Below are positions 1 through 64,000 of a stretch of DNA of 64,000 nucleotides, in pieces (position 1 is the first letter of the stretch; each line of letters opens with the position of its first letter). A program made the translations under genes and the position numbers. Source of the DNA: Paracoccus fistulariae (GTDB taxonomy: Bacteria; Pseudomonadota; Alphaproteobacteria; Rhodobacterales; Rhodobacteraceae); NCBI RefSeq assembly GCF_028553785.1, contig NZ_CP067136.1, positions 2,080,001 through 2,144,000 of the forward strand, read 5' to 3'. The notes under the pieces are model-generated. The model saw only the letters and a program-made list of their open reading frames with translations, was not told the origin of the DNA and did no database searches.

Positions 1-1
1 C

Positions 2-757
2 GGCTGGGGCGAAAACATGGCCTTCTTCGGCACGCTGGTGAACAGCAATGGCGGGATCTGGTTCGACGAGAACTGGACGCCGCAGCTGGATCAGCAGCCC
101 TGGTCCGATGCGCTGAACTATTATCTGGACGTGATGACCAATTACGGACCGCCCGGCGCGACCTCGAACGGGTTCAACGAGAATCAGGCGCTGTTCCAGA
201 CCGGCAAATGCGCGATCTGGATCGACGCGACCTCGGCGGCGGGGCGCGTCTTTGACCCGAACCAGTCGCAGGTCGCCGACAGCGTCGGCTTTACCGTCGC
301 GCCGGTTGCCTCGGTCGACAAGGGGAATGCCTGGTTCTGGGCCTGGTCGCTGGCCATCCCGGCCAGTTCGAAAAAGGTCGATGTGGCCAAGGATTTCGTG
401 GCCTGGGCAACCAGTCAGGACTACGTGACTTTGGTGGGTGAGCAGAAAGGCTGGGTCGCGGTTCCGCCCGGAACGCGCCAGTCCACCTATGAGAACCAGA
501 ATTACGTCGATGCCGCCCCCTTTGCCGCCACGGTGCTGAGCGCGATCGAGAATGCCAATCCCGATGACGCGACGGCGGTGCCGGTGCCTTATTCCGGCAT
601 CCAATATGTCTCGATCCCCGAATTCCAGGGCATCGGGACCAGCGTCGGGCAGAATATCTCGGCCGCGCTGGCGGGCCAGATGTCGGCGGAAGACGCGCTG
701 GCAGCGGCGCAGTCCACCGCCGCACGGGAAATGGCCCGCGCAGGCTATCCGAAGTAA
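2..757 (+). CDS. Polyol ABC transporter substrate-binding protein, C-terminal part
   Basis: The reading frame is open from the first bases of the window, so the N-terminus and signal peptide are missing; an internal ATG at 17 is not the real start. About 250 residues remain. The segment begins GWGENMAFFG and includes NSNGGIWFDE and TGKCAIWIDA, typical of the family 1 periplasmic binding proteins that serve sorbitol/mannitol ABC importers. The expected role is to capture a sugar alcohol in the periplasm and hand it to a permease pair, whose genes are not in view. The two dehydrogenase genes that follow on the same strand support a polyol substrate. The exact ligand cannot be read from sequence. 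Confidence 0.85.
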   Translation, partial: GWGENMAFFGTLVNSNGGIWFDENWTPQLDQQPWSDALNYYLDVMTNYGPPGATSNGFNENQALFQTGKCAIWIDATSAAGRVFDPNQSQVADSVGFTVAPVASVDKGNAWFWAWSLAIPASSKKVDVAKDFVAWATSQDYVTLVGEQKGWVAVPPGTRQSTYENQNYVDAAPFAATVLSAIENANPDDATAVPVPYSGIQYVSIPEFQGIGTSVGQNISAALAGQMSAEDALAAAQSTAAREMARAGYPK

Positions 758-855
758 CAGCTCCTCCCTGCCGAAGCATCGTCCGGCCTTGCCGGGCGAT
801 GCTCCCCCGGAACATCCCGGCACCACGCCCGCATCCCCCATGGAGTCGATCTGAC

Positions 856-1629
856 ATGAAACGCCTTGACGGAAAATCCGCGCTGATCACCGGTGCCGCG
901 CAAGGGATCGGCAAGGGCTTTGCCAAGGCCTATCTTCGTGAAGGCGCGACGGTGGCCATTGCAGATATCAATCTGGACGCGGCACAGGCGACCGCGGCAG
1001 AGATCGGTGGCGCCGCCTATGCGGTCGAACTGGATGTCAGCCGACAGGACAGCATCGACGCGGCCATCGCCACGGTGGTGGATCGCGCGGGCAAGCTGGA
1101 TATCCTGATCAACAATGCCGCCCTGTTCGACGCGGCGGAGACCGTCGATATCACGCGCGACAGCTATGACAGGCTATATGCGGTGAATGTCGCGGGCACG
1201 CTGTTCACCATGCAGGCGGCAGCGCGCCAGATGATCGCGCAGGGCCATGGCGGCAAGATCATCAACATGGCCAGTCAGGCCGGCAGGCGGGGTGAACCGC
1301 TGGTGCTGGTCTATTGCTCGACCAAGGCGGCGGTGATCAGCATGACCCAATCGGCCGGGCTGAACCTGATCCGGCATGGCATCAATGTGAACGCCATCGC
1401 GCCGGGCGTGGTCGATGGCGCACATTGGCAACATGTCGATGCCATGTTCGCGCGGCTGGAGGGCAAGGAACCCGGCCAGAAAAAAGCCGAAGTCGAAGCA
1501 GGCGTGCCCGCTGGCCGCTTTGCCACACCGGACGATCTGACCGGGATGGCGGTGTTTCTGGCCTCGGACGAGGCGAATTACATCGTCTCGCAATGCTATA
1601 ATGTCGATGGCGGCCAATGGATGAGCTGA
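856..1629 (+). CDS. SDR polyol dehydrogenase (SmoS / galactitol dehydrogenase-like)
   Basis: This 257-residue classical short-chain dehydrogenase has the cofactor motif TGAAQGIG at residues 12-19, NNAA near 86, and the catalytic set N111, S140, Y153 and K157. Spacing and length match the Rhodobacter sorbitol/galactitol dehydrogenase group, which oxidises a hexitol to a ketose with NAD+. The ATG at 856 is preferred over an upstream in-frame start at 799, because GGAG lies about ten bases before it and the fold begins directly there. It sits between the polyol-binding protein and a zinc dehydrogenase and is probably co-transcribed with both. Galactitol, sorbitol or a related hexitol are all possible substrates. 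Confidence 0.88.
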   Translation: MKRLDGKSALITGAAQGIGKGFAKAYLREGATVAIADINLDAAQATAAEIGGAAYAVELDVSRQDSIDAAIATVVDRAGKLDILINNAALFDAAETVDITRDSYDRLYAVNVAGTLFTMQAAARQMIAQGHGGKIINMASQAGRRGEPLVLVYCSTKAAVISMTQSAGLNLIRHGINVNAIAPGVVDGAHWQHVDAMFARLEGKEPGQKKAEVEAGVPAGRFATPDDLTGMAVFLASDEANYIVSQCYNVDGGQWMS

Positions 1630-1648
1630 GCACAGGAAAGGCACGCAG

Positions 1649-2644
1649 ATGAAGGCGATTTCTTATCCGTCCAAAGGCCATGTGACGCTGACCGACCTGC
1701 CGGAACCTCAGCCCGCCGCGCATGAGGTGCTGATAGAGGTGCGTTCCAGCGGCATCTGTCACACCGATATCGACGTCATGCATGCGCGCTATGGCAGCGG
1801 CGCCTTTCCGGTCGTGCCGGGGCATGAATATGCGGGCGTGGTCACGGCGGTCGGCGACAAGGTATCGGGCTTTGCGCCCGGCGATCGGGTGGTGGTCGAT
1901 CCGAACCTGTCCTGCGGAACCTGCCGACCCTGTCAGCGGGGGCAGCGCAACCTTTGTGTCCTGCTGGGCGCCTATGGCGTGTCGCAAAATGGCGGCTTTG
2001 CCGAGTTCAGCGCGGTCGATGCGCGGAACCTGCACCGGATCGGCGATCTTCCCTTCGATCAGGCCGCCCTGGCCGAGCCGATGGGCTGTGTGCTGAACGG
2101 CATCACCGCGCTGGCACCCAACCCGCAGGATGAGGCGCTTGTGATCGGTGCCGGGCCCATCGGCCTTCTGCTGGCGATTGCGCTGCGGACGCGCGGTCTG
2201 ACGCGGATCGCGCTGGCCGATATCGATCCCGCGCGGCTGGATCTGGCGCGGTCCTTTGGCTTCGACGCGGTGGAAAGCGGCAGCACCGCGATGGCGGCGA
2301 TGCGGCGGGGAATGGATATCTGCATCGACGCCACGGGGCGCATAGATGTGGCCGCCCAAATGACCGATTACGTGGCGGATGGCGGCAGCCTTCTGTTCTT
2401 CGGCGTCTGCCCCCCGGATGCGAAAATCCAGATCAGCCCGTTCGAGATCTTCCGGCGTCAATTGCGCCTGCAGGGCACCCATTCGCTGAACCGCAATATT
2501 CCGCAGGCGCTGGAGGCGATCCGCAGTTTCGGGCCGGGCATTGCCGGGCTGATCTCTCATCAATTGAGCCTGGCCGAGGTGGCAGAGGTGCTGGGAAGCC
2601 ATGCCCCTGCGGGAAGCCTGAAAATACAGGCGCGGCTGGGCTGA
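1649..2644 (+). CDS. Zinc-dependent medium-chain alcohol dehydrogenase (polyol type)
   Basis: This 331-residue MDR enzyme has catalytic zinc ligands C37 and H59 with E60 (motif GHEYAGV). The structural zinc lobe is C89, C92, C95 and C103, and a Rossmann motif GAGPIG starts near residue 168. It should oxidise a secondary hydroxyl of a sugar alcohol with NAD(P)+. AGGAAAGG precedes the ATG, and the gene starts 19 bases after the SDR stop, so it belongs to the same operon. In Agrobacterium tumefaciens C58 a dehydrogenase of this superfamily makes D-tagatose from D-altritol beside a PfkB kinase and a GatZ protein. The same gene types occur here, so that reaction is a good inference, not a proof. 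Confidence 0.85.
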   Translation: MKAISYPSKGHVTLTDLPEPQPAAHEVLIEVRSSGICHTDIDVMHARYGSGAFPVVPGHEYAGVVTAVGDKVSGFAPGDRVVVDPNLSCGTCRPCQRGQRNLCVLLGAYGVSQNGGFAEFSAVDARNLHRIGDLPFDQAALAEPMGCVLNGITALAPNPQDEALVIGAGPIGLLLAIALRTRGLTRIALADIDPARLDLARSFGFDAVESGSTAMAAMRRGMDICIDATGRIDVAAQMTDYVADGGSLLFFGVCPPDAKIQISPFEIFRRQLRLQGTHSLNRNIPQALEAIRSFGPGIAGLISHQLSLAEVAEVLGSHAPAGSLKIQARLG

Positions 2645-2651
2645 AAAGGCA

Positions 2652-3731
2652 TCAGGCCGAGGCGCGCAGCATGATGCTGGCTTTTAGCAATATCGCGTCA
2701 GAGGTCGCCTCGGCCGTGGTGGCCGGGGCCTTGTCGTCCAGCATCACCAGCAGCCGGTTGGTGGCAAGCCGGGCAATTTCGGCGTAATCCTGCGCCACGG
2801 TGGTCAGGGGCGGACAGGCATATCGCGCCAGCGGATGGTCGTCATGGCCCGCGATCCGCAGGCGGCTGCCGGGATCGCGACCGACCTTGATCCCGGCCTC
2901 CCACGCGGCCAGCAGCGCGCCGAATGCCAGACGGTCATTGGCGCAGAGCAGCGTGGAATAGGGCAGACCCGCCGCCAGCGCCTTTGCCATCTGCCGATGG
3001 GCCACAGCTTCGAAATCCCAGCTGTCGACGGGATCCGATGGCAGCACGCGCGGTTCCTGCCCCGCCCTGTCCATCGCCTCTTCATAGGCCCTGCGCCGCT
3101 GACGCGCGTTCAGATTGACCTCTGGCATCCCCAGAAAGCAGGGCGGCGTCCCCGAACGGCAGAGGTAATCGACGATCAGACCCATGCTCTGGCTGTTATC
3201 GGTCCCGATATAGGGCATCCCCTCCTGCCCCGGGGCGTCGACGTAGATCAGCGGAACGCGGCTGGCCAGCGAATCCAGCTTGGACTGCCCCCGCGACTGG
3301 CCCAGAGGCGCGACAATCGCGCCGGCGACATTCATGGATTCAAAGCGTTCAATCGCCTCGGCCTCAAGATCCGGGCGACCGTTCGAACTGAGGACGATGG
3401 CGAAATATCCGGCATCGGTGGCGATTTCCTCGATCCGGCGGGTCAATTCCATATAGAATGGGTCGATGGCGTTCGGGATGATAACGCCAAGGATCTTGGT
3501 GCGCTGGCGTTTCAGATTGACCGCGAAAAGATTGGGCCGAAAGCCGGAATCCGTGATCGCCTTCTCGATCCGCTTGCGGGTCTTTTCGCGAACCGATGCG
3601 GGATCGTTGAAGTATTTCGACACTGTCGGGCGCGAAAGCCCGACATGGGCCGCGAAATCCTCCATGGTGCGGATGCCGTCTGTCTTTTCCTTTGCCTTAT
3701 TCGAACCCAATGTCACCAGTTCCCATCTCAA
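2652..3731 (-). CDS. LacI family transcriptional regulator
   Basis: The protein is about 359 residues with an N-terminal LacI helix-turn-helix (HVGLSRPTVSKYFND) and a periplasmic-binding-protein-like effector domain beginning around ILGVIIPNAIDPFY. It is last in a - strand operon, 9 bases after the kinase/GatZ gene, so it probably represses its own transporter and kinase genes when the sugar is absent. The start is uncertain. The longest frame opens with TTG at 3731; GTG at 3716, TTG at 3710 and ATG at 3665 are alternatives, and the last would begin just before the HTH. The stop faces that of the zinc dehydrogenase 7 bases away. Confidence 0.88.
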   Translation of the reverse strand: MRWELVTLGSNKAKEKTDGIRTMEDFAAHVGLSRPTVSKYFNDPASVREKTRKRIEKAITDSGFRPNLFAVNLKRQRTKILGVIIPNAIDPFYMELTRRIEEIATDAGYFAIVLSSNGRPDLEAEAIERFESMNVAGAIVAPLGQSRGQSKLDSLASRVPLIYVDAPGQEGMPYIGTDNSQSMGLIVDYLCRSGTPPCFLGMPEVNLNARQRRRAYEEAMDRAGQEPRVLPSDPVDSWDFEAVAHRQMAKALAAGLPYSTLLCANDRLAFGALLAAWEAGIKVGRDPGSRLRIAGHDDHPLARYACPPLTTVAQDYAEIARLATNRLLVMLDDKAPATTAEATSDAILLKASIMLRASA

Positions 3732-3740
3732 ATGCGCCCG

Positions 3741-5966
3741 TCAGGCCCCGCCACAGGCCGAAACGTAGTCCTGCGTTAGCCGCTGGACCGCCGCAAGGGC
3801 AAGTGCATTCGCGCGCGGCGCCAACCTGCCTGCCCGCACATCGGGATAAAGACCGCCAAGATATTGCCCGATCAGCGTCTCTGGCAGATCGCGCTCGCCC
3901 AGCAGGTCGAACAGTTCCGCCACCGCCTGCGCGGCCTGAGGATCGGGCCAATAATAACGGATCCGGTCGCTGTAAGAGAAGTGCCGTTGCAGCGCACGTT
4001 CCGCATCGCTGCCGTGGTAATAGCGATCCCAATTCCTGGGATTGGCCAGCATGACCTGTTCCATCGTGGCGCGCAGGGTGTGGTCGCGCTGGCCGGGGAA
4101 CAGTTCCTCGGCAATATCGTCCAGACCGTACAGCGCCTCTCGCAGAACGAAGGTCAGGCCGGGGCCGACCTTGAGGATCGAAAAACCGTCATTGACCAGC
4201 GCCGTCAGGGCCTCGCGCGTCTGGTAATCGGTGGAATGCGCCTCATAGACCAGACCGGGCATATCCGACAGCGCGGCGCTGAGGCCCGTTGCGGCGACCG
4301 GATCGTAGCCGACGACATTATGATTGCCGAATTCGACGCCCGGCTGCACCACCAGCCCGATCACGCGATCAAAGGCATCCTCCAGCCCACGGGCGGCAAA
4401 GGCGTCCTTATGCACCGCCACGGTCGTCCGCGCGGCATCGGGCGCGGTCAGTTCCAGACCCTCGATTTCCTCCATCGCGCCGCCCGGAATCGGAACCTCG
4501 GTGCCGATGATATAGACCGGAGGAATGCCGGTTTCCGGGCGCGCCTCTTCGGCGGCCTGCGCCAGCCGGGCGGCACGCCGGGCCGTTTCGGCATCGTCAA
4601 GGGCCACCGGCTCTCCGGCGGCGCCCATCGAGCAGTCCAGATGCAGCTTGGTGAAGCCGGCAGCGGCATAGGCGCGGATCATCACCTCGGCCTTGTCCAT
4701 GGCCTGATCGGCGGGCAGATCCTTCCACGGGTTCGGTCCCAGATGGTCGCCGCCCAGGATCAGGCGCTCGGTCGGGAAACCGACCCGGTCCGCGATATCC
4801 TCGACAAAGCGGCGGAAATCGGCGGGTGTCATGCCGGTATAGCCGCCCTCTTGATTGACCTGATTGCAGGTCGCCTCGATCAGCAGGGGCAAGGGCGTGG
4901 GCAGCGTCGCCCGCATCGCGGCCTCGATCGCCAGCGGATGCGCCGTGCAGATCGAGGGGATCCCCGAAGGTCCGGGCCGATCGCGCCATGCCGCGATATC
5001 CTTCAGGCTGTTGGCGTTCGTGGCGTCACCCGCCTGCCCTGCCAGCATCGCGTCCAGTTCCGCGCGGGTCGAGGTGCCCTCCATCGGGCCCAGTCTGGTG
5101 ACAGCCCGGGCACCGGCAGCATTGGCATAGCGCAGCGCCTGTTCAGGTGCGGCATCCGCCAGCCAGAAGCTGAGAAAGGCGCCGCCGAAACTGTCGCCCG
5201 CGCCGGTGGGGTCAACCTCATGCACGCGAAGCGGCGCGGCATCGACGCGGCCCGCGGCCTCGAACAGGCTGGCCCCGTCCGCGCCACGCTTCAGCACAAC
5301 GGTGCGAATGCCCCGCGCCAGCAGCGCAGCGACCGCGGCGGCTTCGTCGCGCGTCTTGTCGAACAGGAACAGTTCATCGCCCGAGGGCATGAAAAGATCG
5401 GTCATCTCCAGCATGTCTTCCAGCGCCTCGCGCAGGCCGGGCGCATCCAGGATTTCGGGACGCAGGTTCGGATCGAAAGAGATCGTGCCGCCCTGCGCCT
5501 TGATCCGCCGCGCCGCCTGCATGACCATCTGCCCCAGACCCGGCGCCGACAGCGCGGTGCCCATGACATGCAGATGGTCGCAGCCGTCGATCAGCGCCTC
5601 GGACGCCGCCGTCGGGCGCAGATTGCCGCAGGCGCTGTTGCGGATATTATAGACAAAGGACCGGCTGCCATCGTCGCGATAGCGCACAAAGGCGCTGCCG
5701 GTGCTTTCCCCCGGCGCAATCTCGATCCCCGAGACATCCACCCCGTCGGCGCTCAGACGGTCGATATTCAGCCGCCCGAAATCATCGTCCCCCACGCGAG
5801 AGACAATGGCCGCAGGCGTGCCCAGCTTGCCCAACTGGTCAATGAAGATCGCAGGCGCGCCCGAGGGGAACGGGCCGACCAGCGGCTGCGCGTCTTGGAA
5901 ACCGTCGCCCGTGGTCGCAGCCACGATTTCGACCAGAACCTCGCCGATTGTCAGAACCTTGTGCAT
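3741..5966 (-). CDS. Bifunctional PfkB sugar kinase / GatZ-type tagatose-6-phosphate protein (fusion)
   Basis: A single 741-residue frame holds two enzymes. Residues 1 to about 310 are a PfkB/ribokinase fold with the anion-hole motif DPTGAGDSFGGA (G255-D258, D258 the catalytic base). Residues from about 318 are a complete GatZ/KbaZ-type domain (PF08013), with CTAHPLAIEAA near 340, GGYTGMTPADF near 374 and GGDHLGPNPW at 405-414. PF08013 members were long regarded as non-catalytic aldolase subunits. A member in A. tumefaciens C58 is a D-tagatose 6-phosphate 4-epimerase working after a PfkB tagatose kinase. The fusion should therefore phosphorylate D-tagatose and epimerise the product to fructose 6-phosphate. 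There is no stop or frameshift at the junction. The gene starts 3 bases after the permease stop. Confidence 0.88.
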   Translation of the reverse strand: MHKVLTIGEVLVEIVAATTGDGFQDAQPLVGPFPSGAPAIFIDQLGKLGTPAAIVSRVGDDDFGRLNIDRLSADGVDVSGIEIAPGESTGSAFVRYRDDGSRSFVYNIRNSACGNLRPTAASEALIDGCDHLHVMGTALSAPGLGQMVMQAARRIKAQGGTISFDPNLRPEILDAPGLREALEDMLEMTDLFMPSGDELFLFDKTRDEAAAVAALLARGIRTVVLKRGADGASLFEAAGRVDAAPLRVHEVDPTGAGDSFGGAFLSFWLADAAPEQALRYANAAGARAVTRLGPMEGTSTRAELDAMLAGQAGDATNANSLKDIAAWRDRPGPSGIPSICTAHPLAIEAAMRATLPTPLPLLIEATCNQVNQEGGYTGMTPADFRRFVEDIADRVGFPTERLILGGDHLGPNPWKDLPADQAMDKAEVMIRAYAAAGFTKLHLDCSMGAAGEPVALDDAETARRAARLAQAAEEARPETGIPPVYIIGTEVPIPGGAMEEIEGLELTAPDAARTTVAVHKDAFAARGLEDAFDRVIGLVVQPGVEFGNHNVVGYDPVAATGLSAALSDMPGLVYEAHSTDYQTREALTALVNDGFSILKVGPGLTFVLREALYGLDDIAEELFPGQRDHTLRATMEQVMLANPRNWDRYYHGSDAERALQRHFSYSDRIRYYWPDPQAAQAVAELFDLLGERDLPETLIGQYLGGLYPDVRAGRLAPRANALALAAVQRLTQDYVSACGGA

Positions 5967-5969
5967 GGA

Positions 5970-6947
5970 TCACGCTCTCCGCTTCTTGGCACGGACATCC
6001 AGCCAGACCGCGATCAGGATCACCAGACCCTTGACGATCAGCTGATAGAAATAGGGGACAGACAGCATGTTCATGCCGTTATTCATCACGCCGATGATCA
6101 GCGCGCCGATCAATGTGCCGATCATGGTCCCCACCCCGCCCGCAAGGCTGGTGCCCCCCAGAACGGCCGCCGCGATGGCGTCCAGTTCATAGCTCATCCC
6201 GGCATTGGTCTGCGCCGAGTACAGGCGCGAGGACAGCAGGATCCCGGCAATGGCCGCCATGACCCCCGACAGGGTGAAGATGGCGATTTTCAGCCGGTCC
6301 ACCTTGATCCCGGAATAAAGCGCCGCCTCGCGATTGCCGCCGGTCAGATAGGTGCGCCGCCCGAAGGTCGTGCGCGACAGCAGGATATGGTTGAACAGAA
6401 ACAGCACCAGCACGATCCAGATGATGATCGGCAGGCCCAGAAAGCTGCCCGAGCCGATGGCGATCCAGGACGGGTCCGAGATCATCGCGGGCGCGCCATT
6501 GGTGGGCAGACTGACAACGCCGCGATAGATGCCCATTGTCGCCACGGTCACGATGAAGGATGGCAGCATCAGCTTGGCCGTCAGCACGCCGTTGATGCCC
6601 CCCATGACCGCCCCTGCCGCCAGCGTGAACAGCAGCGCCGGGACAAAGCCCACGCCCATCGCCAGCGCCTGCGCCCCGGCCATGCCCGCCACCGCGATGA
6701 TCGAGCCGATGGAGAGGTCAATCTCTCCCAGCAGGATCACCCAGGTCATGCCGAAGGCCGCGATGGCCACGACGGCGACCTGCTGCAGGATATTGGTCAG
6801 GTTGGCCACCGTCATGAAGCGGCCATTCATCAGCGTGAAGATCACGCAAAGCGCCACCAGCGCCATGAGGATGCCGCCATATTGCAGCATCAGGGCGCGA
6901 AGTTGCTGGCCCCGCGCGGTCGCGGCAGGATCGGTCGTCTGTGTCAT
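5970..6947 (-). CDS. Ribose-type ABC transporter permease (RbsC-like)
   Basis: This 325-residue hydrophobic protein of the BPD_transp_2 family has about nine to ten predicted membrane helices. It contains the family-typical segment GEIDLSIGSIIAVAGM near residue 75 and GGTSLAGGVGTMIGTLIGA near the C-terminus. Permeases of this class form a homodimeric pore with an RbsA-type double ATPase. The start codon overlaps the upstream ATPase stop by four bases, and the kinase/GatZ gene follows after 3 bases, so translation is probably coupled. Sugar specificity is set by the binding protein, so the substrate is inferred from the kinase context. Confidence 0.92.
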   Translation of the reverse strand: MTQTTDPAATARGQQLRALMLQYGGILMALVALCVIFTLMNGRFMTVANLTNILQQVAVVAIAAFGMTWVILLGEIDLSIGSIIAVAGMAGAQALAMGVGFVPALLFTLAAGAVMGGINGVLTAKLMLPSFIVTVATMGIYRGVVSLPTNGAPAMISDPSWIAIGSGSFLGLPIIIWIVLVLFLFNHILLSRTTFGRRTYLTGGNREAALYSGIKVDRLKIAIFTLSGVMAAIAGILLSSRLYSAQTNAGMSYELDAIAAAVLGGTSLAGGVGTMIGTLIGALIIGVMNNGMNMLSVPYFYQLIVKGLVILIAVWLDVRAKKRRA

Positions 6948-8455
6948 TTGGAAGTTCCCGTAGCATAGGCCATGACATGTTCCGGCGTGAGTTCATCCCC
7001 CGACAGGGTGGCTTTGATCCGTCCTTCGGCCATGATGGCCACGCGATCCGCCAGACCCAGAACCTCGGGCAGTTCGGATGAGACCATGATGATCGCCGTG
7101 CCTTCCGAAGCCAGTTGCCGGATGATGCGATAGATTTCAAACTTGGCGCCCACATCGACGCCGCGGGTGGGTTCGTCCAGGATCAGAACCCCGGGCCGCG
7201 TCAGCAGCCATTTGGCCAGCACCACCTTTTGCTGATTGCCGCCCGACAGCGTGCCCGCCAGCGTCTGCAGCGAATTGGTGCGGATCGCCAGCCGCTGCAC
7301 CTCGGCCGCCGCAGCCTGACGCTCGGCCCCGAAATTCAGAAAGCCCGACCGCCCGGCAAATGCGGGAATGGACGCGGATGAAATATTGGGCTGCAGGGCC
7401 GCGCCCAGGACCAGACCTTCTTCCTTGCGGTTCTCGGTCACGAACCCGATCCCGGCCCGGATGGCCTCGACGGGGCTGCGGAACTGGACGGGTTTGCCGC
7501 CAAGCCATATCTCGCCCGTGGCGGCGCGCATGCCGAAGATGGCATTCATCACCTCGGACCGTCCCGACCCGACCAGCCCGAAAAATCCAAGGATCTCTCC
7601 GGGCATGACCTGAAACGAGATATCCGCAAACTCATCCGCGCGTGTCAGCTTGCGGACCTCCAGCGCGGGTGTGGTGCCGCGCGTCTGGCCGGGTGCCAGC
7701 GCGGGCGGGTAGATCTCGTCCATCCGGCGGCCGACCATCAGGGCGATCAGCTCTTCGATGGTGGTGTCGTTGCGGTCCCGCGTCGCGACATATTCGCCGT
7801 CCCGAATGACCGTAATGTCATCCGACAGGCGCATGATTTCCTCCATCCGATGCGAAATATAGATGATCGCGGTGCCCCGCGCCTTCAGACGCTCGATGAT
7901 GGAAAACAGGATATCGGCCTCGGAATCCGACAGCGAAGAGGTCGGCTCATCCAGGATCAGCACCTTGGCCGGATGGGACAGGCCCTTGGCGATCTCGACC
8001 AGCTGACGTTGGGCAATCGACAGATCGCCCACTTTGGCATCGACATTCACCGGCAGGCCCAGATCCGCCACCAGCTCTGCCGCCATCTGCCGCAGCTTGC
8101 GGTCGTTGATAAAGCCGAAGCGCGCGGGTTCGTGGGTGGCCATGATATTTTCGGCCACGCTGAGATTGTTGCACAGGCTCAGTTCCTGAAACACGATCGC
8201 CAGCCCGCGCTGCGCGGCCTCGGTCGGGCTTTGCGGGCTGTAGGGCTGACCCGCCAGTTCCATCCGGCCATCGGTCGGCTGATAGACCCCCACAAGGATC
8301 TTCATCAGCGTCGATTTTCCGGCGCCATTTTCGCCCAGGATCGTGTGAACGCGGCCCGGACGGATCTGCAGCCGCATGTTCCTCAGCGCCACGACCGGAC
8401 CGAAATGCTTCTTCACATCGGACATCGACAGAACGATGTCAGGCGCGTCAGTCAT
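6944..8455 (-). CDS. Sugar ABC transporter ATP-binding protein (RbsA-like, two ATPase domains)
   Basis: This 503-residue protein is the tandem ATPase typical of ribose/xylose/galactose importers. The N-terminal domain has Walker A GENGAGKST at 41-49 and Walker B LILDEPTSSL. The C-terminal domain has the signature LSGGNQQKVVLAKW followed by LILDEPTRGVDVG and, as usual for this family, a degenerate Walker A. It energises import together with the RbsC-like permease. Its stop overlaps the permease start by four bases. A hairpin lies in the 66-base gap before it, so the binding protein upstream may be made in excess. Confidence 0.94.
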   Translation of the reverse strand: MTDAPDIVLSMSDVKKHFGPVVALRNMRLQIRPGRVHTILGENGAGKSTLMKILVGVYQPTDGRMELAGQPYSPQSPTEAAQRGLAIVFQELSLCNNLSVAENIMATHEPARFGFINDRKLRQMAAELVADLGLPVNVDAKVGDLSIAQRQLVEIAKGLSHPAKVLILDEPTSSLSDSEADILFSIIERLKARGTAIIYISHRMEEIMRLSDDITVIRDGEYVATRDRNDTTIEELIALMVGRRMDEIYPPALAPGQTRGTTPALEVRKLTRADEFADISFQVMPGEILGFFGLVGSGRSEVMNAIFGMRAATGEIWLGGKPVQFRSPVEAIRAGIGFVTENRKEEGLVLGAALQPNISSASIPAFAGRSGFLNFGAERQAAAAEVQRLAIRTNSLQTLAGTLSGGNQQKVVLAKWLLTRPGVLILDEPTRGVDVGAKFEIYRIIRQLASEGTAIIMVSSELPEVLGLADRVAIMAEGRIKATLSGDELTPEHVMAYATGTSK

Positions 8456-8480
8456 GATATCCCCTTGATCAGCAAGCCCC

Positions 8481-8508
8481 GCCTTCCCCGGCAGGAACCG
8501 GGAAAGGC
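8481..8508 (-). terminator. Intercistronic hairpin between binding protein and ATPase genes
   Basis: A ten-base stem (8481-8490 with 8499-8508, one mismatch) closes an eight-base loop just after the binding-protein stop. There is no T-run, so it is more likely an RNA-stabilising or attenuating hairpin than a full terminator. Such structures commonly raise binding-protein output over that of the membrane components in ABC operons. Confidence 0.5.
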
Positions 8509-8521
8509 CGTTCTGGCCTGA

Positions 8522-9409
8522 TTACATCCCGGTATAGATGCCCGGCACGATCGGCTGTTCGGCAGGCACCTCTTCGCCCGCGATGACCTGCGCGGCCGTG
8601 TCCACGGCGGTCTTGCCCATTTCCTGCGGGAATTGCTGGATCACGCCGACCATGACCGGATCGCTGTCCACGGCATTGCGGGCCTCTTCCATGCCATCAA
8701 AGCCGATGACCTTCACCTGATCCTGCAGCCCGGCCGATTTCACCGCGACCGCCGCGGCCAGTGCCGCATCGTCGCCGAAACCGAAAATGCCGGTAATGTC
8801 GGGATTGGCCTGCAGCATGTTCTGCGACACGGCCAGCGCCTCGGCGCGGGTGATGCCGGTCTGCTGGGCGACGATCTCGATCCCCGGGAACTCTTCCAGA
8901 CCCTTCTTGAAGCCGTCGATCCGGGCAACCACGGACTGGACCGTCGGATAGTCGATGATGGCGACCTTGCCCTTGCCCTCAAGAACCTTGCCCATCAGCT
9001 CGGCCGCCTTGACGCCGCCGGTATAGTTGTCGGTGCCGATATGCGACGTCACCTGGCCATTGGCGATCGGAATATCGACGGTGATCACCTTGATCCCTGC
9101 GGCTTCGGCCTTGGCGATGGCGGCCAGCGCGCCCTGGCTGTCGACCGGCGAAATCACGATGACATCAACGCCTTTGACGATGAAATCCTCGACATCGGCC
9201 AGCTGCTTGTTCAGGTCCTGGTTCGCAATGCTGATCTCCAGCGGCACGCCCTTGACCTCGGCCTCGGCCTTCATCGCATCGGCCAGTTCGATATAGAACG
9301 GGTGCTGCTGCGTCAGAAGCGAGGCGCCAATTCCATCGGCAAAGGCAGCCGAACCCGTGCCAAGCGCAACAGTGGTCAGCAGCGCCGAAAGCGCTTTTTT
9401 CAAGCTCAT
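8522..9409 (-). CDS. Sugar ABC transporter substrate-binding protein (RbsB-like)
   Basis: This 295-residue periplasmic binding protein of the ribose-binding (Peripla_BP_4) type has a signal peptide of about 24 residues ending in a likely AFA/DG cleavage site. Family features include HPFYIELADAM, SPVDSQGALAAIAKAEAAG and VIGFDGMEEARNAV. The ATG at 9409 is chosen because GGGAGGA stands seven bases before it and the signal peptide begins exactly there; an in-frame start at 9493 would put a non-signal extension ahead of it. It is first in the five-gene operon. The ligand is probably D-tagatose or a related hexitol or ketose. Confidence 0.93.
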   Translation of the reverse strand: MSLKKALSALLTTVALGTGSAAFADGIGASLLTQQHPFYIELADAMKAEAEVKGVPLEISIANQDLNKQLADVEDFIVKGVDVIVISPVDSQGALAAIAKAEAAGIKVITVDIPIANGQVTSHIGTDNYTGGVKAAELMGKVLEGKGKVAIIDYPTVQSVVARIDGFKKGLEEFPGIEIVAQQTGITRAEALAVSQNMLQANPDITGIFGFGDDAALAAAVAVKSAGLQDQVKVIGFDGMEEARNAVDSDPVMVGVIQQFPQEMGKTAVDTAAQVIAGEEVPAEQPIVPGIYTGM

Positions 9410-9695
9410 ATCAATCCTCCCAGGATCACTCTTTGAAGAGGAGATCAAATTCGCAGGCCATCGCCCTGCCCGCCCCCTCCTTGCGGTATCCACGACGGTA
9501 GCAAATAATTCACTCGTGTCAATTTTAATTTTTTCTTGGTTAAATTAATTGCCCATCTGCTCTGCCCCCGCAGGCAGCTTTGCGGATCCTGTCGCCACGG
9601 TCGCGCGCCGCTCTCAAAATTAATGCGCGCTTCAAGGCAACTTTCGCCGCTTTCGGCGCGTAAATGCCATTACATATCAGCGCGCGGAGGAGTTC
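9410..9695. promoter_or_regulatory. Divergent intergenic region with promoter of the sugar operon
   Basis: This 286-base region is AT-rich at 9500-9550 and separates the sugar operon (- strand) from the DUF2177 gene (+ strand). On the - strand a perfect TTGACA (-35, 9517-9522) is followed after 16 bases by TACCGT (weak -10, 9495-9500). No convincing LacI operator was identified upstream. A 10-base palindrome AAAGCGCTTT (9388-9397) resembles LacI-family sites but lies inside the first codons of the binding protein, so it may be chance. Confidence 0.5.
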
Positions 9696-10094
9696 ATGCA
9701 GATCGTCGCCCTTTATCTTTCGACATTGTTCGTCTTTCTGGCCATCGACATTATTGGCATCACCCAGATCATCCGGCCCCTGTTCGAGCGGCATGTCGGG
9801 CAGCTTCTGGCCGATCCGTTCCGCGTCGGCCCTGCGGCGATCTTCTATGCGATCTATATCATGGGCGTTCTCTATTTCGTGTCGGTCCCGGCGCTGGTCG
9901 AGAACCGTCCGGGGAAAGCCCTGATTGGCGGCGCGCTGATCGGGCTGATGTGCTATGGCACCTATGAATTCACCAATTATGCGACCCTGCGGGACTGGTC
10001 ATTGCAGCAGGTGGCGGTCGATACGATCTGGGGCGGGTTTCTGACCGGGATATCGGCATGGGCCGGGCTGACCATGGCGCGCTGGCTGGTATGA
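9696..10094 (+). CDS. DUF2177 family membrane protein
   Basis: This 132-residue protein has four hydrophobic segments, with IYIMGVLYFVSVPAL near the middle and MCYGTYEFTNYATL before the last pair, matching the DUF2177 family of small inner-membrane proteins. The function of the family is unknown. A strong ribosome site GGAGGAG lies just before the ATG. The stop overlaps the next start (ATGA), so the two genes are translationally coupled. No substrate or partner can be inferred beyond that pairing. Confidence 0.85.
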   Translation: MQIVALYLSTLFVFLAIDIIGITQIIRPLFERHVGQLLADPFRVGPAAIFYAIYIMGVLYFVSVPALVENRPGKALIGGALIGLMCYGTYEFTNYATLRDWSLQQVAVDTIWGGFLTGISAWAGLTMARWLV

Positions 10095-10753
10095 AGGCCC
10101 TTGTGATCGGAGAGAGTGGCGGCATTGGCGCGGCGGTCGCCGACGCCCTTCGCCAAGGCGGCGCTCAGGTCACCGGCCTGTCACGCCGCACGGGGCTGGA
10201 TCTGACCGATCAGGGCAGCGTGGCGCGCTGTGCCGAAAGCCTTGCGGAGGAACGCTTCGATCTGATCTTCAATGCCACCGGCGCATTGGTCATCGAAGGC
10301 AATCAGCCCGAAAAGACCATCCGCGAGATCGAGGCCGATGCCATGAACGCGCATTTCGCGCTGAACGCGACGGGGGTTGCGCTGCTGCTGCGCTATTTCG
10401 CGCCGCTGATGCGCAAGGACGCCCGCGCTGTCTTTGCCTCGCTTTCGGCGCGTGTCGGCTCGATCGGGGATAACGGTCTGGGCGGATGGATCAGCTATCG
10501 CGCCGCCAAGGCCGCCCAGAACCAGATCATCCGGACAGCAGCCATCGAGATCGCCCGCCGCGACAGGAATCACATCGTCGTCGCCCTGCATCCGGGCACG
10601 GTCGAGACGCGGCTGACGCAGGATTACGCCGACCGCTACCCGACGATTTCGGCCCCGCAAGCCGCGCAGGCGCTGCTCTCTGTGATCGACGGCCTGACCG
10701 CCAAGGACAATGGCAGTTTCCGGGACTGGAAAGGAAAGCCGGTGCCCTGGTGA
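10091..10753 (+). CDS. Short-chain dehydrogenase (C-factor-like SDR)
   Basis: This 220-residue SDR has an N-terminal nucleotide-binding motif GESGGIGAAVADAL, an active-site serine in FASLSARVGS, and YRAAKAAQN supplying the catalytic Tyr and Lys. It most resembles the CsgA/C-factor branch of SDRs, whose natural substrates are largely unknown. The ATG at 10091 overlaps the preceding stop by four bases and is preferred over a frame start at 10058, which would lie inside the DUF2177 gene. It ends before a 324-base gap. Confidence 0.85.
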   Translation: MKALVIGESGGIGAAVADALRQGGAQVTGLSRRTGLDLTDQGSVARCAESLAEERFDLIFNATGALVIEGNQPEKTIREIEADAMNAHFALNATGVALLLRYFAPLMRKDARAVFASLSARVGSIGDNGLGGWISYRAAKAAQNQIIRTAAIEIARRDRNHIVVALHPGTVETRLTQDYADRYPTISAPQAAQALLSVIDGLTAKDNGSFRDWKGKPVPW

Positions 10754-11077
10754 GCGCGCCTTGCTGAAACGCCAGTATTTGCGTTCTGGCGCCCTCCATA
10801 AGGCCTTTGCCGCAGGCGCGCGCCTTCAAATCCAGGCTGCGCCAGCTGCTTTCTTTGACACGGCTCCAGATGCCACGCGGGCGGACGGGCAAAGCCCAAT
10901 CTGCTGAATCTGCGGCCTTATCTCCCGCAGGGTCGTCACGGAAAAATATCGCAGCGCAACGGAAACCTGAATTTTTTTCAGATTACGGTTGTATCGCGCC
11001 CGGATTCGGACAATCTGCATGGAAATTAAGCCTATTCGGACCGGTTGCGCGCCGGTCCCCGATCATATGGGATTATA
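10754..11077. other. Intergenic region before the RND operon
   Basis: The 324-base gap has no convincing gene. Near 10770-10791 a six-base inverted repeat (CGCCAG/CTGGCG, ten-base loop) could end the SDR transcript. The second half is AT-richer and holds the TetR-type operator at 10964-10983. TATAAT at 11075-11080 overlaps the first ATG of the adaptor gene and is probably coincidental. Confidence 0.5.
10964..10983. promoter_or_regulatory. Probable TetR operator upstream of the RND efflux operon
   Basis: The inverted repeat CTGAA-N5-TTCAG (10967-10971 and 10977-10981) lies in a 20-base block starting AACCTGAAT and ending TTCAGAT. The same block, differing only in the central bases, occurs in front of the tetR gene at 16028-16047. 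The match between two promoters of one regulatory unit is strong evidence for a shared operator. Confidence 0.75.
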
Positions 11078-12139
11078 ATGATGACCGCCTTTCGCCGCGT
11101 TCTTGCAGCCGCGACCGCTGCCGCCTCTGTTCTGTTCACCCCGCTGGCCATGGCGCAGGATCAGCAGGTTCCGCTGGTCAAGCTGATCACGCTTGGACAG
11201 GATGAGAGCGCCGGTGAGCGCGTGTTTTTCGGTCGCACCGTGGCCCGCCAGACCATTGATCTGGCGTTTCAGGTCGGCGGTCAGCTGGTCGAGTTTCCCG
11301 TGACCGAGGGCAATCTGATCCCAGAGGGTGATCTGATCGCGCGTCTGGATCAGGTGCCCTTCGATCTGGCGCTTGAGGAGGCCAGGCTGACCGAAGCCCA
11401 GGCCCAAAGCGATGCCGAACGCGCAAGGCAACTGGGCGGCAATATCAGCCGGGCCCAGCGCGAAACGCTTCAGACCCAGGCGGAACTGGCCGCAGTCGCG
11501 CGCAAGAATGCCGAGCTTGCGCTGGAGCGCGCGACGCTGATGGCACCTTTCGATGCCGTCGTCTCGACCCGGACGGTTGCGAATTTCACCACCGTGGCTG
11601 CGGGCCAGCCTGTCGTGCGGCTGCATGACATGAGCGAATTGCGCATTGAAATCGACGTGCCCGAAGCGATCGTCCGCCGCGCCATCGAAAACCCGGAATT
11701 CGACCTGCTGGCCCGCTTTGGCGGCGATGACCGGCTTTATCCGCTTGCGGTCGTGGAAACCGATATCGAAACCGGCCCCGTCGCCGGGACCTATAAGGTG
11801 ACGCTGGGCATGGCACCGCCGAAAGACCTGCTGATCCTGCCGGGTTACTCGGTGGCCGTCGTCATGCGCCGCAATCAAGCATCGGACAGGCCGGATCTGA
11901 CTGTGCCGCTGGATGCCGTGGGCACCACGCCAGATGGCGATTACTTCGTGCTGCGTTTCGCCGCCGAGGGGGAAGAGACTGGCCGACTGGTGCGCGTTCC
12001 GGTCACCATCGCGGCGGACCAGAACGGCCAGATCACCCTCACCTCGGGCGTCGAGGCCGGGGACGAGATCGCCGCCGCCGGGCTGTCGCACTTGTCGGAT
12101 GACCAATCCGTCAAGCGCTTCCGCGGCATCGATCAGTGA
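11078..12139 (+). CDS. RND efflux periplasmic adaptor (membrane fusion protein)
   Basis: This adaptor of about 353 residues has a signal peptide ending near AMAQD. It then shows the hybrid-motif/hairpin layout of HlyD/AcrA-type adaptors: a lipoyl-like half around AFQVGGQLVEFPVTEG, a helical hairpin with many Ala/Glu/Gln, and the second half with ATLMAPFDAVVSTR. It would bridge the RND pump 8 bases downstream to an outer-membrane channel, which is not encoded here. ATG codons at 11078 and 11081 are both possible starts. Expression is probably repressed by the TetR protein encoded beyond the pump. Confidence 0.9.
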   Translation: MMTAFRRVLAAATAAASVLFTPLAMAQDQQVPLVKLITLGQDESAGERVFFGRTVARQTIDLAFQVGGQLVEFPVTEGNLIPEGDLIARLDQVPFDLALEEARLTEAQAQSDAERARQLGGNISRAQRETLQTQAELAAVARKNAELALERATLMAPFDAVVSTRTVANFTTVAAGQPVVRLHDMSELRIEIDVPEAIVRRAIENPEFDLLARFGGDDRLYPLAVVETDIETGPVAGTYKVTLGMAPPKDLLILPGYSVAVVMRRNQASDRPDLTVPLDAVGTTPDGDYFVLRFAAEGEETGRLVRVPVTIAADQNGQITLTSGVEAGDEIAAAGLSHLSDDQSVKRFRGIDQ

Positions 12140-12146
12140 GGACGCC

Positions 12147-15100
12147 ATGAAAATCGCACGTGGCAGCATTGAAAAGCCGATCCTGACCTGGATCCTGATC
12201 CTGGTGATGTTCTTTGGCGGCATCGCCAGCTTCTTCTCGCTGGGCCGGTTGGAGGATCCGGCCTTCACCATCAAGACGGCGGTGGTCTATTCCAGCTATC
12301 CCGGCGCCTCGGCCGAGGAGGTCTCGGTCGAGGTCAGCGAACCGCTGGAAAGCGCGATCCAGCAGCTTGGCGAGGTGGATACCATCACCTCGATCAACAC
12401 GCCCGGCGCCTCGCTGCTGGAAATCGAGCTGGACCCCAAGACCGGCGGCGACGAGGTGCCCGCCGTCTGGACCGAATTGCGTGCCAAGGTCGGCGAGGCG
12501 GCGAAATTCCTGCCGCAAGGCGTCGAATACACGGTCGTGAATGACGATTTCGGCGATGTGTTCGGCATTTACTTCGCGGTGACGGCAGAAGGCTATAGCG
12601 ATGCCGAAAAGCACGATCTGGCCAGGTTCCTGCGGCGCGAATTGCTGACGGTCGATGGGGTGGCCAATGTCGATGTGGCAGGTCTGCCGCAAGAGGCGAT
12701 CTATGCCACGCCGGACATGGCGCTGACGGTCAATCAGAACATTCCGCCGGGTGCGCTGGAGGAGGCGATTGCGGCGGCTGACGACATCACCCCGGCAGGC
12801 ACGGCCGGTCAGACGCGCTTTACGGTCCCCGAAGGTTCGGACACGCTGGAAGAGCTGAGCGGGCTGAATGTCGGCATCTCGGGCGAAATCGTGCGCCTGT
12901 CGGATCTGGTCACCCTGTCGCGCGAGCGGATCGGCGATCCGACCCTGCTGATCCGCCATAACGGCACCGAGGCCTTTACCCTGGGCGTCGCTGGCCTTGA
13001 TACCGAAAACATCGTCGAGGTCGGCAAGCGGGTCGAGGCGCATCTGACACGGATCGCAGACCAGTTGCCCGCCGGGGTCGAGCTGAAACCGATCTATCAG
13101 CAGCATCGCATCGTCGAGGCCGCCTCGAACGATTTCGTTGTCAATCTTGCCATGTCGGTGGCCATCGTGCTGGTGGTTCTGGCGCTGTTCATGGGGGTGC
13201 GCGCCGCCGTGGTCGTGGGCGCGACCTTGCTGCTGACCGTCTTGGGAACGCTGGTCTTCATGCTGCCCTTTGGCATCGAGATGGAGCGGATCAGCCTTGG
13301 CGCGCTGATCATTGCCATGGGGATGCTGGTCGATAATGCCATTGTCGTGGCCGAGGGCATGCAGACCTCGATGCAACGCGGCATGTCATCGCGCGATGCT
13401 GCGGACGAGGCCGCGCAGAAGACCCAGATCCCCCTGCTTGGCGCGACGGTGATAGGTATCGTCGCCTTCGCACCCATCGGCCTCAGCCCCGATGCGACGG
13501 GCGAATTCATGTTCTCGCTGTTCGCGGTCATCACCATTTCGCTGCTGCTGTCATGGTTTCTGGCGATCACCATCACGCCGCTGCTGGGGCATTACTTCTT
13601 CAAGACCAATCTTGATGGCACAAGCGAAAGCTATGATGGACCGGTTTTCCGCGCCTATGCCGGGCTTTTGAAATGGGCGTCCAGATGGCGGTGGTGGGTT
13701 GCAACGGCCCTGATCGGGATCACGGTCCTGTGCTTCTATGGCTTTGGCCAGATCAAGCAGCAGTTCTTTCCGAATTCCAGCACGCCGATGTTCTATGTCC
13801 ATTACTGGAAGGAACAGGGAACGCCGATTCAGGAAACATCAGCCGATCTGGATGTGCTGGAACGCTGGCTTGATCAGCAGGACAGCGTCGAGGCGACGAC
13901 GACCTTTGTCGGCAATGGCGCGACACGCTTCATGCTGAACTATACCACGCAGCGCGAAAACTCTGCCTATGGCCATATGCTGGTGCGGACGCAGACCAGC
14001 GAACAGATCCCTGCGCTGCGCGATGCGCTTCAGGGTTTCGCGGCCGAGGCCCTGCCCGACGGCGATCTGCGCACCGTCGCGATGGTCTTTGGTACCGGCG
14101 GCGGCAACCCGATCCAGTTGCGGATTTCAGGGCCTGACGGTGCCGTTCTGCGCGAACTGGCAGAGCAGGCAGAGGCGCGGATGCGGCAGACCACGGATCA
14201 GTTGACGGGGATCAGCATAGACTGGCGCCAGCGCGAGATCGTGCTGCGCCCGGATTATGCCGAGGATCGCGCCGAGGCCATTGGCGTCACCCGCAGGGAT
14301 ATCGCGGATTCCCTGAACTTCGCCAGCGACGGCGTGATTTCGGGCGTGATGCGCGAAAAGGACCGGCAGATCCCGATCTATGTGCGGGCACCACAGGATG
14401 GAAGCGTCGCGCTGGCCGATGCGCTTGTCTATTCGCAGCCGCTGCAGGCCTTCGTCCCGATAGAGCAGGTCATCGATGGTTTTACCCCGATCCCGCAGGA
14501 CACCCTGATCTTCCGCAGAAATCGCCAGCCCACCATCACGCTTGCCGCAGGCGTGTCGCAAGAGGCCAGCGTCGCCGACGTTCAAAGCCAGTTGGATCGG
14601 GCCTTTGCGGACATGCCCCTGCCCCGTGGCTATGCGATCGAATGGGGCGGCGAGAAAGAGGATTCCAAGGAGGCGCAGGAAGGTCTGATCGGGCAATTGC
14701 CGCTGGCTTTGCTGACCATGATCATCATCACCGTGATGTTGTTCAACGCGCTGCGTCAGCCGCTGATCATCTGGCTGCTGGTGCCGATGGCGGTGAACGG
14801 CGTGACCCTCGGGCTGCTGGGAACCGGCCTGCCCTTTACCTTCACGGCGCTGTTGGGCCTGCTCAGCCTGTCCGGCATGCTGATCAAGAACGGCATCGTT
14901 CTGGTCGAGGAAATCGACATCACGCGAAGGGACTTACCCGATCTGCGTGATGCGATCCGGCAAGCCTCGATCTCGCGGATGCGGCCCGTGGTTCTGGCGG
15001 CTGCGACGACGATCCTGGGCATGATCCCCTTGCTGTCCGATCCGTTCTATATCTCGATGGCGGTGACGATCATGGCCGGGCTGGCCTTCGCGACCGTGCT

Positions 15101-15191
15101 GACGCTGGTCGCCGTGCCGGTATTCTACGAACTGTTCTTCGCGCGCGACGCAAAGATGCAGGCACAGGCCGCGACAAACGCAACCGCATGA
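12147..15191 (+). CDS. RND efflux pump permease subunit
   Basis: This 1014-residue inner-membrane proton-driven pump has the standard RND layout: a first helix from ILTWILILVMFFGG, a large periplasmic loop, helices 2-6 around residues 335-490, a second loop, and helices 8-12 near the end. The central helix reads GMLVDNAIVVAEG with D396-N397, so it has one Asp where AcrB-type pumps have two. This is common in the less-studied non-HAE1 subfamilies. The ATG at 12147 follows a GAGG site; an upstream in-frame start at 11913 would lie inside the adaptor gene and give a non-membrane extension. The substrate is unknown. Confidence 0.93.
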   Translation: MKIARGSIEKPILTWILILVMFFGGIASFFSLGRLEDPAFTIKTAVVYSSYPGASAEEVSVEVSEPLESAIQQLGEVDTITSINTPGASLLEIELDPKTGGDEVPAVWTELRAKVGEAAKFLPQGVEYTVVNDDFGDVFGIYFAVTAEGYSDAEKHDLARFLRRELLTVDGVANVDVAGLPQEAIYATPDMALTVNQNIPPGALEEAIAAADDITPAGTAGQTRFTVPEGSDTLEELSGLNVGISGEIVRLSDLVTLSRERIGDPTLLIRHNGTEAFTLGVAGLDTENIVEVGKRVEAHLTRIADQLPAGVELKPIYQQHRIVEAASNDFVVNLAMSVAIVLVVLALFMGVRAAVVVGATLLLTVLGTLVFMLPFGIEMERISLGALIIAMGMLVDNAIVVAEGMQTSMQRGMSSRDAADEAAQKTQIPLLGATVIGIVAFAPIGLSPDATGEFMFSLFAVITISLLLSWFLAITITPLLGHYFFKTNLDGTSESYDGPVFRAYAGLLKWASRWRWWVATALIGITVLCFYGFGQIKQQFFPNSSTPMFYVHYWKEQGTPIQETSADLDVLERWLDQQDSVEATTTFVGNGATRFMLNYTTQRENSAYGHMLVRTQTSEQIPALRDALQGFAAEALPDGDLRTVAMVFGTGGGNPIQLRISGPDGAVLRELAEQAEARMRQTTDQLTGISIDWRQREIVLRPDYAEDRAEAIGVTRRDIADSLNFASDGVISGVMREKDRQIPIYVRAPQDGSVALADALVYSQPLQAFVPIEQVIDGFTPIPQDTLIFRRNRQPTITLAAGVSQEASVADVQSQLDRAFADMPLPRGYAIEWGGEKEDSKEAQEGLIGQLPLALLTMIIITVMLFNALRQPLIIWLLVPMAVNGVTLGLLGTGLPFTFTALLGLLSLSGMLIKNGIVLVEEIDITRRDLPDLRDAIRQASISRMRPVVLAAATTILGMIPLLSDPFYISMAVTIMAGLAFATVLTLVAVPVFYELFFARDAKMQAQAATNATA

Positions 15192-15199
15192 CCCAAACC

Positions 15200-15244
15200 G
15201 CGCCCCGGAAAACGCAGAGACAGCACCTCTGCGTTCCGGGGCGC
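15200..15244 (+). terminator. Strong hairpin after the RND operon
   Basis: A long stem (15200-15219 with 15227-15244, two unpaired A's on the left arm, seven-base loop) begins nine bases after the pump stop. It has no clear T-run but is stable enough to end or protect the pump mRNA. It may act for both converging transcripts. Confidence 0.65.
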
Positions 15245-15386
15245 GGAGATGATCCCCTGCCAGATGGGCGGAAATCTGTTTCGGCAGACGATGGCCCATC
15301 CGGCGCAGTCGGGTGCAGCGCCAAGGGCACCAATCTGCGCCTGGATGATCGTGGCCGCTTTCGTCACAGGGTCATCGCAGCCCGCG

Positions 15387-16013
15387 TCAGACCATCGAAA
15401 ACCAGATCAGCCTCAGCATCGACTTGATCCGTTCGATATCCGCGCGGCCCTGCGCCTCGGGCTTGCCCAAAGCCACCCGGATGGCCGAATCCGCAAAATG
15501 GAACATCAACGATATCGAAACCGCCAGACCGTCTCGCTCGGCCTCGCGCACCATCGGCCTTGCCGCTTCGGTCAGCGCCGCGACGTTGCGATGGCTTTCA
15601 GCGGTGAACATCTCCAACAAGGCCTTATCGACGGCCATGCCTTGCCAGATGTCACGGACTGCGGGATCAGCCAGCCCGGTCTGGTAATCGGCCTCGATCA
15701 GGGCGTCAAAGGCCAGTGCCATCTCTTCCGCGCTTTGTGGCAGAGATGATAATTCAGCCTCCAGCCGCTGGCTGAATTCTTCCAGATGGCGCGTGGCAAG
15801 CGCGTTGATGATCGCCGCCTTATTGGGAAAATACTGATACATCGACCCGGGCGTGATGCCCGCCAGCTCGGCGATTTCGGTGATCGTCATCCCGGCGGAT
15901 CCGCGTTCGGCAATCAGACTGTTGGCCGCATCAAGGATCTGTTCGACACGCTTGCGGCTGCGTTTTTGCTGTGGTCGGCGAATATCGCCCTGACGCGCCC
16001 TGCCGGTAGTCAT
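15387..16013 (-). CDS. TetR family transcriptional regulator
   Basis: This 208-residue regulator has a TetR N-terminal HTH (MTITEIAELAGITPGSMYQYFPNK, residues about 41-64) and an all-helical ligand-binding C-terminus. ATG at 16013 is preferred; longer in-frame starts up to 16118 would run the coding region through the operator. The gene converges on the RND operon. An operator like the one upstream of the pump lies 15-34 bases before its start, indicating autoregulation and control of the pump by an effluxed compound. The ligand is not evident. Confidence 0.9.
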   Translation of the reverse strand: MTTGRARQGDIRRPQQKRSRKRVEQILDAANSLIAERGSAGMTITEIAELAGITPGSMYQYFPNKAAIINALATRHLEEFSQRLEAELSSLPQSAEEMALAFDALIEADYQTGLADPAVRDIWQGMAVDKALLEMFTAESHRNVAALTEAARPMVREAERDGLAVSISLMFHFADSAIRVALGKPEAQGRADIERIKSMLRLIWFSMV

Positions 16014-16027
16014 CGAAATAAGCCCTA

Positions 16028-16047
16028 AACCTGAATCGTGTTCAGAT
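16028..16047. promoter_or_regulatory. Probable TetR operator upstream of tetR
   Basis: CTGAA-TCGTG-TTCAG (16031-16045) inside AACCTGAAT...TTCAGAT repeats the block found at 10964-10983. It sits 15 to 34 bases before the tetR ATG, where binding would block transcription start. Confidence 0.75.
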
Positions 16048-16313
16048 ATAGCGCCGACCATCGATCCCCGCCTCACAATTTTTGTCTGCCCCCCTCCTCG
16101 CGGATCACCACCTGGCACAGCGCAGCACCCGCAAGGTGATGCAAGACGGGGGCCACGATCTGTGGGCCGCTACACGGGAACTCAACCACAGCGATCGTTA
16201 TCGGGTCCTTTACCCGAGGGGTTTGAAGCGGGGCCGATCATATTTTCAGGGCGCGGGAAATGGTCTGCGCAATCTCGTGCTGGATATGAGTTTGTAAAAT
16301 ACACAATCGCCAC

Positions 16314-16348
16314 AAAAAAGCCGGGCAGAGAGAAACTCCGTGCCCGGC
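16314..16348 (-). terminator. Rho-independent terminator of the peptide-utilisation operon
   Basis: On the - strand an eight-base GC stem (GCCGGGCA/TGCCCGGC, 16320-16327 with 16341-16348) is followed by six T's. It lies 20 bases past the DUF1177 stop and is a textbook intrinsic terminator. Confidence 0.88.
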
Positions 16349-16368
16349 CCCTGACTGTCAGCGGCGGC

Positions 16369-17325
16369 TCAGCTGCCGGGGGTGGTTTGCAGAACGGTCA
16401 TGTCGCCATACATGCCGACCAGCTTCTGGAACTCGTCCGCGTCATGGAAGGCGATCTTGTTCCAGGTGAATTGCTTGGTTACCTCGAAGGCGAAAAGCGT
16501 GGCGTCGACCAATTCGCTTTCATAGCTTGCCCCGGTATCGGAACCCGGCACGACAGAGGCGGCCGTGATGGCAAGGCCGACCACCGGTGCCTTCGTCGCG
16601 ACATGCGGCTGCATGATCGAGTTGAAGTGATAGACGCCGTTATCATAGGGGGTGATGTCCTGCGTCGTGATCGGGAATGTCCGGGCAGGCCGACCCAGCG
16701 CATATTCCATCAGCCGGACCAGATCCGGGGCGACCCGCAGGATATAGCCCTGTTTCGCCGTCGGGGAGATCGCGATGCCGCGATGCTTGATGATGCTGTT
16801 GCCCTTTGAGGTATCGACCGACAGGATGGCATCCATCTCGGCATCGACCTCATGGGCGTTCATCGTGGCAGAGGAGACCGGCATGCCCATGAAATCGACG
16901 GGATCATGGGGCGTGATCGACACATGGGTGGCCACATGCGTGGTGATGATCACATCGCCTTGAAGACGCCCGCCCGCCTTGTTGAATTCCAGCAGCTTCA
17001 GCGCGGCGGCCAGCGCCACGATCGAGCCATCGGCATCCGACACCAGCCCGATCCGGTTCGGCTGCGCCTGCTGCGCGCCAAGCCGACCGATCAACCCCAT
17101 GGTCGGATGACCGCCACCTGCCGATTTGCCATCCGCCCCGCGCAGCTTCACCTTGATGAAGTCACATTTCTTGCTGGTATCTTCTGGCGGTTCATAGGCC
17201 ACGGACTGGATGGTGATCTCGGCATCGGGCGCGCCGACCCCGCGCAAGAGATCGACAAAATCCTGCCCGGTGACATTGGGCATATCCATCATTTCATAGA
17301 TCGTGCTGACCTGACGCTGTGTCAT
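16369..17325 (-). CDS. DUF1177 domain-containing protein
   Basis: This 318-residue soluble protein belongs to the DUF1177 family, whose function is not established. Visible features are GGGHPTMGLIGRLG near residue 71, histidine-rich TTHVATHVSITPHDP near 128, and several conserved acidic residues (NAHEVDAEMDAI), a pattern compatible with a metal-binding hydrolase. It has no signal peptide or membrane segment. AAAGGAG precedes the ATG, and only one base separates it from the peptidase E stop. As last gene of the operon it likely acts on a product of peptide uptake or cleavage, but that is inference from position. Confidence 0.85.
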   Translation of the reverse strand: MTQRQVSTIYEMMDMPNVTGQDFVDLLRGVGAPDAEITIQSVAYEPPEDTSKKCDFIKVKLRGADGKSAGGGHPTMGLIGRLGAQQAQPNRIGLVSDADGSIVALAAALKLLEFNKAGGRLQGDVIITTHVATHVSITPHDPVDFMGMPVSSATMNAHEVDAEMDAILSVDTSKGNSIIKHRGIAISPTAKQGYILRVAPDLVRLMEYALGRPARTFPITTQDITPYDNGVYHFNSIMQPHVATKAPVVGLAITAASVVPGSDTGASYESELVDATLFAFEVTKQFTWNKIAFHDADEFQKLVGMYGDMTVLQTTPGS

Positions 17326-17326
17326 C

Positions 17327-18049
17327 TTATGCGACTCCTTTGATCATGCTCAGCTGGAAGGTTTCGTTCGCCGCGATCTTCTCGATCTTATCCGGGCTTT
17401 GCAGCCACAAGGCATCCTCGCCCAGCAGCCGACCCTCGTCGCCCTCTACCAGCAGGGCGGTGCCTTCCTTGATGGCGACGACATGTTCGCCCGCATTGAT
17501 GGTCAGGAATTCCTGCAACCGCTCTTCCCGGCTTTCGCCGTTATGACCCACCGGCTTGCCCGAGATGAAATGCGGATTGATCTGGAAATGCGTCAGGCCC
17601 AGCCCGTTGAAGCTGGGCGGCTGAACGATGGGCATGTCATTTGTGGTGCGAATGGTCGGGGTCGCGACATTGGTGCCCGCGCTCCAGCCGATATAGGGCA
17701 TTTCGCCGCCCTCGACGCGCTGCTTGATCAGATCGACGATACCGGCATCATACATGCGTTTCAGCAACGCAAATGTATTGCCGCCCCCGACGGCGATGGC
17801 ATCGGCCTTGCGCACAGCCTCGCGCGGGTCGTCTGCGTGATGGATCGAGCTGAAGCCATATCCAAGCCGCTCAAAAACCGGCCTGACGATCCCCTCATAG
17901 GTGTCAAAGCTGAACGAGACGCCGGCGAAGGGCACGAACAGCACCGTTAGGTCGCGCTTTCCCAGGATGGTGTGGATCTGGTCGTCGGCATGTTCCAGAT
18001 AGCCCATCTGTCCCATCCGCGAACTGCTCATCAAAAGCGCACGTTTCAT
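17327..18049 (-). CDS. Peptidase E-like dipeptidase (S51 family)
   Basis: This 240-residue protein has the nucleophile elbow GWSAGTN with S123, plus GGGNTF at 88-93. D138 and H160 sit exactly three positions later than the Salmonella PepE triad (S120, D135, H157). PepE enzymes cut dipeptides with an N-terminal aspartate in the cytoplasm. Here the start overlaps the preceding aminotransferase stop by four bases and the gene is embedded in an oligopeptide transporter operon. The natural substrate is therefore probably an imported Asp-X or modified dipeptide. Confidence 0.88.
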   Translation of the reverse strand: MKRALLMSSSRMGQMGYLEHADDQIHTILGKRDLTVLFVPFAGVSFSFDTYEGIVRPVFERLGYGFSSIHHADDPREAVRKADAIAVGGGNTFALLKRMYDAGIVDLIKQRVEGGEMPYIGWSAGTNVATPTIRTTNDMPIVQPPSFNGLGLTHFQINPHFISGKPVGHNGESREERLQEFLTINAGEHVVAIKEGTALLVEGDEGRLLGEDALWLQSPDKIEKIAANETFQLSMIKGVA

Positions 18050-19233
18050 TTGCTTTCCTTTATGTCCAGTATGTTGCTGACCAGCCGGTCAATCTCGGCT
18101 TCGGTGTTGAAGTAATGGATCGAGGCGCGCGCCATGCAGTCGATATTGTATCCTTCCAGGATACTGCTCGCCATGAAATGGCCCGCCTCGATGATGATCC
18201 CGCGCATTTCAAGCTCCAGCACAAGGCTGCGCGGATCCAGACCCTTGATGTTGAACGGGATGATGCCGATGCGATGCGCAGCATCGGCCGGGCCATAAAG
18301 CTCGAACCCCGGGATCCGGGCAAGGCCCTGCAGGGCGTAGTCGGTGATCTCGCGGCAGCGCGCCTCGATGGCGCCCTGCCCCAGATCGCTGGCGTAATCC
18401 AGCGCGGCATCGAGGCTGTAGATCGCGGGCACATTCGGGCAACCCGCCTCGAACCGCTTGGCCGTTTGCGGCAGGACCAGCGCGCCTTCGCCATCGACGC
18501 TGCTGTTCCACCAGCCGATCATGCAGGATGACAATTCGGCGATGCGGGGTTCGGCGATATACAGGAATCCAGATCCCTCGATCGCGCGCAGCCCCTTGCG
18601 CCCGCAGGTGGACAGGAAATCGCAGCCCCAGTCGTGGATGTCGACATCCAGCACGCCGATGGCCTGCGCGGCATCGACATGCGTCATCACGCCACGCTGT
18701 TGCGCCATGGCGCAAATTTCGGCAACGGGCTGCACGGCGCCGGTCACATTGGACAGCGCCACAAAGCTGATCAGCCGGGTCCTGTCCGTGACATGCTCGG
18801 CGATGGCGGCGGCGTCCAGCAGCCCTTCAAGGCTGGCCTTCGCGCGCACCACACGGATGCCGCGCTGCTGTTCAAGCTGCAACCAGACCGACAGGTTGCT
18901 GAGCATCTCGGTCTCGGGGACGATGATCTCGTCGCCCTCGGCCCAGTCGATGCCCTGGGCGACAAGGCAGATCGCTTCGGTCCCGTTCTTGGTGAAGGCG
19001 ATTTCCTCGGGCTTCGCGCCGATGAAGGCGGCGGTCTTGGCGCGGGTCGTTTCCAGATCCTCATAGACGCGCTTGCGCAGGCTGGGCAGATAGGTGCCAA
19101 GCTCTGCGGTCTCGTCCAGATAGGCCTTCACCCGGTCGATGACCGGCGTTGGCGGAGGGGCGGCAGCCCCGGTATCGAAATAGGCGTATTTGGCCGATAC
19201 CGGGCTGTCGCTGACGATCTTGTCAATTTTCAT
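18046..19233 (-). CDS. Class V aminotransferase-fold PLP enzyme
   Basis: This 395-residue fold-type I PLP enzyme belongs to the group of cysteine desulfurases and isopenicillin N epimerase-like proteins. D187 and Q190 in HVDAAQAIG contact PLP, and K213 in CGRKGLRA is the likely Schiff-base lysine. The usual S-G-H-K motif of SufS is replaced by C-G-R-K and no desulfurase catalytic Cys loop is evident. A racemase, epimerase, lyase or aminotransferase acting on an amino acid or peptide is therefore more likely than sulfur mobilisation. It is co-translated with peptidase E. Confidence 0.82.
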   Translation of the reverse strand: MKIDKIVSDSPVSAKYAYFDTGAAAPPPTPVIDRVKAYLDETAELGTYLPSLRKRVYEDLETTRAKTAAFIGAKPEEIAFTKNGTEAICLVAQGIDWAEGDEIIVPETEMLSNLSVWLQLEQQRGIRVVRAKASLEGLLDAAAIAEHVTDRTRLISFVALSNVTGAVQPVAEICAMAQQRGVMTHVDAAQAIGVLDVDIHDWGCDFLSTCGRKGLRAIEGSGFLYIAEPRIAELSSCMIGWWNSSVDGEGALVLPQTAKRFEAGCPNVPAIYSLDAALDYASDLGQGAIEARCREITDYALQGLARIPGFELYGPADAAHRIGIIPFNIKGLDPRSLVLELEMRGIIIEAGHFMASSILEGYNIDCMARASIHYFNTEAEIDRLVSNILDIKESK

Positions 19234-19310
19234 GCTTCATCCTCAACAATGCGGCGGGTTCTTGTGCGTTTTGCGGTGGCCGGCCTTGCGGCCCGGCCTG
19301 CCCGTAGGGT

Positions 19311-19339
19311 CGTCCTGCCGTCCCGACGACGGCAGGACG
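19311..19339 (-). terminator. Intercistronic hairpin after the OPT transporter gene
   Basis: A perfect 12-base stem (19311-19322 with 19328-19339) with a five-base loop lies seven bases past the transporter stop and about 80 bases before the aminotransferase start. A second smaller GC hairpin sits near 19280-19300. There is no T-run, so partial termination or mRNA stabilisation is more likely than an operon end. Confidence 0.6.
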
Positions 19340-19345
19340 GGCGGT

Positions 19346-20974
19346 TTACTTGCCCAGCTTCAATGTCGAGGTGAAGAAGGCGTAAAGCGCATCACCCGCG
19401 ATCAGACCGCCGGCAAAGGCCGACATTTCCGAACGCCGGGTCTGGCCGAAGGCCCGCTCGATCCCGACACGGATGGCCAGGGCGGCCAGAACGGTCCAGC
19501 CGGCAATCGGATAGTTGATCAGCATGCCGGTTCCCAGCAGGACGCCCAATTGCTTGCCCGATCCGCCAACCCATTGCAGGATCGCCCCCGGAATGGCCCA
19601 GATCAGCAATTGCATCGCAATCTCGGGCGAGGCGCCGGCCGCGATGGTCGAGGCATAGACGCGATCCACCGGCGGCACGAGATCCTGACTGAAGAAGCTT
19701 TGATAGGAAACGGCAACGACAATCGCTGCGACCAGAAAGCCGATCAGTGCTGCATAATATTGCTGACGGCGGCCCTCGCGCTCATAGGCGGGATCAGAGT
19801 TTTCGCCGCGGATCATGTAGCCCGTCTTCAGGTCATAGCCCATATCGGCAAAGGCCGGGCCGGTCGCGGCGCTGTAGCCCACCAGAAGGCCCAGCGCGGC
19901 AGGCGGAAATCCGACAAGGATGCCGATGATCAGGGTGATCAACGCGACCGCAAAGGCCGGGAACCAGCCCGAATGCATCGCAGCAATGCCGACGATCAGT
20001 TCGTGCACATAGGCCGCGATGGCCGCGAACAGCAGGAAGCCCAGAAGCATCGGCAGGCTCATCGTGCTTGTCACGCCGGCAAGCATGGTCAGAAGCAGCG
20101 CGACAAGGATATAGGCGCCGAACCCGCCGAACAGGAATTTCTTCATCGCGCGGTCTTCGGGATCCTCTGACGCTTCGCCATTGGCGGTGGCGGCGGTGTC
20201 TTTCCGGATCGCCGAAATCTGACGCCCAACCTGATACAGCGCGACGATCCCGGCGCCGATCATGAAGCCATGCGGCAGATACATCGCGTTGATATCGATG
20301 CCAAAGACAGGATCGGCATAGCCGCGCATCAGCAGGCCCAGCCCGAACATCGACAGCGCCCAGATATTGCCGATAAAGGCAACGCCTGCGGCCGACATGG
20401 GAATGCCAAGCATCGAGCCGCCAACACCACCGGCGATCCCGATGCCAAGGTAGACCGCCTTGCGCCCGCCCTGATCACCAGCCCACAGCGTTTCGGCCGT
20501 GGCCACACCCGCGGGCCATGTTCCGGTCGCGGGAAAGGCCTTGGTGTTGAACAGGCCGTAAAGCATGGTGCCGTCGATGAACATGGCCAGCGTGGCCCCG
20601 ATCAGCATCGGCACGATCAGTTCCGGCATCCCCATGACAAAGGGAACGCCGATCGGGATCATCAGGCTGTTCGCCGCCCCGAAGGTGGCCGAGGACACCG
20701 CCGATTGCAGCAGGTTCTGTCGGTCGATGGCGCGGAAACGGTGCAGCACCGCAATCGGCAGCCGCGCAAAGACCATCGCGATCAGCGCCCCGATGATGGA
20801 CGTGTTCGCCGAAATTCCAAGGGTCACGATCAACTGCATCCCGACAATCGCGCCCAGTGCCGACAGCAGGACGATGGGGATCACAACCACCAGTTCCAGC
20901 GTCTTGGGATGTTTACGGGACCCGGCGGCGGCGGCACCTCCCAATGCCGTACCTTCTTCTTCCGTCGTACTCAC
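19346..20974 (-). CDS. OPT/YSL family oligopeptide transporter
   Basis: This 542-residue polytopic protein has about 14 predicted helices. It resembles the OPT superfamily (proton-coupled oligopeptide or metal-chelate uptake), with GIGIAGGVGGSMLGIPMSAAG near the middle and FGIDINAMYLPHGFMIGAG after it. The start is GTG at 20974, preceded by a strong GGAGGAG. It follows the iclR stop by 24 bases and leads the catabolic genes, so it should import the peptide that the downstream enzymes process. A peptide-like chelate is also possible. Confidence 0.85.
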   Translation of the reverse strand: MSTTEEEGTALGGAAAAGSRKHPKTLELVVVIPIVLLSALGAIVGMQLIVTLGISANTSIIGALIAMVFARLPIAVLHRFRAIDRQNLLQSAVSSATFGAANSLMIPIGVPFVMGMPELIVPMLIGATLAMFIDGTMLYGLFNTKAFPATGTWPAGVATAETLWAGDQGGRKAVYLGIGIAGGVGGSMLGIPMSAAGVAFIGNIWALSMFGLGLLMRGYADPVFGIDINAMYLPHGFMIGAGIVALYQVGRQISAIRKDTAATANGEASEDPEDRAMKKFLFGGFGAYILVALLLTMLAGVTSTMSLPMLLGFLLFAAIAAYVHELIVGIAAMHSGWFPAFAVALITLIIGILVGFPPAALGLLVGYSAATGPAFADMGYDLKTGYMIRGENSDPAYEREGRRQQYYAALIGFLVAAIVVAVSYQSFFSQDLVPPVDRVYASTIAAGASPEIAMQLLIWAIPGAILQWVGGSGKQLGVLLGTGMLINYPIAGWTVLAALAIRVGIERAFGQTRRSEMSAFAGGLIAGDALYAFFTSTLKLGK

Positions 20975-20998
20975 AACAGGCTCCTCCCTATTTAACGA

Positions 20999-21745
20999 TC
21001 AAGATGAGATGTAATTCTGGATAACCGGCCGAAGCGTCTGCATGCGCGCGACCAGCGCCGGAAAGGCGTTTTCATCGCGACGGAACAATGGCCCCGCGAT
21101 GCTGAGCGATCCGGCAATCTCTCCCGATGGGGCAAAAAGCGGCACGGCCAGACCGAATGTGTCCGTGCGGAACTCTTCGACGCTGGCGGCCCATCCCTGT
21201 TGCCGCACCGTGGCAAGGTCTGCTTGCAGCGCGTCGGGATCGCAGATCGTGCCGGGCGCAAGCTGCGTCAGGCCGCGCGCGATCACCGCGTCGCGTTCTT
21301 CCCCGGGCAGAAACGCCATGATCGCCTTGGCATTTGCCCCGGCATAAAGCGGAAAGCGCGTCCCGACATCGATGCTGAAACGAATGCTGTCCGGCGCCTC
21401 GTAGATCTCGATACAGACAGCCTCGCCCTGCGACAGCCAGCTGAGGAACACCGTCTCGCCCGATTGATCCGCCAGTTCTCGCATCAGGGGCCGGACCAGT
21501 TGCGACAGGTTCATCCGCCCCTTGAAGATCTGGCCATATTCCAGAAACCGCACGCCGATGGCGTATTTCTGGCTTTCGGGATCCTTCACAAGGAATTTCC
21601 GGCTCGCAAAGGTGTTCAGCGCACGCTGCACGATGGCGGGATGCACGCCGCTTTTCTTTGCAAGCTCCCGGACGCCCCAGGCGGGGCGCTCTTCGGTGAA
21701 GTAATCGAGCAGGTCGAGAGCATTTGCGAGTGTTTTGGCGATCAT
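20999..21745 (-). CDS. IclR family transcriptional regulator
   Basis: This 248-residue protein has an N-terminal winged HTH (WGVRELAKKSGVHPAIVQRALN, residues about 18-39) and a C-terminal IclR effector domain with GTRFPLYAGANAKAIMAFLP near 125. It is the first gene of the operon encoding the OPT transporter, PLP enzyme, peptidase E and DUF1177 protein. An eight-base inverted repeat directly upstream overlaps the predicted -10, consistent with autorepression relieved by a pathway metabolite. The ligand is unknown. Confidence 0.9.
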   Translation of the reverse strand: MIAKTLANALDLLDYFTEERPAWGVRELAKKSGVHPAIVQRALNTFASRKFLVKDPESQKYAIGVRFLEYGQIFKGRMNLSQLVRPLMRELADQSGETVFLSWLSQGEAVCIEIYEAPDSIRFSIDVGTRFPLYAGANAKAIMAFLPGEERDAVIARGLTQLAPGTICDPDALQADLATVRQQGWAASVEEFRTDTFGLAVPLFAPSGEIAGSLSIAGPLFRRDENAFPALVARMQTLRPVIQNYISS

Positions 21746-22078
21746 TATTGTCTCTATAATAGATACAACGTACCGTTATTAGAGACATAACTTAAATTTG
21801 CTGAAAAGTCAATAACAGGCCGCTGCAGGGCGACATTCCACAGACGCCAACGACGACAATGCGAAACCTGCCGACGCGCGTTCAAGGCGCCATCGGCCGC
21901 AGCCCGATCTTCGCGCGGCATCCCAGATTCTTCCTCGGACGGACAATTTCTGATTGAAATAGTCGGAAATATTTCTAGGATGCGTCGTGCCAGCGGCAAA
22001 GATGGGCACCGCCCTGATGCGAGCGTTTTCTTACAACCAAGTTGATTGCGCCGGTTTCATGGCGCGAAGGGAGCAATT
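21746..22078. other. Divergent intergenic region between iclR and the RTX gene
   Basis: This 333-base gap contains the iclR promoter and operator at its left end. At 21954-21981 a possible + strand promoter, TTGAAA-16-TAGGAT, could serve the RTX gene. The central part (about 21830-21940) shows no gene or clear motif. Confidence 0.5.
21749..21812 (-). promoter_or_regulatory. Promoter and IclR operator of the peptide operon
   Basis: On the - strand TTGACT (-35, 21807-21812), a 17-base spacer and TATGTC (-10, 21784-21789) precede iclR. A perfect eight-base inverted repeat, TGTCTCTA (21749-21756) and TAGAGACA (21780-21787), covers the -10 and the start region, where an autoregulatory IclR protein would bind. 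Confidence 0.65.
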
Positions 22079-22921
22079 ATGCCTGTATTTCCAATCTTGC
22101 CAGGTGGCGGTGGGATCACGTTCGGGACCGATGGTGACGATCTGATCTCGGGTGGTCGTGGACCATCCGTGGTCTGGGCGGGGGCCGGCAATGACGGTCT
22201 GCGTCTGGGCTATAGCAGCGATCTTGCCTATCTGGGTGAAGGCGATGACGTTGCCTATACCGAGGGCGGCAATGACATGGTCTTCGGTGAGGAAGGCAAC
22301 GATCTGATCTATGCCGGCAGCGGCAATGACTGGATCGATGGCGGCGAAGGCAACGATTTGCTGTATGGCGCCAGCGGCAATGACCAGATCTTCGGCGGCG
22401 AAGGGGACGATTTCATCTTCGACACCGAGGGGAACAATGCGCTCTACGGTGGCGAGGGCAATGATATGGTCGTCGGTGGTTCGGGGATCGATGTCATCTT
22501 CGGCGGTTCCGGTCTTGATACCATCATGGGCGGCGACGGGAACGACTGGATTTCGGGCGGCAGCTCGACCTATACCGTGACCAATGCCGACGGAAGCACG
22601 ACAGAAGTCGAGGGCGTGAACCAGATCTATGGTCAGGGTGGCGACGATATTCTGTCGGCGGGTGGCTCGAACGAGTTCTTCTATGCCGGGAATGACGGCA
22701 ACGATGTGATCAACCGCTTTGAGGCAGAGAATGACGAGATCATTCTTGTCGCGGATCTCAATGGCAGCGGCATCGCGAGTTTCGCCGATCTGGCCAGCCG
22801 GATAAGCAGCAGCGACGATGGCGCGATTGTCGATCTGGGCGCCGACAGCAATATCCTGCTGTCGGGCATCTCGGCCAATGATGTTCTGGCCGATCTGGAC
22901 GGCTATTTCGACTTTGCCTGA
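22079..22921 (+). CDS. Small RTX calcium-binding repeat protein
   Basis: This 280-residue acidic protein consists of about a dozen nonapeptide repeats of the GGxGxDxxx type from residue 15 to about 165 (for example GGEGNDLLYGASGNDQIF). A non-repetitive C-terminal tail of about 110 residues follows, with the spacing of an RTX/type I secretion signal. It has no N-terminal signal peptide. The beta-roll folds on binding calcium outside the cell. No enzymatic domain is present, which is unusual because RTX repeats generally accompany a toxin, protease or lipase. GAAGGGAG precedes the ATG. No secretion ABC transporter is nearby. Confidence 0.85.
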   Translation: MPVFPILPGGGGITFGTDGDDLISGGRGPSVVWAGAGNDGLRLGYSSDLAYLGEGDDVAYTEGGNDMVFGEEGNDLIYAGSGNDWIDGGEGNDLLYGASGNDQIFGGEGDDFIFDTEGNNALYGGEGNDMVVGGSGIDVIFGGSGLDTIMGGDGNDWISGGSSTYTVTNADGSTTEVEGVNQIYGQGGDDILSAGGSNEFFYAGNDGNDVINRFEAENDEIILVADLNGSGIASFADLASRISSSDDGAIVDLGADSNILLSGISANDVLADLDGYFDFA

Positions 22922-22932
22922 CGAAAACCCGG

Positions 22933-22959
22933 CCCGGCGGCGGATCGAGTGTCGCCGGG
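22933..22959 (+). terminator. Hairpin after the RTX gene
   Basis: A seven-base GC stem CCCGGCG/CGCCGGG (22933-22939, 22953-22959) starts 12 bases past the RTX stop. Without a T-run it may only partly separate the RTX gene from the siderophore reductase gene. Confidence 0.45.
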
Positions 22960-22990
22960 TCATCTGCCCCGTCCCAAGACAAGGACCCTG

Positions 22991-24037
22991 ATGAGACACG
23001 ACGCTATTCCGCCCCTGCAATCCGAGGCTGCCGTGCCAAGCCTTCCCTTCGCGCGGATCGACGCGCTGCTGCGCAGCGAGGCCGAAGAGCATGGACTGGA
23101 TCTGCATACGGGGCATGACCGGTCGGTCTGGTGCCAGGTCGATGGCGGCGAATTCGGGGCAAGGCGCGAGGCCGAGGGCAGCATCCTTTATGTCCGCGCC
23201 CGTGACCGGGCCTGGCTGTTCACCCTGCAAGAGGTGATGACCGCGCATCTGGTGCAGGTCGAGCCCGATCTGGCCGCATTGCTGCGCTGGTCCGGTCTGA
23301 CGCATCAGGGGGCCTTGCCGCCGAATTTCAGCTTTGCCCATGTCGAAAGCCTGACCCGGATCGGCCGCCATTTCCTGCGGCTCAGGCTGCGCAGCGACGA
23401 TCTGCACCGCTTCGCCCGCGACATGATCCATTTCCGGCTGATCCTGCCCCCCGCTGGTGACAAGGAACCGCAATGGCCGATGACGGGCGCGAATGGTCAG
23501 ACCATCTGGCCGCAAGGCGCCAAGGCGCTGCACCGCCCGGCCTATACCGTGCGCGCTATCGACCCGGTCGCGGGCTGGCTTGAGACGGATATCTTCATCC
23601 ATGACGGCGGTCGCGCCTGTGATTGGGCCGTTCACGCCGGGACCGGCGCAAGGGTCGGTCTGACAGGTCCGGGTGGCGGCGGGGTGCCGCACGCCCGGCG
23701 ATTGCTGATCGGCGGGGATGAGACGGCCTATCCGGCGCTGGCAAGGATCATCGAGGCGCAGGCGCCCGATGTCATCGGCGACTGCTGGCTGTTTGGCGCG
23801 GTGGACGATTATCCGCTGCCGCAGCACGGCGGCATCCGCATCCATCACGCGGCGGGGGGTGAGGGCCAGCTTGCCGACCGCCTGACCCGCGACGGCACCG
23901 ATGCGGAACGCATCTGGCTGGCGACCGAGAAAAGCCGGATCCCCTCGCTGCGCAAGGCGGTTCTGGACAAGCTGGGCTTCCCCAAGCGTTCGGCTCATCT
24001 GGCGGGTTACTGGTCCGCGGACGGGACCGCCATGTGA
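22991..24037 (+). CDS. Siderophore-interacting protein (ferric-siderophore reductase) with N-terminal DUF2218
   Basis: The 348-residue protein has two parts. Residues about 15-95 resemble DUF2218 (LYVRARDRAWLFTLQEVMTAHLV). From about 115 onward is the SIP family flavin-reductase fold, with RIGRHFLRLRLRS, the FAD region HFRLILPPAGD, and the NAD(P)H half LLIGGDETAYPALARIIE. Such proteins reduce ferric siderophore in the cytoplasm to release iron. ATG 22991 follows AAGGA. Its stop abuts the stop of the convergent IucC-like gene, and it completes the uptake side of the siderophore locus. Confidence 0.9.
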   Translation: MRHDAIPPLQSEAAVPSLPFARIDALLRSEAEEHGLDLHTGHDRSVWCQVDGGEFGARREAEGSILYVRARDRAWLFTLQEVMTAHLVQVEPDLAALLRWSGLTHQGALPPNFSFAHVESLTRIGRHFLRLRLRSDDLHRFARDMIHFRLILPPAGDKEPQWPMTGANGQTIWPQGAKALHRPAYTVRAIDPVAGWLETDIFIHDGGRACDWAVHAGTGARVGLTGPGGGGVPHARRLLIGGDETAYPALARIIEAQAPDVIGDCWLFGAVDDYPLPQHGGIRIHHAAGGEGQLADRLTRDGTDAERIWLATEKSRIPSLRKAVLDKLGFPKRSAHLAGYWSADGTAM

Positions 24038-25705
24038 TCAGCCGGACCCCGGCGCATCTAACGGGTTGACCAGATCGGTGCCCCTTGCGGGCAATGGGCG
24101 GGCGGCGCTGTCCTCATATCCCACGGCGAAGCGCACACGGTTGATGCAGACGCGCGGCATCCTCGGCGCGAACAGATCGAACATCGCGAAACGATCGGAC
24201 AGATCGGGATGCGCATCCCGCGCCTGCATGAGTTCACGCCGAAGGATGGTGTAGAACTCTGCCTCTGAAAGCCAGCGATGCAGCCGCGCGGACAGAAACC
24301 GCAGGCAGGTCACGAAATGCGCGGTCTGAATGTCGTGGACAATGACCGGCGGCGGCTTGCGCGGCAGGATCGCACGAATGACGGGATCCAGCCCCTGCAT
24401 CTGCGGAAAATCCACGTCCACCAGATCCATGTCGCCCTGAAAATCCTTCAGCATCATCCCCTCGGGCCGCCCGTCGCGCAGGACAACCGTGATGTTCTGA
24501 CCATGCGCGATAAAGCCCACTCCGTAGCGCGCCAGCAGCAGCCACAGCGGCACGACCGTCACCCGAAACAGTGCCGCAAGCCATTCGGCCAAATCCATCC
24601 CCGCCTGCCGCGCGTAATGCAGGGCCAGCGGCGCGCCATCGGCGCCCTGATGGAACAAGGCAGCATAAAGCACCGGGCCTGCACCGTCGGCGCGCGCCTC
24701 GGCCCGGTCGCGCCAGATCGCGCCAAGCGTTTCGTGATGGCGATAGGGCGCGTCGGGGCAGGCTTTCATCAGCGGATCGCGCCACCAGCGACCGGCAGCC
24801 TCGCGCAGCACGGTGACCTTGGCCAGCGCCGGATCGGCCGCGCAGATCCCGGCCAGCCAGTCCGAGATCGCCGGACCATGTTCGATGAACTTTCCCGGCA
24901 CGCCTCGCCACGCCGAGGTATTCAGGATGCCCAGCGACAGTTTCACATCGAACCGCCCGCCGGGCCGGGTCAAGGTGCGGATCGAGGGCGTCGCGCGGAA
25001 CTGCGGGCCTGCCGGACCCAGGGGGCGGATATGGCCCGCCGCCTGTTCGGCCACGGTCAGTTGCGCCAGATGCGCGGTCCACTGCCAAGGATGCACCGGC
25101 ATCAGCATCTGGTCGTCCGCCGCCCCGGAAAGGCGGTCGAAATCCGCGCCCAAGGTATCGCGCAAGGCGGCCTCTGCCGCGCCGCTATGCACCAGATCGC
25201 GGCGATGGACGGCCAGCCAGAACAGCTGGATCGGCTGCGCAGATTCGGGCGCGAAAGCCGCGTTTTCGGCCATGCCCCAACCCAGCCGCCCGCGATTGGC
25301 CAGCGCCTTTGGATGCCCTTCAAGCGCGGCGTGCAGATCCTCGGATGGCAGGGCGATCAGCTGTGCCCCATCCAGCTTTCCCCACCGCTCGGCCGTGGCG
25401 ATATCCTGCGCCAAAGTATTCGCGATCTCGCGAATGAACATCGCCCCGGTCGCAGGTGACATGCCCATTTCCGCCCGCGCATCGGTGATCAGGCGAAACG
25501 GGTCTGGCGGGGCGTCGTCGCGGGTAATGCTGTCGGGATCGATCCACAGATTGTCCCAGATCCCTCGGCGGGCCTGAAATCGCCAGACCGCGCCCGATTG
25601 CAGACGCAATTCGCCGCGATGGGGCGTCAGAACCTCTTCCCATGTCAATTCCGAGATCATCTTGGCCAGCAGGTTACGGGCCGCCTGCCGGTACAGCGCG
25701 CTCAC
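24038..25705 (-). CDS. NIS siderophore synthetase, IucC-like
   Basis: This 555-residue IucA/IucC family enzyme has GHPKA near residue 130, HPWQW near 215, HGQN near 400 and KDFQGD near 420, the nucleotide- and substrate-binding motifs of NRPS-independent siderophore synthetases. It condenses an amine or hydroxamate arm with a citrate carboxylate using ATP. The start is GTG at 25705 and overlaps the acetyltransferase's natural stop (GTGA), implying coupling. The amber codon in that upstream gene may therefore lower its translation. Order synthetase-acetyltransferase-synthetase matches iucA-iucB-iucC of aerobactin. Confidence 0.92.
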   Translation of the reverse strand: MSALYRQAARNLLAKMISELTWEEVLTPHRGELRLQSGAVWRFQARRGIWDNLWIDPDSITRDDAPPDPFRLITDARAEMGMSPATGAMFIREIANTLAQDIATAERWGKLDGAQLIALPSEDLHAALEGHPKALANRGRLGWGMAENAAFAPESAQPIQLFWLAVHRRDLVHSGAAEAALRDTLGADFDRLSGAADDQMLMPVHPWQWTAHLAQLTVAEQAAGHIRPLGPAGPQFRATPSIRTLTRPGGRFDVKLSLGILNTSAWRGVPGKFIEHGPAISDWLAGICAADPALAKVTVLREAAGRWWRDPLMKACPDAPYRHHETLGAIWRDRAEARADGAGPVLYAALFHQGADGAPLALHYARQAGMDLAEWLAALFRVTVVPLWLLLARYGVGFIAHGQNITVVLRDGRPEGMMLKDFQGDMDLVDVDFPQMQGLDPVIRAILPRKPPPVIVHDIQTAHFVTCLRFLSARLHRWLSEAEFYTILRRELMQARDAHPDLSDRFAMFDLFAPRMPRVCINRVRFAVGYEDSAARPLPARGTDLVNPLDAPGSG

Positions 25706-26523
25706 AGAACCCTGCCAAAGAATTCCGCCCGGCGACAGCGCATCAGGGCCGAGCGTTTATGCGGAAAGTCGAATTCCTTCAGCTTTTCATAGGCCAGCGC
25801 ATCGGCATAGGCCAGCAGCTTGGCGTTATCGACGCGCGGCTAGCCCACGACCTGCGTGGTCATGGGACAGTCCAGAAACAGGTAATGGGTCAGCCCGCGC
25901 AGCCATGCGGCGGTCTTGGCGCGGCCCAGATGCCGCCGCTCTCCGATCAGCCCGTGCCAGCCGCGATCCCACGGCCCGCTGTCGTAATAAGGGCCCAGCC
26001 GGTCCTCGCGCGCCCAGTAAGCCTCGAAATAGCCGGCCTCGTCGCCATCGAAACAGCCGATCAGCGGCAGGCAATGCGGGTCGTCCAGCCGCTGCCGAAG
26101 AAAATCCCGCAACTCGTCCGGCGATTTGTTCTCTTCCCAGAAAAAGGCGACGCGCGGATCGTTTTGCCAGCGATGAAAGCGCTCAAGATCGCGGTCGATA
26201 TCGACGACGCGAAAGGACACCTCCAGCCCCGCGACCGGATCCTGCCGCCGATAGACCACGCCTTCGGGCTTTGGCGCCCTGCGGGGATGGTCGCGGCCGT
26301 CGGGTCCGGCGATATCCCGCGCCTCAAGCCAGCATTGCGGCTCGTGCAGCAGCCAGAGCGGGGCCGACTGGAAAAAACCGGCGCGGCTGACCGTGCCATC
26401 GGCCCGCGCGCAACGCAGCGCCCGCAACGGTGCCCCGGCTGGCAATTGCACCGTTTCGCGGGCGGGATCCGCGAAGGCCGCCTCTATCTGCCGGAACAGG
26501 TCGATCGGTTCGTAATGCGTCAT
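25702..26523 (-). pseudogene. IucB/RhbD-like siderophore acetyltransferase with in-frame amber codon
   Basis: The frame encodes 227 residues (to ...TTQVVG) and then meets TAG at 25840-25842. The same frame continues for 45 codons, reading PRVDNAKLLAYADALAYEKL and later FDFPHKRSALMRCRRAEFF, before a natural TGA at 25702-25704. IucB/RhbD-type acetyltransferases (Acetyltransf_8) carry V-V-G-E-P-R-x-D-N here, so one G-to-T change of a Glu codon (GAG to TAG) explains the stop. The part lost includes that conserved motif. The intact enzyme would acetylate the N-hydroxylated amine. Start ATG 26523 overlaps the upstream synthetase stop. A sequencing error or suppression cannot be excluded. Confidence 0.85.
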
Positions 26524-28133
26524 GCATCGCTCCTTTGCAGGGTCAGGATGGGGTTCGGCAGAGTCAGGAAACTTGCAAGCTGGCCATCGCCACCCCCGTC
26601 GGCCTCGTTCACGCCACGGCAAGAGGTCCTGAAATTGCCCTTGCAGGGCAGCGCCTCGCCCTCGATCAGCTTGTCGTAAAGGACGCGCTCGCCCCGGCTG
26701 TCGCGCCGCGCGGCGATCAGGGCATCGCGCCAGTCACGCAGCAGGTCATCCTCATCCGCAAGGCCGTCCAGCGCCAGCGTGGACATCAGATGCAGGACGC
26801 CATTGACGACGACGTAATAGGTCAGCAGCGCATCGCCCAGTTCCGCGGTGACGACATTTTCCGCGTCGCGGCCCAGATCCGGGCAATGCCGCGCAAGTGC
26901 GGCGTGGAAACTGTCGATATGGCCGGTTCCCTGACAATCCCGCAGCCAGATCGCATTGGGCATGCGTGCATGGTCCAGCCCGACCAGCATGTTCTGCTGA
27001 TGGGCCCCGAACAGCAGGCCGTGGGTCGCCCGCAGTTCAAGCAAGGGCGCGATCCCGACCTGCAAAAAGCGGCGGAACCAGTCGCGGGCATCGCGCCGCG
27101 CGATCAGGCGTGACATCGCGCTGCGCCCGCCGGGCACCGTCTCGCACAGGCTGCCCAGCATAAGCGGACCGGGTGATGCGGGATCGCGAAACGGGTTGTC
27201 GCGCAGCGAGATCAGCGTTTCCGGGATGATGTCGCGGCCATCCGTCAGCGCCGCATGATCAGCCTCGCGCAGGATATGCATCTGCGGAAAGCGTGCGCGC
27301 AACTGCTGCCCGACAGGCCCGTCCAGCAGCCTGGCCAGATCGGCACCCCGCCGCATTTCGCGCGGCTGCAGAATGCGGGTCGAGTTGGTCAGACGCAGCG
27401 ACAGCGACATCTTTGGCATCACATCAGCGTGCCAGCCATGCAGGCTGCGCATCGACGAGGTCGCCTGCCACCCCCCACGCCCGTCCCCGATCACCGATGC
27501 CCCGGCGGCGGCGATACGGTGGGCCTCGACCCCGGCTTGCCAGGGGTGGATGGGCAGGCGGATCAGCCCGGCATCGCAGTCAGGCGCGCCATCGGCCTTG
27601 GCCAGCCGCGACAGTCGCGCCAACGCGCCGTCTGTCGCCGAGACCATGTCGCGCGGCGCGGCAAGCCATGTCAGGGCAAACTCCGCGCCGAATTCGGGGG
27701 CAAAGCGCCGGGCGTCACGGACGCTCATCTCATCGCGGCTGCGTGGATTCGGATGGCAGGGATGGCCGTATTTCATCGCCGCCTCTGCCTGTCGAAAATT
27801 CCAGCGGGCGGGATCGTCCTGCGACGTCATTGCGGGCGCCCGTCGAACGGCGCGCAAGCTGTCCAGTACCCGCGCGGCGAAGACGGCGCCAAAGGGCGCA
27901 GCCAAGAGCGACAGCGCATTTTCGACAGTGCAAGGGCGACCGGCAAGGCCGAGGCCCGCCCCGAACCGCGTGCGAAAGCCTGCGCGAGCGGCCACCGGCA
28001 CCACCAGATCGCCCTGTTCCGTAGGCACATGCAATCCGTTCGCATCGAAACGCGCATCTGCCAGCATGTCCTCTCGCAAGGCAGCGTTGAGGAATGCGTC
28101 CAGCGCGGGAAGATCACGCGTCTCATCGCCCAT
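26520..28133 (-). CDS. NIS siderophore synthetase, IucA-like
   Basis: This 537-residue member of the IucA/IucC family is distinct from the one downstream. It has KYGHPCHPNPRSR at 121-133, LPIHPWQAG near 195, GAHQQNMLVG near 375 and RDCQGTGH near 397. It should perform the first ATP-dependent condensation of citrate with a hydroxamate arm. ATG at 28133 is the first good start. Its stop overlaps the acetyltransferase start (ATGA). With the other synthetase it indicates a doubly substituted citrate siderophore of the aerobactin/schizokinen/rhizobactin class. Confidence 0.92.
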   Translation of the reverse strand: MGDETRDLPALDAFLNAALREDMLADARFDANGLHVPTEQGDLVVPVAARAGFRTRFGAGLGLAGRPCTVENALSLLAAPFGAVFAARVLDSLRAVRRAPAMTSQDDPARWNFRQAEAAMKYGHPCHPNPRSRDEMSVRDARRFAPEFGAEFALTWLAAPRDMVSATDGALARLSRLAKADGAPDCDAGLIRLPIHPWQAGVEAHRIAAAGASVIGDGRGGWQATSSMRSLHGWHADVMPKMSLSLRLTNSTRILQPREMRRGADLARLLDGPVGQQLRARFPQMHILREADHAALTDGRDIIPETLISLRDNPFRDPASPGPLMLGSLCETVPGGRSAMSRLIARRDARDWFRRFLQVGIAPLLELRATHGLLFGAHQQNMLVGLDHARMPNAIWLRDCQGTGHIDSFHAALARHCPDLGRDAENVVTAELGDALLTYYVVVNGVLHLMSTLALDGLADEDDLLRDWRDALIAARRDSRGERVLYDKLIEGEALPCKGNFRTSCRGVNEADGGGDGQLASFLTLPNPILTLQRSDA

Positions 28134-28217
28134 GTCATGCCTCTTGCAGTATGGCCCTTTCGATTGCTAATTTCTTACTATAATACTCAAGTATATTTCA
28201 ACGCGGGATTTTCAGTG
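28134..28217. promoter_or_regulatory. Divergent promoter region of the siderophore locus
   Basis: This 84-base AT-rich gap separates the synthetase operon (- strand) from the exporter operon (+ strand). TATAAT at 28179-28184 is a good + strand -10. The surrounding AT-rich repeats (GCTAATTTCTTACTATAATA) are where an iron regulator such as RirA, Irr or Fur would be expected. I could not match a specific consensus. Confidence 0.5.
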
Positions 28218-29321
28218 ATGAGCGACCGGGCGCCACGACCGCTGCACTACGCCCTCTCGCCGGTGATGATCGGCTATAATTTCCAACAGACGGCGCTGCT
28301 TGGCATGTTGCCGGTGCTGGCGCTGCAACTGGATCTGCCCGCCGCGCGGGTGGGGCTGACGGTCAGCGCCGGGCTGATCGTCGCGGCAGTGATGGCGCCG
28401 CTGCTGGCCGGGCGGATGACGGTTCACAGCCTGCGCGCTGCAATGGTCGCGATCTTCGCGGCATCGCTTGCGCTGATGGCCCTGTTGCTGTGGCCGCGCC
28501 CGGCGGGGGCCGCCTTCGCCATCCTGCTGGTGATCCGATGTGTTCAGGGCAGCGCCGCCGCCGTTGTTCTGGCCGTCGCGCAGGGCGCAAGTGCCGGATC
28601 GGATCGTGCGGCGGCGGCGCTTGCGAAGGTGCAATTGTGGCCGGGCGTGGGCCGCGCAGCAGGTGCGGCGCTGATCGGGCCGCTGCTTCGCCTGTCCATC
28701 GTCTTGCCGATCCTGCCTGCCCTGATCGGCGCGGCTGTCAGCATGATCCGCCTGTGCCGTGGGCCGCAGCAGATCCCGCATATCGGCGCGGCGTCCGTTG
28801 CCCGCGCGCCGTGGATCGCGGCACTGGCCGTGCCCTTTCTGGTGCAGGCCGCCATCGGCGCGGCGCAATTGGGCTTAGGCCCGCTGCTGGCGCTGAAGCG
28901 ACCGGCGGAACAGGCGGCGGGCCTTGCGGGCCTCTGCCTTGCGGCGGGGTATCTGGCGCTGGTTCTGACGCATAGCGCGCTGACCGGCCGAAGCCTGTCG
29001 CGACGGCCCGCCGCAGCCCTGCTTGCCACCGCGCTGCTCTTGCCGCTGATCTCTGACTGGCCCGGCATGCTGATCCTTGCCACCGCGCTGGCGGCGGGGG
29101 CGTCCGGATTGCTGATCGCCCGGCATCTTGCGCGGGTCATCACGGCCCGCCCCGCCGATGCGCGCCAAAATGCCGCCTGGCAGGGCTCGGCCTTGCTGGC
29201 GGGGCTTGGCACCGGTGCCGGTGCCGGATCGCTTGTCCTGCCGCTGAACCCGACCGCGCCCTTTCTGCTGGGCAGCGGCTTTGCCCTTTTCACCCTGTTG
29301 ATTTGCCAGAGGACGCCATGA
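28218..29321 (+). CDS. MFS transporter, probable siderophore exporter
   Basis: This 367-residue hydrophobic protein has about 11-12 helices (for example LLGMLPVLALQL and LGLGPLLALKRP) and the general major facilitator pattern with a short loop between helices 2 and 3. It is divergent from the synthetase operon and its stop overlaps the N-hydroxylase start (ATGA), so secretion of the finished siderophore is the likely role. The ATG at 28218 is chosen; the frame is open much further upstream (27255) only because it runs antisense through the synthetase gene. Confidence 0.8.
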   Translation: MSDRAPRPLHYALSPVMIGYNFQQTALLGMLPVLALQLDLPAARVGLTVSAGLIVAAVMAPLLAGRMTVHSLRAAMVAIFAASLALMALLLWPRPAGAAFAILLVIRCVQGSAAAVVLAVAQGASAGSDRAAAALAKVQLWPGVGRAAGAALIGPLLRLSIVLPILPALIGAAVSMIRLCRGPQQIPHIGAASVARAPWIAALAVPFLVQAAIGAAQLGLGPLLALKRPAEQAAGLAGLCLAAGYLALVLTHSALTGRSLSRRPAAALLATALLLPLISDWPGMLILATALAAGASGLLIARHLARVITARPADARQNAAWQGSALLAGLGTGAGAGSLVLPLNPTAPFLLGSGFALFTLLICQRTP

Positions 29322-30628
29322 CCAGATACGAGCTTTTCGGAATAGGCATCGGTCCTTTCAACCTGTCGCTGGCGGCGCTGGCGGATAGCATCGGCGATCT
29401 GCGCTGTCGCTTTGCCGAAAGGCGGGCGCGTTTTGCATGGCATCCGGGGCTGATGATCCCGGGCGCAATGATGCAGACCTCTTTCCTGAAGGATATGGTC
29501 ACGCCGGTTCTGCCGACAAGCCGGTGGAGCTTCCTGAACTATCTGGTCTCGCAGGGTCGCTTTTTCGACTTCATGGCCGGGCGACACTGCAGCGCCAGCC
29601 GTGCCGAATTTTCCGACTATATGGGATGGGTGGCGCATGGCCTGAACAGCACCGGTTTTGGCGATCCTGTCGAGGCGGTCAGCCATGACGGGCGCGGATT
29701 CACCATCCACGCCAGATCGGGACAAAGCTGGCGCAGTCGCGCAGTCTCGGTCGGTGTCGGCCTGCAACCCAATATCCCCGATTTCGCGCCTGCGGGGCCG
29801 GACTGCCTGCATGCCTCGCGCTGGCTGGACCTCAGACCGTCATTGGCCGGGCGACGCGTCGCCGTGATCGGGGGCGGCCAGTCGGGGGCAGAGATCGTGC
29901 TGGATCTGTTGAGGCGACCCGACGCTCCCGCCGCAATCACCTGGATCAGCCGACGCTCGGGCTATTGGACGCTGCAGGACGGCGCGTTCATCGATCAGTT
30001 CTTCACGCCCGATTACGTGACCGCCTGGCGACAGCAATCCGAAACCGCCCGCGCCGCCGTTCTGGCCGAACAGAAATATGCCAGCGACGGGATCACGCCT
30101 GCGACGGCCAATGCCATCTATGACGCGCTGTACCAGCGCAGGCGCGAGGGTCGGCAGGATGTGACGCTGCAACCGGGACGCGAGGTTTGCGCGATCCGCA
30201 GGACGGGCACATCCTATCGGATCGAGGCGCGGGTCGTGGGCGGCAATCAACCCGAGCTCTGCCATGCGGATGTCGTGGTTCTGGCCACGGGCTATCGCCA
30301 GGTGCTGCCGGACTGCCTTGAGCCTCTGGCCGGGCGGCTGCAGCGGCAGGCCGATGGCGGGCTGGCGCTGGATGCGCAGTATCGGGTCATCTGGGACGGG
30401 CCGCGACAGACACCGCTTTATGCGATGAACCACGGTCGGCACAGCCATGGCATCGCCGATCCCCAGATCAGTCTGGCGGCATGGCGCAGCGCGGTGATCC
30501 TGAACGATCTGACCGGACAGCGCCTGTTCCGCACCCGGGCCGAGACCGGATCCCCGACCATGATCGACTGGCCGGGACAGGCCGAGAAATGCGGTGTCGG
30601 GCTGGATAAATTCGCGACGCACGCATGA
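29318..30628 (+). CDS. L-lysine/L-ornithine N-monooxygenase (IucD-like)
   Basis: This 436-residue flavoprotein of the SidA/IucD/PvdA class has the N-terminal FAD motif GIGIGPFNLS at residues 8-17, WHPGLMIPGAMMQTSFLKD near 41, the NADPH motif GGGQSGAE near 191, and the late ATGYR motif. It N-hydroxylates a side-chain amine, the first step in making the hydroxamate arm. ATG 29318 overlaps the exporter stop; an in-frame ATG at 29303 lies inside it and lacks the conserved start. Whether the substrate is lysine, ornithine or diaminopropane cannot be told from sequence. Confidence 0.92.
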   Translation: MTRYELFGIGIGPFNLSLAALADSIGDLRCRFAERRARFAWHPGLMIPGAMMQTSFLKDMVTPVLPTSRWSFLNYLVSQGRFFDFMAGRHCSASRAEFSDYMGWVAHGLNSTGFGDPVEAVSHDGRGFTIHARSGQSWRSRAVSVGVGLQPNIPDFAPAGPDCLHASRWLDLRPSLAGRRVAVIGGGQSGAEIVLDLLRRPDAPAAITWISRRSGYWTLQDGAFIDQFFTPDYVTAWRQQSETARAAVLAEQKYASDGITPATANAIYDALYQRRREGRQDVTLQPGREVCAIRRTGTSYRIEARVVGGNQPELCHADVVVLATGYRQVLPDCLEPLAGRLQRQADGGLALDAQYRVIWDGPRQTPLYAMNHGRHSHGIADPQISLAAWRSAVILNDLTGQRLFRTRAETGSPTMIDWPGQAEKCGVGLDKFATHA

Positions 30629-30721
30629 TCCCACGTCTTGCAGCCGGAAAAGTAACCACCTAATAAACTAAGAAAAGGCAAGCCGCACTGCCAGCCTGTG
30701 TGACCTCAAGGGATCAGACAT

Positions 30722-31960
30722 GTGACGCGGCCATCATTGACCATCTCGATCGCGCTTGCAGGGCTGTATCTGGCCCAGTCGGTGCCGCTGTATCTGGTGG
30801 CGGCGGCGCTGCCGCCGATCCTGCGCGAACGGGGTGTGGATCTGGCGGTGATCGGCGCCCTTGGTATCCTGCTGGCACCCTGGGTTCTGAAGGCGGCATG
30901 GGCTCCCGTCATCGACCGGCTGGCGCGCCATCCGCGGATCGGGCGCAAGGCCGTGGTGCTGGCCTGCCTGACGATTACCCTTGGCTGCATCGTCATCCTG
31001 TCGCGGCTTGATCCGGTGACGGACAGCATGCGCTTCTTTCCGATCCTGATGGCAATGTCGGTCAGTTCCGCGACGCAGGATATTGCTTCGGACGGCTGGG
31101 CCGTCGAACATCTGCGTCCCGACCAGCAAGCCTTTGGCAATGCCATTCAGGCCGGCGCGGTGGCGTTCGGGGTGCTGATCGGGGGGTCCGGCACGCTGCT
31201 TCTTGTCGATCGGCTGGGCTGGCAGGCCACGCTGCTGGCCATCGCGGCCCTGGCGGCCATCGTCGCGCTGCCGTTTCTGCTGCTGCCCGAAACTCGGGAC
31301 CGCCGCATCCTTCCCACCGATTACGGCCGCGCCAGCTTTGCGCGCTTCCTGTCCATGCCGATGGCGGGCAGCATGCTGGCCTTTGCTTTCTTCTTTCGCA
31401 TGCCTGAAGGTCTGGTGAAGGCCATGGAACAGCCGTTTCTGGTCGATCAGGGCTTTTCGCTGACCGAGGTCGGGTTGATTTCGGGCGGCTCGGCGGCGCT
31501 TGTCGGATTGTTCGGCGCCGCCAGCGCCGCCGCGCTGATCGACCGGATCGGATTGCGCCCCTTTTTCATCACGCTGATCGTCGGACGCACGCTGACCTTC
31601 GGCGCCTTCTTTGCCGCCGCAGCGCTTGGCATCGGCATCTGGCCACTGGTGGCGCTGTCGGGCATCGACACCTTCCTGCGCTATGTCGAGATGGTGGGCC
31701 TCTACACCGCCTTCATGCGATTCTCTTCGCTCAGCCAGGCCGGCACGGATTTCACCCTGCTCACCAGCGTCAATCTGTTGATGTATATGCTGGGCAGCAT
31801 GATCGCCGGGACCATCGCCTCGGCCTATGGCTATGCAACGGTATTCGGGCTGGCCGTCCTGCTTTCTGCGCTGACCGGATGGCTCGCCATCACCCGGCTT
31901 CCCCATTCCGTCGCGACCCCGCCTGCCTTGACCAGTATGCCAGAGGAGACCCTCGCATGA
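30722..31960 (+). CDS. MFS siderophore importer (RhtX/FptX type)
   Basis: This 412-residue, 12-helix MFS protein resembles the RhtX/FptX inner-membrane permeases that take up rhizobactin or pyochelin, with APVIDRLARHPRIGRK in loop 2-3 and SATQDIASDGWAVE near residue 115. The start is GTG at 30722. A preceding ATG at 30720 is followed immediately by TGA, so it cannot be the start, and AAGGGA lies at the right distance for the GTG. The stop overlaps the receptor start (ATGA). It should bring the ferric siderophore, delivered by the TonB receptor, into the cytoplasm for the SIP reductase. Confidence 0.87.
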   Translation: MTRPSLTISIALAGLYLAQSVPLYLVAAALPPILRERGVDLAVIGALGILLAPWVLKAAWAPVIDRLARHPRIGRKAVVLACLTITLGCIVILSRLDPVTDSMRFFPILMAMSVSSATQDIASDGWAVEHLRPDQQAFGNAIQAGAVAFGVLIGGSGTLLLVDRLGWQATLLAIAALAAIVALPFLLLPETRDRRILPTDYGRASFARFLSMPMAGSMLAFAFFFRMPEGLVKAMEQPFLVDQGFSLTEVGLISGGSAALVGLFGAASAAALIDRIGLRPFFITLIVGRTLTFGAFFAAAALGIGIWPLVALSGIDTFLRYVEMVGLYTAFMRFSSLSQAGTDFTLLTSVNLLMYMLGSMIAGTIASAYGYATVFGLAVLLSALTGWLAITRLPHSVATPPALTSMPEETLA

Positions 31961-34113
31961 CCTACCGTTGCCCACTGCCCGGCCTGACCATCGCCATGCT
32001 GATGACCAGCACTGCGCTGGCGCAGGAGACCGAAACCCAGCCCATCATGCTGGACCCGATCACGCTGACCGCCAGCCGGACCGGCGCGACGGTCGAGAAC
32101 TATCCCGGTTCCGCCCAGGTGATCGAGGGCGAGGATATCGCCGCCCGTCTGGAAAGCGGCGAGCCGCTGGACCGCATTCTGGGCCAGCTGGTGCCCGGTC
32201 TTGCCCCCGCCAATGGCACCATCGGCAGCGCCAGCCAGACCCTGCGCGGCCGTTCGGTTCAGGTGCTGATCGACGGCGCCCCGCGCACATCGGAACTGCG
32301 CGGCTTCGGGCGGGAACTGTCGATGATCGACCCGGCCAGCATCGAGCGGATCGAGATCGTCAAGGGCTCGACCGCGCGCTTTGGCAATGGCGCGACCGGC
32401 GGCCTGATCAACATCATCACCAAGACACCCGAAGATGGCGAGCGCACCAACCTGTCCTTTGGCCTCAGCAGTGGCATGGAGGGCGGCAGCATCGGCACCG
32501 ACCTGTCCTTCAGCCATGAACGGCGCCTGAACGATCTGGGCCTGCGGCTGGAACTGTCGCGCCGCTCGATGGATGATCTGTTCGACGGCGATGGCAAGCA
32601 GATCCCGTCCGATCCGGTCGTCGGTCAGGGCAATGCCGACAATTACGACAGCTATTCCGGCGCCGTCGTGCTGGACTGGCGTTCGGGCAGCAATGAGATC
32701 ACGGCCCGCGTCGGGGGTTACCACTTCACACAGGGTATCGACCAATTCACGGATTACAGCACCGATCCGGTCAGCGTCGGCGACGAGGCCTATACCGGCC
32801 AGGACGTGAAGGATATCGGCCGCTATTTCAATGTCACCTGGCGCAACCCCGACCTGACCATCGGCGAGACAGAGTTGCAGCTTTATGGCAGCAATACCGA
32901 CCGGCGCGCGGCCTTTGTGCCTGCCGGTATCGCCAACCCGCTTTATTATCCCGTCAGCCCTGTCGATCCCACACAGGATCCCAATGCCCAAAGCGAACTG
33001 TCGACCAGGACCATCGGGGCGCGTTTCACCGTGAACACCTCACTGGATAGTTGGCGCGATGGCGCGCAACTGACCTGGGGTCTGGATGCCAGCCTTGACG
33101 ATGTCAGCCAGACGGATCTGTCGGGCCGCGACCTGATCGCACCGATGACACAGAAAAGCCTGGCGGGATTTGCGCAATTGGACGTCCCGGTCGGTCAGGT
33201 CGATCTCAGCGCCGGGTTGCGGGCCGAAAAATTCTGGTTGCAGGTGGATGACTTCACCCGGCCCGACGCCGTGCAACTCAGCCCGGCGGGCCTGTACCTG
33301 CTTCCCGCGGTCAATGTCATCGGCGGAGATTTCAACTATGACGCCGTGATCGGCAATATCGGCGCCACATGGCATGCGACGCCGGTGCTGGATCTTTTTG
33401 CCAATATCAGTCAGGGCTTTTCGGTCCCCGATGTCGGCAGCTTCACCCGCCGCGCCATGCCCGCCAACCCCTTTGCGCCCGGGCAGACGGTTTCCTTCGC
33501 CGCGCTGCGCCCGGATGCGCAGATCGTGAACACGGCAGAGCTTGGCCTGCGCTATTCGGGTGACCGTTTGCAGGCCTCTGCCTCGGCCTTCCTGTCCACC
33601 TCGGACGAGGGCACCGTCTTTGAAAGCGCGACCAACACCGTCACCCAGCAGAAAGAGCGGGTGTGGGGGGGTGAGGCCCAGCTGAGCTATCAGGCCGGTG
33701 ACGCATTGACGCTGGGGGCGCTTTTGGGCTGGCAAGAGGGGAATTACGACGCCGATGGCGACGGTTCCCGCGAAAGCTGGCTGCCGAACAACCGCATTCC
33801 GACGCCCTTCACGGCGACGCTGACGGCGGATTATCTGTTCCGGAACAATCTGCGCCTGCAGGGTGAACTGGCCTATGCTGCGGGCCGCGACAAGGCCGGT
33901 CAGCCCGAACTGGATGAGATGATCACCGTCAATCTCTTCGGCTCTTACCCGCTGGCACGCGGGGCGATCAATTTCGGCATTACCAACCTCTTTGATCGCG
34001 CACAGGACAATATCACCGCAAGCTCGGTCCGCGAAAATCCCCTGACCGCAGACGCCATCCGCGTCGCCGATCAAGGGCGCAGAATATACCTGAGTTACGG
34101 GCTGTCCTTCTGA
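31957..34113 (+). CDS. TonB-dependent siderophore receptor
   Basis: This 718-residue outer-membrane receptor has a signal peptide ending near ALAQE, a TonB-box-like PIMLDPITLTAS, a plug with GRSVQVLIDGAPR and IERIEIVKGSTARFGNGATG, and a beta-barrel closing with YLSYGLSF (C-terminal Phe). It matches the IutA/RhtA type that takes up citrate-hydroxamate siderophores. ATG 31957 overlaps the importer stop, giving a tight uptake operon. It is the last gene before a structured non-coding stretch. Confidence 0.93.
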   Translation: MTYRCPLPGLTIAMLMTSTALAQETETQPIMLDPITLTASRTGATVENYPGSAQVIEGEDIAARLESGEPLDRILGQLVPGLAPANGTIGSASQTLRGRSVQVLIDGAPRTSELRGFGRELSMIDPASIERIEIVKGSTARFGNGATGGLINIITKTPEDGERTNLSFGLSSGMEGGSIGTDLSFSHERRLNDLGLRLELSRRSMDDLFDGDGKQIPSDPVVGQGNADNYDSYSGAVVLDWRSGSNEITARVGGYHFTQGIDQFTDYSTDPVSVGDEAYTGQDVKDIGRYFNVTWRNPDLTIGETELQLYGSNTDRRAAFVPAGIANPLYYPVSPVDPTQDPNAQSELSTRTIGARFTVNTSLDSWRDGAQLTWGLDASLDDVSQTDLSGRDLIAPMTQKSLAGFAQLDVPVGQVDLSAGLRAEKFWLQVDDFTRPDAVQLSPAGLYLLPAVNVIGGDFNYDAVIGNIGATWHATPVLDLFANISQGFSVPDVGSFTRRAMPANPFAPGQTVSFAALRPDAQIVNTAELGLRYSGDRLQASASAFLSTSDEGTVFESATNTVTQQKERVWGGEAQLSYQAGDALTLGALLGWQEGNYDADGDGSRESWLPNNRIPTPFTATLTADYLFRNNLRLQGELAYAAGRDKAGQPELDEMITVNLFGSYPLARGAINFGITNLFDRAQDNITASSVRENPLTADAIRVADQGRRIYLSYGLSF

Positions 34114-34150
34114 CACGACCACGGGGACGATAACACACGCCCCCTTGCGC

Positions 34151-34229
34151 GCAGGCGTCAGAAGGTCAGAGTGGCTGGATTGCCGCGCCGCCCTGTCGAT
34201 CCGCAGGGCATAAGCGCCCTGACGCCTGC
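34151..34229. repeat. Large inverted repeat downstream of the receptor gene
   Basis: A perfect 11-base inverted repeat (GCAGGCGTCAG at 34151-34161, CTGACGCCTGC at 34219-34229) encloses an inner CCCTG/CAGGG hairpin. It lies in the 276-base gap (34114-34389) between the convergent receptor and dehydrogenase genes. It may be a bidirectional terminator, an RNA or a small repeat element; no gene is supported there. Confidence 0.55.
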
Positions 34230-34389
34230 GAGATCCCACGCCGTCCGTTCTGAAATCCGGGGCTCGCTGGCCTCGGCATCACCAAGGGCGCCAAAAACGC
34301 AGCGCAGGGCGATGCCGGGGTCACGATTTCCCATTTCATGCTAACGCTTTCCTCTTTCACACTTGGGCCAAACGCCGCCAGTCCGCCCC

Positions 34390-35406
34390 TCAGAGGGTCA
34401 GCATGGTCTTGATCGCGCGGCGGTCGTCCATGGCCTTGTAGCCCTCGGCCACCTGATCGATGGGCAGGACCAGATCAAAGACCTTGCCCGGCTGGATCTT
34501 GCCGTCCAGCACGCGCTGCATCAGATCGGGCAGGAAGCGGCGCACCGGGGCCGGACCGCCCATCATGCGCTGTTGCCGGAAGAACAGCTGCTGGCCGTCG
34601 AAGCTGACGCCATGGGGCACGCCGACATAGCCGATGCTGCCGCCGGGACGGCAGATGCCCATGGCTTGGCTCATGGATTGCTCCATGCCGACTGCCTCGA
34701 CCACCGATTCCACGCCGATGCCATTGGTCAGTTCCATGACACGGGCGATGCCTTCCTCGCCGCGTTCCTCGACGATCTCGGTGGCACCGAATTCGCGAGC
34801 AAGCGCCTGGCGCGAGGGGTGGCGGCTCATCGCGATGATGCGGCCGGCGCCCATCTGGCTGGCGGCCAGCACGCCCATCAGCCCGACCGCGCCGTCGCCG
34901 ACCACGACCACCGTCCCGCCTTCGCGCACGCCGGCCGCGACCGCGCCGTACCAGCCCGTGCCCAGCACATCGGAGACCGCCAGCATATGCTGGACCATAT
35001 CCGCATCGGGCATTTCCTGCGTGGCGACCAGGGTGCCATCGGCAAGTGCCACGCGGGCATAGGGGGCTTGCGCGCCCGACATGAATTCGCGCTGCATGCA
35101 GGAGGACTGGAAACCGAATTCGCAATGCGGGCAGGTATTGTCCGACAGGCAGAAACTGCCAACGACGAACTGACCGGGTTTGATGGTGCGGACCTCGCTG
35201 CCGACCTCGATCACCACGCCACAATATTCGTGACCCATATGCATGGGCTGCTCGCTTGCCTGAATGCCGCGATAGGGCCACAGGTCCGAGCCGCAGATGC
35301 AGGTTGCCGACAGCTGGATGATGGCATCGGTCGGGGCCCGAATCTTTGGATCCTCGACCTGTTCATAGCGGATATCGCCGGGGCCGTGCAGAACGGTTGC
35401 ATACAT
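34390..35406 (-). CDS. Zinc-dependent alcohol dehydrogenase family protein
   Basis: This 338-residue MDR enzyme has catalytic zinc ligands C38 and H59 with E60, a structural cluster with C92, C95 and C103, and the nucleotide motif GDGAVG in VVVVGDGAVGLMG. Family members oxidise alcohols or reduce aldehydes with NAD(P). It is last in a - strand set with the cyclophilin-like protein, exported hydrolase and MFS pump, all facing away from a LysR gene. It probably works on a product or toxic aldehyde linked to that LysR inducer. Confidence 0.87.
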   Translation of the reverse strand: MYATVLHGPGDIRYEQVEDPKIRAPTDAIIQLSATCICGSDLWPYRGIQASEQPMHMGHEYCGVVIEVGSEVRTIKPGQFVVGSFCLSDNTCPHCEFGFQSSCMQREFMSGAQAPYARVALADGTLVATQEMPDADMVQHMLAVSDVLGTGWYGAVAAGVREGGTVVVVGDGAVGLMGVLAASQMGAGRIIAMSRHPSRQALAREFGATEIVEERGEEGIARVMELTNGIGVESVVEAVGMEQSMSQAMGICRPGGSIGYVGVPHGVSFDGQQLFFRQQRMMGGPAPVRRFLPDLMQRVLDGKIQPGKVFDLVLPIDQVAEGYKAMDDRRAIKTMLTL

Positions 35407-35422
35407 GAAAACTCTCCGTGGT

Positions 35423-35881
35423 TCAGGATAATGGCTCGATGCGCAGCGGAAATGTCCCGCGCACCAGCAGAGGCGCGGTGCCGCCCTCCAGCCGCCCCAG
35501 ACGGATCAGATCGCCGCGATAGGAATAATCGCCGTGGAAAAAGGCCAGATTGCCCCAGCCGCGAAAATAGCACAGATCGCCCGGGGCCTCGTCATCGTAA
35601 TCGGTCAGCCCGCCCTCATCCAGACGGCGCGGCAGATGGGCGATCTTTTCGTTGGTCGAGAAATCCTCGATGGTCAGGGACAGAGGCAGCATCGAGATCA
35701 GGTCGCGGCTGGTGGCGCTGTCCTGAAGGCGGACGACGAATTCCTGATCGGCGAAGGTGCAGCGGATGCGCATGGGGGCCTCTTTGGTTTGGGCGTGCAG
35801 GCGGCGCGGAAGGGTGGCGGCAATTGCGCCGGCAAGAAGGACGCGGCGCGAGAGGGTCAGGGCTGTCCGGGGTGCAGTCAT
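35423..35881 (-). CDS. Exported cyclophilin-like fold protein
   Basis: This protein of about 152 residues begins with a leader resembling a Tat signal (SRRVLLAGAIAATLPRRLHAQ). A compact beta-barrel of the bacterial cyclophilin-like type follows, with DLISMLPLSLTIEDFS near 62 and PGDLCYFRGWGNLAFFHGD near 105. It lacks the residues needed for confident prolyl isomerase assignment, and the family function is not settled. ATG at 35881 is preferred because AAGGA precedes it and the signal sequence starts there; an in-frame start exists at 35920. Confidence 0.8.
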   Translation of the reverse strand: MTAPRTALTLSRRVLLAGAIAATLPRRLHAQTKEAPMRIRCTFADQEFVVRLQDSATSRDLISMLPLSLTIEDFSTNEKIAHLPRRLDEGGLTDYDDEAPGDLCYFRGWGNLAFFHGDYSYRGDLIRLGRLEGGTAPLLVRGTFPLRIEPLS

Positions 35882-35938
35882 CTCATGTCCTTTCGCGATG
35901 GTCCCGCCCCGCCGCAACAAAGGCGGGGCGGTGAGTGC

Positions 35939-37018
35939 TTACACCAGAACGTCGCCAAAGAAGCTCTCGATCCGGTCGAAGGGGATCACATCGACCTTGT
36001 CATACAGATCGGTGTGGTTCGCGCCCGGCACGATCAGCAGCTCTTTCGGTTCGGCCGCAGCCTCATAGGCCGTTTCGCTGAAATAGCGCGAATGGGCATT
36101 CTCGCCATGGATCAGCAGCACCGGACGCGGCGAGATTTCCGCGATATAGGTCAGGATCGGCAGGTTCATGAAGGGCAGCGGCGTGGTCTTCGTCCAGGCA
36201 TTGCCCGAATTCACGGCGCGTTCGTGATAGCCACGCGGCGTGCGGTAATAATCGTGATATTCCACCACGAATTGCGGCTCTCCGCCCTGCAATTCCAGCG
36301 AGGGCGGACCATAGGCCGGTGCGCCATTCGCCGCATCCTCCCACCGCTGACGGCCAAGGTTTTCCAGCATTTCCGTCCGCTGTTCCAGCGTCACGCTGTC
36401 ATTATAGCCGCGCGACATCACCCGCGTCATGTCATACATGGTGCTGGTTGCGACCGCCTTGATACGCTTGTCGATGGCCGCAGCACTCAGCGCCATGCCG
36501 CCCCAGCCGCAGATCCCGATGATCCCGATCCGTTCGCGATCGACGGCCTCATGCAGGCCGAGGTAATCGACAGCGGCCATGAAATCCTCGGTATTGATAT
36601 CGGGCGAGGCGACATTGCGCGGTTCCCCGCCGCTTTCGCCGGTAAAGGACGGATCGAAGGCCAGCGTGGCAAAGCCGCGTTCGGCCATGGTCTGCGCGTA
36701 AAGCCCAGAGGATTGTTCCTTGACCGCGCCAAAGGGGCCAGCGACGGCGATGGCGGGCAGCGCGCCGCTGCGATCCTTCGGCAGATACAGATCGCCGGTC
36801 AGCGTGATGCCATAGCGGTTGGTGAAGCTGATCTTTTCATGGTCAACGCGGTCGCTTTGCGGGAAGGTTTTGTCCCAGTCTTTTGTCATGGTCTGTGCCT
36901 TTGCAGTTGAAAGAGTGATAAGTGATGTCATGCCGAGTGCGACAGCACTTGCGGTGCCAAGCTTCAGCAATGCGCGACGGCCAAGTTCTGTGCCGGGCGA
37001 TGTGTCTTGATGAGCCAT
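35939..37018 (-). CDS. Tat-exported alpha/beta hydrolase with cysteine nucleophile
   Basis: This 359-residue protein begins with a twin-arginine leader (GRRALLKLG, residues 13-21) and a hydrophobic stretch to about 42. The hydrolase core has GICGWGG with C170 where serine is usual, as in dienelactone hydrolases and their relatives. LLIHGENAHSRYF and VPGANHTDLYD supply the probable acid and histidine H333. The expected location is the periplasm. The substrate is unknown; lactones or esters are candidates. AAGGAGAT precedes the ATG. It lies between the pump and the cyclophilin-like gene. Confidence 0.85.
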   Translation of the reverse strand: MAHQDTSPGTELGRRALLKLGTASAVALGMTSLITLSTAKAQTMTKDWDKTFPQSDRVDHEKISFTNRYGITLTGDLYLPKDRSGALPAIAVAGPFGAVKEQSSGLYAQTMAERGFATLAFDPSFTGESGGEPRNVASPDINTEDFMAAVDYLGLHEAVDRERIGIIGICGWGGMALSAAAIDKRIKAVATSTMYDMTRVMSRGYNDSVTLEQRTEMLENLGRQRWEDAANGAPAYGPPSLELQGGEPQFVVEYHDYYRTPRGYHERAVNSGNAWTKTTPLPFMNLPILTYIAEISPRPVLLIHGENAHSRYFSETAYEAAAEPKELLIVPGANHTDLYDKVDVIPFDRIESFFGDVLV

Positions 37019-37035
37019 TTCGATCTCCTTGAGGT

Positions 37036-38220
37036 TCAGGGCTTCAGCATCCGTCGGCCGCTGCCGATCAGGGCGGTGGCGATGGCGGACAAAAGGACGC
37101 TGCCGGCGAAGGTCGCGGTGATGGAAAACCCATCCAGCAACAGGCCTCCGATGACGGCCCCCAGCAGGATCGACAGCTGGATCGCGGCGACCATCAGGCT
37201 GCCTGCGGCCTCTGGCGCGTCATCGACGTTCTGCGACATCCAGGTCATGAAAATCACCGACATGGCCGTGTTCATGACGCCCCAGATGGCCAGCAGGAGC
37301 CCCGTCAGCACGGGCGAGGCACCCGCGAAGATCAGCGCCAGCGTGACCGCACCCATGATCAGCGCCGGCAGCTTCAACTGCGCGGCCACATTGTTTCCCA
37401 CAAAGCGGCCCGCCGCCCAGGTGCCGATAAAGCCCGCGCTGCCCAGAACCAGCAGCAGGATCGACAGCGTGGTGACATCGACGCGCGTGACGGTCTCCAG
37501 ATAGGGGCGCAGATAGGTGAACATGGTAAAGGCCGCGCCCCAGGACAGCATCGCCGCGATCAGGCCACGGGCGAAATAGGGACGGCGCAGAACCTCGATC
37601 AGCGTGCCAAGACTTTGCCGGCCGCGTGCGGGCAGCGACGGCAGCGCGACCAGATGCCAGACAAGGTTGCCCGCCACCAGCGGCACCAGCGCCCAGAAAA
37701 CGCCGCGCCAGCCGATGATATCGCCCAGATAGCTACCCATCGGCGCCGCAAAGGCCGCCGCGATTGCCTGTCCGCCATACATCAGCGACAGGCCGCGCGG
37801 CACCTCGGACGCGGGCACCAGCCGCATGATGACGGCGGTGGCCAGTGCCCAAAATCCGCCGACGCAGATGCCCAGAAGCGCTCGGGCCAGCATCAGCATG
37901 GCAAAGCTTTGCGCCACGGCGACCATCACCAGCGAGGCCAGCATCAGTCCGGTCAGCGCGACCAGCACGGTCTTGCGGTTCAGCCGCCCCGCGACCGTGG
38001 TGATCAGCATGCTGGCCGCGACCGCAAACAGCCCGCTGATGGAAATCGCCTGTCCCGTCTGGCCTTCCGTGGCGCTCAGCCCCTCGGCCATCGGCGTCAG
38101 CAGGCTGACCGGCATGAATTCCGACGCGATCAGCAGCGCCACGCACAGCGCCATGGCCATGACCGCGCCCCAGGCGGCGTCGGGCCGGGATGTCGTTTCG
38201 ATGAAAGTTGCATCCGTCAT
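37036..38220 (-). CDS. MFS efflux transporter (arabinose/chloramphenicol-type)
   Basis: This 394-residue, 12-helix MFS protein of the DHA1 drug-efflux group has the usual helix 2-3 loop (VAGRLNRKTVLVAL) and motif C-like RALLGICVGGFWALATAV near residue 113. It is first in the - strand operon divergent from lysR, so it is likely induced by the LysR ligand. It could export that compound or a product of the exported hydrolase. No ribosome-site anomaly is seen and the specific substrate is unknown. Confidence 0.88.
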   Translation of the reverse strand: MTDATFIETTSRPDAAWGAVMAMALCVALLIASEFMPVSLLTPMAEGLSATEGQTGQAISISGLFAVAASMLITTVAGRLNRKTVLVALTGLMLASLVMVAVAQSFAMLMLARALLGICVGGFWALATAVIMRLVPASEVPRGLSLMYGGQAIAAAFAAPMGSYLGDIIGWRGVFWALVPLVAGNLVWHLVALPSLPARGRQSLGTLIEVLRRPYFARGLIAAMLSWGAAFTMFTYLRPYLETVTRVDVTTLSILLLVLGSAGFIGTWAAGRFVGNNVAAQLKLPALIMGAVTLALIFAGASPVLTGLLLAIWGVMNTAMSVIFMTWMSQNVDDAPEAAGSLMVAAIQLSILLGAVIGGLLLDGFSITATFAGSVLLSAIATALIGSGRRMLKP

Positions 38221-38306
38221 GGTCGAATTCCCCGGTTCAAATCCTGTTGACGGGAAGATAGCGACAAGGCGGCGACCTGATTAGCCACGCCAAAAGGCAT
38301 GGACTT

Positions 38307-38321
38307 ATCGAACCGGTCGAT
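38307..38321. promoter_or_regulatory. Probable LysR binding site between the divergent genes
   Basis: A perfect interrupted palindrome ATCGA-ACCGG-TCGAT (T-N11-A spacing) is 14 bases before the lysR ATG and 86 bases before the MFS start, the expected place for a LysR autoregulatory and activating site. Confidence 0.65.
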
Positions 38322-38334
38322 TAATCATGACCCC

Positions 38335-39225
38335 ATGTCAAAGACCGATTTCAATGACCTGATGTGGTTCCGCATCACCGCGGAAGAGCGCAGCTTTACC
38401 AAGGCGGCAGCCCGCATCGGCGTGGTGCAATCGACGCTGAGCCATACGATCAAGCGGCTGGAAGGCAATATGGGCATCCGCCTGCTTAACCGCACCACGC
38501 GCAGCGTCGCGCCCACCCCTGCAGGCGAGCGTCTGCTGGCCACCATCGCCCCCCGCATGACCGAGATCGAGGATGAGATCGCCGCCCTGATGGAGTTCCG
38601 CGACAAGCCCTCGGGCTCGATCCGGCTGACGTTGTCCGATCACGCGCTGAACACCGTGGTCTGGCCGAAGCTGAAGCCGGTGCTGCAGGACCATCCCGAT
38701 ATCAGCGTCGAGTTCAGCATCGATAACGGCTTTCGCAATATCGTTGAGGATGGGTTTGACGCGGGCGTCCGTCTGGGTGAAAGCGTCGAGAAAGACATGA
38801 TCGCCGCCCGCATCGGCCCCGACTGGCGCATGGTGGCGGTCGCCTCGCCCGCCTATTTCGCGCAGCACGGGGTGCCGCAGCAACCCCAGGATCTGTTGCA
38901 GCACAATTGCATCAACATGCGCTATTCGCGCGGTGGCCTGTCGTCCTGGGAGTTCGAGAAGGACGGTCAGGCGCTGAATGTCCGCGTCGAGGGACAACTG
39001 ACCTTCAGCAACAATTATGCGATGATGGACGCGATCCTTGGCGGAATGGGTGTCGGTTTCGTGCCGAACAGCCTGGCTGACGGGCACGTCGCGTCGGGCG
39101 CGCTGCAACTGGTGCTGGACGACTGGTCGCCCTTCTTCGACGGCTATTTCCTCTACTACCCCACCCGCCGCCAGAACCTGCCCGTCTTCAGGCTGATCGT
39201 CGACGCGCTACGAGAACGCGGGTAG
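38335..39225 (+). CDS. LysR family transcriptional regulator
   Basis: This 296-residue LysR protein has an N-terminal winged HTH (FTKAAARIGVVQSTLSHTIKRLE, residues about 20-42) and a periplasmic-binding-like effector domain from about 90. ATG 38335 is used; an upstream in-frame ATG at 38299 would read through the palindromic operator. It is divergent from the MFS-hydrolase-cyclophilin-dehydrogenase set and most likely controls it. Its 3' end is 171 bases from the insertion-sequence cluster and looks intact. Confidence 0.9.
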   Translation: MSKTDFNDLMWFRITAEERSFTKAAARIGVVQSTLSHTIKRLEGNMGIRLLNRTTRSVAPTPAGERLLATIAPRMTEIEDEIAALMEFRDKPSGSIRLTLSDHALNTVVWPKLKPVLQDHPDISVEFSIDNGFRNIVEDGFDAGVRLGESVEKDMIAARIGPDWRMVAVASPAYFAQHGVPQQPQDLLQHNCINMRYSRGGLSSWEFEKDGQALNVRVEGQLTFSNNYAMMDAILGGMGVGFVPNSLADGHVASGALQLVLDDWSPFFDGYFLYYPTRRQNLPVFRLIVDALRERG

Positions 39226-40023
39226 CGCGCAGGCCATGCCACGACATCAGAAACGGCAGACGCTTGGACACCCGCCACATTGCCTCGGAGAGCTTCCTAT
39301 GGCGTCGCTGCCACCAAAGCGGTTTGCGTTTGATCTGAATCGAAATGGGATTCACAGGGGGCTGTTTGTTTGTTTCAATTGCTTTGGTTGAGCTTCTGCC
39401 GGTTTGGTGGACAGCAGGTTAAGCTAGCATAGTGCGGGCCTCGAACTCCATGGGGCTGAGGTAGCCCAGTTTTGAATGCCGTCTGCGCGGGTTGTAGAAG
39501 CGCTCGATGTAATCGAAGACGTCTGCGCGTGCCTCGTCTCGGGTGCGGTAGACCTTGCGTGCCGACCGTACGGTCTTCAGCGATGAGAAGAAGCTCTCCA
39601 TTGCTGAGTTGTCCCACAGGTTGCCTGCCCGGCTCATCGAGCAGGTGATCCCGTTGTCGGCCAGAAGCCGTCGAAACTGTTCGCTTGTGTATTGCGATCC
39701 CTGGTCCGGGTGATGAAGCAGCGCGTTAGCCTTGCCACGTCGCCAGACGGCCATCATCAGCGCGTCCATGACCAGCGAGGCATCCCGTTCGGCCTTCATG
39801 GACCATCCGACGACGCGCCGGGAGAACAGGTCCAGCACGACCGCGACGTAGAGCCAACCTTCCGCTGTCCAGATATAGGTGAAGTCGGCCAGCCACTTCT
39901 GGTTCGGTCGCTCGGCCCGGAAGTCCCGGTCGAGGATGTTATCGGCAATGACCGACCGTTCGCCGTCGTCCTTGGGCTTTCCACGGCGTCTGGGCCACGC
40001 CCGCAAGGCATTGATCCGCATTA

Positions 40024-41157
40024 AAGCGGCGTGCCCGAAACATGAATCGTGGGATTCCCCGTTCTGCAGTTTCATGATTCCCTTCCTTTGGGAGGATATG
40101 GATCATGTCAGCACCATTGCCGTCGGCACTTCGGGTTCGGTTTCAACGCTACATTGAGGAGGGCCTGAGCGGGCGGGCGGCTGCGGCGCGGCTGAAACTT
40201 TCGCCCGCGACCGGTGCGCGATGGGCTCGGCTGGTTCGCGCCACCGGAGAAGCGCGTGCCGCGCCGCAGGGTCGCCCCAAGGGGCACGGAAAGCTCGCGC
40301 CGCATCGCGGCTTCTTCGAGGTGCTGCTTGGGCAGGACGCGGACATGACCCTGCCCGAACTGGGTCGGGCGCTTGAGGATGCGACCGGCGTCTGCGCTCA
40401 TTCGGCCTCGATCGGGCGATTTTTGCGCAAGCTGGGCTATCGTTACGAAAAAAATCGCTGGTGGCCTCCGAGCGGTGTCGCGCGCGTGTGAAGCGCCTGC
40501 GTTCGGACTGGTTCCTGCATCGCATGCCCGCGATGCGCGAGCATCCGGAACAGATTGTCTTCATTGATGGTAAGGAGGATCAGAAAACGATCCGGTGGAT
40601 CGTTTTCCCGACGAACGCGGTGAAGACCAATCTCACCCGCCTGCGAGGGCGGGCGTTGCGCGGGCAACGGCTGGTCATGGATGCACCATTCGGCAGCTGG
40701 GGCACCCAGACCTTCATCGCAGGCCTGACAACCGATACACTGATCGCGCCCTGGGTCATCAAGGGGGCGATGGACGGCGACGCCTTCGCCACCTATATCC
40801 GCCAGGTTCTGGTCCCGGAACTGGCACCCCGCACCGTGGTCGTTCTGGATAACCTTGCCCCCCATCGCAACGCCGAGGCCGCCCGGGCCATCCGCGAAGC
40901 GGGCTGCTGGTTTCTCTATCTGCCGCCATATTCGCCTGATCTGAACCCGATAGAAATCAATCGGGCGCTCTCTCGAACGCATGGCGTTCGCGCCCTCATA
41001 TTCGCCAAGCTCAAGGCGCATCTCAGGCGCATCGGTGCCCGCAGCTTCACACAAGTCTTTGAGGCCATCGGCAGGGTCTGCGAACTCTTCGATCAAACCG
41101 AGTGCTGGAATTACTTCAAGGCCGCAGGATATGGCGCAGGTTAAAGGCGAGATGCTT
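40024..41157 (+). mobile_element. IS630-family insertion sequence inside the IS3 orfB
   Basis: The element is bounded by TA at 40022-40023 and 41158-41159, the duplicated TA target typical of IS630/mariner elements. The ends share only a short repeat (AAGC...). Excision with one TA restores the IS3 orfB frame, which fixes the boundaries precisely. It holds one transposase gene in two overlapping frames. Confidence 0.88.
40105..41144 (+). CDS. IS630 family transposase, two frames joined by -1 frameshift, catalytic region altered
   Basis: The first frame (40105-40491, 128 aa) is the HTH half (GLSGRAAAARLKLSPATGAR). The second frame (open from before 40461 to 41144) is the DDE half. The frames overlap at A-AAA-AAT (40449-40455); a -1 slip there gives GYRYEKKSLVASER, as in intact relatives. 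Relative to the family, about 13-14 extra codons follow FID (first catalytic Asp) near 40568-40609, and 13 follow PIE (last catalytic Glu) near 40957-41000. Each holds a strong palindrome. The middle Asp (VVLDNLAPHRN) is intact. Activity is doubtful. Confidence 0.82.
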
Positions 41158-41411
41158 TAGCGGTTCGATCCGGTGAAGCCCGCAGGCCAGCCCTTCCTCC
41201 AAGACATCGCGCCAGACGCGGCGGGCGCCGTGGGTCCGGTCGCTGGCCTTGAAGCTCGTCTCGATTGCCGTGACGAGCTTGGCATCATGGATCTCGCGGG
41301 CGCTGACCGGGCGGTTGAGCCAGGTGTGGAAGCCCGACCGCGACACATCCAGCACGTCGCACAGCCAGCTGACCGGCCAGATGTGGCGGTGCTTGGCGAT
41401 GAAGGCGAACC

Positions 41412-41702
41412 TCATGCCGCCTCTCGCGCGAAAAAAGCGGCCGCTTTCTTCAGGATGTCACGCTCCGCACGAAGACGCGCGACCTCTTTCTTCAAGGCTG
41501 CAATCTCGGCCAGATCGGCCCGCATCTGCCCGTTCCCGGGAAAGGCCGCAGCAGGCGCAACTATCAATTCCCGCATCCAGCGACGCAAAACGCTCTCCGC
41601 CACATCAAGGTCACGGGCGGCCTGCGCCACCGACACTCCCCGCTCGGTCACCAGCCTTACGGACTCGATCTTGAACTCAAGGCTGAACTTCCGTCTCGTC
41701 AT
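41412..41702 (-). CDS. IS3 family transposase orfA
   Basis: This protein of about 96 residues has an N-terminal HTH (SVAQAARDLDVAESVLRRW) and a C-terminal leucine-zipper-like helix (EIAALKKEVARLRAERDILKK), as in IS3 orfA proteins. MTRRKFS at 41702 is the likely start; an in-frame ATG at 41720 also exists. T-TTT-TTC (complement of 41430-41436) near its end is a good -1 slippery heptamer for making the OrfAB fusion, here useless because orfB is split. Confidence 0.87.
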   Translation of the reverse strand: MTRRKFSLEFKIESVRLVTERGVSVAQAARDLDVAESVLRRWMRELIVAPAAAFPGNGQMRADLAEIAALKKEVARLRAERDILKKAAAFFAREAA

Positions 41703-41757
41703 ATCCACTCTCCAGTTCATTGGTCACGATCTTATCTTCGTGTCCACCAAACCGGCG

Positions 41758-42149
41758 GCAGCTCACAAGCCGATGGTCATGCCGAACGCCGTGCCGCAAT
41801 CGCCATGCTCCACCGCCATTCACCCGGATCGACCCGGCGACTGACCTTGGCAGCGGATCGGGGCTATGACAGCGCCGATGTCGTCGCCGAGCTACGCCAG
41901 ATGGTGGTGACGCCGCATGTCGCGCAAAAAACCCGACATTCCGCCGTTGACGGAAGAACCACCCGGCATCCCGGCTACGCCAAATCGCAGCGGTGCAGGA
42001 AGAAGATCGAAGAGCCTTTCGGCTGGGCCAAGACAGTCGGAGGGATGGCGCAGACCCTGTATCGCGGGATAGAGCGGGTGCGCGCCCGCTTCACGCTGAC
42101 GATGGCCGCCTGCAATCTGGCGAGGCTGCCGAAACTGCTGGCGGACTGA
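41758..42149 (+). pseudogene. IS5-family transposase, 3' fragment
   Basis: The frame is open from the IS3 boundary (reading QADGHAERRAAIAML) to a stop at 42149. It encodes only the C-terminal third of an IS5-type DDE transposase: LTLAADRGYDSADVVAEL carries one catalytic Asp, DGRTTRHPGYAKSQR precedes the Glu in KKIEEPFGWAKT, and the tail is TLTMAACNLARLPKL. The 5' two thirds are absent from the window and were lost when or before the IS3 element landed. The ATG at 41805 is internal. The element's right end is probably near 42245, after the segment TTTTTCAGCAGCCTGCTA. Confidence 0.82.
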
Positions 42150-42295
42150 CGCTGGAAGGCAGCGCTCAGGACCGCCTTCACATAATCCGACCCCACACAG
42201 ATCCGCGTCGAGCGAAACCGTGCCTCACAGCGCAGTTTTTCAGCAGCCTGCTAAACTGCGGCCTTCTTTTCCGCTGTCCCTCCCCTTGCAGCGCC

Positions 42296-43375
42296 CTAAA
42301 ACAGCGACAACTGATCTCCGGCCCTCGGCGGCGGGCCGAATTTGCTGCAATCCAGCGGGGCGCTGCCCTCCGGGTAGCCAAGCCGTTTGCGTGCCAGGCG
42401 AAAGCGCTGCAGGGCCAGCTGCGCCTCATGGCCCTGCGCCCTGAAGCGATGTCCGAAACGCGGGTCATTGTCGCGCCCGCCGCGCATGGCCTGCACCCGG
42501 TTCATGATATGGGCCGCCATGCCCGGCCTGTGGCGCTGCAACCAGTCGCGAAACAGCGGCGCGACCTCGTAGGGCAGACGTATGGGGATCATGCTTGCAG
42601 TGGTCGCCCCGGCCTCGCGCGCGGCTGTCAGGATCGCTTCGATCTCGGGCTCGGTCAGCACGGGAATGACCGGCGCGACCATGACGCGGACCGGCACGCC
42701 CGCCCGCGACAAATCGCGGATCATCCGCAGCCGCACGGCAGGGGTGGGCGCGCGCGGCTCCATCGCGCGGGCCAGATCGGCATCCAGCGTCGTGACGCTG
42801 ACCCCCACCGCTGCCTGATCCTTCGCCGCCAGTTCGGCCCAGAGATCAAGATCGCGCAACACCGTCCGGCCACGCGTCACCAAGGTCACAGGGTGATTCC
42901 AGTCGCGCAGCACGCGCAGGATGCCCGGCATGATCGCCAGCCGCGCCTCGACAGGCTGGTAGGGATCGGTATTGGTCCCCAACGCGATCGGCGCCACCTT
43001 GTAAGACGGTCGCGCGATTTCGCGTTCCAGCAGCGCGGGCGCGGTCGGTTTCGCCGTGATCTTCGTTTCGAAATCCAGCCCGGGCGACAGGCCCAGATAG
43101 GAATGGCTGGGCCGCGCGAAACAATAGATGCAGCCATGCTCGCAGCCCCGATAGGGATTGATCGAGCGGTCGAACGGCACATCGGGCGAGCTATTGCGCG
43201 CGATGATGCTGCGCGGCGTTTCGGTCACCACATCGGTGCGCAAAAGCCGCTCTTCTTCGGGGATGTCCCAACCGTCATCTTCCCGCTCTCTCCGATAGGG
43301 TTCAAAGCGGCCATCCGGGCGCGTATCGGCGCCCCGGGCCTTCAGAACCTCATCCGGATTGCGTTTCGGCAGCAT
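42296..43375 (-). CDS. PA0069-family radical SAM protein (SplB-like)
   Basis: The radical SAM cluster motif C-x3-C-x2-C is in RGCEHGCIYCFARP (C78, C82, C85). The family signature continues with ALGTNTDPYQPVE and later PIRLPYEV. The protein is about 359 residues from ATG 43375; a longer frame opens at 43411 but would put the SOS box and promoter inside the gene. The family falls in the same orthologous group as spore photoproduct lyase, and its own reaction is not established. The SOS box points to a DNA-damage role. It borders the insertion-sequence cluster but is intact. Confidence 0.88.
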   Translation of the reverse strand: MLPKRNPDEVLKARGADTRPDGRFEPYRREREDDGWDIPEEERLLRTDVVTETPRSIIARNSSPDVPFDRSINPYRGCEHGCIYCFARPSHSYLGLSPGLDFETKITAKPTAPALLEREIARPSYKVAPIALGTNTDPYQPVEARLAIMPGILRVLRDWNHPVTLVTRGRTVLRDLDLWAELAAKDQAAVGVSVTTLDADLARAMEPRAPTPAVRLRMIRDLSRAGVPVRVMVAPVIPVLTEPEIEAILTAAREAGATTASMIPIRLPYEVAPLFRDWLQRHRPGMAAHIMNRVQAMRGGRDNDPRFGHRFRAQGHEAQLALQRFRLARKRLGYPEGSAPLDCSKFGPPPRAGDQLSLF

Positions 43376-43381
43376 GCGGCC

Positions 43382-43411
43382 AATATAGAACATAAACGGA
43401 ACATTTGCCAA
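43382..43411 (-). promoter_or_regulatory. SOS (LexA) box within the promoter of the radical SAM gene
   Basis: On the - strand the alphaproteobacterial LexA consensus GTTC-N7-GTTC is exact (43388-43402). It fills the 18-base spacer between TTGGCA (-35, 43406-43411) and TATATT (-10, 43382-43387). Only six bases separate the -10 from ATG 43375, so the transcript may be nearly leaderless. LexA bound here would block RNA polymerase directly. Confidence 0.82.
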
Positions 43412-43483
43412 GTCACCATGAGGCTTGATTTCCGCCCGCCCCGCTCACACCTTGGGCGCAAGAGATAACCGACAGGGAAGAAG

Positions 43484-44356
43484 ATGAGCGACGATTACAC
43501 TCCGCCGAAGGTCTGGACATGGGATGCCGCGAATGGCGGCGAATTTGCCAGCATCAACCGTCCGATTGCCGGCCCCACCCATGACAAGGATCTGCCCGTC
43601 GGCAAGCATCCGTTGCAGCTGTATTCGCTGGCCACGCCCAACGGGCAGAAGGTCGCAATCCTTCTGGAAGAGCTGCTGGCCGCAGGCCATCGCGGCGCGG
43701 AATATGACGCCTGGCTGATCCGCATCGGCGATGGCGACCAGTTCGGCAGCGGCTTTGTCGAGGTGAACCCGAACTCCAAGATCCCTGCGCTGATGGACCA
43801 TTCGGTCACCCCGCCGCGGCGGGTCTTTGAGTCCGGATCGATCCTGCTGTATCTGGCCGAGAAATTCGGTGCCTTCCTGCCCAAGGATCCCGCCGCACGA
43901 ACCGAGGCCCTGAACTGGCTGTTCTGGCAGATGGGCTCGGCTCCGTTTCTGGGCGGCGGCTTCGGGCATTTCTTCCACTACGCGCCGGTCAAGATCGAAT
44001 ATGCCATCAACCGCTATGCGATGGAGGTGAAGCGTCAGATGGACGTGCTGGACCGCCACCTGGCCGATCACCGCTTCATGGCGGGCGAGGAATATTCGAT
44101 CGCGGATATGGCGATCTTCCCCTGGTACGGGCGCATGACCACCGGCGGCGTTTATGGCGATGCGGTGACCTTCCTTGACGGGAAAAGCTACAAGAACGTT
44201 GTCCGCTGGAACGACGAAATCGCCGCCCGCCCCGCCGTGCAGCGTGGCATGATGGTGAACCGGACCTCTGGCGAGCCGTCCGAACAACTATGGGAGCGCC
44301 ACGACGCCAGCGATTTCGAACTGCGCACGCAGGACAAGCTGGACGCGCAGGAATGA
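43484..44356 (+). CDS. yghU: Glutathione S-transferase-like disulfide reductase YghU
   Basis: This 290-residue protein of the YghU/Ure2p-like GST branch has a long N-terminal extension (YTPPKVWTWDAANGGEFASINRP), a thioredoxin-like half with LQLYSLATPNGQKVAILLEEL and NPNSKIPAL, and a helical C-terminal half with EEYSIADMAIFPWYG. These proteins bind two glutathiones and reduce disulfides or peroxides in the cytoplasm. AAGAAG precedes the ATG. It is a single-gene unit closed by a strong terminator, and divergent from the radical SAM gene. Confidence 0.92.
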   Translation: MSDDYTPPKVWTWDAANGGEFASINRPIAGPTHDKDLPVGKHPLQLYSLATPNGQKVAILLEELLAAGHRGAEYDAWLIRIGDGDQFGSGFVEVNPNSKIPALMDHSVTPPRRVFESGSILLYLAEKFGAFLPKDPAARTEALNWLFWQMGSAPFLGGGFGHFFHYAPVKIEYAINRYAMEVKRQMDVLDRHLADHRFMAGEEYSIADMAIFPWYGRMTTGGVYGDAVTFLDGKSYKNVVRWNDEIAARPAVQRGMMVNRTSGEPSEQLWERHDASDFELRTQDKLDAQE

Positions 44357-44360
44357 CGAC

Positions 44361-44388
44361 AAGGCCCGGCCCGAAAGCGCCGGGCCTT
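44361..44388 (+). terminator. Terminator after yghU
   Basis: A ten-base stem AAGGCCCGGC/GCCGGGCCTT (44361-44370, 44379-44388) with an eight-base loop is followed by ATCTTA. It begins four bases after the yghU stop and works as an intrinsic terminator despite a weak T-run. Confidence 0.8.
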
Positions 44389-44541
44389 ATCTTACCGGCA
44401 GTTTGCTGGCGTCGGGTTGTTGTGAGATGAAAATGTCCGGTTTGAGGTCAAATTCATTGGTGCTGCTGTTTGCTCGAGTATGCACTTATTGCTACCAGCC
44501 ATCGCGAGTAGACGTAGCCCGCAACATAGAGAACAAAGTTT

Positions 44542-45006
44542 ATGAAGTCAGAAATAAAGTCGCTCAGGCGACTTAATGAGGGCCAGTATTCAAGTATTGG
44601 TAAGACGGTCAGCCTGCTAACCACTATCGAGTACGAGATGTTCCGTACGATATCGGTCCTAGACTGCGTTGGGAGATGTGAAACCGTCAATGCAGCTCGT
44701 GGCACGTTCGATCAACGCAAGAAATTGCTCCGTGAGAAGCTAGAAGGCGATGAACGCTTCAGGGTCGACACACTCAACGATACATTTTTAAAATTAGACA
44801 CAGCTTCGGAACTGAGAGGCCAGTTTGCTCATGGGCTATGGGTTATTGAGGAGGGACAACTAGTCTGTAAGTTCATCAAGAGGCACCAGAGCCGTCACAT
44901 CGCCCTGCAAACGATTCAAATGTCGCCTGATAAATTCAAATTGATCCATAGGAACCTAGAATGCATTCTCATAGAATTGGATGCGATTCAAGAACTGTTG
45001 GGTTAA
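44542..45006 (+). CDS. Hypothetical protein with HEPN-like R-x4-H motif, probable horizontal gene
   Basis: This 154-residue, mainly helical protein has no signal peptide or membrane segment and was not recognised as a named family. ELRGQFAHGLW (near residue 93) contains R-x4-H followed by G-x-W, as in many HEPN-type and related proteins whose members include RNA-cleaving toxins. The gene is clearly AT-richer than its neighbours, with codons such as ATA, TTA and AGG that are rare in this window. The ribosome site is weak. It sits alone between two GC-rich terminator hairpins and no antitoxin partner is visible. The HEPN reading is an inference from one motif. Confidence 0.6.
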   Translation: MKSEIKSLRRLNEGQYSSIGKTVSLLTTIEYEMFRTISVLDCVGRCETVNAARGTFDQRKKLLREKLEGDERFRVDTLNDTFLKLDTASELRGQFAHGLWVIEEGQLVCKFIKRHQSRHIALQTIQMSPDKFKLIHRNLECILIELDAIQELLG

Positions 45007-45107
45007 AGCTGAATTCTTAATCCGTAAGGAACGTTGGCGCAAATGCAGCGAAATGGCGCTTTGTCCGCTAACCCATCCATCTGCCACGACATTTGATCTC
45101 CAAAGAG

Positions 45108-45131
45108 AAGGCCCGGGGAATCCCGGGCCTT
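45108..45131 (-). terminator. Terminator of ilvC
   Basis: A perfect ten-base stem AAGGCCCGGG/CCCGGGCCTT (45108-45117, 45122-45131) with a four-base loop lies 24 bases past the ilvC stop. On the - strand it is followed by a T-rich CTCTTTGG. It resembles the yghU terminator on the other side of the orphan gene. Confidence 0.82.
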
Positions 45132-45154
45132 GGCAGTTCAACCTGTCGCGAAAA

Positions 45155-46225
<1,071 letters not shown>

Positions 46226-46237
46226 TCAGGGATGTTC

Positions 46238-46302
46238 AATTTTCGCATAATCTGCGATAGTTGTGAGGTAATCATGCTCATTTGGTAAGTTATGCGAAAA
46301 TT
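46238..46302. promoter_or_regulatory. Long inverted repeat between ilvC and the lrp pair
   Basis: A perfect 13-base inverted repeat (AATTTTCGCATAA at 46238-46250, TTATGCGAAAATT at 46290-46302) has centres 52 bases apart, about five helical turns. That fits wrapping by an Lrp-type octamer. The right arm ends two bases before the first lrp ATG, so the site should govern both that gene and ilvC. Confidence 0.72.
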
Positions 46303-46304
46303 CC

Positions 46305-46760
46305 ATGCCTGATACGACCGACCGGCGCATATTGCGCCATCTTCTTGCGGATCCCGACGCGCCCAATGCGGAACTGGCAGAGCGCGCGGGCGTCACGCCT
46401 GCAAGCCTGTGGCGGCGGTTGGAGAAACTGCGCGACAGCGGCGTGATCACCGCCATCCAGAACCAGATCGACTGGCGCGCCCTTGGCTGGGAGGTGCAGG
46501 TCAGCCTGCGCTTTACCCTGGACAAGACCGAACCGCGGGCCTTTGACGAATTCATCGCCGCCGCGCGCAAAGTGCCCGAGGTGACGGAAATCCAGACCTT
46601 TCTGGGCAGCGTCGATCTGCGCCTGTCGGTGATCGCACGCGATATGGCGCATTGGCAGCAGGTCTATCGCGACCGCATCCTGACGCTGCCCCATGTCTCG
46701 GACAGCGACGCGCTGATGCTGGTCTCGACGATCAAGGACAGCCAGGAGATGGCGTTGTGA
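46305..46760 (+). CDS. Lrp/AsnC family regulator (first of a tandem pair)
   Basis: This 151-residue protein has an AsnC-type HTH (APNAELAERAGVTPASLWRRLEKLRD) and a C-terminal RAM domain (VTEIQTFLGSVDLRLSVIARD). Such proteins sense an amino acid and wrap DNA. It begins directly after the right arm of a 13-base inverted repeat, is divergent from ilvC, and its stop overlaps the next lrp start (GTGA). The pair may form hetero-oligomers. Confidence 0.9.
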   Translation: MPDTTDRRILRHLLADPDAPNAELAERAGVTPASLWRRLEKLRDSGVITAIQNQIDWRALGWEVQVSLRFTLDKTEPRAFDEFIAAARKVPEVTEIQTFLGSVDLRLSVIARDMAHWQQVYRDRILTLPHVSDSDALMLVSTIKDSQEMAL

Positions 46761-47224
46761 GCGCCGGGCTGGACAGCACGGATATGGAAATCCTGCGGAT
46801 CCTCTCCGCAGATGCCACGAAAAGCGCGGCCGAGATTGGCCGCATGGTCGGGATCGGTCAGTCGGCGGCATGGCGCCGCATCCGCAAACTGACCGAGGCA
46901 GGCATATTGGGTCGCAGGCGCATCCTGATCGACAATGCCGCCCTTGGCTTTGGCGTCACCGTCTTCCTTGGCATCCGGCTGGCCGCGAAGGGCCGGACCA
47001 GCCTTGAGGATTTCGAACGCGCCGTGACCGCCATCCCCGAAGTTCAGACGGTGCAGCATGTGCTTGGCCAGTTCGACTACCGGCTGCGCATCATTGCCCG
47101 CGATATCAGCGATTTCGAGCGTATCCTGCGCCGTCGCATCATGACGCTGCCGGGCGTCGGTCAGGTCGAGGCCAATGTGATGCTGTCCGAAGAACGCCTG
47201 CCCGGTCCCCTGGGCACGCTTTAG
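46757..47224 (+). CDS. Lrp/AsnC family regulator (second of a tandem pair)
   Basis: This 155-residue Lrp protein has an HTH around AAEIGRMVGIGQSAAWRRIRKL and a RAM domain with VQTVQHVLGQFDYRLRIIARD. The start is GTG 46757, overlapping the stop of the first regulator. An ATG further upstream at 46652 lies inside that gene and lacks homology. Its HTH recognition helix (GQSAAWRRIRK) resembles that of its partner (TPASLWRRLEK), suggesting they may recognise similar DNA. Likely target: ilvC and the pair itself. Confidence 0.9.
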   Translation: MSAGLDSTDMEILRILSADATKSAAEIGRMVGIGQSAAWRRIRKLTEAGILGRRRILIDNAALGFGVTVFLGIRLAAKGRTSLEDFERAVTAIPEVQTVQHVLGQFDYRLRIIARDISDFERILRRRIMTLPGVGQVEANVMLSEERLPGPLGTL

Positions 47225-47338
47225 CCGATCGGCGCAATCTGCGACGCCCTGACGCGCAGGCATTGGCGGCACGGGTTGATATGCAGGCGCGGGCCTGTCC
47301 TTATGTGATCGAAACAGTTCAGTTGAAGAGAGGGCGAA

Positions 47339-47791
47339 ATGCGCGAACGCAGCCTGGGAAAGACGTTGAAAAACCTTGTTCTGGCCTTGCTGAACGCCAC
47401 GCTGATCCTGCTGGCGGTCTGTCTGTGGCTGGGGCTGCGGATCGCCAGCGAGGTCAGGGCCGTCAGCGACAATCTGCATGTGAACCTGACGCAATTGCAG
47501 CCCTTGCAGAATGGCGTCACCTCGGTGACCAGTGAAATCGCCGGGCTGCGTGCGGATCTGGCGGCGATTTCGGAACGTGACGTGATCGCGCCAGAGACCG
47601 TGGCAAAGCTGCGCGACAAGGCCGGGCAGCTTGATACGCGGCTGACCAACCTGTCGCAGATGGCCGATCAGCTTGTCGCCGATCCGGGCATTCTGGCCGA
47701 ACGCGCGGCCAGCGCCGCCATCACCAGCCTTGGAAACGAGGCGCAGGAGCTGCTTGGCTGTCGCCGCAGCGCCGATGCGCCCTCGTCTTAG
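47339..47791 (+). CDS. Hypothetical membrane-anchored protein
   Basis: This 150-residue protein has one N-terminal membrane segment (LVLALLNATLILLAVCLWLGL, residues about 13-33). A mostly helical domain follows, with heptad-like spacing (VTSVTSEIAGLRADLAAISE and LRDKAGQLDTRLTNLSQMADQL) that probably forms a coiled coil in the periplasm. AGAGAGGG precedes the ATG. No family was recognised. It stands between the lrp pair and the convergent ilvD. Confidence 0.75.
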   Translation: MRERSLGKTLKNLVLALLNATLILLAVCLWLGLRIASEVRAVSDNLHVNLTQLQPLQNGVTSVTSEIAGLRADLAAISERDVIAPETVAKLRDKAGQLDTRLTNLSQMADQLVADPGILAERAASAAITSLGNEAQELLGCRRSADAPSS

Positions 47792-47797
47792 GTCAGA

Positions 47798-49636
47798 TCA
47801 CTCGGGCACGACCCGGACCGCGCCCTTGGCCGCGCTGGTGGTCAGCGCGGCATAGGCCCGCAGCGCCGTGGTGATCTTGCGCTGACGCGGCTTCACGGGC
47901 TTCCAGCCTTCGGCATCGCGCGTTTCACGACGGGCGGCCAGTTCAGCATCATCCACGGCCAGGTGAATCACCCGGTTCGGAATGTCGATCTGGATCAGAT
48001 CGCCCTGCTCGACCAGTCCGATGGTGCCGCCCTCGGCCGCCTCGGGCGAGACATGGCCGATGGACAGACCCGATGAACCGCCCGAGAAACGACCATCCGT
48101 CACCAGCGCGCAATCCTTGCCCAGACCTTTCGATTTCAGATAGCTGGTCGGATACAGCATTTCCTGCATCCCCGGCCCGCCGCGCGGTCCCTCGTAGCGG
48201 ATCAGCACGACCTCGCCCGCCTTGACCTTGCCGGTCAGGATGCCCGACACCGCGTCATCCTGGCTTTCAAAGATATGCGCCGGGCCCTCGAATTTCAGGA
48301 TCGATTCATCGACGCCTGCGGTTTTGACGATACAGCCATCCTCGGCCAGATTGCCGTAAAGCACGGCCAGACCGCCATCCTTGGAAAAGGCATGTTCGGC
48401 ATCGCGGATCACGCCCGCAGCGCGGTCCGTATCGACATCGTCATAGCGGCGATCCTGCGAGAATGCGGTCTGCGTCGGCACGCCACCCGGCGCCGCGCGG
48501 TAGAAATCATGGACCGAGGCCGCATCGGTGCGCATCACGTCCCAGCGGTCCAGCGCCTCGGCCAGCGTGCCGGAATGGACGTTGCCGACGCTGGTATCCA
48601 GCAGACCGGCGCGGTCCAGTTCACCCAGAATCGCCATGATCCCACCTGCGCGGTGGACATCCTCCATATGGACATCGCTTTTGGCCGGGGCGACCTTGCA
48701 CAGCACCGGCACCTTGCGCGACAGCTTGTCGATATCGGACATGGTGAAATCTACCTGCCCCTCATAGGCCGCAGCCAGCAGGTGCAGCACGGTGTTGGTC
48801 GAACCGCCCATGGCGATATCCAGCGTCATCGCGTTCTTGAACGCCTCGAAACTGGCGATAGAACGCGGCAGGACGCTGGCATCGTCGCCTTCGTAATAGC
48901 GACGCGCCAGATCGACGACCAGATGCCCCGCCTCGACGAACAGCCGCTTGCGGTCCGCATGGGTCGCGAGGGTCGAGCCATTGCCGGGCAGCGACAGACC
49001 AAGCGCCTCGGTCAGGCAGTTCATCGAATTGGCCGTGAACATGCCCGAACAGGACCCGCAGGTCGGACAGGCCGAACGCTCGATCGCCTGCACATCGGCG
49101 TCCGAGACATTGTCATCGGCCGCCGCGACCATGGCATCGACCAGATCCAGCGCCTTGACCTTGCCATCTTCCAGCACGACCTTGCCGGCCTCCATCGGTC
49201 CGCCCGAGACGAAAACGACCGGAATATTCAGACGCAGCGCCGCCATCAGCATGCCGGGGGTGATCTTGTCGCAATTGCTGATGCAGACCATCGCATCGGC
49301 GCAATGGGCGTTGACCATATATTCCACCGAATCCGCGATCACCTCACGCGAGGGCAGCGAATACAGCATGCCGTCATGGCCCATCGCAATGCCGTCATCC
49401 ACGGCGATGGTGTTGAACTCCTTGGCGATCCCGCCCGCTGCTTCGACCTCGCGCGCGACCAGCTGGCCCAGATCCTTCAGATGGACATGGCCCGGCACGA
49501 ATTGGGTGAAGCTGTTCACGATGGCAATGATCGGCTTGCCGAAATCGCTGTCCTTCACACCGGTCGCCCGCCACAATCCGCGTGCGCCCGCCATGTTGCG
49601 GCCGTGGGTGGTGGTGCGTGAACGATATGCAGGCAT
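47798..49636 (-). CDS. ilvD: Dihydroxy-acid dehydratase
   Basis: This 612-residue IlvD/Edd family enzyme dehydrates dihydroxy acids to the 2-keto acids of valine and isoleucine, using an iron-sulfur cluster and Mg2+. C122-D123-K124 ([10 protein letters not shown]) and the cysteines in [12 protein letters not shown] (C190, C193, C196) mark the cluster region. Length matches the long bacterial IlvD form. The gene is a single unit ending six bases from the convergent membrane-anchored protein gene. Confidence 0.97.
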
Positions 49637-49766
49637 TGGCTCGACTCCTTTGGCTGGGCGCGGTTTACCATCCTTAGGAAGGGAAGGAAATTGCTGTCGG
49701 CGCCGGTTTCAAGATGTTTTCATGCCGCAGAGGGGTGGTTTTCGGTCAGAAGCACCCGGAATCCGG

Positions 49767-50081
49767 TCACGAGGCCAGCTTCATCGCCACAATCCCGGCC
49801 AGAATCAGCCCCGCCGCGACCAGCCGCCCCATCGTCACCGGCTCACCAAACAGCACCACGCCGACGATAAAGGCGCCGACCGCGCCGATCCCGGTCCAGA
49901 CCATATAGGACGTGCCCAGCGGCAGGCTGCGCATCGCGATGGCCAGCAGCCAGAAAGAGGCCACCATGCCGACCAGCATGATCCCGGTCGGCAGGATCCG
50001 GGTAAACCCCTGCGATTGCTTCATGGCGGTCGCCCAGACGATTTCCAGCAGACCGGCGGCGATAAGGGTGATCCAGGGCAT
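49767..50081 (-). CDS. gdx: Guanidinium exporter of the SMR family (SugE/Gdx)
   Basis: This 104-residue, four-helix small multidrug resistance protein has the essential Glu in LLEIVWATAMKQSQGFTR (E13), with the K and GFTR features that separate SugE/Gdx from EmrE-type drug pumps, and VASFWLL in helix 2. Gdx proteins export guanidinium in exchange for protons as antiparallel dimers. ATG 50081 follows AGAAGG; in-frame starts up to 50339 would translate through the riboswitch. The riboswitch upstream strongly supports the guanidinium role. Confidence 0.93.
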   Translation of the reverse strand: MPWITLIAAGLLEIVWATAMKQSQGFTRILPTGIMLVGMVASFWLLAIAMRSLPLGTSYMVWTGIGAVGAFIVGVVLFGEPVTMGRLVAAGLILAGIVAMKLAS

Positions 50082-50101
50082 GACAGACCTTCTTGGCTTT
50101 G

Positions 50102-50146
50102 CCGGGTCGTCCCGGCTGCGTGACCCATGATGGGGAGGTCGTCCTC
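50102..50146 (-). promoter_or_regulatory. Guanidine-II (mini-ykkC) riboswitch
   Basis: On the - strand two small hairpins each present the loop ACGA: GAGG-ACGA-CCTC (50135-50146) and CCGGG-ACGA-CCCGG (50102-50115), joined by a 19-base linker. Paired hairpins with ACGR loops define guanidine-II riboswitches, which bind guanidine by loop-loop docking. The second hairpin ends about 20 bases before the gdx ATG and close to its ribosome site (50088-50093), so control of translation start is likely. Confidence 0.9.
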
Positions 50147-50154
50147 TGCCCGGT

Positions 50155-50182
50155 AAAATAGGGACGCCATCACGAAAGGCAA
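50155..50182 (-). promoter_or_regulatory. Promoter of the guanidine riboswitch / gdx transcript
   Basis: TTGCCT (-35, 50177-50182), a 16-base spacer and TATTTT (-10, 50155-50160) on the - strand place the transcript start just upstream of the first riboswitch hairpin. Confidence 0.55.
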
Positions 50183-50327
50183 GCGCCGGCGCTTTGTGAC
50201 GTGGCTGACATGATCCCCAACACATCACCAGACAGCGCTTTGCAACTTTCGGCGGTGGCGGCCCGTAGAGTCTGATGGGCGCGCAGAGGTGACGCCCACT
50301 CGGATCGACATTTGAATGGAGGTTGGA

Positions 50328-50852
50328 ATGAGAAAGCATTTTGCAATCGGCGCGGCTGCACTGGCGCTGTCGGCGACGTCGGTATTGGCCGAAGACTGGT
50401 CAGGGTTCTATGCCGGTATCGGGATTGGCAATCTGGAGGTGGATACAAGCGTTCCCGGCATCAAGGAGAATGACACCGCTTACGGCATCCATGCCGGATA
50501 CCGGATGGATGCCGGGGATTGGGTTGTCGGCGGCGAATTCGAGCATGACTGGACCAATCTCGATCTGGTTCCCGGGGCGATCTCTGTCGACCGCGTGATG
50601 CGCCTGAAGGCCACGCTGGGCTATGATCTTGGGCCGGCCCTGGTCTATCTGGCCGCCGGTACGGCCAATGTGGATGTCGATGGCCTTGGTGACGATTGGG
50701 GCGGCTTCTACGGCATCGGCGCGGCCTATGCCGTCAGCGACCGGGCCAATGTCAGCCTGGAACTGTTGGAGCATAACTTCAACGATATCGGCGGCTCTGG
50801 CATCGATGCCGACGCCTGGAGCGCCGGGCTGCGCGCCTCCTGGCGGTTCTGA
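50328..50852 (+). CDS. Outer membrane beta-barrel protein
   Basis: This 174-residue protein has a signal peptide (AIGAAALALSATSVLA, cleaved before EDWSGFY) and the alternating pattern of an eight-stranded OmpA/OprG-like barrel. The strands include WVVGGEFEHDWTNLDL and ending AWSAGLRASWRF, with the C-terminal aromatic needed for barrel insertion. GGAGG stands before the ATG at 50328; an in-frame ATG at 50316 lies before that site. Related proteins serve as surface antigens or small porins; the specific role is unknown. Confidence 0.87.
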   Translation: MRKHFAIGAAALALSATSVLAEDWSGFYAGIGIGNLEVDTSVPGIKENDTAYGIHAGYRMDAGDWVVGGEFEHDWTNLDLVPGAISVDRVMRLKATLGYDLGPALVYLAAGTANVDVDGLGDDWGGFYGIGAAYAVSDRANVSLELLEHNFNDIGGSGIDADAWSAGLRASWRF

Positions 50853-50949
50853 GCCCCGTGCTGTCGGCTAAATAGGGCTGAAAGCCTTGTATCGGCAAGG
50901 CCGTGGACCGCAGACCCCGCGCCCACAGCCTTGCCATCACGCGGACCGA

Positions 50950-51594
50950 TTACAGCGTCAGCCGCATCCGGGTGGCTGCGGAAAAGCCAAGCAGCGGTTG
51001 CAGAAAGGACGTGCTTTCGGTGCCCCTGGCCACAAAGCCCAGCCGCTCGTACAGGGCGCGGGCACGCGGATTGCTGTCAATCACATCCAGCGTGATATGG
51101 GCATAGCCCTGCGCACGGGCATGGGCGAAAAGCGCCTGAAACAATGCCGCCCCCACGCCTTTGCCGCGCGCATCGGCACGAACGCAAATGCCATCCATCT
51201 GCAAGCTGTCGCCGGGCGCTGATCGTTCCAGCATGGCCAGCGGAACCAGCCGCCACAACGCGCCAATCCCATAGTGCCGGAACAGATCCGCGATCCCGGC
51301 CTGCGAAAAGCCCGTCCCGTCAGTCTGGAAGGCCGCGATGCCAAGCAGGTCATCCCCGTCCAACGCCGCAAGGACCGAAGGCGGGTGCACCGTCTGGGCA
51401 AAGAAGGCCACGCCGCGCGGCGCCGGGCCAAGCAGCTTGCCCAGCTTGGCGCCAAATGCCTCCCAATACAGTTCCGCCGCCGCCTGCCGCATCGACGGGG
51501 GCAGGCCATGTTCGATCCTCAGCATGACACCGATATAGGCGCATTCCCACGCGCGCCCAAAGCAATAGAGCGTTTCGGGTTCAGGTTGATACAT
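50950..51594 (-). CDS. GNAT family N-acetyltransferase
   Basis: The protein is up to 214 residues, with the acetyl-CoA motif VRADARGKGVGAALFQALFAHA near 138-159 and the late motif LDVIDSNPRARALYERLGF. The first 23 residues (to VMLRIEHG) lie outside the domain, so ATG 51525 is an alternative start. It would transfer an acetyl group from acetyl-CoA to an unidentified amine. It stands alone, with no neighbour that suggests its substrate. Confidence 0.85.
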   Translation of the reverse strand: MYQPEPETLYCFGRAWECAYIGVMLRIEHGLPPSMRQAAAELYWEAFGAKLGKLLGPAPRGVAFFAQTVHPPSVLAALDGDDLLGIAAFQTDGTGFSQAGIADLFRHYGIGALWRLVPLAMLERSAPGDSLQMDGICVRADARGKGVGAALFQALFAHARAQGYAHITLDVIDSNPRARALYERLGFVARGTESTSFLQPLLGFSAATRMRLTL

Positions 51595-51747
51595 ATCCGC
51601 TCAGCCTGCCTGTCGCGCCAGCGGCAGGCACGCGTCCGCCCGCCCCACGGCGGGCGCGTTCCGCGCCCACCCGGGCAGACGCTCAACGCGAAGCGAGACT
51701 GTTTCGACATTAAGCCCAAAGCAATAGTACTGCGGCCGCCAAAGGCG

Positions 51748-52947
51748 TCAGCGCAGCCCCAGACCTGCCCGCATCATCAGCCGTCGCACCGGCGCCACGC
51801 CATACAGCCCGCCCAGCGCCGCCGCCCGCAGATCGCGCAAGGGTCGCAAGGAGGCCTGGCTGGCACGGTTCAGCGCATCGATGCCCAGCAGGCGGGCATA
51901 GGCGTCGGGGCGGCGCTTGCGGTTATAGTCGGCCAGCGCCGCCGCATTGCCGGGATCATTGCGATTCAGCTCGATCAGCGCGGCCAGATCGGCCAGGCTC
52001 ATGTTCAGACCCTGCGCGCCAATGGGTGGCAGGACATGGGCGGCCTCGGCGATCAGAGCGGTGCGCGGGCCGATGAAACTGTCGGCGATCTGGCTGATGA
52101 TCGGCCATTGGCTCAGCCGCGTCGCGGGTGTCAGATGGCCCAGAATTCCTGCCGAGCGCTCGTTCAGGGCAGCCTCGAATTCCTCGGGCGGCAGGGCGGC
52201 CAGCCGGGCGACCTCGGGGCCGCTTTCCATCCAGACCACGGCCGAACCGGGCCGCCCGTCGCGATCAGGCAGCGGCACCAGCGTGAACGGCCCGCCCGAG
52301 CGGTGGATCTCGGTCGAGACATTCTCATGCGGCAGATCATGGGTGACGGCAAAGGCCAGCGCCTTCTGGCCATAGCGGAAGGTGCGCACCCCGATCCCCA
52401 GCGCCTGCCGCACCGGCGAATTGCGCCCATCCGCACCGATCAACAGCCGCGCCCGGACCTGCCGCCCATCCGACAGCGTGACCAGGGCGGCCTCATCCCG
52501 CGCGACCACCTGCGCGGTGGCCAGACCGGGCTGAAAGCGCACCGTCTGCAATTGCGTCAGCCGGGACGAGATCTCTCGCCGCAGCAGCCAGTTGGGCAGG
52601 TTCCAGCCAAAGGGCTGATCGCCGATCTCTGCCGCGTCGAAATCGCGGATCAGGCGTGCGGCGGGCTGCGCCCCGCCCGCATCCACGATCCGCATGACCT
52701 GCAAGGGCGTGGCATGGGGCGACAGACGCTCCCACAATCCGATCTGGCCCAGCAGCGAGACCGAGGGCGTCAGAAAGGCGGTGCTGCGCAGATCGGCGCC
52801 CTCGGCGCCTTCCTCGGTCACCGGGGGCGCGGGATCGACGCAGAGCACGCTATGCCCCTCGGCACCGAAGGCCGCCGCGGCGATCAGCCCGGCAATCCCC
52901 CCGCCCGAGATCAGAACATCGACCTGTTCAAAGCTGCTATCCGTCAT
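51748..52947 (-). CDS. UbiH/UbiF/COQ6-family FAD monooxygenase
   Basis: This flavoprotein of about 399 residues has the N-terminal dinucleotide motif ISGGGIAGLIAAAAFGAEG, the DG motif in LLIGADGRNSPVRQ, and the late FAD motif in ALIAEAAHVLPPIGAQGLN followed by LADLAAL. These mark the hydroxylases of ubiquinone synthesis. ATG 52947 is chosen (AGGATGG nearby); ATG 52956 is equally possible and an in-frame start at 53013 seems too long. Which ring carbon it hydroxylates cannot be told without comparison to its paralogues. Confidence 0.88.
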   Translation of the reverse strand: MTDSSFEQVDVLISGGGIAGLIAAAAFGAEGHSVLCVDPAPPVTEEGAEGADLRSTAFLTPSVSLLGQIGLWERLSPHATPLQVMRIVDAGGAQPAARLIRDFDAAEIGDQPFGWNLPNWLLRREISSRLTQLQTVRFQPGLATAQVVARDEAALVTLSDGRQVRARLLIGADGRNSPVRQALGIGVRTFRYGQKALAFAVTHDLPHENVSTEIHRSGGPFTLVPLPDRDGRPGSAVVWMESGPEVARLAALPPEEFEAALNERSAGILGHLTPATRLSQWPIISQIADSFIGPRTALIAEAAHVLPPIGAQGLNMSLADLAALIELNRNDPGNAAALADYNRKRRPDAYARLLGIDALNRASQASLRPLRDLRAAALGGLYGVAPVRRLMMRAGLGLR

Positions 52948-53025
52948 CGCGGCCATCCTGATTGCATCGCGCCGATCATGCCCCGAACGCACGGCCAAGG
53001 CCAGAGCACGCAAGGTCGCAGGCCA

Positions 53026-53706
53026 TCAGACCCGCGACGCGGTCAGCGATTGCAGAAAGGCGGTCAGATCGCGGGTGTGGCGATCGATATGGGCGGGCAG
53101 TTTCTGGCCCGCCGCATCATCGGACACGACATCCGGGCCACGTCGTGGACCGACCAGCACCGTGCGCATGCCCAGTTCATGCGGCACGGCCAGATTGCGG
53201 GGATCATCCTCGAAAAACGCGGCGCGGCGCGGGTCGATGCCGCTTTGCGCAATCACCGCATCGAAGGCCGCGCGGTTGGGTTTGGGATGATAGCCGGTCT
53301 CTTCCACGCCAAAGATCTGGGTGAACATGTCCAGCCCCCGCGCCGCCAGCACCTTGCGCGCATAGGTCGAATCGGCATTGGTGTGGATCAGCTTGCGCCC
53401 CGGCAGGGCATGGATCGCCGCACACAGATCCGGCGCCGGGCTGAGCACATCAAAGTCGATATCATGGACATCGGCGAGATAATCGCTTGGATCGACGCCA
53501 TGCCGCTCCATCAGGCCCGCCAGCGTGGTGCCATGGCTGCGCCAGTATTCGTCACGCAGCTGATCGGCACGGGCGTGATCGCAATCCAGCACCCGCATGA
53601 CATAGGCGGTCATCCGCGCCTCGATCTGCGGGAAAAGCGCCATTTCCGGCGGGTAAAGCGTGTTATCCAGATCAAAGATCCAGACATCGACATGTGTGAA
53701 GTCCAT
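53026..53706 (-). CDS. HAD hydrolase, pyrimidine 5'-nucleotidase type
   Basis: This 226-residue HAD enzyme has motif I FDLDNTLYPP (D11, D13), LIHTNADSTYARKVL as motif II, KPNRAAF with the conserved Lys, and FFEDDPRNL as motif IV. The YPP continuation is typical of the SDT1/pyrimidine 5'-nucleotidase subgroup acting on nucleotide monophosphates. ATG 53706 is chosen because the fold begins there. Its end is 79 bases from the ubiH-like start, so the two may share a transcript. Confidence 0.88.
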   Translation of the reverse strand: MDFTHVDVWIFDLDNTLYPPEMALFPQIEARMTAYVMRVLDCDHARADQLRDEYWRSHGTTLAGLMERHGVDPSDYLADVHDIDFDVLSPAPDLCAAIHALPGRKLIHTNADSTYARKVLAARGLDMFTQIFGVEETGYHPKPNRAAFDAVIAQSGIDPRRAAFFEDDPRNLAVPHELGMRTVLVGPRRGPDVVSDDAAGQKLPAHIDRHTRDLTAFLQSLTASRV

Positions 53707-53771
53707 GCCCCCCGGATACAGATCAAACAGCGCCCTTGCAATCGCGCACGCCCCGGACAAGTCTGGCGCGC

Positions 53772-54404
53772 ATGAAAGATGACGCATATTCCCTGATCCT
53801 TGCCGCGATCGAGGCTGGCACCTATCGCCCGGGCGACCGTCTGGTCGAATCCGAGCTTGCCGAATCGCTTGGTGTATCCCGCACCCCGGTGCGAGAGGCG
53901 CTGCAGCGGCTGGAGACGCAGCAGATGGTGGTGCGGGATGGCCGCAGCCTGATCGTCGCCACGCTGGATCACAACCAGCTGGCCGAGCTTTACGTCGTCC
54001 GCGCCGAGTTGGAGGGGCTGGCCGCGCGTCTGGCCGCCCGCCACGCCACACCCGAAGAGGTGCGCGTGCTGGCCCAGATGGTGTCCGAGGATCAGAAGGC
54101 GATGCACGATCCGCAGGCGCTGGCCCGCGCCAACAAGCGTTTTCACCACCAGATCCATCTGGCCTCGCATAACCGCTATCTGGTGCAACAGCTTGATCTG
54201 GTTCATCGCAGCATGGCGCTGATGGCCAAGACCTCGCTGGCCGCCGAAGGGCGCGGCGAAACCGCGCTGGCCGAGCATAAGCGGATCGTGGATGCGATTG
54301 CGGCGGGAGATGGCAGTGCCGCCGATCAGGCCCTGCGGCAGCATATCTCGATGGCCTGGGAAACGCGACTGAAGCTGGAAGCACAGGCCGACCTTGGCCC
54401 CTGA
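53772..54404 (+). CDS. GntR family regulator (FadR/FCD subfamily)
   Basis: This 210-residue protein has an N-terminal winged HTH (RLVESELAESLGVSRTPVREALQRLE) and a C-terminal helical FCD domain with RAELEGLAARLAARH and HHQIHLASHNRYL, which usually binds a metal and a small carboxylate. ATG at 53772 is used; the in-frame start at 53736 precedes any homology. It is divergent from the HAD gene, and followed by a DNA glycosylase, so its target is not obvious. Confidence 0.88.
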   Translation: MKDDAYSLILAAIEAGTYRPGDRLVESELAESLGVSRTPVREALQRLETQQMVVRDGRSLIVATLDHNQLAELYVVRAELEGLAARLAARHATPEEVRVLAQMVSEDQKAMHDPQALARANKRFHHQIHLASHNRYLVQQLDLVHRSMALMAKTSLAAEGRGETALAEHKRIVDAIAAGDGSAADQALRQHISMAWETRLKLEAQADLGP

Positions 54405-54426
54405 CCCCGCAAGATATCGGGGACGC

Positions 54427-55044
54427 GTGATCGACACCGCCGAGGATCTGGCCGAGGGATCGGCCCATCTGGCCAGCATCTGCCAGGTTTGGGCGCGGAT
54501 CCTGCCACAGCTTGGCCCCCTGCCCTTGCGCCGCCGCCCTGAAGGTTTCGAAGCCATCGCCAGCGCCATCGTCGGCCAGCAGATCTCCATCGCCGCCGCC
54601 GCCGCCATCTGGCAACGGATGGAGGCGGCCGGTCTGCTGACCGCCCCGGCCATCGCGGCGGCCAGCGACGATGACCTGCGCAATGCGGGCCTGTCACGCC
54701 CGAAAATCCGCTATCTGCAGGGCATCGCGCGCGCCGAGCCCGACTGGCTGGACCTGCGCGACATGCCCGACGATCAGGCCATCGCCACGCTGGTCGCCCT
54801 GCCCGGCATCGGCATATGGACCGCCGAGATCTATCTGAAATTCGCCCTTGGCCGCGCCGATATCATCGCGGCCGGCGATCTGGCGCTGCAGGAAGCGGCG
54901 CGGATGATGTATGAGCTGCCCGAACGCCCCACCCCCGCCGCACTGCGCGATCTGGCCCAACCATGGGCACCATGGCGCGCGGTTGCCGCCCGGGGGCTCT
55001 GGGCCTATTACCGACACGCAAAAGGACGCGAGGGAATTACATGA
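54427..55044 (+). CDS. DNA-3-methyladenine glycosylase II-like (AlkA/HhH-GPD family)
   Basis: This protein of about 205 residues has the HhH-GPD fold: IASAIVGQQISIAAAAAIWQRM near the start, the hairpin LPGIGIWTAEIYLKFALG, and the catalytic Asp in AAGDLALQEA. It removes alkylated purines from DNA. It lacks the AlkA N-terminal domain, as usual for short bacterial forms. GTG 54427 with GGGGA upstream is preferred; a TTG at 54394 would overlap the GntR gene. Its stop overlaps the hydrolase start by four bases. Confidence 0.87.
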   Translation: MIDTAEDLAEGSAHLASICQVWARILPQLGPLPLRRRPEGFEAIASAIVGQQISIAAAAAIWQRMEAAGLLTAPAIAAASDDDLRNAGLSRPKIRYLQGIARAEPDWLDLRDMPDDQAIATLVALPGIGIWTAEIYLKFALGRADIIAAGDLALQEAARMMYELPERPTPAALRDLAQPWAPWRAVAARGLWAYYRHAKGREGIT

Positions 55045-55694
55045 GCCAGTTGAAATACGCCCGCAAAGGACCGGACAACGCCGATGCGGTGGTCGTCTTC
55101 CTGCATGGCTATGGCGCGGATGGCGTCGATCTGCTGGGGCTGGCCGATCCGCTGTCGCAGCACCTGCCGGGCACGGCCTTTTACGCCCCGGACGCGCCCG
55201 AACGCTGCAAGGGCAACCCGATGGGCTATCAGTGGTTTCCAATCCCCTGGCTGGATGGCTCATCCGAGGCGCAGGCCGCAGAATCCATGGCCGCATCCGT
55301 GACGGCGCTGAACCAGTTTCTGGACAAGGTGCTGGCGGATGAGAGGCTGAACGCAGACCGCATGGTCGTGATCGGTTTTTCACAGGGCACGATGATGGCG
55401 CTGCAGGTGCTGCCGCGTCGAGATCAAGAGGTCGCGGGCATTGTCGGCATCTCTGGCCGCCTGCTGCAACCCGAACTGATAGAGGCTGAGGCTCTGGTCA
55501 AGCCGCCGGTCCTGCTGATCCACGGCGATCAGGACGAGGTCGTCCCCTTCCAGGACATGAACATCGCCGGGCAGGCGCTGCAACAGGCGGGTTTCACCGT
55601 CTACGGGCATGTGATGGAGGGCACCGGCCACGGCATCGCGCCCGACGGGCTGGGCGTGGCGCTGTCCTTCCTGAAAGATCGGCTGGACAAGTAA
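55041..55694 (+). CDS. Alpha/beta hydrolase (phospholipase/carboxylesterase type)
   Basis: This 217-residue protein of the Abhydrolase_2 family has VVFLHGYGADG as oxyanion region, GFSQGTMMA with the nucleophile serine, HGDQDEVVPF with the acid Asp, and GTGHGIAPDGL with the histidine. These enzymes hydrolyse short-chain esters or thioesters. It is translationally coupled to the DNA glycosylase gene (ATGA overlap). It has no signal peptide, so it acts in the cytoplasm. Confidence 0.9.
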   Translation: MSQLKYARKGPDNADAVVVFLHGYGADGVDLLGLADPLSQHLPGTAFYAPDAPERCKGNPMGYQWFPIPWLDGSSEAQAAESMAASVTALNQFLDKVLADERLNADRMVVIGFSQGTMMALQVLPRRDQEVAGIVGISGRLLQPELIEAEALVKPPVLLIHGDQDEVVPFQDMNIAGQALQQAGFTVYGHVMEGTGHGIAPDGLGVALSFLKDRLDK

Positions 55695-55702
55695 CCGGCC
55701 GC

Positions 55703-56137
55703 TCAGGCCCACATCCTGGGCTCGCCCAATTCGATGGAATTGCCTGCGGGGTCGCGGAAATAAATCGACCGCGCACCGCCGGGCCAGCAGAAATCAGCCT
55801 CGATGGCGACGCCGCGATCTTCAAGATAGCGGCGCCAGCCATCCAGATCCTCCGCCGCGACCGCCAGGCAGAAATGCCCCGGCCCGCGCGCGCCATGCGG
55901 CGGCACCGGCAAACGCGCATCCGGGCGCGGCGGCGTCTCGGTCGCGTCGGGACGAAAGACCAGCAGCACCTGCGGCCAGGGCAGATCCGTCACGCGAAAA
56001 AACACGTGGCGCCCCGGCACGGCGACGATGACCTCCAGCCCCATCAGGCCTTGCCAAAAGGCCCGGGCCGCGTCCAGATCATCGGCATAAAGCGCGCTTT
56101 CCAGCACGCCCGCCAGCGGGGGAGTTTCCTGCACCAT
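55703..56137 (-). CDS. VOC family protein (glyoxalase-like)
   Basis: This 144-residue protein has two beta-alpha-beta-beta-beta units. ESALYADDLDAARAFWQGLMG opens the first, and GHFCLAVAAEDLDGWRRYL with IYFRDPAGNSIELGEP closes the second. H88 (GHFC) and E138 (SIELGEP) are placed as metal ligands of the vicinal oxygen chelate fold. The family covers glyoxalases, dioxygenases and antibiotic-resistance proteins, and the substrate is unknown. It is convergent with the carboxylesterase gene. Confidence 0.85.
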   Translation of the reverse strand: MVQETPPLAGVLESALYADDLDAARAFWQGLMGLEVIVAVPGRHVFFRVTDLPWPQVLLVFRPDATETPPRPDARLPVPPHGARGPGHFCLAVAAEDLDGWRRYLEDRGVAIEADFCWPGGARSIYFRDPAGNSIELGEPRMWA

Positions 56138-56312
56138 CGGGCAAGGATGGCACGCGCATCGCGAACCCGCAATCTGTCACGCCAATGTCACCATGACTTG
56201 CTAACCCTTTCCACAGTTCGGGGCTTGCCAGTTTCCCGACACGATATATAGTTATTGTCATGATCTGGATGGCGCCCCGGACCACCCATACGGGGCAGGC
56301 AGGGAAAGCGAC

Positions 56313-56912
56313 ATGCTGGACAAGCATCATCAGACCGAATTTCGAACCCAGTTCGTGCGCGAACCTGCGTCGCTGCGGCATAATCCCGCACTGGTCCTGA
56401 ACGCGGATTTCCGTCCGCTCAGCTATTACCCGTTGTCTCTCTGGCCCTGGCAAGAGGCGATCAAGGCGGTGTTTCTGGACCGCGTCACGATCATTGCCGA
56501 ATATGACGACGTGGTCCGAAGTCAAAGGCAAAGCTTCCGGATCCCCTCGGTCGTCGTCCTGAAAGATTATGTGAAACCCCAAAAGCGCGTGGCCTTCACG
56601 CGCTTTAATCTTTTCCTGCGGGATGAATTCTGCTGCCAGTATTGCGGCGCCAAGGGCGACCTGACCTTCGATCACGTGGTCCCCCGGTCGCGCGGCGGCG
56701 TCACCAGCTGGGAAAACGTCGTCGCTGCCTGCAGCCCCTGCAACCTGCGCAAGGCCAATCGCAGCCTGCGCCATTGCGGCATGCATCTGCGCCGTACCCC
56801 GCGCCGCCCCTCGTCCGAGGAAATGCACGCGGTCGGCCGACGCTTCCCGCCGAACCACCTGCATGACAGCTGGATGGACTTCCTTTACTGGGATGCCGAA
56901 CTGGAAAGCTGA
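56313..56912 (+). CDS. HNH endonuclease family protein
   Basis: This 199-residue protein has the HNH core C108-x2-C111, DHVVPRSRGG (D120, H121), N135 and C140-x2-C143. This metal-dependent nuclease layout is found in a conserved alphaproteobacterial protein with an N-terminal segment NPALVLNADFRPLSYYPLS. It is chromosomal and not linked here to a phage or restriction system, so a housekeeping DNA-processing role is possible. AGGGAAAGCG precedes the ATG. Confidence 0.87.
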   Translation: MLDKHHQTEFRTQFVREPASLRHNPALVLNADFRPLSYYPLSLWPWQEAIKAVFLDRVTIIAEYDDVVRSQRQSFRIPSVVVLKDYVKPQKRVAFTRFNLFLRDEFCCQYCGAKGDLTFDHVVPRSRGGVTSWENVVAACSPCNLRKANRSLRHCGMHLRRTPRRPSSEEMHAVGRRFPPNHLHDSWMDFLYWDAELES

Positions 56913-56918
56913 CCGCGA

Positions 56919-57092
56919 TCAGCCGTCCTGATCATGCCGGTCGCGATGCCCGAAATGCAGCAGCGCCGCCGCGCTCAACGCCAGCAGCAGAACCGCGACC
57001 ATCGGAATCCCCGCCGAGACCGTCACCCACAGCGTCAGCGCTGCGGCCAGAACGACAGTCAACAAGATCAGCAGAAAATGCGGCAAAGGCAT
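56919..57092 (-). CDS. Small two-helix membrane protein
   Basis: This 57-residue hydrophobic protein has segments LLILLTVVLAAALTLWVTV and IPMVAVLLLALSAAALLHF separated by a short turn and followed by a His/Asp-rich tail (GHRDRHDQDG). A strong GAGGAG lies before the ATG at 57092, which supports it being translated. No family was recognised. It is convergent with the HNH gene. Confidence 0.65.
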   Translation of the reverse strand: MPLPHFLLILLTVVLAAALTLWVTVSAGIPMVAVLLLALSAAALLHFGHRDRHDQDG

Positions 57093-57305
57093 GGTCACGT
57101 TCTCCTCACCCTCCAATATGGGCCGCAAAACCCCCGTTGAAAAGTCCGCCCGGCGGATTCTTGCAGAGAGGCGCTGAAAATTCGCGACAATTTTACGCGA
57201 TCTGCCGAAAAGCCGCCCCGGATCACGACCCGGAACAGCCCATCTTTTGTGCAAAAATATCCAGATCCCGACCCCGCCACCGCAGCGCCATCGGCAAGGC
57301 GGGCG

Positions 57306-58181
57306 CTACAGCAGCCCCGCATGCTCCAGCGCCGCATCGATCCTGCGGCAGGTCGCCTCGGCCAGGGGCGTCAGCGGCAGGCGTACCCGCGCCTCGCACA
57401 GGCCCAGCCGCGACATGGCATATTTCACCCCCACCAGACCCGGCTCGATAAAGATCGCATGATGCAGCGGCATCAGCCTGTCCTGATAATCCAGCGCCTT
57501 GGCGAAATCGCCCGCCAGCGTGGCATTCTGGAACTCGGCGCATAGCTTCGGCGCGACATTCGCGGTGACCGAGATGCAGCCCACACCGCCATGGGCGTTA
57601 AAGGCCAGCGCGGTCGCATCCTCGCCCGACAGCTGGATGAACTCCTTGCCACAACTCATGCGCTGCAGGCTGACGCGCTCCAGCTTGCCGGTGGCGTCCT
57701 TCACACCGGCGATCCGCGGCAATTCGGCCAGTTGCCCCATGGTCTCGGGCGTCATGTCGATCACCGAACGCGGCGGAATGTTATAGATGATGATCGGCAG
57801 GTCGCTGGCATCGTGCAGGGCCGTGTAATGCGCGATCAGACCATCTTGCGTTGGCTTGTTGTAATAGGGCGTCACGACCAGCGCGCCCTGCGCCCCGGCC
57901 TCTTGCGCGAATTGCACCAGACCCGTGGCCTCGCGCGTGGAATTCGATCCCGCCCCGGCGATGACCGGAATGCGCCCATCGACGGCGCGGATCACCTCTT
58001 CGATCACCTGGCGATGCTCATCATGGCTCAGCGTCGGGCTTTCCCCGGTGGTCCCCACCGGCGCCAGACCGTGGCTGCCCTGTTCGACATGCCATTCAAC
58101 CAGTTTCTTGAGCGTGCCCAGATCCAGCTCGCCGTCCGGGGTGAACGGCGTGACGAGGGCGGGAATAGACCCTTTGAACAT
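57306..58181 (-). CDS. dapA: 4-hydroxy-tetrahydrodipicolinate synthase
   Basis: This 291-residue class I aldolase condenses pyruvate with aspartate semialdehyde in lysine and peptidoglycan precursor synthesis. K161 (Schiff base, AGVKDATG), Y133 (IIYNIPPRS), T44-T45 (PVGTTGES) and Y107 stand at the same positions as in the E. coli enzyme. AAGGAG precedes the ATG. It is divergent from the lytic transglycosylase gene, an arrangement linking two cell-wall functions. Confidence 0.97.
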
Positions 58182-58291
58182 GACACGCTCCTTGAGGTTG
58201 ACGATAAATTCGCGCCTAACTAGCGCCCGGGGCGAATTTTGCCAAGGTTGTGAATTGCGTCTTGCCGAAATGCCATAGACACATGGGGTCG

Positions 58292-60373
58292 ATGCGACTT
58301 CTGCGTAACATGTTTGCCGCCGGAATGCTGGCCACGCTGCCCTTCGCGCCCCTTGCCCGGGCCGAGGATGCGGGCGCGATGGCGCTTGCCCTCTCTGCCG
58401 CCGATGCCCGCGACTGGACCACCGCCCGCGCCGCCGCCGCCCGTTCCGGGCCGATGGCCGAGGCGCTGATCGGCTGGCAGGCCCTGCGCGCAGGCTATGG
58501 CGATTTCGACGATTATCTGGCCTTCATCCGCGCCAATGGCGACTGGCCCGGCCTTGCCTTGCTGCAGGAACGCGGCGATGCACGCCTGCGCCCCGATCTG
58601 CCGGTGCAGGATCTGCGCGATTGGTTCGAGGATCGCCTGCCCGAAACCCTGCAGGCCGAGAACGCCTATCTGGCGACCCTGACCGCCGAAGAGGCGCGCA
58701 GGGAACGCAGGCGCTTTTGGCTGAACCAGCCGCTGGACGGCCCGGAAGAGGCGCAATTCCTAGAGGCCTATCCGCAGGAACTGACGCCGCTGCTGAGCGC
58801 GCGTGCGACAGCCATGCTGGACCGGCAGGAATGGGCACAGGCGCAACGCCTGCTGCCGAAACTGCCCGAGGGTGACCGGCCGCTGCTGGCCGCGCGTATC
58901 GCCTTGCAAGCTGGTCGGCCCGGCGTCGATGACCTGATCCTGGCCCTGCCCGAGGCGCAGCGCGCCGATCCCGGCCTGACGCTGGACCGCTTCCTGTGGC
59001 GCGTCCGTGCCAAGCAGCACGAGGGCGCGCAGGCGCTGATGCTCGACTCCTCGACCAGCGCCAAGGCGCTGCGCAACCCCGATGCCTGGGCACAGATGCG
59101 CGTGGATTATGCGCGGCTTGCCATGCGCAATGGCGACTGGGCGCGGGCCGAAAAACTGGCGGCCCCCCATTACCTGACACCGGACAACAAGCATTATCCG
59201 GATCTGGAATGGCTGGCGGGCTTTGCCGCATTGCATCAGCAGGCACCGGATCGCGCGATCGCGCATTTCCTGCATCTTGAAACCGTGGTCGGCAGCGCCA
59301 TCAGCACCGCCCGCGCCCTCTATTGGCAGGCGCGCGCGCATGAGGATCTGGGCAATGACAGGGCGGCAGCCGAGGCCTATGCCCGCGCGGCAGCGATGCC
59401 CGGCGTTTATTACGGACAACTGGCCGCCGAAAAGATCGGCGCGCAGATGCCCGCCGAATATGCCGTGGCCGGTCGCGCGGTCCAGACGCTGCCCGACTGG
59501 CGCGGGTCGGATCTGTCGCAAAGCACCGCCTTCGAAGCCGGGCTGTGGCTTCTGGCCACCGGTCGCCCGGATGAGGCGCAGCGGTTTTTCCTGCATCTGT
59601 CAGAAACCGCCGATCCCGAAGATATCGGCCGCATGGCGCGGCTGATGATCGAGGCCGGCGCCCCCTGGCACGGCCTGCGCCTGTCGAAACGCGCCGCCGA
59701 TCAGGGCGTGATCTATCCGGCGGCGCATTTCCCCCTGACCGGACTGGAATCGGCGGATCTGGGTCTGCCACCGGAACTGGTCCTGTCCATCGCGCGACAG
59801 GAATCCGAATTCAACCACACCGTCCGCAGCCATGTCGGCGCGCGCGGGTTGATGCAGCTGATGCCCGGAACGGCCGAGGAAATGGCGCGCAAGCTGCGCC
59901 TGCCCTATCAGCCCGCCCGGCTGACAACCGATCCTGCCTATAACGCGCAGCTTGGGGCAGCTTATCTTCAGGGGCTGAAGGATCGCTTTGGCTCATCCAC
60001 GGCGCTGATCGCCTCGGGCTATAATGCCGGGCCGGGCCGCCCTGCCCGCTGGCTGGGCGATTTCGGGGATCTGCGCCGCGAGGCCGATCCGGTCGATTGG
60101 GTCGAGTTGATCCCCTTTGACGAAACCCGCAACTATGTCATGCGCGTGACCGAGGCGATGCCGATCTATCGCGCGCGCATCAGCGGCAAGCCCGCGCCGA
60201 TCGTTCCCAGCTTTGACCTTAGCGGGGGCGGGCTGATCCCGCCGCCGCCCGTCCGGCTGACGCTGGCGCTGTCGAAAAGACCCGTCGCGAAGCCCTTTAT
60301 CGGGCCTCGCCTGCCCGAAAACTGGGTCGCCGGTTCCATCGCCGCGCCCAACACATTCCTGCAGCAGAATTAG
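58292..60373 (+). CDS. Lytic murein transglycosylase (Slt70-type)
   Basis: This periplasmic enzyme of about 693 residues has a signal peptide ([15 protein letters not shown]), a long helical superhelix (residues about 30-470), and a C-terminal SLT domain. The catalytic glutamate is E504 in ARQESEFN, followed by [18 protein letters not shown] and GYNAGPGR. It cleaves glycan strands to form 1,6-anhydro ends. ATG 58292 follows GGGG at a suitable distance; ATG 58283 is an alternative. It is divergent from dapA. Confidence 0.92.
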
Positions 60374-60374
60374 A

Positions 60375-61331
60375 TCACGCAGCCCGGACGCGTGCCCGCC
60401 ACAGCGTGAACAGACCCGCCGCGACCACGATCGCCCCGCCGGTCACGACATTCGGGCGCAGGACCTCATTGAATACCAGAACGCCGATCACGCTGACCCA
60501 GACAAGCTGCGTATAGGCAAAGGGCTGCAGCGCGGCGGCCTCGGCCATTTCATAGGCGCGGATCAGCAGATAATGGGACAGAATCGCCATGCTGCACAGC
60601 CCGGCCATCCACAGCCAGTCCACGGGCGCCAGCCATTCCCACTGCCAGATGCCGACCACCGTGATGCAGACCGCGCCCGAGATCCCGGTCCAGAAGAAGC
60701 TGACCACCGCCGGATCATCGCGCGAGACATGCCGCGTCAGCAGGCCGTAAAGCGCGAACAGCAATGCCGCGATGAAGGGCAGCAGGGCCTCGCTGCGCAT
60801 CACGCCGCTGCCCGGTTGCAGGATGACCAGAATGCCGACGAAGCCGATGCAGATGGCGGTCCAGCGCCGCCAGCCGACCTTTTCGCCCAGAATCGGTCCC
60901 GACAGCGCGGCGACCAGCAGCGGATAGACGGCAAAGACGGCATGGGTCTCGATCAGGCCCAGACGCACGAAGCCCTCAAGAATGACCAGCGTTTCGGACA
61001 CCAGAATCGCCCCGCGCGCGATCTGCGTGAACGGGCGGCGGGTCTTGATGGCGCGCCGCAGCCCGCCCCTTTGCCGCGACACCAGCGCAATCACGAAAAC
61101 CGCAAAGACCCAATAGCGGATCATGACGATCAGCACCGGCGGATAGCCGTCGCCCAGAAAGCGCGAAAAGCCGTCCTGGACCGCAAAGATGAAGCTGACC
61201 AGACAAATCAGCAGGATCGCAAGCCCGGTCCGGTCCACCCCGACCGAGGTCGCCCGTGGCGGCACCGGCGGCACCGCAGCCGCAGCGGTGGCCGCGGGAT
61301 AGGCTGTCTGATCCTGGCTGTCGTCCGACAT
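60375..61331 (-). CDS. DMT superfamily transporter (EamA domains)
   Basis: This 318-residue protein has a disordered Ala/Pro-rich N-terminus of about 35 residues and ten predicted helices in two EamA repeats (SETLVILEGFVRLGLIET... and MAILSHYLLIRAYEMAEAAALQPF). It probably exports an amino acid or metabolite. Two adjacent ATGs (61334 and 61331) follow GGAGG, and the second has the better spacing. The stop is convergent with the transglycosylase stop, one base apart. Confidence 0.87.
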   Translation of the reverse strand: MSDDSQDQTAYPAATAAAAVPPVPPRATSVGVDRTGLAILLICLVSFIFAVQDGFSRFLGDGYPPVLIVMIRYWVFAVFVIALVSRQRGGLRRAIKTRRPFTQIARGAILVSETLVILEGFVRLGLIETHAVFAVYPLLVAALSGPILGEKVGWRRWTAICIGFVGILVILQPGSGVMRSEALLPFIAALLFALYGLLTRHVSRDDPAVVSFFWTGISGAVCITVVGIWQWEWLAPVDWLWMAGLCSMAILSHYLLIRAYEMAEAAALQPFAYTQLVWVSVIGVLVFNEVLRPNVVTGGAIVVAAGLFTLWRARVRAA

Positions 61332-61433
61332 CATCGCACCTCCTGCTTGCCCCGCGCATGCGCCCATGCAGGGGCAAGGTCAAGGCATCGGCAGAAGGTT
61401 GAGCGAAAACTTTTTCCAGACAGTCGGAATTGC

Positions 61434-62222
61434 CTAGTCGCGGCTGCGCACGACCTTGGCGAAGGCTTCGAAAAGCTGCGGGTTGGCCGCGATCATGCGG
61501 CCCGATTCCAACGGATCGTCACCGTCGCGGATGCCTTCGACAAAGCCGCCCGCCTCGCGCACCATCAGGATCCCTGCGGCGACATCCCAGGGCTGATTGC
61601 CACGTTCCCAATAGCCGTCAAAACGACCGGCCGCGACATAGGCCAGATCCAGAGAGGCCGCGCCAAGCCTGCGCACACCCGCGGTCAGCGGCATCAGCCG
61701 CGCCAGATCCTGCAGGGCGGCAGGCAGCGGACCGCGCCCGGCAAAAGGAATGCCCGTGGCAAAGATCGAATCGATCAGCTGACGACGGCCCGAGACCCGC
61801 AGCCGCTGATCGTTCATGAAGGCGCCGCCGCCCTTTTCCGCCACGAAAAGCTCGTCCTTGGCGGCGTCGAAAATGACCGATGCGACGATCTCTCCCTTAT
61901 GCTCCAGCGCGATGCTGACCGCCCAATGCGGCAGGCCGTGCAGAAAATTGGTCGTCCCGTCCAGCGGATCGACGATCCAGCGGCGGGTCGGGTCTTCGCC
62001 CGCATCCTCGCCGGTTTCCTCACCCAGCCAGCCGTAATTCGGGCGCGCGCCGCGCAGCTCATCCTTGATGATCCGCTCGGCCTCGCGATCGGCCTTGCTG
62101 ACAAAGTCGCCCGCGCCCTTGACGCTGACCTGCAGGTTCTCGACCTCGCGAAAATCCTTGACGAGACTGCGACCGGCCTTGCGCGCGGCCTTGATCATGA
62201 TGTTCAGATTGGCGCTTGCCAT
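61434..62222 (-). CDS. suhB: Inositol monophosphatase family protein (SuhB-like)
   Basis: This 262-residue Mg2+-dependent phosphatase has GEE at 67-69, DPLDGTTNF at 85-93 as the metal and lithium-sensitive motif, and WDVAAGILMVREAGG near the C-terminus. It dephosphorylates inositol phosphates; SuhB also acts in rRNA transcription antitermination. It stands alone between the DMT transporter and metR. Length and motifs are standard, so the family call is firm; the symbol rests on similarity in the conserved motifs. Confidence 0.9.
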   Translation of the reverse strand: MASANLNIMIKAARKAGRSLVKDFREVENLQVSVKGAGDFVSKADREAERIIKDELRGARPNYGWLGEETGEDAGEDPTRRWIVDPLDGTTNFLHGLPHWAVSIALEHKGEIVASVIFDAAKDELFVAEKGGGAFMNDQRLRVSGRRQLIDSIFATGIPFAGRGPLPAALQDLARLMPLTAGVRRLGAASLDLAYVAAGRFDGYWERGNQPWDVAAGILMVREAGGFVEGIRDGDDPLESGRMIAANPQLFEAFAKVVRSRD

Positions 62223-62317
62223 CAGATGCTCCGGGATATGGGGTTGGCTGCGTCATAGGGCGAGACGCGCGAAATGTGAAGCATGCGCGTGGGAAAGGCC
62301 GCAGCGGCGCGACAAGT

Positions 62318-63232
62318 TTATCCCGCCGCGCCCCGCAGCATCCGCAGGGGTTCGGTCCGCGCCAGCCGCAGGACATGCGCAATATAGGGCTGGCTGAGAT
62401 CCTCTTCGCGAATCGCGGCATAAAGGCGACGCAGGATGCCACCCCGGCCCAAAGGCAGCATGGCCAGTTCGGGATTGGCGGCCTCGCGGCGCAGAACCCA
62501 GTCGGGCATTACCGCCACGCCGCGCCCTGAGGCGACCAGCATCAGCGACACCGCCGTCAGTTCCACCTGACGCTGCTGCGCGGGCTCGACCCCGGCCGGG
62601 GTCAGGAACTGGCTGAACACATCCAGCCGCGCGCGGTCCATCGGATAGGTGATCAGGGTTTCCCCGGCCAGATCCTGCGGCTCGGCATAGCCTTTCTGCA
62701 CCAGCGGGTGCCCGGCCGCGGCGACCAGCGTGGGGGCATAGTCGAACAGGGGCTGGTAATGGATGCCCGGCATGTCTTCGGGATCCGAGGAAATCACCAG
62801 ATCCACCTCTTGCCGGGCCAGCGCGGGCAAGGCGCCGAAGGCCAGACGCTGGCGGATATCCACGTCCACCTCGGGCCAGGCGCGGCGGAAGATGTCCAGC
62901 ACCGGCAGCAGCCAGTCGAAACAGGCATGGCATTCCATCGCGATATGCAGCCGCCCGATCCGACCCGCCTCGACCCCCTTGAATTCGGCCTCGGTGGCGG
63001 CGACCATCGGCAGAACCTGTTCGGCCAGCCGCAGCAGTCGCATCCCCGCAGGCGACAGGCGCATCGGCTTGGCCCGGCGGACGAACAACTCGACGCCCGC
63101 CTGTTCCTCCAGCGCCTTGATCTGATGCGACAGGGCCGATTGTGTGATATTCAGAACATCCGCCGCGCGGGCCAGCCCGCCCTGTTCATGGACCGCATGA
63201 ACCGTCCGCAGATGCCGTAATTCCAGATGCAT
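62318..63232 (-). CDS. metR: LysR family regulator, MetR-like
   Basis: This LysR protein of about 304 residues starts MHLELRHLRTVHAVHEQGG, with the HTH LARAADVLNITQSALSHQIKALEEQ and effector domain from about 90 (AMECHACFDWLLPVLDIFR). The opening and the ECHACFDWL segment resemble MetR, the homocysteine-responsive activator of methionine genes. It is divergent from metF, a classic MetR target, with an inverted repeat between them. ATG at 63253 is an alternative start seven codons upstream. Confidence 0.85.
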   Translation of the reverse strand: MHLELRHLRTVHAVHEQGGLARAADVLNITQSALSHQIKALEEQAGVELFVRRAKPMRLSPAGMRLLRLAEQVLPMVAATEAEFKGVEAGRIGRLHIAMECHACFDWLLPVLDIFRRAWPEVDVDIRQRLAFGALPALARQEVDLVISSDPEDMPGIHYQPLFDYAPTLVAAAGHPLVQKGYAEPQDLAGETLITYPMDRARLDVFSQFLTPAGVEPAQQRQVELTAVSLMLVASGRGVAVMPDWVLRREAANPELAMLPLGRGGILRRLYAAIREEDLSQPYIAHVLRLARTEPLRMLRGAAG

Positions 63233-63270
63233 ATGAAAGCCGCTCAACTTCATCTTGAAGATTATGAATT

Positions 63271-63296
63271 TGTCTCACGCCGACCAATGTGAGACA
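63271..63296. promoter_or_regulatory. Inverted repeat between metR and metF
   Basis: A perfect eight-base inverted repeat (TGTCTCAC at 63271-63278, GTGAGACA at 63289-63296, ten-base spacer) lies 25 bases before the metF ATG and 39 before metR. It does not match the E. coli MetR consensus closely but is placed to control both genes. It could instead form a leader hairpin. Confidence 0.6.
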
Positions 63297-63320
63297 AGGC
63301 CGCAAATGAAAGGAATCGTC

Positions 63321-64000
63321 ATGTCCGCCGCAACGCCGAAAATCAGCTTCGAGTTTTTCCCGCCCAAGACGCTGGATGCCTCGTTCCGGCTGTGGGAAAC
63401 GGCTCGTGCGCTGGCCCCGCTGAACCCGGATTTCGTCTCGGTCACCTATGGGGCGGGCGGCACCACGCGCCAGCTGACCCATGAGGCCGTCACCACCATC
63501 GCCAAGCATTACGGGCTGCACGTCGCCGCGCATCTGACCTGTGTCGAGGCGACCCGCGACGAAACCATGGAGATCGTGCAAAGCTATGCCGATGCGGGCA
63601 TTCGCGAAATCGTCGCCCTGCGCGGCGATGCGCCGAAAGGGCAGGACAAATTCACCCCCTATCCGGACGGCTTTGCCAGTTCGGTCGAACTGATCGAGGC
63701 GATTGCCAAGCGCGGCGACATGCAGATCCGCGTCGGCGCCTATCCCGAGCCGCATCCCGAAAGCCCCGATACAGATGCCGATGTCGCATGGCTGAAGCGC
63801 AAGATCGACGCCGGCGCGACCAGCGCGATGACACAGTTCTTCTTTGACGCCGAGACCTATTTCCGCTTTCGCGACAAATGCGCGGCTGCGGGGATCGACG
63901 TGCCGATCATCCCCGGCATCCTGCCGATTCAGGGCTGGGCAGGCACCAAGCGTTTTGCCGCCGCCTGCGGTACCAGCGTTCCGGACTGGGCCGAGCATGC
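63321..64000 (+). CDS. metF: Methylenetetrahydrofolate reductase, N-terminal part
   Basis: The open frame begins at ATG 63321 (after AAAGGA) and runs off the window after 226 codons. It starts with KISFEFFPPKT, the family hallmark, and continues with FVSVTYGAGGTTR, HLTCVEATRDE, ALRGDAPKG, VGAYPEPHPES and MTQFFFDAETYFRF, all FAD/folate-site motifs of MetF. It makes 5-methyltetrahydrofolate for methionine synthesis. It is divergent from metR and the full length would be about 290-300 residues. Confidence 0.95.
   Translation, partial: MSAATPKISFEFFPPKTLDASFRLWETARALAPLNPDFVSVTYGAGGTTRQLTHEAVTTIAKHYGLHVAAHLTCVEATRDETMEIVQSYADAGIREIVALRGDAPKGQDKFTPYPDGFASSVELIEAIAKRGDMQIRVGAYPEPHPESPDTDADVAWLKRKIDAGATSAMTQFFFDAETYFRFRDKCAAAGIDVPIIPGILPIQGWAGTKRFAAACGTSVPDWAEH

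Follow-up and report, generated by a model that had tools for sequence, protein, structure and literature searches.

A kinase-GatZ gene fusion in Paracoccus fistulariae that most likely encodes a bifunctional D-tagatose kinase/D-tagatose-6-phosphate 4-epimerase

A 64,000-nucleotide stretch of Paracoccus fistulariae DNA (hereafter the window) carries a gene whose product is very probably a bifunctional enzyme of D-tagatose breakdown, fused locally from a kinase-GatZ gene pair. Judged from its sequence, the protein is most likely a D-tagatose kinase/D-tagatose-6-phosphate 4-epimerase. The pathway is an ordinary one in which both activities were already known; the architecture is unusual and has evolved repeatedly. 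What is new is the recent, local origin of the window fusion, the separate origin of the same fusion elsewhere and the finding that the names shown for such proteins are mostly misleading. The gene and its junction lie as follows.

Positions 3741 to 5966, minus strand: fused gene, 741 residues, PfkB tagatose-kinase domain (residues 1-299) followed by GatZ/KbaZ domain (residues 321-738).
Positions 5007 to 5036, minus strand: kinase-GatZ junction, about residues 311-320, placed by comparison with split relatives, coordinates converted from residue numbers.

The gene is read as one chain of 741 codons from an ATG at 5966 to a stop at 3741, and a plus-strand reading of the same interval as a gene was ruled out by an early stop. 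Residues 1-299 matched Pfam domain PF00294 at 155.7 bits (cut-off 25.8) and residues 321-738 matched PF08013 at 595.3 bits (cut-off 26.7), each over nearly the full length of the domain, and these scores exclude a chance match of either one. The first-pass annotation had described a single frame joining a complete PfkB kinase to a complete GatZ domain, and these boundaries bear it out; its motif positions were likewise recovered, with GAGD at residues 255-258, which we take to be the PfkB catalytic motif, and GGDHLGPN starting at residue 405. The best matches among solved structures are to single halves, with 3iq0 matching the kinase domain and both 3txv and 2fiq matching GatZ. Pairwise dN/dS values against six split Paracoccus relatives, which mostly reflect history before the fusion, were 0.125-0.236 for the kinase half and 0.110-0.186 for the GatZ half. 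An antisense frame of 1034 codons (3864-6968, plus strand) spans the fusion and permease genes and is taken as a by-product of GC-rich coding DNA and not as a gene.

The kinase half passed the cut-off of the NCBI tagatose kinase equivalog NF049991 narrowly (429.4 against 420, a margin of 9.4 bits), and the GatZ half passed that of NCBIfam model TIGR02810 (613.9 against 568.8) and scored under the cut-offs of NF012002 and NF011626, which are specific for KbaZ and GatZ respectively. That narrow margin, the many substrates of PfkB relatives and the resemblance of the transporter parts to ribose and xylose models, only below cut-offs, would suit a kinase acting on some other sugar, such as another ketohexose, in a related pathway that does not involve D-tagatose. 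We consider this quite unlikely, however, given that the chain also carries a member of the GatZ family and that the same two families have been fused separately elsewhere.

The site described for E. coli GatZ in PMC11907403 comprises metal ligands H88, H257 and E171 together with D87, K279, E44 and C20. All seven residues are identical in the fusion (C340, E364, D407, H408, E490, H577 and K599), and these seven and kinase residue D258 are invariant in all 41 aligned fused proteins, window included. Presence of this published epimerase site, together with the NF049991 and TIGR02810 scores, agrees with the earlier assignment of the two halves as tagatose kinase and epimerase. PMC11907403 also puts forward a zinc-dependent retro-aldol/aldol mechanism for GatZ as a docking-based proposal.

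The source genome encodes one PF08013 protein and two PF01116 class II aldolases. The first of these aldolases is a fructose-bisphosphate (FBP) aldolase (TIGR01521, over cut-off), and the second, over the Pfam cut-off only, is encoded at this locus.

Locus L003, P. fistulariae genome, C2:13884-17693: second class II aldolase (PF01116) with IolG-, IolB- and IolC-like neighbours.

This second aldolase gene adjoins the inositol dehydrogenase gene IolG (over cut-off), the nearby IolB- and IolC-like genes scoring below their cut-offs, and its product is probably an inositol-pathway aldolase (IolJ-type) caught by no NCBIfam cut-off. In a whole-genome search for a GatY/KbaY-type partner neither PF01116 protein passed a tagatose-aldolase cut-off; the absence of such a partner, first remarked for the window, extends to the whole genome, and no gatY or kbaY gene lies just outside the window. 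Going by the name of TIGR02810 and by most source names shown, the GatZ half would be a non-catalytic helper of tagatose-bisphosphate aldolase. This role is very improbable in a genome whose two class II aldolases are of the kinds just described, and epimerase activity is known for E. coli GatZ and KbaZ (PMC11907403). The fusion itself had been offered in the first-pass annotation as support for an epimerase over an aldolase subunit. That preference stands, with the site residues and the genome-wide lack of GatY added to it, but it no longer depends on the fusion because E. coli GatZ and KbaZ support conversion of fructose 6-phosphate to tagatose 6-phosphate in engineered strains (PMC11907403). 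Because the site residues are conserved and the genome encodes no tagatose-aldolase partner, kinase followed by epimerase on one chain is the best reading, and most names shown for fused proteins are misleading; naming could be corrected, since most of those source names still say non-catalytic aldolase subunit.

The genes surrounding the fusion are listed below.

Positions 8522 to 9493, minus strand: RbsB-like periplasmic sugar-binding protein (PF13407), listed with a GTG start, the true start possibly further in.
Positions 6944 to 8455, minus strand: RbsA/XylG-like ABC transporter ATPase (PF00005), NCBIfam matches below cut-offs.
Positions 5970 to 6947, minus strand: RbsC-like ABC transporter permease (PF02653), best NCBIfam match a ribose permease, below cut-off.
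Positions 2652 to 3731, minus strand: LacI-family regulator (Pfam), 9 bases behind the fusion.
Positions 1649 to 2644, plus strand: zinc-dependent alcohol dehydrogenase (PF08240, PF00107), likely a polyol dehydrogenase.
Positions 799 to 1629, plus strand: short-chain dehydrogenase, NCBIfam L-iditol 2-dehydrogenase (416.1 against 338).
Positions 17 to 757, plus strand: 3' part of a family-1 sugar-binding protein gene, whole in L060:9399-10757.

On the minus strand the order is RbsB, RbsA, RbsC, fusion and LacI, with spacings of 66, -4, 3 and 9 bases, and the fusion is the fourth gene of a probable five-gene transporter-enzyme-regulator operon. The gene order transporter-kinase-GatZ-LacI of the Rhizobium/Paracoccus tagatose operon is thus present around the fusion. 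Among 13 loci in relatives, 12 carried kinase and GatZ, the Tabrizicola locus (L016) having only a distant GatZ; LacI followed GatZ in 12/12 of the two-gene loci and transporter genes preceded the kinase in 11 of them (not in L006). L015 (P. mutanolyticus RSP-02) and L059 show fragmented frames for kinase, GatZ, transporter and regulator alike, which suggests poor sequence or a decayed operon. Similarity of the short-chain dehydrogenase to the P. denitrificans protein starts only at 862. No permease genes were found beside the family-1 binding protein here, nor in P. lutimaris and P. aurantiacus. Approximately 520 kb away in the same genome (L127, C1:1551000-1563000), a complete, smoEFGKS-like set of binding protein, permeases, ATPase and dehydrogenase includes the closest permease relative, at 68% identity.

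In the proposed pathway the sugar would enter via the RbsBAC-like transporter or, alternatively, would be supplied from a hexitol (galactitol, D-altritol) oxidised by the neighbouring dehydrogenases. The N-terminal PfkB domain, going by its curated family, would convert D-tagatose and ATP to D-tagatose 6-phosphate, and the C-terminal GatZ domain, going by its conserved residues, would invert C4 to yield fructose 6-phosphate in a zinc-dependent retro-aldol/aldol reaction. Which reaction supplies D-tagatose is uncertain because the product of a related galactitol dehydrogenase is the L form of the sugar; a D-altritol 5-dehydrogenase makes D-tagatose (both from PMC12193009). Family scores, the complete set of site residues, the gene order of split relatives, lack of a GatY-type aldolase, independent fusions and the epimerase activity of E. 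coli GatZ and KbaZ all count for the bifunctional reading; against it count the small tagatose-kinase margin, the uncertain supply of D-tagatose and the chance of internal GatZ initiation.

The fused form is rare among relatives. PF08013 was present in 32 of 125 genomes of the genus, 51 of 295 of the family, 5 of 385 of the class and 35 of 299 of the phylum (34 over cut-off), sets which overlap so that the counts are not additive, and in each set the single fused case was the window's own. One phylum genome (G817), with a 743-codon frame and a partial 26.8-bit match, was left out of the fused/split verdict, as were matches cut by contig ends (e.g. G224); matches without a locus sequence were taken as split if their open frame was shorter than the approximately 715 residues needed for both domains. 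Long frames in G403, G292, G127, G1042 and G1108 were rejected as further fusions, the kinase being out of the GatZ frame. In the family of Acidisoma cellulosilyticum, 22 of 150 genomes had PF08013 and two were fused. The search for PF00294-PF08013 fusions proposed in the first-pass annotation also found many fused proteins already in databases, so the window fusion is not unique: 114 of the 120 clusters listed, from 6184 matched proteins, carry both domains. A literature search of titles and abstract openings, with most subscription papers outside its reach, found no published description of a kinase-GatZ fusion.

In all eight split Paracoccus loci compared, 3-6 bases separate the stop codon of the kinase from the start of GatZ; in the other relatives compared this gap ranges from 4 bases (Acidisoma) to approximately 25 (Rhizobium Root1203), and is 2 in S. 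meliloti 1021. When the window is set against P. lutimaris with no gaps allowed, GAC stands in place of the kinase stop and ACG in place of the GatZ ATG. At the junction a TGA persists one base out of frame, which would fit a one-base deletion. This comparison shows that both codons have been lost from an ancestral gene pair in which they lay close together, a few bases from each other, the mutational path being conjectural, so that GatZ is probably produced only within the fused chain. In-frame ATG codons occur near the junction at residues 295, 307 and 351, and those at 295 and 307 may leave internal GatZ initiation possible. Database protein P0001, whose source is not shown, has 6 substitutions relative to the 741-residue window protein, including a Leu at 307, and has equal length and an identical linker. 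A sequencing slip is an unlikely cause of the joined frame because P0001, a differing sequence, has the same length and linker. That the genes are split in the near relatives examined would be expected if the joined frame came from faulty sequencing or assembly of two truly separate genes; against this stand P0001, though its independence cannot be told, and the loss of both the stop and the GatZ ATG, for which one base-calling slip would not account, and we hold such an error to be extremely improbable. Comparison with the split relatives points instead to a young and local fusion.

Phylogenetic analysis indicates separate origins. In a GatZ tree of 93 rows (from 178 available domains) the group that holds the window protein and P0001 also contains 16 split rows (SH-aLRT 99) and excludes the remaining fused rows, and a single clade of all fused rows was rejected both in this tree (p-AU 5.2e-5) and in a kinase tree of 74 rows from 156 available (p-AU 2.1e-5). 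One inherited fusion shared with the older group is consequently rejected by the trees of both halves. Both trees were built by a quick method and drew long-branch warnings; every third old-type fused protein was kept, duplicate loci and three split database proteins were dropped, and the kinase tree also omitted L015. L062, a split row on a long branch, is placed within the old fused group by the GatZ tree (support 89) and outside it by the kinase tree, and the number of changes is therefore three in the former and two in the latter. At least two changes are forced by well-supported branches in both trees, and the same fusion arose separately elsewhere, with at least two origins. Interdomain spacing is 37 in the window, with a median of 38 and a range of 36-58 in the 85 fused proteins holding both motifs (of the 114 among the 120 listed).

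A further, strain-level joining may have occurred in S. meliloti. Strains Ak57 (L093) and R14 (L097) have four extra bases (GGCC) at the junction relative to strain 1021, and in both the kinase frame continues into GatZ, the GatZ frame of R14 being broken further on; these could be real variants or shared errors. The record tables of both strains list no gene for the kinase.

Both halves could work as proposed and gain nothing from their fusion; in an operon whose two genes almost touch, stop and start would then have been lost with little or no selective effect, and we give this an even chance. The short stop-start gap of the Paracoccus loci means that few changes suffice, only one of the genus's GatZ-bearing genomes is fused and a small junction insertion in two S. 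meliloti strains has the same effect on the frame. Persistence of an old, diverse fused group and similar interdomain spacing in both fusion groups speak against neutrality. Rather doubtful, in our estimate, is the proposal that selection repeatedly favoured a one-chain tagatose kinase and tagatose-6-phosphate 4-epimerase whose adjoining sites would pass tagatose 6-phosphate on and prevent its build-up. For the window's case, neutral stop/start loss is about as good an explanation as selection.

Separate fusions of the same two genes provide assay-independent evidence that GatZ acts directly after tagatose kinase. Natural fused and split pairs share 82-85% identity over the GatZ half and would allow the value of fusing two enzymes to be tested cleanly; producers of tagatose as a sweetener may also take an interest in a one-chain tagatose enzyme. 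In one A. cellulosilyticum genome a split kinase-GatZ pair occurs together with a fused copy of the old type (L069/L067), a convenient natural comparison.

Among known systems, E. coli GatZ and KbaZ share the PF08013 domain and the same seven site residues with the fusion but stand alone, in an organism that also has the GatY and KbaY aldolases (PMC11907403). The 5-dehydro-2-deoxygluconokinase/aldolase fusion NF047869 also joins, by its model name, a PfkB-type kinase to a pathway aldolase, but its second domain and pathway differ and the window protein reaches 89 bits where the cut-off is 600. Older kinase-GatZ fusions (P0029 from Acidisoma sp. C75, P0020 and P0077 from Acidimicrobiales, L069 from A. 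cellulosilyticum) have the same domains in the same order with similar spacing, and their halves score as tagatose kinase and GatZ family, the GatZ half of P0077 falling just below the TIGR02810 cut-off (563.3 against 568.8); they differ in their separate origin, the 39 old-type proteins aligned (P0001 apart) being 50-56% identical to the window protein. At two old-fusion loci, L090 (A. cellulosilyticum, 8 frames scanned) and L118 (G1115, 10 frames), an MFS transporter lies two frames downstream, in contrast to the ABC operon at the window, and no class II aldolase was found among the frames scanned. Growth of S. meliloti on galactitol is reportedly tied to sorbitol dehydrogenase and the pSymB tagatose operon. 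That pSymB locus and P. denitrificans PD1222 plasmid 1 (PDEN_RS24145-RS24090) share the order RbsB, RbsA, RbsC, kinase, GatZ and LacI with the window, although in both the kinase and GatZ are encoded separately. PD1222 has a complete second transporter, of which only the binding protein is left beside the window fusion, and an L-iditol 2-dehydrogenase and a zinc dehydrogenase lie nearby in PD1222 as they do in the window.
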